Below, piece by piece: positions 1 to 21,820 of a DNA stretch of 21,820 nucleotides. How positions within the stretch are numbered: the stretch's first letter is position 1; every line of letters starts with the position of its first letter. The stretch lies in the IMG/VR virus record IMGVR_UViG_3300011253_001092, positions 1 through 21,820 of that record; one strand, given 5' to 3'. This stretch comes from a virus. The position numbers and the translations under genes were made by a program. Under the pieces are notes generated by a model. The model was not told the DNA's origin and did no database searches. It saw only the letters and a program-made list of their open reading frames with translations.

Positions 1-114
1 GCGCAGGAACGCTGCGCGAGCTCGGCGCCAGCGGCGGTTGTATCCTCGCTTCGACGCGCTTTCTCTGACGTCGGTGACCCTAAGCTTTTCGTGCTTGGGT
101 GCTGCGTATGGCAC
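1..114 (-). CDS. HNH endonuclease, N-terminal part (cut by window edge)
   Basis: An open frame of 38 codons begins with GTG at 112-114 and runs off the left edge. Its start overlaps the TAG stop of the upstream gene by one base (TAGTG). The peptide contains RESASKRGYNRRWRRARAAF, which matches the basic N-terminal stretch of phage HNH endonucleases that sit just before the terminase genes. The zinc and HNH motifs would lie outside the window, so the catalytic part is not seen. If the call is right, the terminase should follow immediately to the left. No strong Shine-Dalgarno is visible; coupling to the upstream gene would explain initiation. Confidence 0.6.
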   Translation of the reverse strand, partial: MPYAAPKHEKLRVTDVRESASKRGYNRRWRRARAAFLR

Positions 115-452
115 TAACTATCTATTGCGTTCAGCCGGATCTGATCCACCAGTGTCTGCGCCGGGCTTGAGTCTGTCGTCACCGTGATCTGTATCGTGTA
201 CGCCGCACCATCCTGACCGCCAGCCACTGAGAACTGCACAGCCTGACCGATGATCACGGTACGGTTTCGTATCGTTAGCGCGGCGGTGTTAACGACCTTG
301 TTTGCCAGCGTTAGGTCGCTTGTGGTGACCTCTACAATAGTAGGCGTTCCCGTTAACAGCTCACCCGCGTCCAGCTTGTCGGTGTAATCAACCGACACCA
401 GCCGGGTCTCGCCCGTTCGCTTGCTGTGGATCTGAGGGGCGTCAGCGCTCAA
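114..452 (-). CDS. Small virion protein, fiber-tail adaptor type
   Basis: This 112-residue protein begins with TTG at 450-452, preceded by a good GAGGTG ribosome site at about 7-8 bases. It is rich in beta-branched residues, with a KRTGETRLVSVDYTD segment near the N-terminus and a predicted immunoglobulin-like beta pattern ending in VDQIRLNA. This layout resembles small phage proteins annotated as fiber-tail adaptors: a GETR-like start, then a beta sandwich with a GG-D-G turn. It lies between tail-fibre genes and the HNH gene, which supports a structural role. The family assignment rests on pattern only; it could also be another small head-tail or tail component. Confidence 0.5.
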   Translation of the reverse strand: MSADAPQIHSKRTGETRLVSVDYTDKLDAGELLTGTPTIVEVTTSDLTLANKVVNTAALTIRNRTVIIGQAVQFSVAGGQDGAAYTIQITVTTDSSPAQTLVDQIRLNAIDS

Positions 453-463
453 AGTTAGTCACC

Positions 464-745
464 TCAATGGCTCCTATGCGGTGGCAGCACGTAGTGCAGG
501 CGCTGGCTTGTAAGCACGTAGTGCATGCGTGCTCCGGCGATCGCATAGTCCAGTCCCTCGGCTGTAGGCACTACCACACAGATATCGGTTGATATGGCCA
601 GGCGGCCTTGCGCGTCGACGGCCAGGAAGTCGTCCGCATCTATTTGCAGCGAGCATCGGTCAGGCGGTATTGCAGCACCCGCGCCTGCCTGCGGAAAGTA
701 TCGCGAGGCGAAATAGCGGGACGCGAAATAGCGCTGAGCGAACAA
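464..745 (-). CDS. Small phage structural-region protein with YFASR repeats
   Basis: This 93-residue protein starts with TTG at 743-745, directly after the TAA of the M14 gene, with an AAGG ribosome site about 9 bases upstream. The N-terminus repeats RYFASRYFASRYFP, a short aromatic-basic repeat seen in many small uncharacterised phage proteins next to tail genes. The middle (DADDFLAVDAQGRLAI) looks like a beta hairpin. The C-terminus repeats a HYVL motif twice. I do not recognise a function. The position inside the tail-gene run suggests a virion-associated or assembly role. Confidence 0.6.
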   Translation of the reverse strand: MFAQRYFASRYFASRYFPQAGAGAAIPPDRCSLQIDADDFLAVDAQGRLAISTDICVVVPTAEGLDYAIAGARMHYVLTSQRLHYVLPPHRSH

Positions 746-2638
746 TTACGGGAACCTTTTCGCTTGCGCTGCGCTATCCAGGTTCCATGACTCAAACGAT
801 GGCCCGCCGTTGCTTGGGATCAGCACAAGCCAAGAATTAAGGCGAAATAGAACCGGCGTGCCAGATGGCGCGTTAACGTTCTTATACTGGCATCGGAACG
901 CGAGATCGGTTACCGATATGTCGGTGGTGTTCTGCGCGCTGGGCATAACGAAGCGCATAGCACTGATAACGATGTTGCTGCGCTTCGATGTGTCGCCGCT
1001 CGCGTAACCTTCTTCTGCAAGCCGCGCGATACTGTCCTCGCGACTGAACACACCAACGTTTTGCCCGAAATGAGGCCGAAAATACAGCTGATCGCCTGTG
1101 TCGCCGCCTGGGTAGACGTTCATCTTCCATAGCGCTATTGCAACGCCCTGGAAATCGACAGGCACGTACATGCCGTAGTCAACAACTTTGGTCCAGGTGT
1201 GCGTCCCGCTGCCGTCGCCTGTTATCGTCACCGCAACCCCATTGGGGCCGGTGACCGATATCTCGAAATCGTCGTCGGTTTTATTAATTACCCAGTAAGT
1301 CGTCCTGACCTTATGGCCGTGCTCACTTGAGCCGGGCGGTAGCGCCCCGTCGCTGCTTAGCTGGATGGTGTCTCCATTCACCAACAGATGTCCGACGTCG
1401 CGCAGCTTGTTGTCTGTTGCGAAGTCCGTTGTATAGGTGCCGTTCGTAACCGTGTAGCGGACTGTGTCGATCCATCCGTCGCCCTCCGGGCCGTCGCCGT
1501 CGGCTTGGTTGTCGGTCTCTAAGTTGAGGAACTGGCCTTCGTGAAACTGACGGAACTGGGGGCCGGTGGCCTCTCGGTGTTTCCGGGACGGCAGACTGGC
1601 CATCGCGATGATCGAGTTGCCCAACCAGTTGACCGCCTTGGCCATATCGGTGGTGTTGGTAACGTCGACGTTTGCCTTGCCCAACTCAAGAATAACGCCC
1701 CACTTATCAAGACCTGATACGTAGTTAACCATCCACGGCGGCGGGCGCGTTGTCCGTGATTCTGGGTCGATCTTCGCGCCAGCGCCGAACGCTTCTTTAG
1801 CCGCCCACATGAACTGTCCGATCTCGACCGTTTCGTTGCAGGCCGGAGGGATAATCCCGGCGTGAACGTCGATTGATACACCATAGGTGTGGACGTCAAT
1901 CACCCCGGTTAGCCCTTCGGCGGTGTCGATCAACCCCTTAATGGCGATCGTTTCTATTTCTGAATATTCGGACGCACCCTGGTACTTATCAGCGTCAGCG
2001 CTCGAGTATTCGGTGAAGGCATCAGACCAAAACCCATCGGAGCCCCAGTTGCGATTCAGATCCACCGCGGTGCCTGATGTGTTGGTCCGCGAATTAATGT
2101 CGTATCCGTCTGGGTTGCCCACCGGAATGAAGTACAGCGTCGTGTCGCCGCGGATCTGATTAAAACCGTACAGCGTGTTGTTGTAGAACAATTTGGCGAC
2201 GTCCAATAGCGCCGCCGCGCCGTCCTTTTCGTTACCGTGTAGGGCGCCGACGATGATCAGGGAGTGCGTGGCGCGCTGCGGTTCGAACTTATAGGCGTAG
2301 ATGGTGTTGCCGTCGTTGGTTGTGCCTGTCAACGCCTGCTTGGTGACTGTTACGCCCTTTTTTGTTTGCCCACTCGTGAACTGACCGTCCCACCGCGCGA
2401 TAACGTCGACATAATCGTCGCTGGTGAGCGTAGGCGCTGCGGTCACGTCACCTGCAACCGCAGTTAACGGGTAAAGCCCTGGCGATGCACCACCGGCGAA
2501 CGACGCCCCAGCCAGGTCAGCCGGCAACATCCGCTTAAGCAGCGCCGCGCTGGTGTCGTGGACAAGCGCGAAGTCTGCAGCCAGGTCTATGTCAGACTCA
2601 CCCAGCGCGGTCAGCTCTGGCGCCAGTTTATTGGTCAT
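746..2638 (-). CDS. Tail protein with M14 zinc carboxypeptidase domain
   Basis: This 630-residue protein has a short phage-tail type N-terminus (about 1-60), an M14 metallocarboxypeptidase domain (about 75-345) and a beta-rich C-terminal half. The zinc and catalytic signature is complete by eye: HGNE at 134-137 (ligands H134 and E137), NPDG at 175-178, NRNW at 195-198 (R196), DVH with H250 as third ligand, and ELG with E318 as the general base. M14 enzymes remove C-terminal residues from peptides, or cleave peptidoglycan stem peptides or gamma-glutamyl bonds. Here the target could be cell-wall peptide, a surface protein or a poly-gamma-glutamate capsule. The gene starts with ATG overlapping the upstream stop (ATGA). 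Domain identity is strong; the virion location is inferred from the neighbours. Confidence 0.85.
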   Translation of the reverse strand: MTNKLAPELTALGESDIDLAADFALVHDTSAALLKRMLPADLAGASFAGGASPGLYPLTAVAGDVTAAPTLTSDDYVDVIARWDGQFTSGQTKKGVTVTKQALTGTTNDGNTIYAYKFEPQRATHSLIIVGALHGNEKDGAAALLDVAKLFYNNTLYGFNQIRGDTTLYFIPVGNPDGYDINSRTNTSGTAVDLNRNWGSDGFWSDAFTEYSSADADKYQGASEYSEIETIAIKGLIDTAEGLTGVIDVHTYGVSIDVHAGIIPPACNETVEIGQFMWAAKEAFGAGAKIDPESRTTRPPPWMVNYVSGLDKWGVILELGKANVDVTNTTDMAKAVNWLGNSIIAMASLPSRKHREATGPQFRQFHEGQFLNLETDNQADGDGPEGDGWIDTVRYTVTNGTYTTDFATDNKLRDVGHLLVNGDTIQLSSDGALPPGSSEHGHKVRTTYWVINKTDDDFEISVTGPNGVAVTITGDGSGTHTWTKVVDYGMYVPVDFQGVAIALWKMNVYPGGDTGDQLYFRPHFGQNVGVFSREDSIARLAEEGYASGDTSKRSNIVISAMRFVMPSAQNTTDISVTDLAFRCQYKNVNAPSGTPVLFRLNSWLVLIPSNGGPSFESWNLDSAAQAKRFP

Positions 2639-3900
2639 GTTTTATCCAGCGTGATAGCGGTTCGGTTACCGTCCGCGTCCACGGTCGCAGTGATGCGATT
2701 CTTGCTGTCTGCTTCGTCGCGGAATTGCATCGTGTCCGTGGCTGCACCAGAGACCAGCCCGTAATTCGCTGCAGCAACCAGTCGCAAGAATTGGCGCAGC
2801 GTGGTTGTGCCTTCGAAAACTTCATCGAGCACCGCATCGCCAACCGCTGACGAGCTCAGGTTATTCAGCGCGCCGATTAAGTTCGAGATCGCAGTAAGCT
2901 GGCTGTCCAGGTTCGCGCTTGCCAGGCCGGCCGCCGTGCGAATATCTGCCTCCGTGAGCGTGCTAAACCCTGTCGCTGTAGCTGAGGCCGCGAATTGCGT
3001 GTCCATGTTGGCGGAGCCGAGACCAACAGCAGCGCGTATGCCCGCGGCGTCCAAATCATTCAGGTTGGTGTTCGCGGTTAATGTTCGGCTTGCCGCGGCC
3101 CATACTGCCGAAGCAATAGCCACCGGCGAGGCATCGCCTGCGATCCAGTCATTCGCGATAGCGTCAGCAATAGCTTGTAGCACTGCGTTACCGTCGCCTT
3201 CGTTAAGCAGGGCGAGCTCTATCCGTCCTGCAAGCGCGTCAGCGGATGCCGTGGTCATGTCGACCTCAGTTAACCCGCTGCCGTTCGAGCCAATCCTAGC
3301 GAAGCTGTCGCCCGTTTGTGGCGTGTGTCCGTTTAGGTTGTCGAGATAGCCCGCGCGAGCAGCCGTCAGGCGCGTGAGAATGGCATCAACATCGAAGCCA
3401 CCGCCATCGGATACCGGCAGCCCGCCTGCGGCATCTGCGGCCGCGGCTGGTAGTGCGGTGCCTGCCAATCCGCGCTCTGCAGAATAGGCAAGTGAGGCGG
3501 TTTCGAGGTTGTCAGCAGCGGAACTGCTGCCGCTTATTTGCGCCACGTTCACGTTGTTAGCCAACGGTATATGGATGGTTTCCTCGATGGCGTCGTCGAA
3601 TTCGATCGAGATCAACGAATACGCACCACTGGCAATCGCCGCATCTGGCAGATCAAGGCGGTAAAGGCCTTTACAGTTCGTTGCGTCGACCTCAACAAAT
3701 CCGCCGTCTGCGTGCGCACCTGTAACGGTTTGGGTTACAAGCGATATCGCGGCACGCGCGGCACGCGGCAAGACATAACTGCACGTTGCGCCAGCGCTGT
3801 CGTGTGCCAATCCTGGTTTTGCCAGCCCAGTGGTTGAATCACGCAACCGAAGGTAGATCGTTTGATCTGTATCGCCCGCGCGAATGTTGAACTCTGGCAT
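2635..3900 (-). CDS. Tail-fibre-like protein with helical repeats
   Basis: This 421-residue protein starts with ATG immediately after the TAA of the 797-residue fibre gene and ends in an ATGA overlap with the M14 gene. Residues 1-115 form a beta domain (FNIRAGDTDQTIYLRLRD, then YRLDLPDAAI and YSLISIEF) typical of N-terminal modules of phage baseplate or fibre proteins. The middle is alanine-rich, and an IRAAVGLGSANMD motif at 288-300 recurs as IRTAAGLASANLD at 320-332, a repeat common in trimeric fibre shafts. The C-terminus (RFLRLVAAANYGLVSGA, then ITATVDADGNRTAITLD) resembles the tail of other phage fibre-region proteins. It probably forms part of a receptor-binding structure. The exact family is not known to me. 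Confidence 0.7.
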   Translation of the reverse strand: MPEFNIRAGDTDQTIYLRLRDSTTGLAKPGLAHDSAGATCSYVLPRAARAAISLVTQTVTGAHADGGFVEVDATNCKGLYRLDLPDAAIASGAYSLISIEFDDAIEETIHIPLANNVNVAQISGSSSAADNLETASLAYSAERGLAGTALPAAAADAAGGLPVSDGGGFDVDAILTRLTAARAGYLDNLNGHTPQTGDSFARIGSNGSGLTEVDMTTASADALAGRIELALLNEGDGNAVLQAIADAIANDWIAGDASPVAIASAVWAAASRTLTANTNLNDLDAAGIRAAVGLGSANMDTQFAASATATGFSTLTEADIRTAAGLASANLDSQLTAISNLIGALNNLSSSAVGDAVLDEVFEGTTTLRQFLRLVAAANYGLVSGAATDTMQFRDEADSKNRITATVDADGNRTAITLDKT

Positions 3901-6294
3901 TTACGCAAGGCCTCCAGATAACGGCAGGAAACCACCGCTCAGATGAATGTCGCTTAAAGCGGGGATCGAACTTCCAGATCCGCCTGTGTTGTCCTCAACC
4001 GTGCCAACGGTCCAGAATCCCGAGCCGTAAAACATGTTGTAAACGGTCTTATGCCAGTCCTCGCCGTGATCTACGGTCGATACTTTGACCTCGCCCACTG
4101 AGCCCTTGAAGTAATCCGTAGTGAGCCAGCGAAACAGGCGCGCGACCTCACTGGACGCGGTGCCGTGTAGCGTTCGGGTACTGCCTTCGGAATCCACCTC
4201 AACGCGGGCGTTGCCGTTCGTTTGAACGTAGAGCTTGGCTGCGCCGCTCACATCGCCGTTAAACGTGCACACGACATAGGTGTCGGTATTCGCAGGGACC
4301 GCGCTGCCTGCACTCGATCCACTCATCCGGCCGCTATTGGTATCAACGAACCATTCAACCGAATCATTCGACGGCTCTAAGCGCGCCAAGAAACCCGCGC
4401 GGCTACCTGCGCCGGTCAGGTTTGCAATCACTGCATGCTCTGCGCTGCCGGTAGAGTCGTAATTAACGAAAAACTCAACCGTGAGTTCGTCATGCGACGT
4501 TAAATCAATCAGCGGCCCGGTTAACCGAGCGTTACTTGATTCCAGTAGGTTCGTGCCAACCTGCGGCATGTGAACGTTAGGATTAAGTGCTGTGGACTGC
4601 TCCACCAAGCCCTCAACCTTGAACGGCTGCAGACCGTTCACGTCGGCAACCTCTTTGGTGTCGTCGTGCATGTTGCCCGCGAAATCCAACACTAAAGCGG
4701 TGTTCGGGTAGACGTTCGCCGGGTCTTGGTTGTCCGCTGCGGCGGCGTTGCCCGCATAGATCCAGTATCGGTCGTCGCTTGACGTGCTGATCGAACCTTT
4801 GGCGCGTGCGCTGTACGCCGGGCCACCCAGCGGTGGATAAGCTTGGACGCCAGCCTCAGCTTTGCCGGTAGGACCAACACCCAGCGGTGTGAAATCGGTA
4901 TAAAAGCCGCCTGAGCAGTACAAGATCTGCCCCGGAACACTGCCGCCCGGATGGCCGCGAACGTTGGTCGGCCGATATTGCGGCGTCCCTGTGGAGCTTG
5001 TTATGTCGAGTGTTTTTGACCAGCTGCTGTCGCTATACAGCCACTTCTGCATTTCTGCCGCATCTTCGTCGCCGATGCTTAAATAACAACCCTTAACGAC
5101 CGTTGTATCGATACACGCGCCGGATGGGTAAAACGGGTTGTTCGTGTTCTCCAGATTGCCGCCGTTTGCGATCTTCTCGGTTGACCAGGCGCTTGCTCCG
5201 TTCGGCTCAGCCCAGTGGTATTCGATATTAGCGGCGACGCCAGACGGATAGTAAGCCAACACAGCGACCGGCGTGCCGGCGCTGTTGTACTCGAAGCCCG
5301 CCAGCCAAACAACGTGGCTGCCGGCGCTCAAGTCCATCACGGTCGAGCTGGTATTGATGTGCGACAAAGTGAACCCGCCGGCAGGGATACTGCCATCGGT
5401 GTTCATTAACGTGCCGTCAGTGTTCTTAAATGCGTCTGCTGTCGCGTCGTAATAGAACTGGCAGGCGTATTTATTGCCCGCGTTCGCGTGCTCGCCAGTA
5501 ACTAAGAAATCAATCCGATCAACACCGTTGCTGATCATGTGCAAATAGGGCGTTGTCTGCGTGCCGCCCGGATTCCAGAGGTTTTGCAGCGATCCGAATG
5601 TGGCGCCGTTGTCGGTTGACTCGTGCAACACCCATGTGGTGGTTGCGTGCCTACTGACCGCCGCGATGTATTGCCCGGAATTGAGCGAACTTAAGCGAGC
5701 CAGGTTGGCGTATGACTGGCCGGGCGTTGTCGAGAAGCCCGATATGACAGTCTGCTCACTGCCCCACGCTGTCACGTCGCGCGCGTTGGTGCTGACGTAG
5801 GTGCTTAGGACCGTCTGCGATGCGTTGTGCGACGGCACGGCGATGATCAGCTTGCCGTCTGACCGCATTTCTAACGCGGCGTTATTGTGGTCGTCGCCAG
5901 GATCGCGATCAGGCTCTACCGTGCCATGCGTGATCCGGTCTGTGCCTAAGTCCCACTTGTAAATGTGAGCAATGTGGTTCGAGTTGTCAGGATGCGCGGT
6001 CCAGTAGATCGCGCCGCTACCGGTGGCGTCGTAAATCGCTGACGGATTGTTAAACGCAAAGATCCAGATCGCGCCGCGACTCAGGATCTGACCGTGTGCA
6101 TATAGGTGATGCGATAGAACGGTGCCTGCGTCGTCGGTGATCCTTAGGTCTGATCCGTCCTCTTTCGCGTGCGCGAGTATCGTGCTCGGGATATTAAACG
6201 CTAACGGGAAATCCGTGTGCGAGCCTGAGCCTTCAACCTGATCCGAATCCGCCGTGATCGATACGCGTTTCGACCATTCAGGTAATGGGGGCAT
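3901..6294 (-). CDS. Tail fibre with DUF2341-like, BNR-like and LamG-like domains
   Basis: This 797-residue protein opens with a DUF2341-like beta domain (about 1-110: FPLAFNI, DGSDLRITDDAGT, GAIWIFAF). Residues of about 140-460 look like a BNR or sialidase-type beta propeller: repeated S-x-D-x-G and W-containing strands, including STDNGATFGSLQNLW. Residues of about 600-750 look like a LamG/concanavalin-A-like lectin fold (LTVEFFVNYDS, TYVVCTFNGD, YFKGSVGEVKVS). The C-terminus is low complexity and ends LSGGFLPLSGGLA. Such proteins bind or cut surface glycans as receptor-recognition fibres; I cannot assign an enzyme activity by eye. The ATG start has AGGA six bases upstream. It is the first gene after the lysis cassette in this transcription direction. 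Confidence 0.75.
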   Translation of the reverse strand: MPPLPEWSKRVSITADSDQVEGSGSHTDFPLAFNIPSTILAHAKEDGSDLRITDDAGTVLSHHLYAHGQILSRGAIWIFAFNNPSAIYDATGSGAIYWTAHPDNSNHIAHIYKWDLGTDRITHGTVEPDRDPGDDHNNAALEMRSDGKLIIAVPSHNASQTVLSTYVSTNARDVTAWGSEQTVISGFSTTPGQSYANLARLSSLNSGQYIAAVSRHATTTWVLHESTDNGATFGSLQNLWNPGGTQTTPYLHMISNGVDRIDFLVTGEHANAGNKYACQFYYDATADAFKNTDGTLMNTDGSIPAGGFTLSHINTSSTVMDLSAGSHVVWLAGFEYNSAGTPVAVLAYYPSGVAANIEYHWAEPNGASAWSTEKIANGGNLENTNNPFYPSGACIDTTVVKGCYLSIGDEDAAEMQKWLYSDSSWSKTLDITSSTGTPQYRPTNVRGHPGGSVPGQILYCSGGFYTDFTPLGVGPTGKAEAGVQAYPPLGGPAYSARAKGSISTSSDDRYWIYAGNAAAADNQDPANVYPNTALVLDFAGNMHDDTKEVADVNGLQPFKVEGLVEQSTALNPNVHMPQVGTNLLESSNARLTGPLIDLTSHDELTVEFFVNYDSTGSAEHAVIANLTGAGSRAGFLARLEPSNDSVEWFVDTNSGRMSGSSAGSAVPANTDTYVVCTFNGDVSGAAKLYVQTNGNARVEVDSEGSTRTLHGTASSEVARLFRWLTTDYFKGSVGEVKVSTVDHGEDWHKTVYNMFYGSGFWTVGTVEDNTGGSGSSIPALSDIHLSGGFLPLSGGLA

Positions 6295-6337
6295 ACGTGA
6301 TCCTGCCGCTGTGCAGCATAGAAATTAGGGTTAAGGG

Positions 6338-6601
6338 TTATTCGCGCGCCCAGATCTCCAGCGCGTTCAATCGTCCGTTGCAGGTACGGGCCGCCGTATC
6401 TGCCCACATCCAGCACTGGACCGCGTCTTTGTATTTCAGCGCGTCACAATCAGGGATCGGAACTGGCGCTGTCATCGATTCGTCGGGTTTCAGTCTCACT
6501 GGCTCGCACATCGGTGGCAGCTCTGGCTTTGTACTCGCGCATGACATCAAGCAGAGATTCAGCAATAGCAGCATCACCGCATTCCGCAGCTTTCGGATCA
6601 C
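6338..6601 (-). CDS. Rz1-like outer-membrane spanin lipoprotein
   Basis: This 87-residue protein begins with GTG at 6599-6601 (GAGG about nine bases upstream). It has a hydrophobic signal (VMLLLLNLCLMSC) whose LMSC lipobox makes C21 the acylated residue. The mature part starts CASTKPELPPMCEP, proline-rich as in Rz1 proteins. It starts inside the Rz-like gene in another frame and extends about 112 bases beyond its stop, one of the known Rz/Rz1 arrangements. The o-spanin sits in the outer membrane and binds the periplasmic end of Rz to fuse the two membranes at the last step of lysis. It is longer than lambda Rz1 (60 residues); mature cysteines at about 32, 52 and 63 are extra. Confidence 0.8.
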   Translation of the reverse strand: MIRKLRNAVMLLLLNLCLMSCASTKPELPPMCEPVRLKPDESMTAPVPIPDCDALKYKDAVQCWMWADTAARTCNGRLNALEIWARE

Positions 6602-6905
6602 TGGTTACTACCTCATCGACTTGAGCAACAGACTTGAAGGTCTGCCGGTCTCGGGCTTTTTCTCTGGCCTGCATGTCCGCAACAAGCTTTGCGGTGCGCT
6701 GCGCCTCTTGTTGAGATAGGCGGGCCTGTTCTTTTTGGTGCGTGTAGGCGATCTGCCAGGACTTGGCAACATACTTTGCCGCGCCGCGGGCTTCCGCCTG
6801 CTTTAACTGGATAACCGCGAAGGCTGCAAGCGCTGCAACCACTGTGGAGATCACTAAAATTTTTGCCTTTCGCTTAGCCCACCACAGCGCGATGGTTGCG
6901 ATCAT
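6450..6905 (-). CDS. Rz-like inner-membrane spanin
   Basis: This 151-residue protein has one N-terminal transmembrane segment (about residues 16-33, ILVISTVVAALAAFAVI). A long charged helix follows (HQKEQARLSQQEAQRTAKLVADMQAREKARDR) and is likely a periplasmic coiled coil, the standard layout of i-spanins. The start ATG overlaps the endolysin stop as ATGA, and the 3' third overlaps the Rz1-like gene in another frame. It is expected to pair with that lipoprotein across the periplasm. Recognition rests on topology, coiled coil and the nested lipoprotein; sequence identity to lambda Rz is not obvious. Confidence 0.8.
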   Translation of the reverse strand: MIATIALWWAKRKAKILVISTVVAALAAFAVIQLKQAEARGAAKYVAKSWQIAYTHQKEQARLSQQEAQRTAKLVADMQAREKARDRQTFKSVAQVDEVVTSDPKAAECGDAAIAESLLDVMREYKARAATDVRASETETRRIDDSASSDP

Positions 6906-7375
6906 GCAGCTAAGTCAAGGTGATATGCAGGCGCATCCGTGTACTGGGCTGGGTACTGCTTCCACGGCAGTTGGATATGCGGGCCGTCTTGCGATTTCCA
7001 TTTACCGCCCCAGCCGAGCGGGATCCCAAGCTCAGCCGCTGCTGGACGCCAGGCTTCAAGCCAGACACGCTCGTATAACGCGAACTCCCAGCACGCTTTG
7101 CCGTTCAGATAAATCATGAAGTCCAGCGCATGGCTTACCGGCGGGCCGCGGCGCGGGCGTCCACCCGCAGTCAGCGGGCGCGCGAAGCGGTGGCGTGATT
7201 TCAACGTCCACGATTTGCCCGCGGCCTTGAATTCGATCTGCTCTTGAAGCGTTCGGCCACCGTCGATAATGCCGAAATCAAACGGGCTGCGTGCGAGCGC
7301 GAGCGGGGCAACGTCCTGCAGGTGTTGGTGGCATTCAGCGAGGTTGCGGCGGCTGCGTGCACCGAATTTAAACAT
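6902..7375 (-). CDS. Endolysin, M15-family peptidase
   Basis: This 157-residue protein matches the single-domain M15 endolysins, which cut the L-alanyl-D-glutamate bond of peptidoglycan stem peptides. GIIDGGRT at 35-42 is the conserved substrate-binding strand. H62 (SRH), D85 (HALDF) and H133 (DGPHIQL) are the expected zinc ligands, and D130 the catalytic acid. Between H62 and D85 lie 22 residues, many G, P and R, where a compact family member has about six, so the loop is extended. There is no signal peptide, so export needs a holin. It starts ATG directly after the TAA of the 109-residue membrane protein and overlaps the Rz-like start. Confidence 0.85.
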   Translation of the reverse strand: MFKFGARSRRNLAECHQHLQDVAPLALARSPFDFGIIDGGRTLQEQIEFKAAGKSWTLKSRHRFARPLTAGGRPRRGPPVSHALDFMIYLNGKACWEFALYERVWLEAWRPAAAELGIPLGWGGKWKSQDGPHIQLPWKQYPAQYTDAPAYHLDLAA

Positions 7376-7705
7376 TTACGAGCCCTCGTAACTTTTTCGC
7401 CACTGCCACGGCTTGATCCGTCGGGACATTAGCGCCGCTTTGCCGGCGGTTATGCACTGACCGACGGTGCAAATAAAATGCGGGATCTGCGCTTGTGGAT
7501 CGCCTTCGTGGAACATTGAATCGACGATTTCTTCGAACCCGAACATCATGGCAAACCCGACAATCCACAAGCGCAACCGTGTCTGGTCGCTATCAGGCGC
7601 CCACCAGGCCGCGGCCGTCCAAATGATTGCGAGATAGACCACCATCGCACCAGCCGTAAACTCGCCTACGGGTGTGGCCACCGCGAAAAAATCAGCCTTT
7701 GTCAT
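7376..7705 (-). CDS. Small membrane protein, holin candidate
   Basis: This 109-residue protein has two clear hydrophobic segments (about 14-35, FTAGAMVVYLAIIWTAAAWWA, and 45-63, LWIVGFAMMFGF). A weaker third lies at 74-93, and the C-terminus is basic (SRRIKPWQWRKSYEG). Location directly upstream of the endolysin, size, several membrane segments and a charged tail fit a holin that opens the inner membrane at the lysis time. No specific holin family is recognised, and one of the two small upstream proteins could be the real holin or an antiholin. The gene ends TAA touching the endolysin ATG and begins 14 bases inside the preceding gene. Confidence 0.55.
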   Translation of the reverse strand: MTKADFFAVATPVGEFTAGAMVVYLAIIWTAAAWWAPDSDQTRLRLWIVGFAMMFGFEEIVDSMFHEGDPQAQIPHFICTVGQCITAGKAALMSRRIKPWQWRKSYEGS

Positions 7706-7925
7706 GGTTCAACAGCGTTCGCTCGATGCGCTCAAGCTGCGCGAACGTATCGCCCTGGTCGTGATACTTGGTGATCGTCTGCTCTGCAGCATCAATAGCC
7801 GCACGTCGCGATTTTTCGGCCTGCTCAGACAGCACATTGAGCATATTGGTCGTTCGCTGGTTGCGCGCTTCCGTTTCCCTGCGTTCGATGAAGATCGAAA
7901 ACGGCCAGACCTGGGCCAGATTCAT
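7692..7925 (-). CDS. Small coiled-coil protein of the lysis cassette
   Basis: This 77-residue protein starts at an ATGA junction with the upstream gene and overlaps the holin candidate by 14 bases. After a short hydrophobic start (NLAQVWPFSIFI) it is highly charged and helical (ERRETEARNQRTT, SEQAEKSRRAAIDAAEQ, QLERIERTLLNHD). It could be membrane-anchored at the N-terminus with a coiled coil, but there is no full transmembrane segment. Function is unknown; its place between two membrane-type small genes suggests a lysis-associated role. Confidence 0.55.
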   Translation of the reverse strand: MNLAQVWPFSIFIERRETEARNQRTTNMLNVLSEQAEKSRRAAIDAAEQTITKYHDQGDTFAQLERIERTLLNHDKG

Positions 7926-8206
7926 TCCAAACCGTCCCGGCGTCGTATCAGCGACAGCACTGGTTCAACCCGGTCTATCGTGGCCGATACCCGGTCAAGA
8001 ACGAGATTCTGCAGGGCCATCGCGCTGGTGGTTTTTGCCGCCTGCTCAGCCTGATTAGCCAGCGCTTGGGCATAAGCATCGCCGCGTGAATCCGCCAAAT
8101 TTTGCGCTGTATCAGCACGCTTGTCGGCCTTCCACCAACCGTAGGCGCAGATCCCGGTCGACACTCCAACCTTTAGCAATTCGCCGATCAGTTCGAGTTC
8201 GCCCAT
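7922..8206 (-). CDS. Small protein with N-terminal hydrophobic segment, lysis cassette
   Basis: This 94-residue protein is the first of the lysis cassette. It has an exact AGGAGG ribosome site four bases before its ATG, the strongest in the cassette. Residues about 8-25 (GELLKVGVSTGICAYGWW) form a short hydrophobic segment. The rest is an alanine- and glutamine-rich helix (LADSRGDAYAQALANQAEQAAKTTSAMALQ), then an RRR-containing tail. It could be an accessory holin or a cell-envelope protein; no family is recognised. The tRNA-Thr gene lies 20 bases upstream on the same strand. Confidence 0.55.
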   Translation of the reverse strand: MGELELIGELLKVGVSTGICAYGWWKADKRADTAQNLADSRGDAYAQALANQAEQAAKTTSAMALQNLVLDRVSATIDRVEPVLSLIRRRDGLE

Positions 8207-8226
8207 TGGGCCTCCTACTAAGGGTT

Positions 8227-8303
8227 TGGAGCCTACGGCGTGGATTCGAACCCGCGACCTGCCCCTTACAAAGGGGCTGCTCTACCGACTGAGCTACGGA
8301 GGC
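8227..8303 (-). tRNA. tRNA-Thr (anticodon UGU)
   Basis: The 77-base gene folds as a tRNA. The acceptor arm is GCCTCCG with CGTAGGC (one C-U mismatch), and the D stem is GCTC/GAGC. The anticodon stem is GCCCC/GGGGC, with loop TTTGTAA giving anticodon UGU (Thr, ACA codons). The T loop is TTCGAAT, and an encoded CCA follows discriminator U. The T stem pairs GCGGG with CCACGC only if one A is bulged, so the structure is slightly degenerate. It lies with tRNA-Met between the Q-like region and the lysis cassette, as in many phages. Confidence 0.85.
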
Positions 8304-8462
8304 AACAAATAATTGACGCTGATGAGCAGTAACCGCAACGCGGCGCTTCTCTAGGCCCGGCGCTCGCGAGTCGCCGCCTTGACCGACATGCCCTGCACCC
8401 TCTCGGCAAGACAAGCTGCTATGTCGTGGTTTCATCCGCCATATAGCGGCGCAGCGTCAAAT
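8304..8462. other. Spacer between the two tRNA genes, no gene seen
   Basis: These 159 bases separate the tRNA genes. A reading frame crosses both tRNA and spacer on the minus strand, but it has no recognisable protein features and no ribosome site. I see no hairpin with a T tract and no repeat. It is probably leader and trailer sequence of the processed tRNA transcript. Confidence 0.4.
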
Positions 8463-8537
8463 TGGTAGCGAGAGCCGGATTCGGACCGGCGACCTGCTGG
8501 TTATGAGCCAGCCGAGCTGCCTCTGCTCTACCTCGCA
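8463..8537 (-). tRNA. tRNA-Met-type (anticodon CAU)
   Basis: The 75-base gene has acceptor strands TGCGAGG and TCTCGCT, which pair at positions 2-71 to 7-66 (last pair G-U) but leave a U-U mismatch at 1-72. The D stem is GAGC/GCTC. The anticodon stem is GCTGG/CCAGC with loop CTCATAA (anticodon CAU). The T stem is GCCGG/CCGGC with loop TCCGAAT, and CCA is encoded after discriminator A. An unpaired 1-72 position is a feature of bacterial initiator tRNA, but the anticodon stem lacks the three G-C pairs of initiators. It may serve as elongator Met, or as Ile if the C34 is lysidine-modified. T-loop position 55 is C, not U. Confidence 0.8.
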
Positions 8538-8575
8538 ATAATTTTTATTTAAGCCCTAACCCAAGGCCAAAATAA

Positions 8576-8603
8576 AAAGCCCCGCCATTGATGGAGGGGC
8601 TTT
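8576..8603 (-). terminator. Rho-independent terminator after the secreted-protein gene
   Basis: An eight-base perfect stem, AAAGCCCC with GGGGCTTT, surrounds a 12-base loop. On the minus strand it is followed by a T-rich tract (TTTTTATTTT). It lies 20 bases after the stop of the small secreted protein and before tRNA-Met, so it would block minus-strand transcription into the tRNA and lysis genes unless an antiterminator acts. Confidence 0.8.
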
Positions 8604-8622
8604 GCGATGCCTGCTGATAATG

Positions 8623-8916
8623 TCAGCTAGGCGGCGCGCGTATCGGCAGACCGTCGGTATCTATAGCGACTACTCGGCAGACCCACTCGACCTGTGGTCG
8701 TTGGCCTGCTGTCGGCTGTGTGCTTCGGATCTTATTGGGGTGTGGGGTGCTGGGTGTTGCTGCGGTGTCGTTGGTTGCAGGCACAGTGGCCGCGATGCTG
8801 TCAGCGCGCAGATCAATCTGTTCGGCAGACTGTTCAAACGCATCAAACGCAAAAGCGGGTTGGCCGACAACAAACAGCACCACCAGCACTAACAAGTGCA
8901 GGGTTAATTTGTACAT
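8623..8916 (-). CDS. Small secreted protein of unknown function
   Basis: This 97-residue protein has a clear signal peptide: MYKLTLHLLVLVVLFVVGQ, then PAFAF, with likely cleavage after AFA near residue 23. The mature part is short, with a low-complexity Thr/Pro/Ala linker (ATVPATNDTAATPSTPHP) and one cysteine. The ATG has a GAGGA ribosome site seven bases upstream. A terminator hairpin lies only about 18 bases upstream of the start and another follows the stop, so expression probably depends on antitermination or readthrough. It may be an envelope-acting phage protein; no family is recognised. Confidence 0.65.
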   Translation of the reverse strand: MYKLTLHLLVLVVLFVVGQPAFAFDAFEQSAEQIDLRADSIAATVPATNDTAATPSTPHPNKIRSTQPTAGQRPQVEWVCRVVAIDTDGLPIRAPPS

Positions 8917-8933
8917 TTTGGAGTCCTCAAGGC

Positions 8934-8960
8934 ATAAAAAAACCCAGCGGGCGCCGGGTT
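8934..8960 (-). terminator. Rho-independent terminator downstream of the Q-like gene
   Basis: AACCC at 8941-8945 pairs with GGGTT at 8956-8960, with extra G-C pairing inside, and the minus strand continues into a seven-T run. It lies about 45 bases after the Q-like stop and just before the secreted-protein ribosome site. This position matches the early terminator that late-gene antiterminators overcome in lambdoid phages. Confidence 0.75.
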
Positions 8961-8982
8961 GTGGTATCTCTCGGGCGAGGAT

Positions 8983-9009
8983 GCCCTAGTGTGGGGTGCA
9001 TCCTGTCAA
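8983..9009 (-). promoter_or_regulatory. Candidate late promoter at the end of the Q-like gene
   Basis: The minus strand carries an exact TTGACA at 9004-9009, overlapping the TGA stop of the Q-like gene. A weak -10 candidate, TAGGGC, lies at 8983-8988 with a 15-base spacer. The terminator hairpin follows about 25-40 bases downstream. Poor -10 boxes are usual for late promoters that need a pausing and antitermination factor, but this weak match could also be chance. Confidence 0.35.
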
Positions 9010-9809
9010 GCTTCGGGGTACGTGTCAAGCAGCTTCTCGATCATCGTGTTGAGTTCGGCCTGAGTGGTTTTTGGCGCAAGAATATGCAGGCCGCGCTCGC
9101 CGGGGATGCTGTCGATGTATTCGCCAACAATTGGGAGCTGCTTTGCGGCGTCGACGGTGTCTTTCAATACCGGCGACAAACTGCCCTGCTTGCATTTGGT
9201 TAGCACGCGGCGCAAGTGCGTCGTCAACGCAAATGAATCACGGCTTGATATCTTGCCGGCCACACGCCGCACGCCAATTTCCTCCCACCGATATAGCGTC
9301 TTGAGCCGGCCAAGGTAGTAGCGCTCTGCTGGCCCGCGTCGATAGGTCTCATAAGGCAACCCACACGATCGCGCCCGCGCAGCGGCGGACAGCTGCTTGT
9401 GGCCCGTGCCGTCGCAGGTGTCGCAGGACTCGACCCGGGCATCAACCAGGCAAGTGCCGCGCCCCTCACACACGCCGCATGCGCTGGTGCTCAAAAATTC
9501 CAGCATCGCTTGGCGGCTTACCGTGAAGTGGGCGACCTGGGCTTCCCAATCCTTGCCCATACACGCATCGTGCACCAGATCGTCCAGCAGCTTGGCGCGA
9601 TCTCTCTCGCCGCCATCCGCATACCTGAGCAATAACACCCGCACCGCACCGTCTGGCAGCGCTTCGTAGTCGTCATTGCCACGCTTTAGCCCCGCCAGCG
9701 CGTGGCCTATTTCTGCGCGGGTGAAACGAGGAACGCCACCACCGCCCGCATCATCAAGTCCGCAAGTGCCAGCCGTGGCCAGTGCTAAGGATTCCGCTGC
9801 TGTCGACAT
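9006..9809 (-). CDS. Q-like late antiterminator candidate with DnaJ-type zinc motifs
   Basis: This 267-residue protein has two CxxCxGxG units at 111-118 (CGVCEGRG) and 129-136 (CDTCDGTG). These form one zinc site of the kind found in DnaJ and in the phage-82 type Q antiterminators. A helical region follows, with ETYRRGPAERYYLGRLKTLYRWEEI at about 154-178 that could be a DNA-binding helix pair. It is the last gene of the replication operon and is followed by a TTGACA box, a terminator, tRNAs and lysis genes, exactly where Q genes sit. The start ATG touches the TAA of the RRM gene. Family membership is inferred from context and the zinc motif; another regulatory zinc protein is possible. Confidence 0.5.
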   Translation of the reverse strand: MSTAAESLALATAGTCGLDDAGGGGVPRFTRAEIGHALAGLKRGNDDYEALPDGAVRVLLLRYADGGERDRAKLLDDLVHDACMGKDWEAQVAHFTVSRQAMLEFLSTSACGVCEGRGTCLVDARVESCDTCDGTGHKQLSAAARARSCGLPYETYRRGPAERYYLGRLKTLYRWEEIGVRRVAGKISSRDSFALTTHLRRVLTKCKQGSLSPVLKDTVDAAKQLPIVGEYIDSIPGERGLHILAPKTTQAELNTMIEKLLDTYPEA

Positions 9810-10079
9810 TTACTGCCCTCGCTTGTAGTCATTGCCTCGCGACCGAGCCTGATTTACCCGCAACCCCTGCCGGCCCCTAAACTCAGTGCCGTTTAGCGCC
9901 TGGATGGCTAAGCGGGCTTGATCGTCGTTCGGCATGGTGACGAAGCCGAAGCCCTTGTCGCGGCCGGTCGTCTTGTCCGTCACCAGGCGGCAACGCTCGA
10001 CCGTGCCGTACTTCTCGAACGCTTCTGTAACTTCGTGGACCGTAGACCCAAACGGGTAATTAGCGACAAAAATATCCAT
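9810..10079 (-). CDS. RRM-domain RNA-binding protein
   Basis: This 89-residue protein is a single RNA recognition motif. RNP2 is IFVANY at 3-8, RNP1 is KGFGFVTM at 42-49, and FEKYGTVERCRLVTDKTTGR, AIQALNGTEF and LRVNQARSR fall in canonical order. The exposed RNP1 aromatics F44 and F46 and the RNP2 F4 are kept, so single-stranded RNA binding is expected. The chosen ATG at 10077-10079 starts two bases after the TGA of the HNH gene and exactly at the domain edge; an upstream start at 10124 would add 15 unrelated residues. The TAA touches the ATG of the Q-like gene. RRM proteins occur in cyanobacteria and some other bacteria but are unusual in phages. Confidence 0.9.
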   Translation of the reverse strand: MDIFVANYPFGSTVHEVTEAFEKYGTVERCRLVTDKTTGRDKGFGFVTMPNDDQARLAIQALNGTEFRGRQGLRVNQARSRGNDYKRGQ

Positions 10080-10081
10080 AA

Positions 10082-10528
10082 TCAGGCGACGTGCGCCCTG
10101 CCCTCCTTCCAAAGTTGCAGCCAAACTTCATCCGTTACCGTGTGCGGATAAGCGACCGTGGTTTCTGAACTGAATGGGTACACGCGCGGCGCATTGAGTG
10201 CTGACCATTCCTCAACATCTAAAACCGGCAGCACCACCTCGCCGCTGCCGTATACCCACATAAACGTTAGATCGATGCCGTTGCGCCACAACGTGTGTGC
10301 GGCGGCCTTGTCTAAATTCTTACCGTTGTCGATCTCGTGGTGGCAGGTGTTACACCCTGCAGCGACGAAACAATCGTGCGCCTTCATCGATAAGCCTTTG
10401 CCGTGGATCAGCTGGTTGCTGTGGCATGGCACAGCCGGCATACCCTCGCACCCAATACCGCGCAGGAAGCATGGCAGCGTGTGCATCAGGTCGAGCAGCT
10501 TTCGATCTCGGTGGATGTTGCGCTTCAT
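10082..10528 (-). CDS. YbcO-type HNH nuclease (DUF1364-like)
   Basis: This 148-residue protein matches the YbcO/DUF1364 phage nuclease pattern. Cysteines lie at 20, 27 and 35, then CHSNQLIHGKGLSMKAHD (35-52), then CNTCHHEID at 59-67, giving a CxxC-H zinc and metal site of HNH type. E. coli YbcO is a prophage single-strand-preferring nuclease of about 96 residues; this protein has an extra C-terminal part of about 60 residues (VVLPVLDVEEWSALN and beyond) without recognised motifs. The start is an ATGA overlap with the DUF1064 gene. Role: probably recombination or DNA processing during replication. Confidence 0.75.
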   Translation of the reverse strand: MKRNIHRDRKLLDLMHTLPCFLRGIGCEGMPAVPCHSNQLIHGKGLSMKAHDCFVAAGCNTCHHEIDNGKNLDKAAAHTLWRNGIDLTFMWVYGSGEVVLPVLDVEEWSALNAPRVYPFSSETTVAYPHTVTDEVWLQLWKEGRAHVA

Positions 10529-10947
10529 TTGCCGCCCACCAAGGTCACATTGATCCCGTGATATAGCTCAGCCGCCTTGCGGCGCAGTTTACTCGAGGTG
10601 TCGCTATGTTTGCGGCTGCCCTTGTAGTCCTCGATGACGTGCTCCCCTGTGTCGGTTATGTCGTATTCGAAGTCCGGCACGTAGGTGCAAAACAATTTGC
10701 CGTTAATGTGTATGCGGTATCGCGTTTGCAGCGCTAGGTTTGAAATCACCGCCGCGAGCTCCATTCGTTTGAGTTGCAAAAATCGCTTGTATTCGCCGGT
10801 GCTGGGGAAATAGTGAGGCTTATTGCCGCACACCACATGGTCGCCGCGCGGCACCGCATAATTGCAATTCATGCAGTAGTAGACTGATTTGCGCTGCATG
10901 GCGCCGGCATGCCTTCCGGCCATGTTGTTCCGAGGGTGCCGCCACAC
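10525..10947 (-). CDS. DUF1064 phage nuclease
   Basis: From GTG at 10945-10947 the protein is 140 residues. The core matches the DUF1064 family of phage endonuclease-like proteins: FPSTGEYKRFLQLKRMELA, ISNLALQTRYRI, YVPDFEYDI, then VIEDYKGSR, then LRRKAAELYHGINVTLV. The E...PDF...ExK series looks like a PD-(D/E)XK active site. A short CMNC...C zinc-like knuckle precedes it. GTG overlaps the TAG of the upstream gene by one base and has GGTGG eight bases before it; ATG at 10923 or 10899 are alternatives. The frame stays open up to 11148, but that part overlaps another gene. Likely role: DNA junction or flap processing in the replication operon. Confidence 0.75.
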   Translation of the reverse strand: MWRHPRNNMAGRHAGAMQRKSVYYCMNCNYAVPRGDHVVCGNKPHYFPSTGEYKRFLQLKRMELAAVISNLALQTRYRIHINGKLFCTYVPDFEYDITDTGEHVIEDYKGSRKHSDTSSKLRRKAAELYHGINVTLVGGK

Positions 10948-11309
10948 TATCCGCCACCTTCCCGAAACGCCCATACCGGCGACTCGTGGCCTTTGTTGGT
11001 TACAAGCGTTGATTTCCTGCGGCCTATTTTTGCCCAGCATTTGCCGCGAAATACTGCGCCCCATGCGTTGCTGCTCTCGGGCCTGATGCCACGGGACAAT
11101 GCGAATCGGCGCAGGTCGTCGATGTGAACTTCGCCATTCACCGCGCAAAAGCGGCGGGCCTGGCCGCGCATGAGTTCAACAAATTCTTTGTTGTTGGTTT
11201 CAACCAAGTGCAGCCCCTCTTCGCGCTTTTTCTTTGCGCGTACCGGATCGAAGTGAGCCCGAACCGCTTCCGGTGTTGGTGGGGTATCGAATAGCTGTAG
11301 CTGGCTCAA
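10947..11309 (-). CDS. Conserved phage protein of the replication operon, function unknown
   Basis: From TTG at 11307-11309 this is a 120-residue protein (MSQLQLFDTPP...). The TTG overlaps the TGA of the upstream microprotein gene as TTGA, and AGGG precedes it. The core FVELMRGQARRFCAVNGEVHIDDLRRFALSRGI, NAWGAVFRGKCWAKIGRRKS and PVWAFRE is a pattern I associate with uncharacterised phage proteins next to DUF1064 and replication genes. The helix pattern in the middle suggests a winged-helix or HTH domain. The open frame extends upstream to 11453, but that part is the shadow of the microprotein gene. Confidence 0.65.
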   Translation of the reverse strand: MSQLQLFDTPPTPEAVRAHFDPVRAKKKREEGLHLVETNNKEFVELMRGQARRFCAVNGEVHIDDLRRFALSRGIRPESSNAWGAVFRGKCWAKIGRRKSTLVTNKGHESPVWAFREGGG

Positions 11310-11464
11310 GCCCTGACGCCCTCGCCACGCTCTGATGGTGGCCACTTGATGTACCCGCCCATGCGCCGGCATTTCTGGCAGCGCTTGTGGCGGTCTTTGA
11401 TGTTGATGGGCTGCCCACAGTCGGTGCAGGGCTTTTCCCAACCTGGTTCGCAATCACGCGGCAT
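11306..11464 (-). CDS. Zinc-ribbon microprotein, 52 residues
   Basis: ATG at 11462-11464 overlaps the stop of the ParB-like gene as ATGA, with GAGGT six bases upstream. The peptide has CTDC at 13-16 and CQKC at 29-32, a treble-clef or zinc-ribbon-like pair, followed by basic residues (RRMGGYIKWPP). It ends in a TTGA overlap with the next gene. Coupling on both sides, a good ribosome site and the metal site support a real gene although it is very short. Role unknown; possibly a nucleic-acid-binding adaptor. Confidence 0.7.
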   Translation of the reverse strand: MPRDCEPGWEKPCTDCGQPINIKDRHKRCQKCRRMGGYIKWPPSERGEGVRA

Positions 11465-12333
11465 CAAATTACCTCAATCCAGCCATCCGACGGACGAATC
11501 GCGATTGATGTTTTAGTGATGCGCTTCTTTTTAACCAGCGCTGCCCAGCCTTTGATGACCATTCGGGCCTTAACGTGTATAGGCCACCTCACCTGGCGCT
11601 GCATGTCGCGAAAAAACGCTTGCCTGAGCATGTATTCGATGTCGGTGGTTTTTAAATCTTCGCCGGTGTAAAACCGACGCATAAAAACCTCTGCCGCACG
11701 ACTGTGTTTTTTGTCGATCTGAAACCAAATCGCCGCCGTGCATGCCACCGAAAGCGGCCTGGCATCTTTACACCACGCCGCCAACGTTTCGCAGAACTTA
11801 AAAACCCCAGGGTTCGCCAGGGAGTAATTTAAAATCTCGGTGTTCGACACCCGCGTGTTAGGCATGAAGGTTTTGGACTCGAGTAAAATGCAATATCTGC
11901 AAGCGGTAGCCGCGTCCTTGGCTAGACCGGCCGTTATTTTTGGGTAATTCAACGCAATGACATCGGACCCGGTTCGCGGCTTGCCTGTATCAATTGTCTT
12001 GAACGCCTCCGCTGCGACGCCATAAATCACCAAAGCCTCAATCGCGATCCCCGCCTCAATACAGGCCATGAGCCTGTGCTGCCCGTCGAGCACGTCATCG
12101 TCGTTGGCGATAATGATCGGCTGCCCGTTGAACACCCAATCGCCAGCGGCGATCTGCTTGGCTAGAAAATTTACGTGTGACTTGGAAACCGGGCGATTGT
12201 GGCGGTTGTGCTTCAACCATCCGCTTGCATCTTGCGGCGTTATTTTCATTTGCTCGACGACAACGTCGCCGCCGACTATTTCTGTCGGGTTTTTGAATGG
12301 AATTATTTTTGCTTGAGATACTACTTTTGACAT
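11464..12333 (-). CDS. ParB-like domain protein
   Basis: This 289-residue protein has an N-terminal ParB/Srx-like fold with VVVEQMKITPQDASGWL, SHVNFLAKQIAAGDWVFNGQPI and the key DGQHRLMA motif at 83-90, in the family position for nucleotide binding. The remaining 190 residues are helical (LAKDAATACRYCILLES, DIEYMLRQAFFRDMQRQ) and match no partition domain I know. Phages often carry such proteins in replication operons; functions range from CTPase DNA clamps to ParB-type nucleases and regulators. There is no ParA partner nearby, so plasmid-type partition is unlikely here. ATG at 12331-12333 overlaps the preceding small gene by 13 bases. Confidence 0.7.
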   Translation of the reverse strand: MSKVVSQAKIIPFKNPTEIVGGDVVVEQMKITPQDASGWLKHNRHNRPVSKSHVNFLAKQIAAGDWVFNGQPIIIANDDDVLDGQHRLMACIEAGIAIEALVIYGVAAEAFKTIDTGKPRTGSDVIALNYPKITAGLAKDAATACRYCILLESKTFMPNTRVSNTEILNYSLANPGVFKFCETLAAWCKDARPLSVACTAAIWFQIDKKHSRAAEVFMRRFYTGEDLKTTDIEYMLRQAFFRDMQRQVRWPIHVKARMVIKGWAALVKKKRITKTSIAIRPSDGWIEVI

Positions 12334-12497
12334 ATATCGCCCCTTAAATGATCAATCGCCGCACGCAGCTCGGCCTGGCCGTCGTCGCCATACCGCCGCC
12401 CCACGAGATACCAAACCAGATCGCGTTGGGTTTGGGTGGGTTGGTCGCGCCACAACCGGAGTCGTTCGCTGGGTTGTGATAGGTCATAGACCGGCAC
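12321..12497 (-). CDS. Small phage protein of unknown function
   Basis: A 58-residue protein from GTG at 12495-12497, one base after the TGA of the cupin-like gene; a TTG at 12518 would give 65 residues. The sequence PSERLRLWRDQPTQTQRDLVWYLVGRRYGDDGQAELRAAIDHLR is mostly helical and charged and could be a small adaptor. A GGTAGGGG tract lies about 10 bases before the GTG. It overlaps the ParB-like start. I recognise no family. Confidence 0.5.
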   Translation of the reverse strand: MPVYDLSQPSERLRLWRDQPTQTQRDLVWYLVGRRYGDDGQAELRAAIDHLRGDICQK

Positions 12498-12498
12498 T

Positions 12499-12999
12499 TC
12501 ATGCGCAACCCCTACCAATCTCGCCTGGGTTGTCTTTCGCTACGAAGTCCCGGTAATAGCGCCAACCTTGTGGGCAGTAAAAGCCCCACTTGCGCACCAC
12601 CGGGCCGGTGATGAATAAAGTAATTACTGGCGTATGCGGGCGGCTGCTGATGTCCAGCACTTCCAGCCGATGTGCCGTTTTTGCCCTGCGGAATATCAGG
12701 TCGCCCGGGCTTCTGATCCGGTTTTCTAACGAGCAGACTTCCGGCCACTGCTCCGGGTATCGGAACGATATTTCGTTGTAGTGGCCCTGCAGCATCAGCG
12801 TCATGGATGGCCAGGGGTGGTCGTGCAATGCGCGGTCGTCGTCGTCTTTGCTGATCCGGTGCAGGTAAAGGTTGAATAGCGGATTGCGTGGTATCAGCCA
12901 CCAGCGTTCGAGATACGGATCATTCGGATCACCGACAACGAAGTCCGGGGCGCGCTTGGTGGGCACGCTTAACAGCCAGGCCTTGATCCGCTTTAGCAT
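12499..12999 (-). CDS. Cupin-like phage protein
   Basis: From ATG at 12997-12999, which overlaps the stop of the P-like gene by seven bases, the protein is 166 residues. DDDDRALHDHPWPSMTLMLQGHYNE at about 52-76 has the HxH pair (H59, H61) of a cupin metal site, followed by a GDLIFRRAKTAHRLEV strand with a third histidine and a final GPVVRKWGF strand. N-terminal PDFVVGDPNDPYLERWWLIPRN is shared with many uncharacterised phage cupins. The family can bind Fe, Mn or Zn, but no substrate is known. A GTG at 13029 would add ten residues. Confidence 0.7.
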   Translation of the reverse strand: MLKRIKAWLLSVPTKRAPDFVVGDPNDPYLERWWLIPRNPLFNLYLHRISKDDDDRALHDHPWPSMTLMLQGHYNEISFRYPEQWPEVCSLENRIRSPGDLIFRRAKTAHRLEVLDISSRPHTPVITLFITGPVVRKWGFYCPQGWRYYRDFVAKDNPGEIGRGCA

Positions 13000-13469
13000 T
13001 TGGATGCCGCCCCAAGTTTTGACTTGCACGCCGCGATCAACTCACTGCACCGCAGCTTTTGCTCGTCAGTGCTTTTCTGCGTCAAGTGACGTTCTGGCGG
13101 TACCAGCGGGATCACGTACATGCTCGCAAACGGGCGTGTTTCAACCGGTCGGCATAGCTGCTTAAACTGCGACAGGTTTGGCGGGAAATCCCTATGCCAA
13201 CGGAGGCACGCCTCAAGACCTCTGGCGATCTCTTGCTCGCTGTAGCCGCGAAGTCCGCGCGCCCAAGTGCCGTCGTCAGCAACCCCGAACTGGCGCGTAA
13301 ACGAATAGCCGAACATTTTCGCCAGGCGTTTCCATGCACGCGGAATTCGAGTGGCCTCGGTGCCGCCATCAGAACTGATCTCCGGCTTCAAGGTTGGACT
13401 GCACTGGGTTCGCGGCCTCGACTCGATCTGCCTCTGTGCGTCCGCCACTGCTTCCTGAACGCTTTTCAT
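12993..13469 (-). CDS. Replication protein P-like / helicase-loader candidate
   Basis: This 158-residue protein starts with ATG at 13467-13469 behind a strong GAGGGG at six bases, although this lies 101 bases inside the preceding DUF1376 gene. Conserved-looking blocks are WKRLAKMFGYSFTRQFG, TWARGLRGYSEQEIARGLEACLRWHRDFPPNLSQFKQLC, the pattern found in phage P-like proteins downstream of replication initiators. Lambda P loads DnaB helicase on the O-bound origin; by position and motif the same role is proposed here. The protein is shorter than lambda P (233 residues) and the DnaB-binding part is not identifiable by eye. Confidence 0.6.
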   Translation of the reverse strand: MKSVQEAVADAQRQIESRPRTQCSPTLKPEISSDGGTEATRIPRAWKRLAKMFGYSFTRQFGVADDGTWARGLRGYSEQEIARGLEACLRWHRDFPPNLSQFKQLCRPVETRPFASMYVIPLVPPERHLTQKSTDEQKLRCSELIAACKSKLGAASKC

Positions 13470-14118
13470 CGTCTGCCCCCTCGCATGCGGCTTTCAGCCA
13501 GCTTTTCGGATTTATTTTGGTCGGGCCGTCGAGCAGTGCCTTGCACTTCGCCCCAACGATGTCATCGCCGTGGCGCTTTGCCAGGCCGGCCAGGAATTGC
13601 TGGGCGTGCATCTTCGACATTCGGTTCGCAACGCAGATCACCAGCAGGGTTTGTTCCCATAATTCGCTTGCAGCCAAAGATGCTGCTTTAGCAGTATCTT
13701 TAGGTGGTATGTGGTCATGCGATCCCATATGGGAGTCGCTGCTTTGTCCCTTTTGGGATCCCATGTGGGATGAGGTTTTGCCCCACCGTTTCGCGTTACC
13801 CAACGCGCTCGCTTTTTTCTTATCTTTTTGAATCGCCGCAGCTTTTTCGAGTTCTTCGTCCATCCTTTTGAGGTGGATTAAGCCCTCCGCCTCCACGAAA
13901 AAAACTGAAAGTTTTTTCCATAATTTCCGCGTTTTTTGCAGCGAAATCCCGAGGTTTTTCTGCAGAAATCTTTCAAAGTTTTCTGCGTTGAACGGTCCGC
14001 CGTTGTCCCAGTACAGGTCCATGATCAGGTTGTATGCGCCGTGTTCCTCGAGCGTGAGTGAGCGGGTATCTCGGGCATAGTCCGCAGGGTGCTTGGCGTA
14101 CCAGGTGCGCTTAGGCAC
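13369..14118 (-). CDS. DUF1376 replication initiator-like protein
   Basis: From GTG at 14116-14118 (AGGA eight bases upstream) this is a 249-residue protein. Residues about 5-100 are a DUF1376 domain: YAKHPADYARDTRSLTLEEHGAYNLIMDLYWDNGGPF, then FLQKNLGISLQKTRKLWKKLSVFF. This winged-helix DNA-binding module is found in phage proteins at the lambda O position. A low-complexity linker (about 115-140, with SHMGS repeated) leads to a C-terminal part with NPKSWLKAACEGA. The linker DNA holds TCCC-N4-GGGA iterons and the upstream part is T/A-rich, as in lambda O with its internal origin. The next gene overlaps its 3' end by 101 bases. Confidence 0.75.
   Translation of the reverse strand: MPKRTWYAKHPADYARDTRSLTLEEHGAYNLIMDLYWDNGGPFNAENFERFLQKNLGISLQKTRKLWKKLSVFFVEAEGLIHLKRMDEELEKAAAIQKDKKKASALGNAKRWGKTSSHMGSQKGQSSDSHMGSHDHIPPKDTAKAASLAASELWEQTLLVICVANRMSKMHAQQFLAGLAKRHGDDIVGAKCKALLDGPTKINPKSWLKAACEGADDEKRSGSSGGRTEADRVEAANPVQSNLEAGDQF
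13723..13770. repeat. Three TCCC-N4-GGGA iterons, probable replication origin
   Basis: Three 12-base inverted repeats lie at 13723-13734 (TCCCATATGGGA), 13747-13758 (TCCCTTTTGGGA) and 13759-13770 (TCCCATGTGGGA). Start spacings are 24 and 12 bases. They sit in the linker of the DUF1376 gene. About 130-220 bases away on one side (13895-13990) the sequence is dominated by A and T runs, including an inverted repeat at 13897-13918. This is the layout of a lambda-type origin: iterons inside the initiator gene next to an AT-rich unwinding region. Confidence 0.6.
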
Positions 14119-14242
14119 ACCGGCGTTCCTGATCTAAAAAGGTGGCGCGGGCTGCGGATTGATGCAGCGACACGAATGCGGGAGGTCTCGAACTGGCAAC
14201 GGTGTCGGGGAGCAACACCGTCCGTGCCTCGGTCCGCGCCAT
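14111..14242 (-). CDS. Possible 43-residue protein, unknown
   Basis: ATG at 14240-14242 opens a 43-codon frame that ends in an eight-base overlap with the DUF1376 GTG start. The product (MARTEARTVLLPDTVASS, then FVSLHQSAARATFLDQERR) has no motif I know. No clear ribosome site precedes it. The overlap with the next start favours a coupled leader gene, but chance is not excluded. Confidence 0.35.
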   Translation of the reverse strand: MARTEARTVLLPDTVASSRPPAFVSLHQSAARATFLDQERRCA

Positions 14243-14256
14243 AGTTAATTCGGTGG

Positions 14257-14394
14257 CTACCATATGTCGTCGTCTTTCATCCACGCGAAGCCGCAGATCG
14301 CCGCGGTGACGAGGCAGGCCACGCCGATCACAACGGCGCCTATGCAGAGCAGCATCGTGCAAACAACACCGGTAAAAAAGGAAGGCCAGAACAT
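14257..14394 (-). CDS. Small membrane protein, 45 residues
   Basis: ATG at 14392-14394 overlaps the stop of the upstream gene as ATGA. The product begins MFWPSFFTGVVCTMLL and continues through a hydrophobic stretch of about 35 residues (CIGAVVIGVACLVTAAICGF) to a short charged end (WMKDDDIW). It should cross the membrane once or twice. Early-region phage membrane microproteins often modify the host envelope or exclude other phages; no family is recognised. Confidence 0.6.
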   Translation of the reverse strand: MFWPSFFTGVVCTMLLCIGAVVIGVACLVTAAICGFAWMKDDDIW

Positions 14395-14588
14395 CAGCTG
14401 ACACCCCCCGGCGCAGTGCTCTCCCTGCGGCTGATTTCCAGCAATAGGCGACCTATCAGAGCGGCGATAAAGGCTTCTTTGTCGTTCGACGTGTGGTACT
14501 GAGTTACCAGGCGATTCGCCGTATAGCTGTCGCGCGCTGCCAAAATCTCATCTATTCTTTGGCCCTGCATCAATAAGGGATTAGCCAT
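14394..14588 (-). CDS. Small early protein, unknown
   Basis: From ATG at 14586-14588 the protein is 64 residues: MANPLLMQGQRIDEILAARD, then YHTSNDKEAFIAALIGRLLLEISRRE. It looks like an all-helical protein. GGAGGG lies five bases before the start, inside the coding region of the divergent DUF4145 gene. The start codon shares two bases with the ATG of that gene (CATG). It ends in an ATGA overlap with the small membrane protein. No family is recognised. Confidence 0.6.
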   Translation of the reverse strand: MANPLLMQGQRIDEILAARDSYTANRLVTQYHTSNDKEAFIAALIGRLLLEISRRESTAPGGVS

Positions 14589-15237
14589 GCCAACCCTCCA
14601 ACGCACCTGCCCGCATTGCGGGGGTGAACGTCAAATATTTGGATTCGCTACGGAGTGGGCTCACCCCGTCACCGATAATTACGGTAGACCTATCTACGAA
14701 GCCATATTCCGCTGCCACCATTGCTCTGGGGCTTATGCGGTGACCGTAAGCGTCGCTAATTCCACTCATCGCCCGAGCCAAATTGACATGCCGCTCGATA
14801 AAGATAGTGACACTCGGATCGTCAGCGAATATCCGCAAATAAAAGCGCTCGACGCTCCGAGCAACTGCCCTGATAACGTCGCTAGGATTTTTATCGAGGC
14901 TCAAGACAACGCTAGACGAAGCAACTGGGACTCGGCAGGGATGGGTGCACGCAGGACGCTGGAACTCGCCACCCGCAAACTGCGCGAGGGCGACAAGAAA
15001 TTCGCCGATGAAACCTTGTGGAAGCGGATAGATATTCTGGCAAGCGACCACGACATTACGCCGGCGATGCGAGAATGGGCCGACGCAATTCGCCTTGATG
15101 GAAATGAGGCGAACCACGACGACGACGCGTTTGATGAGAACAAAGCTAAAGCCTTGATCTCCTTCACGGAAACCTTTCTGCTCTACGCGTTCACCCTGCC
15201 CGCCATGGTCGAAGCCCGGAAACCTGAGCCGGAATAA
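14587..15237 (+). CDS. DUF4145 protein with N-terminal zinc ribbon (moron)
   Basis: This 216-residue protein has CPHC at 8-11 and CHHC at 43-46 forming a zinc ribbon. A helical DUF4145 domain follows at about 95-205 (IFIEAQDNARRSNWDSAGMGARRTLELATRKL, then RIDILASDHDITPAMREWADAIRLDGNEANHD). DUF4145 is found alone and in restriction or defence proteins; its molecular role is unclear. The gene runs against the surrounding minus-strand operon, with AAGGGA six bases before its ATG. Its stop lies two bases from the stop of the convergent CII-like gene. This inverted single-gene insertion looks like a moron, possibly expressed from the lysogen. No clear promoter or terminator is seen. Confidence 0.75.
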   Translation: MPTLQRTCPHCGGERQIFGFATEWAHPVTDNYGRPIYEAIFRCHHCSGAYAVTVSVANSTHRPSQIDMPLDKDSDTRIVSEYPQIKALDAPSNCPDNVARIFIEAQDNARRSNWDSAGMGARRTLELATRKLREGDKKFADETLWKRIDILASDHDITPAMREWADAIRLDGNEANHDDDAFDENKAKALISFTETFLLYAFTLPAMVEARKPEPE

Positions 15238-15239
15238 GG

Positions 15240-15608
15240 TCATTCGGGCAACCTCGACATCTGCTCGGCCAGGGCCAGCACTTCGCCGCGCATGCTTTGC
15301 CATTTCTCACAGAGCGTTGCCTGCTTCTGTTCTTTGGTGATCGGCTTGATGTCGTAGTCGAGCGACTGGCCGAAGTATTCAGCCATGATGTGAATGCCCT
15401 TCTCCCGGGCCATCCGGCAGATAAAAAACAATTCATCAAGCGCGAGCTTTTCTTGACGTTCAGGATCGACGCAGTGAAGCAGTAAGCGCTGGGCATCCTT
15501 TAAGGGTTTGGAGGGCCACAGGCTGCCCGCTACCCGCTTCACGCCCAGCATTTCCAGCGTCGCTCGCAACGCTGCGTGCTCGTCGTCGTAGAACAGTTCA
15601 CCCTGCAT
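15240..15608 (-). CDS. CII-like regulatory protein candidate
   Basis: From ATG at 15606-15608 (GGGGG about nine bases upstream; a TTG at 15614 is an alternative) this is a 122-residue protein. LRATLEMLGVKRVAGSLWPSKPLKDAQRLLLHCVDPERQEKLALDELFFICRMARE resembles helix-turn-helix phage regulators that follow cro, including the CII family with LNPE/QxxxLxxEE-type segments. A basic coiled end follows. The position (cro, terminator, then this gene) is that of cII in lambdoid phages. If it acts like CII, it would activate a promoter for the repressor; the TTGG-N6-TTGG repeat just upstream is a candidate site. The family call is inference from pattern and position. Confidence 0.5.
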   Translation of the reverse strand: MQGELFYDDEHAALRATLEMLGVKRVAGSLWPSKPLKDAQRLLLHCVDPERQEKLALDELFFICRMAREKGIHIMAEYFGQSLDYDIKPITKEQKQATLCEKWQSMRGEVLALAEQMSRLPE

Positions 15609-15627
15609 TACCAACTACCCCCAATGA

Positions 15628-15649
15628 TTGGTAAGCGTTGGTAAACGCT
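15628..15649. promoter_or_regulatory. TTGG-N6-TTGG direct repeat and overlapping palindrome
   Basis: TTGGTAA occurs at 15628-15634 and 15638-15644, exactly ten bases apart on the plus strand, and a complementary TTACCAA lies at 15608-15614. A perfect palindrome AGCGTT-GGTA-AACGCT spans 15634-15649. The site lies just upstream of the CII-like gene, where lambda has its pRE promoter with TTGC-N6-TTGC CII boxes. An activator site for repressor transcription in the plus direction is a plausible reading. Confidence 0.4.
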
Positions 15650-15661
15650 CCTGTGGCCAAA

Positions 15662-15712
15662 TAAAAAACCACCAAGCCAGCACCCTGATACGGGCGTCGC
15701 AGCTGGCTGGTG
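15662..15712 (-). terminator. tR1-like terminator between cro-like and cII-like genes
   Basis: A long hairpin pairs CCAGC at 15677-15681 and its flank with GCTGGCTGGTG at 15702-15712, with one mismatch region and a 20-base loop. On the minus strand it runs into GGTTTTTTATTT. It lies 20 bases after the Cro-like stop. As with lambda tR1, it would limit early transcription of the replication genes unless antiterminated. Confidence 0.7.
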
Positions 15713-15731
15713 TAATGACCTACGGGGGTAG

Positions 15732-15950
15732 TCATGCGGCCTGCCCATAGAAGTAACGGATCAGGTCGTCGCGAGTGAGCGACCCCCCACTCGCTGCCGC
15801 CAAGCCGGCCAAAAGCTTAGGTCTCGGAATTTTGTTAGGCGGGTCGCAAATAAGGTGGCACCGGATGTAACTAACCGTTGTGCCAGCCTTTTTGGCAAAG
15901 TTTGTTTGTTGCCGCGGGTCCAGAGATCTGAAATAGGTTCGTAGGTCCAT
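15732..15950 (-). CDS. cro: Cro-like helix-turn-helix protein
   Basis: This 72-residue protein is divergent from the repressor gene. The sequence LDPRQQTNFAKKAGTTVSYIRCHLICDP at 10-37 has the helix-turn-helix pattern of YdaS/Cro-type phage repressors (QxxFAKxAGTTVSYI as helices 2 and 3). The C-terminal LTRDDLIRYFYGQ probably packs as a dimer element. It would bind the TACC-N5-GGTA operators and turn off the repressor promoter. The ATG is preceded only by a weak AGG eight bases upstream. The predicted promoter -10 box ends six bases before the ATG, so a leaderless or nearly leaderless message is likely. Confidence 0.75.
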   Translation of the reverse strand: MDLRTYFRSLDPRQQTNFAKKAGTTVSYIRCHLICDPPNKIPRPKLLAGLAAASGGSLTRDDLIRYFYGQAA

Positions 15951-15956
15951 GATCGA

Positions 15957-15985
15957 AACCTATACCATAAAGGTAAATCATGCAA
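15957..15985 (-). promoter_or_regulatory. pR-like promoter for the cro-like operon
   Basis: On the minus strand, TTGCAT at 15980-15985 (-35) and TAGGTT at 15957-15962 (-10) are separated by 17 bases. That spacer contains TTACCTTTATGGTA, identical to the spacer core of the promoter at 17056-17084. The match in both spacing and content supports a repressor-controlled early promoter. Confidence 0.6.
15963..15975. promoter_or_regulatory. Operator 1 (TACCATAAAGGTA)
   Basis: A TACC-N5-GGTA inverted repeat lies inside the spacer of the cro-direction promoter. Its 14-base extended form is the exact reverse complement of operator 5 near 17066. Repressor binding here would block RNA polymerase. Confidence 0.7.
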
Positions 15986-15995
15986 GAAAAAATAT

Positions 15996-16008
15996 TACCT
16001 TTTCGCAC
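15996..16008. promoter_or_regulatory. Operator 2, degenerate (TACC half-site)
   Basis: TACCTTTTCGCAC has one perfect half-site and a poor second half (GCAC for GGTA). It lies between operators 1 and 3. It is probably a weak site, or chance. Confidence 0.35.
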
Positions 16009-16011
16009 ATA

Positions 16012-16024
16012 TACCGTAATGGTA
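16012..16024. promoter_or_regulatory. Operator 3 (TACCGTAATGGTA)
   Basis: A perfect TACC-N5-GGTA inverted repeat lies just before the repressor gene, 16 bases centre to centre from operator 2. By position it would overlap the repressor promoter and mediate its autoregulation or Cro repression. Confidence 0.65.
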
Positions 16025-16045
16025 GCGATGGGTAGATTGATCCCC

Positions 16046-16468
16046 ATGACTTCTACAGAAATTAGGCGACTAAATGCACGTGCTTTGATCGAGGCAGAGT
16101 GCAATAAATCGCTCGCAGACTTCGCCCGCGAGATCGGCCGGTCCGATGCTCAAGTCAATCACCTTGTTGGGCCTAGCCCAATTAAGGGGATCGGCGATGC
16201 GATGGCGCGCCACATTGAGAATAAATTCGGCAAGCCGCGCGGCTGGCTGGATAACGTCCATTCCCCAGCTTTAAGTGCCTCTGCGGAATGGGTCGCCACA
16301 GTCTTTGACAGACTGGATCGAGTAAACCAGGAGAACTTCGTTAGCATGTTGCGTGGACCGGCTGAAAGAGTCGCCCCGGAACTGATGGATCAGGCGCCGA
16401 CCTTCCACAACAAAAACGCTCTAACAACGAACGAGGAGCTCACGGATGACGAAGAAACAACGGTATGA
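16046..16468 (+). CDS. Phage repressor (CI-like), DNA-binding domain without S24 peptidase
   Basis: From ATG at 16046 this is a 140-residue protein; the frame is open from 15980, but those residues cover the operators. RRLNARALIEAECNKSLADFAREIGRSDAQVNHLVGPSPIKGIGDAMARHIENKFGKPRGWLD is the helix-turn-helix domain of phage CI-type repressors that end in GWLD. The remaining 70 residues are acidic and low in structure (TNEELTDDEETTV). They lack the S24 autoprotease with its Ala-Gly cleavage site and Ser/Lys dyad. Induction therefore probably does not use RecA-driven self-cleavage. It is divergent from cro and overlaps the next gene by 23 bases. No strong ribosome site is seen. Confidence 0.75.
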   Translation: MTSTEIRRLNARALIEAECNKSLADFAREIGRSDAQVNHLVGPSPIKGIGDAMARHIENKFGKPRGWLDNVHSPALSASAEWVATVFDRLDRVNQENFVSMLRGPAERVAPELMDQAPTFHNKNALTTNEELTDDEETTV

Positions 16469-16721
16469 CGAATCGGTTGCTCAACTACTTGAATACTTAT
16501 CGCTGTCAGACGAAGCAATCCACATTGCCGAGGGCTGGTCCTTACTGGATGACCGGGCCAAGCGGCATGTAAAAATACTCATTGATGACCACATTTCGCG
16601 AGAAATACCGCAATTGAGACAGTATTACGCTAATGTGAGCATCAAAGATCAGGAGCGCTTCAACCGCGTAGTTGAGCGCGTGCAAGACCGCTATCGAGGA
16701 ATACCACCGGAGGACGCATGA
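16446..16721 (+). CDS. Small helical protein cotranscribed with the repressor
   Basis: This 91-residue protein starts with ATG 23 bases before the repressor stop, behind GAGGAG at seven bases. It is helical and charged: QLLEYLSLSDEAIHIAEGWSLLDDRAKRHVKILIDDHI, then DQERFNRVVERVQDRYRG. It resembles an alpha-helical effector-binding or oligomerisation module more than an enzyme. Tight overlap with the protease-less repressor suggests that it may act with it, for example as a partner or antirepressor. This is inference. Confidence 0.6.
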   Translation: MTKKQRYDESVAQLLEYLSLSDEAIHIAEGWSLLDDRAKRHVKILIDDHISREIPQLRQYYANVSIKDQERFNRVVERVQDRYRGIPPEDA

Positions 16722-16984
16722 CAAACGACACCACCAAATGGAAAACCGCTTTCTTTGTCGCAGTATTTGCTGCGATGTTTTTCGCTGGGACCGCCTTCGG
16801 CGCGAAGGACAATCGTGAACGGGTGCCAACACACAAGAGTGTTTATAAGAACGGGTTCACAGTCCATACGCTCTCGAATGGAATTATTTGCGTAGTGTAC
16901 GAACGGGGCGGCACGGTTTCATCCGCGAAATCGGGGCTATCCTGCAATTTCGCTAATTACGATCACACTATACCCGAGATCTAA
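16718..16984 (+). CDS. Exported small protein of the repressor operon
   Basis: This 88-residue protein starts at an ATGA overlap with the previous gene, GGAGG four bases upstream. Residues about 7-29 form a signal peptide (WKTAFFVAVFAAMFFAGTAFGA) with likely cleavage before KDN. The mature part has two cysteines (IICVVYERGG and GLSCNFANYD), perhaps one disulfide in the periplasm. It is probably expressed in the lysogen, which fits superinfection exclusion or envelope modification. A terminator follows 20 bases after its stop. Family not recognised. Confidence 0.65.
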   Translation: MTNDTTKWKTAFFVAVFAAMFFAGTAFGAKDNRERVPTHKSVYKNGFTVHTLSNGIICVVYERGGTVSSAKSGLSCNFANYDHTIPEI

Positions 16985-17005
16985 AACTACCTACCGCCGA
17001 TCCGA

Positions 17006-17027
17006 GCCCGCGCAATGCGGGCTTTTT
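17006..17027 (+). terminator. Terminator of the repressor operon
   Basis: GCCCGC pairs with GCGGGC around a five-base loop (GCAAT) and is followed by five T bases on the plus strand. It closes the repressor transcript just before the second operator region. Confidence 0.85.
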
Positions 17028-17042
17028 GTTGCCTAAAAGATT

Positions 17043-17055
17043 TACCTTTTTGGTA
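17043..17055. promoter_or_regulatory. Operator 4 (TACCTTTTTGGTA)
   Basis: A TACC-N5-GGTA inverted repeat directly abuts the -35 box of the plus-strand early promoter. It is paired with operator 5, 23 bases centre to centre, like the paired sites of a lambda-type left operator. Confidence 0.7.
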
Positions 17056-17084
17056 TTGACACCATTACCTTTATGGTAAATACT
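17056..17084 (+). promoter_or_regulatory. pL-like promoter of the plus-strand early operon
   Basis: TTGACA at 17056-17061 and AATACT at 17079-17084 are 17 bases apart. Operator 5 fills the spacer and operator 4 abuts the -35 box. The expected start near 17091 gives a leader of about 35 bases before the first gene. It should be silent in the lysogen and strong on infection or induction. Confidence 0.75.
17066..17078. promoter_or_regulatory. Operator 5 (TACCTTTATGGTA)
   Basis: This inverted repeat lies between -35 and -10 of the plus-strand early promoter. With its preceding T it is identical to operator 1 read on the minus strand, which ties both promoters to one repressor. Confidence 0.7.
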
Positions 17085-17124
17085 CGCTCCATCAGCCACT
17101 ACTCGCTGGATGGAGATTGGAACA

Positions 17125-17709
17125 ATGCACTACCACGCCAAACTTTGGTTGCCGTCGGATCAAGACATTGAGCAGCAGGTTTCCGCAGCGCTAGAGCCGT
17201 ACCGAGAAGCCTACAACGAAACGACTGAAGATCTGACAGGTTGGTGGGACTGGTTTCAAATTGGTGGGCGGTGGACCGGCACGCACATGCCGGACTACAA
17301 CCCCGAAACCGACCCCAAAAATATCGAAGCATGCGATTTTTGCCGCCAGACTGGGATGCGCGAATGGCCCGAAGATGGGCTTATGGTCAAGCGACCCTGC
17401 AACGGGTGTTCTTCAATAGACCCCGACAATCCGGGCGTGCCGAGCTACCCCTATGGGATTGGGAAAAGGCTGAAATGGCCCACGAAATGGGCCGCATTCC
17501 CACTTGACATTATTCCTGCGGACGCCGTCCAGGCTGACTTGTCGCCCTACACGTTTGTGAGCAAAGAGCACTCACTCTGCCTGCAGAAAAAAACCTGGAA
17601 TGGGGAAGATTTCGTTGAAGGTGAGATCAAGGGCCGAACCGTAAAGCAGCTGCTTTCGGACTACAACATAGTGGGCGGATATCTGGTTACCGTCGACTAT
17701 CACTCATGA
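17125..17709 (+). CDS. Conserved-looking phage early protein with zinc knuckles
   Basis: From ATG at 17125 (GGAG nine bases upstream; ATG 17110 is an alternative) the product is 194 residues. It begins MHYHAKLWLPS, then has an aromatic block GWWDWFQIGGRWTG. CDFC and CNGC about 30 residues apart form a likely zinc site, and the end is YNIVGGYLVTVDYHS. The WWDWF-IGGRW block occurs in uncharacterised phage proteins. First gene after the pL-like promoter, so made earliest. A host-takeover or anti-defence role is possible, but nothing in the sequence shows it. Confidence 0.7.
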   Translation: MHYHAKLWLPSDQDIEQQVSAALEPYREAYNETTEDLTGWWDWFQIGGRWTGTHMPDYNPETDPKNIEACDFCRQTGMREWPEDGLMVKRPCNGCSSIDPDNPGVPSYPYGIGKRLKWPTKWAAFPLDIIPADAVQADLSPYTFVSKEHSLCLQKKTWNGEDFVEGEIKGRTVKQLLSDYNIVGGYLVTVDYHS

Positions 17710-17921
17710 GGACGGATCCAGTGTCCGCGCTGAACCCCGCTTTTCGGCAACCTACCAGCGGCCATCGCGTCCATATGCGCGACCACAAACACCTTGCCTC
17801 GCGCCGCCGCTTAACCGCAGCCGGTCGGTTCTGGGTGCTCTACGGTGGATCGCTCTTCTTTGTGATGCTGTTCAGCCTGTCCGGTTATATCGATGCGTTC
17901 CTGCAGGCGGTGTTCCTGTAA
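17706..17921 (+). CDS. Small membrane protein
   Basis: A 71-residue protein from an ATGA overlap; a GTG at 17721 behind GAGG is an alternative start. The N-terminal half is basic (RDHKHLASRRRLTAAGR). It is followed by one transmembrane segment, about 42-66 (FWVLYGGSLFFVMLFSLSGYIDAFL). It likely sits in the inner membrane with its N-terminus in the cytoplasm. Family not recognised. Confidence 0.6.
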   Translation: MRTDPVSALNPAFRQPTSGHRVHMRDHKHLASRRRLTAAGRFWVLYGGSLFFVMLFSLSGYIDAFLQAVFL

Positions 17922-18364
17922 TGCCGGCGTGGATGAATCAACCCTCCGGTCTGCGTCCGAAGCCTGAGCGCTGGAATGCCGTGTTAGGTATGCAGCAGCC
18001 AGTGGAACTGTACAAGCCCATGCGCTACCGCAAGCCGCGCGTTGTGACTGTTACAGGCGCCGACTTATTCGGGCCTAGCGTGCCATCCAATTACATCGGC
18101 CTGGTGTTCTCGGTGATGTGGAAAGCATACCGACATCAGTTTCGGATCGTGACCGACTGCCCCGCGCGCGCGCAGCTTTGGGTAGGTGGGTGCACGGCAC
18201 CAGACCCAGACGGCTTTATTACCCATAACGGCAAGCCCGCGATTGGGCCTGGTACCGCGTCCTTGGATGGCAGCGGGATCATCGTTGGCTCCCTGCCTGA
18301 CTGGCCCCTGGCTAACGTCAACATATTGCCGAGCGCCTCGATACCGCCAAAGGGGTTCGAATGA
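17921..18364 (+). CDS. Phage early protein, unknown
   Basis: A 147-residue protein whose ATG overlaps the previous TAA (TAATG). It has a basic N-terminus with ERWNAVLGMQQPVELYKPMRYRKPRVVTVTG and a later beta-rich part (GLVFSVMWKAYRHQFRIVTDC, then AQLWVGGCTAPDPDGF). There are two cysteines about 13 residues apart and no catalytic motif that I can name. It ends in an ATGA overlap. Confidence 0.6.
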   Translation: MPAWMNQPSGLRPKPERWNAVLGMQQPVELYKPMRYRKPRVVTVTGADLFGPSVPSNYIGLVFSVMWKAYRHQFRIVTDCPARAQLWVGGCTAPDPDGFITHNGKPAIGPGTASLDGSGIIVGSLPDWPLANVNILPSASIPPKGFE

Positions 18365-18714
18365 TCCGAACAGAGCAGATGGCCGCCAAGCTATTTCTCC
18401 AGCTCGGTGACATTGACGCGTGCCACGCGATCACGTTGCGCGCCGCCTTTTTCGCTGGGGCTGCTGATCGGCGCGCGTTCGTTGTGTCGGTTGGGATCGA
18501 ATTCACCGCCGCTACGCTGGGCTTTATCGCTGACGGCATGCACGAACCTGATGCGATGTTCTCGATCGGGTTTGACGACAAGCTTTTCGCTGTAGCGCTC
18601 GGCCTGAACCGGTTTCACATCAATAACTCAATCCTTGACGTTACACGCGGGCAGCACGGTCGTTTGCTCCAGGCCGTTGGGGAGTACATCAACAGACTGG
18701 AGATTGCAGCATGA
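18361..18714 (+). CDS. Phage early protein, unknown
   Basis: A 117-residue protein in the ATGA-coupled run. It reads as an alpha/beta protein (LQLGDIDACHAITLRAAFFAGA, then FVVSVGIEFTAATLGFIADGM, then LLQAVGEYINRLEIAA). No signal peptide or metal site. I recognise no family. Confidence 0.6.
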   Translation: MIRTEQMAAKLFLQLGDIDACHAITLRAAFFAGAADRRAFVVSVGIEFTAATLGFIADGMHEPDAMFSIGFDDKLFAVALGLNRFHINNSILDVTRGQHGRLLQAVGEYINRLEIAA

Positions 18715-18917
18715 ACAAAATAACGATTTTGAAATATGTAAACCAGTTAACCGAACGTTACGAAGGGTCATTAATCACCGTGGCCTGTCGAGCTGATGGC
18801 GTGCACGTCGCAGCCGTCGATGACCACCTGGTCCCGGGCGAATACACGATGGTGGTTAGCGCGCGAGCAGCCGCACAACGCCACATCAACAAACACTTAG
18901 TCCGCCCGGCTGCGTAG
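18711..18917 (+). CDS. Small phage early protein, unknown
   Basis: A 68-residue protein with GGAG eight bases before an ATG that overlaps the previous stop. It pairs a helix (ITILKYVNQLTERYEG) with strands (LITVACRADGVHVAAVD, then YTMVVSARAAAQRHI). It is the last gene before a structured spacer of about 100 bases. No family recognised. Confidence 0.6.
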   Translation: MNKITILKYVNQLTERYEGSLITVACRADGVHVAAVDDHLVPGEYTMVVSARAAAQRHINKHLVRPAA

Positions 18918-18938
18918 CCAGCGGATCACGAACACGCT

Positions 18939-19003
18939 GCCCGGTCATTCTTTTAACTGACTCTCCAGGATGGAGGTTTGCCTACCGACCGGGTGGGGCT
19001 TTT
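18939..19003 (+). other. Nested RNA stem-loop before the methyltransferase gene
   Basis: GCCCGGTC at 18939-18946 pairs with GACCGGGT at 18987-18994 (one G-U). Inside the loop CTCCA at 18963-18967 pairs with TGGAG at 18971-18975. A short TTTTATT tract follows six bases after the outer stem. It may be a weak terminator, an attenuator or an mRNA-processing site splitting the operon. The T tract does not directly abut the stem, so canonical termination is uncertain. Confidence 0.45.
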
Positions 19004-19016
19004 ATTGAGGTAACAC

Positions 19017-19538
19017 ATGCCTAGCGAGCAACAACGCAGCAAAACACCGCAAGTCGAACGGGACTGTTGGCGCACACCGCCTTGGTTGTTCCGGTTCCTC
19101 GCGGAGCGCTTTGGGCCTTTTGATATTGATCTGGCAGGCGACGAGCAAAACGCATTATGTCCGTGGTGGTTTGGTGGTTATGGCATGTACTTCGTTAGTT
19201 CGTTCGATATGGACTGGCTGCGCTTCCGTGATGGCTTTTGTAATTGCCCGTTTAGTGACCCGTTGCCGTGGGTTACGCGGGCCGCAGAACTGGCGCCAAA
19301 GGGCTTATCTACCACGATGGTTCTACCTACACACACCAACCAAACATGGGGTGGTTTGGCTGAATACGCGACGCATCGGATCGAGTTCATCGGGCGAGTT
19401 GCCTACTACACACCAGACGGCGTTGAAATGAAAAGCCCACGCGGCGGCACCCAGGTACTTCACTTTGAGCGCCACAACCTCGGCAACACGCGCACGGTGT
19501 GGGTTAAGACGCGAGATTTAAAGGCGCGATATTCGTGA
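19017..19538 (+). CDS. Phage Dam-type DNA N6-adenine methyltransferase with altered NPPY motif
   Basis: This 173-residue protein matches the phage-type Dam family: DCWRTPPWLFRFLAERFGPFDIDLAGDEQNALC at 16-48, then FCNCPFSDPLPWVTRAAE at 74-91, then TTMVLPTHTNQTWGGLAE and a GGTQVLHF strand. The family normally has NPPY or NPPF as catalytic motif IV; here it reads NCPF at 76-79, with the first proline replaced by cysteine. Phage Dam protects DNA from host restriction or alters regulation. The ATG has GAGG six bases upstream. The stop overlaps a GTG that opens a 25-residue frame. Confidence 0.8.
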   Translation: MPSEQQRSKTPQVERDCWRTPPWLFRFLAERFGPFDIDLAGDEQNALCPWWFGGYGMYFVSSFDMDWLRFRDGFCNCPFSDPLPWVTRAAELAPKGLSTTMVLPTHTNQTWGGLAEYATHRIEFIGRVAYYTPDGVEMKSPRGGTQVLHFERHNLGNTRTVWVKTRDLKARYS

Positions 19539-19612
19539 CTAACCCAACAAACGACGAACTGAACCGGCGCGCCATATGCCTAGCAGTTATCACTAGCGAG
19601 GGAGATAAGTAA
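19535..19612 (+). CDS. Possible 25-residue remnant or coupling peptide
   Basis: GTG at 19535-19537 overlaps the methyltransferase TGA, and the frame ends TAA overlapping the next ATG (TAATG). The product MTNPTNDELNRRAICLAVI plus SEGDK starts like phage proteins with a DELNRR helix but stops after 25 residues. It may be a truncated gene remnant left by recombination at the 40-base repeat, or a coupling peptide. No clear ribosome site. Confidence 0.35.
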   Translation: MTNPTNDELNRRAICLAVITSEGDK

Positions 19613-19614
19613 TG
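19575..19614 (+). repeat. Junction repeat A, copy 1
   Basis: Forty bases from TATGCCTAGC to the ATG of the 52-residue gene; 37 of 40 match copy 2 at 19793-19832. It includes a CTAGC...CTAG inverted repeat, a GAGGGAGA ribosome site and the start codon. The two copies precede different genes. Confidence 0.85.
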
Positions 19615-19770
19615 GATAAGACAAATACTTATCGCGGGAAACGAAACCCACCTCGGGACCGATGCGAAAACTGCGGCAAGAAAGGTCTCGGCCCGCCCAA
19701 GCCATTTCCGAACGGTCAAGTGCTTAAGAACTGTCGTTATTGTCTGCACGTCCAAGAGGTGACGGGATGA
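19612..19770 (+). CDS. Zinc-ribbon microprotein, 52 residues
   Basis: ATG at 19612 lies behind GAGGGAGA supplied by repeat A. The product has CENC at 18-21 and CRYC at 41-44, a two-knuckle zinc ribbon, in a very basic context (YRGKRNPPRDR). It ends in ATGA, opening a 15-residue frame (MSADHLTTLMPSGYR) that runs into repeat A copy 2. The size and metal site suggest a small nucleic-acid- or protein-binding adaptor. No family recognised. Confidence 0.65.
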   Translation: MDKTNTYRGKRNPPRDRCENCGKKGLGPPKPFPNGQVLKNCRYCLHVQEVTG

Positions 19771-19792
19771 GTGCTGACCACCTAACAACGCT

Positions 19793-19832
19793 TATGCCTA
19801 GCGGTTATCGCTAGCGAGGGAGAGAAGTAATG
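19793..19832 (+). repeat. Junction repeat A, copy 2
   Basis: The second 40-base copy, with three mismatches to copy 1. Here the palindrome is perfect: CTAGCG-GTTAT-CGCTAG. It supplies the ribosome site and ATG for the 63-residue gene at 19830. A shorter match, ATGCCTAGCGAG, opens the methyltransferase gene at 19017. Confidence 0.85.
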
Positions 19833-20021
19833 TTTGAAGATTTTTACAATCTGCCGCAGTTAAAGCGCGGCCTTTGCTGGTGCCGCACTTGTAGGCGTTC
19901 TGAGCGCTTCAAGCACGATCCATTGCGAAACGGCTGGCCTCGCTGCTGCGGACACACCATGACTATTGATTCACCCGTAGAACAGCTTGAATTACGCGAG
20001 GGTAAAGCCAATGGATATTGA
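19830..20021 (+). CDS. Cysteine-rich small protein
   Basis: A 63-residue protein with GGAG seven bases before the ATG. CWCRTC at 16-21 and CC at 39-40, followed by GH, form a probable zinc site. The end (SPVEQLELREGKANGY) is a charged helix. It overlaps the next gene by 11 bases. The second of several small zinc proteins in this operon. No family recognised. Confidence 0.65.
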   Translation: MFEDFYNLPQLKRGLCWCRTCRRSERFKHDPLRNGWPRCCGHTMTIDSPVEQLELREGKANGY

Positions 20022-20238
20022 TCAAACGATAGCGTGGCTGGAGCGGCTGGCTGAGGACTCACCTTGGGTAAACCAGGCGCAGGAATTTCGAGAAGCCGCC
20101 CAACACCTACGGCGGCTGCGGGATGCTTTGGCGGGTATTGTCTCCGCATCCGACAAAAATGAGGGCATGGGCTACCGGCCGCTTAATCACGTTCTTTTGG
20201 CCACTGCCCGCGCAGCCCTTAACGAGGTGGCGGAATGA
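20011..20238 (+). CDS. Small helical phage protein
   Basis: From ATG at 20011 (GAGGG eight bases upstream) this is a 75-residue protein. Residues MDIDQTIAWLERLAEDSPW, then FREAAQHLRRLRDALAGIVSASD, then ATARAALNEVAE form helical segments, with a leucine-rich coiled coil in the middle. This pattern is common in phage early-operon proteins of unknown role. Ends in ATGA. Confidence 0.65.
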   Translation: MDIDQTIAWLERLAEDSPWVNQAQEFREAAQHLRRLRDALAGIVSASDKNEGMGYRPLNHVLLATARAALNEVAE

Positions 20239-20540
20239 GTAGTAGTGACGAAGGATGGAATTGTCTGCGTTGCGGTGACTGCTACGTCGACGGGCACCAT
20301 GTGACCTATGAAGAAACGCACGTCAACTGCGGCGGCCGGTGCGAGCCTAACGAGACGGGCAAAACAAAACCCACCATCCCCGCCCCCGAAATCGCCGCAC
20401 TGGCGCGGGAGATAGATGCGAATCTAAAAGACATTAAGCACGAAAACGGCCTTACCGATTATCAAGATACGTGCGTCGATGAATCGCTAGAGAAAGTAGC
20501 CGCCCTCTTAAAGCTAGCCGAACCGGAGAACGAAGGATGA
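20235..20540 (+). CDS. Small protein with N-terminal zinc knuckle
   Basis: This 101-residue protein starts behind GAGG at seven bases, ATGA-coupled. CLRC at 10-13, C16, C32 and C36 make a cysteine-rich head; H21 and H22 could also bind metal. A helical tail follows (PEIAALAREIDANLKDIKHENGL, then ESLEKVAALLKLAE). It has no recognised catalytic motif. Confidence 0.65.
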   Translation: MSSSDEGWNCLRCGDCYVDGHHVTYEETHVNCGGRCEPNETGKTKPTIPAPEIAALAREIDANLKDIKHENGLTDYQDTCVDESLEKVAALLKLAEPENEG

Positions 20541-20704
20541 AAGGACCGAACGACGATGAGGTTTGCCCTAACTGTTACGTGCTACTTGACGAAGGCTTCT
20601 GTGCGGATTGTGGTTACTTAAGCAACGACTGTTATTGCGAATGCGGGCTGTTATTGATTGATGGTCATTGCGAGGAATGCGACGACCCGGGGGACGAAGG
20701 ATGA
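20537..20704 (+). CDS. Acidic multi-zinc-ribbon microprotein, 55 residues
   Basis: ATG at 20537 overlaps the previous stop, and the TGA at 20702-20704 overlaps the next ATG. The product carries nine cysteines: CPNC at 10-13, CADC at 22-25, CYCEC at 32-36 and CEEC at 45-48. That is four knuckles, enough for two zinc sites, and it is strongly acidic (NDDE, CDDPGDEG). Because it is acidic rather than basic, protein binding, or mimicry of nucleic acid, is as likely as nucleic-acid binding. It is shorter than usual gene-call limits. Confidence 0.7.
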   Translation: MKGPNDDEVCPNCYVLLDEGFCADCGYLSNDCYCECGLLLIDGHCEECDDPGDEG

Positions 20705-21600
20705 GCGAAGAAGCACTTAGTTGCGGTTATCTTGCGGCATTAACTGATCCCGAGGCCGCATGGCATGGGTTGCCAGAAACCGAACGTGAGGCAATCGCAT
20801 GGATAATCAACGACCGGGCTATGTTGGGAGCTGCGCACAGTGTCTGTAAGCAGCGCATAGCTGAGCTTGAGGCGCATTCTAGCGATGGGCCGTGGTACGT
20901 AGGCGCTATGAACGATGCCTATTTCGTTGTAGATAAGCGTCCGTCCGGCGCGGACGAAGGCACGCGGGCTAACGTTATTTTTGCGTGTGGCTCAAGCAAG
21001 GAGACAGCCGAATTTATCGTGTCGCTTAAGGGGCGCGCCGAGACACTCGAATCCGAGCTTGCCACGGTAACGGCTGAGCGGGATAAGTTGCAGGCATTCA
21101 AAGATTACGTTCACCAGCGGCTTGATGATGCAGGTGTTGATGTAGATCCAGACTCGCCACATAAAGCGGCTGGCTGCCGAATCGGCGGGCGTTTGGATGA
21201 AGTTTTTACGGACGCGGATAACCTGGTATTGAGGAATGAGTCTTTGCGATCCGAGCTTGCCGCGTTGCGTGAGCAGTATCGGTGGGTGCCGGTCGAAGAT
21301 GGACCGCCAGAAACAGATGACGTGCACGAAGTTTTGTTTGATGGTGGCGCGTTAACCGTTGCTGTTTATTGCGATGACCAATGGCGAGAGATTGCTTGGG
21401 GGTTTACGCCGGTCGAGCCATTAAAAAACGTTTCGCATTACAGACTACCACCCGCGCCTGATGCTGCGAACCTATGGCAGCCAGGTCCAGATAACCCGAC
21501 GCCGTATGTCCGCATAACCACAAGTCACGATCCAGAAACCGGCGAAGCCCTAACTTCTTTTGAGCGTGTCGCCCAACAGAACCAACACGATGACGATTAA
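20701..21600 (+). CDS. Ead/Ea22-like protein with C-terminal DUF551 domain
   Basis: From ATG at 20701 this is a 299-residue protein. The middle has DGPWYVGAMNDAYFVVDKRP and a segment like the Ead/Ea22 family (IFACGSSKETAEFIVSLKGRAETL). A coiled coil (LESELATVTAERDKLQAF, about 116-133) and a second one (LRSELAALREQY) follow. Residues about 194-252 (RWVPVEDGPPETDDVHEVLFDGG, then HYRLPPAPD) are DUF551. Such mosaic proteins are typical of the early left operon of lambdoid phages, and their function is unknown. Its last codons lie within junction repeat B. Confidence 0.75.
   Translation: MSEEALSCGYLAALTDPEAAWHGLPETEREAIAWIINDRAMLGAAHSVCKQRIAELEAHSSDGPWYVGAMNDAYFVVDKRPSGADEGTRANVIFACGSSKETAEFIVSLKGRAETLESELATVTAERDKLQAFKDYVHQRLDDAGVDVDPDSPHKAAGCRIGGRLDEVFTDADNLVLRNESLRSELAALREQYRWVPVEDGPPETDDVHEVLFDGGALTVAVYCDDQWREIAWGFTPVEPLKNVSHYRLPPAPDAANLWQPGPDNPTPYVRITTSHDPETGEALTSFERVAQQNQHDDD
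21570..21594 (+). repeat. Junction repeat B, copy 1
   Basis: Twenty-five bases, 24 identical to the copy at 21776-21800, ending ACCAACACGATGAC with the start ATG of the next gene. It forms the C-terminal codons of the Ead-like gene. Confidence 0.85.
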
Positions 21601-21799
21601 GCACGCTCAAGACCCAGGGCACCCCGAATACACGCTCTGCGGTGATGCATTCGACATAAACGTCGTGGACAAAGAGGTTGAGCCGCCCGTATTTGTGTCA
21701 CCCGGCGAGATAGTGACCTGCTGCAAATGCCGTCGAACGATAACCGAGTGCAAACAATACAGCCGGGGATTTCGCCGCCCAACAGGACCAACACGATGA
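21590..21799 (+). CDS. Small cysteine-rich phage protein
   Basis: A 69-residue protein from ATG at 21590 inside repeat B copy 1; an upstream start at 21560 would add ten residues. C17 and CCKC at 44-47 plus C54 form a probable zinc site. TIKHAQDPGHPEYTLCGD is the pattern of phage proteins with a single zinc finger. It ends in repeat B copy 2, again at an ATGA. No ribosome site is obvious, so coupling is likely. Confidence 0.6.
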   Translation: MTIKHAQDPGHPEYTLCGDAFDINVVDKEVEPPVFVSPGEIVTCCKCRRTITECKQYSRGFRRPTGPTR

Positions 21800-21800
21800 C
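21776..21800 (+). repeat. Junction repeat B, copy 2
   Basis: The second 25-base copy (one mismatch), spanning the last codons of the small cysteine-rich gene and the ATG of the next. It is read in a different frame from copy 1, so the likeness is at DNA rather than protein level. Confidence 0.85.
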
Positions 21801-21820
21801 CAATGACAAACCAGCGCCGG
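21796..21820 (+). CDS. Start of next early gene (cut by window edge)
   Basis: ATG at 21796 overlaps the previous stop as ATGA. Only eight codons (MTNDKPAP) are inside the window. The start is inferred from the coupling pattern and repeat B. Nothing can be said about function. Confidence 0.4.

Follow-up and report, generated by a model that had tools for sequence, protein, structure and literature searches.

Lambdoid phages carry, between their replication genes and the gene for Q, a nin region in which small genes, among them those for HNH and Holliday-junction-resolvase-like nucleases, are tightly packed (ninB-I in lambda; ybcO-rusA-ylcG-quuD in DLP12), and the nin region of lambda includes recombination genes. 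We know of no case in which an RRM gene occupies such a region. The closest described proteins to the one considered here are the bacterial Rbp regulators (NCBIfam model NF058537), which consist of a single RRM in 80-95 aa and include Bacteroides RbpB, Acinetobacter baumannii AB-Elavl (PDB 7qzp) and the protein in PDB 7jly. RbpB is a global RNA binder with a preference for single-stranded regions (PMC11697453). Among phages, ChmC of nucleus-forming jumbo phages is likewise an RNA-binding protein made by a phage and associated with phage mRNA (PMC12908238), although it comes from another phage type with other biology and is likened here by role.

The stretch analysed, called the window below, is a 21.8-kb IMG/VR record (IMGVR_UViG_3300011253_001092, 21,820 nucleotides) encoding repressor and Cro-like genes, replication genes, a spanin and an endolysin. 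From position 8599 onwards the window is 100% identical to an overlapping record, IMGVR_UViG_3300011258_001069, which contributes approximately 20 kb more, encoding integrase, excisionase, TerL, portal, HK97-type capsid, tape measure and a lambda J-type tail fibre. This gene content is that of a temperate lambdoid siphophage. Its TerL is approximately 51% identical to the Pseudomonas phage D3-type TerL, which is a likeness of terminases and not a host assignment. The early operon also includes a cysteine dioxygenase-like gene (12499-13029, minus strand; phrog_4786, E = 3e-53). Around the RRM gene the following features succeed one another on the minus strand in the order given, with the lysis genes after the last of them:

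10525-10917, minus strand: Holliday-junction-resolvase-like/DUF1064 gene, start uncertain (phrog_190, E = 2.1e-12; DUF1064, E = 1.2e-4)
10082-10528, minus strand: HNH endonuclease of the nin region, YbcO/DUF968 type (phrog_131, E = 5.3e-20; DUF968/YbcO match weak)
9810-10079, minus strand: single-RRM protein gene, 89 aa (Pfam RRM_1, NCBIfam NF058537, AlphaFold2 fold)
9006-9809, minus strand: Q-type late antiterminator, 267 aa, with a CxxCxGxG...CxxCxGxG zinc motif and a helical region behind it (homology via L262 and L255, position)
8941-8960, minus strand: intrinsic terminator after Q (terminator scan; fold -12.9 kcal/mol, z -1.9)
8623-8916, minus strand: 97-aa ORF between the two terminators, with a signal-like N-terminus (ORF list)
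8574-8604, minus strand: second terminator-like hairpin, past the 97-aa ORF and ahead of the tRNAs (-20.9 kcal/mol, z -2.8, U-rich tail)
8463-8537, minus strand: tRNA-Met (CAT) (ARAGORN, Rfam)
8227-8303, minus strand: tRNA-Thr (TGT) (ARAGORN, Rfam)

The window thus shares the close-packed small genes and paired nucleases of a lambdoid nin region, and the RRM gene fills one slot of it. The 97-aa ORF gave no convincing family match in Pfam/PHROG-type searches. The two tRNA genes (8227-8537) follow the terminator-like hairpin downstream of Q and precede the lysis genes; tRNA genes after Q occur in some lambdoid phages, and their position here recalls those.

The RRM gene is not a chance ORF. It runs from 10079 to 9810 on the minus strand, from an ATG start to a TAA stop, and an earlier note made from the sequence alone, which had read it as a complete RRM with both RNP motifs, was exact in its coordinates and junctions. 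Pfam RRM_1 (PF00076) matched residues 3-71 with an E-value of 2.4e-19 and a score of 69.4 bits, well above the gathering score of 20.7, and a PDB search returned 235 distinct sequences at E <= 1e-3. Both motifs could be read directly (RNP2, IFVANY; RNP1, KGFGFVTM), with the three key aromatics in place (F in RNP2, two F in RNP1) and the last position of RNP1 alone being non-aromatic (M). An AlphaFold2 model showed the canonical beta-alpha-beta-beta-alpha-beta fold (pLDDT 84.5), and Foldseek matched it to RRM structures with E-values down to 2.8e-9. The protein has a pI of approximately 9.4 and ends in a short, basic, disordered tail.

By family model the closest relatives were the bacterial Rbp regulators (NF058537, E = 2.1e-25). 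The score of 88.8 bits fell below the curated cut-off of 100 bits, and on these model matches the protein is related to the NF058537 family and is not filed as a member. Both RNP motifs and the fold are held in common, PDB chains of this type are approximately 40-50% identical to the window RRM (50% for A. baumannii 7qzp in the Foldseek match), and many and diverse bacterial chromosomal RRMs are approximately 45-53% identical. Unlike the bacterial regulators, the window RRM is phage-encoded in an early operon and has no glycine-rich tail. In a tree of RRMs its branch was long (0.84) and its placement was unsupported, and hence no donor can be named. Only one phage population, consisting of the window and its 100% identical overlapping contig, carries the gene.

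The spacing of the gene was read next to that of its operon. The HNH stop codon (TGA, 10082-10084) is followed by 2 nt and then the RRM ATG, and the RRM TAA (9812-9810) abuts the Q ATG (9809-9807) with 0 nt between. These contacts were as the earlier note had described them. Its further claim, that the RRM and Q genes are translationally joined, stood as to adjacency and not as to joining: between the P-like gene and HNH the remaining called gaps run from -101 to +29 nt (some starts being approximate), so that distances of 0 and 2 nt are nothing unusual in this operon. The TAA/ATG contact probably reflects tight packing of the operon, perhaps with translation of Q coupled to that of the genes that precede it.

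We then examined the identity of the Q-type neighbour. Directly compared with phrog_127, the PHROG Q-like family, the window protein gave a weak match (E = 0.019), mainly across the zinc motif, so that the label was insecure from the window alone. Through relatives, however, the label holds. L262, reached by a profile built with two Q relatives from TerL-related phages, encodes a Q of 177 aa that matched phrog_127 with an E-value of 5.2e-11, and pairwise BLAST linked the window Q to it (E = 6e-12) and to the Q of L255 (E = 6e-11) over the N-terminal part, the zinc motif and the helices behind the motif. Four cysteines (111, 114, 129, 132), forming zinc-binding CxxC pairs, were invariant in four Q homologues. 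Like the PHROG 127 antiterminators, the window Q combines the CxxCxGxG motif with a position ahead of the lysis genes; it lies between these and the early operon, upstream of the tRNAs and with terminators downstream, and in its relatives, too, the surroundings are nin-like, with DUF968 HNH genes or a RusA-like resolvase preceding Q. Because the window Q is homologous to the L262 Q, which itself matches phrog_127, we accept the 9006-9809 product as a divergent Q-type protein and presumed antiterminator, on indirect evidence from homology. Unlike its three relatives, the window Q has a C-terminal extension of approximately 65-85 residues (9006-9260). Its AlphaFold2 model was poor (pLDDT 44), and in GenBank phages no relative of it was found, the L262 Q giving one weak match there. 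A promoter scan of 7900-16000 returned no promoter. A TTGACA hexamer over the Q stop codon (9009-9004, minus strand) was considered as a late promoter and rejected because a good -10 element was absent. Rfam near Q reported only the tRNAs and one match far under its gathering score.

The earlier note had proposed that RRM and Q form a two-part antitermination module, and we asked whether the two genes travel together. In none of three Q relatives was an RRM gene directly upstream of Q; the slot was taken by a VRR-NUC/Holliday-junction-resolvase-like nuclease in L255, a 64-aa ORF in L256 and a RusA-like resolvase in L262. Among 32 TerL-related phage records none gave a PF00076 match, though many are fragments and absence is not proven for each. 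An alignment query against IMG/VR gave 128 RRM loci, 80 of which were fetched with flanks. Within those flanks, no Q-like zinc protein lay near the RRM in any of the 79 contigs other than the window; BLAST among the 80 loci found none besides the window sharing the HNH or Q neighbour, and the double CxxCxGxG motif occurred in the window Q and one DnaJ and nowhere else. Single-sequence scans of viral contigs with RRM, Q and HNH recovered the overlapping contig of the same phage only. These absences are read from fragmentary contigs and with patterns of limited reach. With a variable slot, no co-occurrence and ordinary spacing, the module has little support left at the level of sequence. The earlier note had listed, as a finding that would count against it, RRM genes in relatives lying only far from Q-like genes, and so far as sequence can tell this is the picture obtained. 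Most likely the RRM gene is a passenger at a position where accessory genes are known to sit and not the second half of a late-gene switch.

Genes of this small RNA-binding kind are common in bacteria, and a wider survey agreed with the earlier view that RRMs do not belong to the usual phage gene set. Of 50,697 GenBank phage records, three RRM queries matched only three (two Acinetobacter, one Microcystis), and BFVD fold matches at E <= 1e-3 were to giant viruses throughout. One Acinetobacter record and the Microcystis record were opened and set aside because the surrounding genes looked chromosomal (topA, rep, rpmG, rpmB; zur, mggB); both, CAKLQH020000005.1 ('Acinetobacter phage MD-2021a') and MW495066.1 ('Microcystis phage MaAM05'), are deposited as phages. 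Several of the large IMG/VR RRM contigs may also be bacterial, since few show a detectable terminase. True phage RRMs seem, from these searches, to be absent from GenBank phages yet present in several unrelated contexts in uncultivated phages. One is a P2-like contractile-tail cluster in the order tube FII (PF04985), assembly chaperone, RRM, a further gene, gpD (phrog_52), where the RRMs had a median pN/pS of 0.08 (30 same-length loci). In L018 (4906-8988) and approximately 30-45 similar loci (including L014, L016, L017, L019 and L049), a conserved RRM gene of 93 aa sits between the tail assembly chaperone and a gene of 280-368 aa. An RRM among tail genes is unusual, and this group may prove more rewarding than the nin-region gene. 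Another is a tight operon in L012 (3170-7960) of RecT, a further gene, an exonuclease VIII-like gene, RRM, a 73-aa ORF, a DNA helicase and a VRR-NUC-like gene, where the stop codon of the exonuclease gene and the ATG of the RRM gene overlap. Also conserved is a further group of RRM contigs (L027, L033-L035, L040, L044, L051, L061, L073, L083, L085), with a gp3-like packaging gene (PF16677) and weak matches to terminase near the RRM.

What the RRM does in the window can be proposed from its resemblance to Rbp-type proteins, from the single-stranded RNA binding of RbpB and from the lambda nin genes, all of which are dispensable for plaque formation (PMC10695390). On these grounds we favour, with a probability of about 0.6, an accessory delayed-early nin gene whose RNA-binding product would act on phage or host mRNA independently of Q antitermination. 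The gene lies in the early operon between the recombination nucleases and Q, and its protein would be made from the early transcript along with those of the other nin genes. The beta-sheet would bind short, single-stranded, unstructured and perhaps AU-rich RNA, as AB-Elavl and RbpB do, and binding would alter how phage or host mRNAs are translated or how stable they are at the early-to-late switch, by an action separate from the antitermination mechanism.

The main rival, which we consider unlikely, is that the RRM serves DNA recombination by binding single-stranded DNA or R-loops alongside the nin nucleases. The HNH and Holliday-junction-resolvase-like genes upstream of the window RRM, the place of the L012 RRM between exonuclease and helicase genes in a RecT operon, the nuclease genes adjoining the RRMs of L009 and L054, and a Helicobacter-type RRM in the PDB list named as a single-stranded-DNA-binding protein (2ki2) all point this way. 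However, early phage regions are so rich in nucleases that such neighbours can be expected by chance, the best-matching sequence models describe RNA-binding regulators, and a large group of phage RRMs is located in tail genes. It is also rather improbable that the RRM is aimed mainly at the host, binding host mRNA or sRNA or shielding phage RNA from nucleases or RNA-sensing defence. An accessory nin slot and the bacterial homologues, which are global mRNA/sRNA regulators (PMC11697453), would fit this, but no sequence feature separates host from phage targets, and protection from decay is not the primary role of RbpB according to the same study. We regard as very improbable that the RRM helps Q through terminators by binding RNA polymerase or the late leader RNA as it emerges, and equally so that it is a dedicated partner on the nascent leader on which the divergent, C-terminally extended Q depends: the gene contact and the two terminator-like hairpins downstream of Q and ahead of the lysis genes speak for such a module, but the evidence on co-occurrence and spacing goes against it, as does the fact that, to our knowledge, the Q proteins of lambda, 21 and 82 work without an RRM-type partner.

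In bacteria, proteins with a single RRM are increasingly recognised as post-transcriptional regulators, but in phages they are hardly known. Together with the copies in a recombination operon and in contractile-tail modules, the nin-region RRM suggests that phages have taken up this domain repeatedly, and the targets of phage RRMs would tell whether phages regulate mRNA with them.
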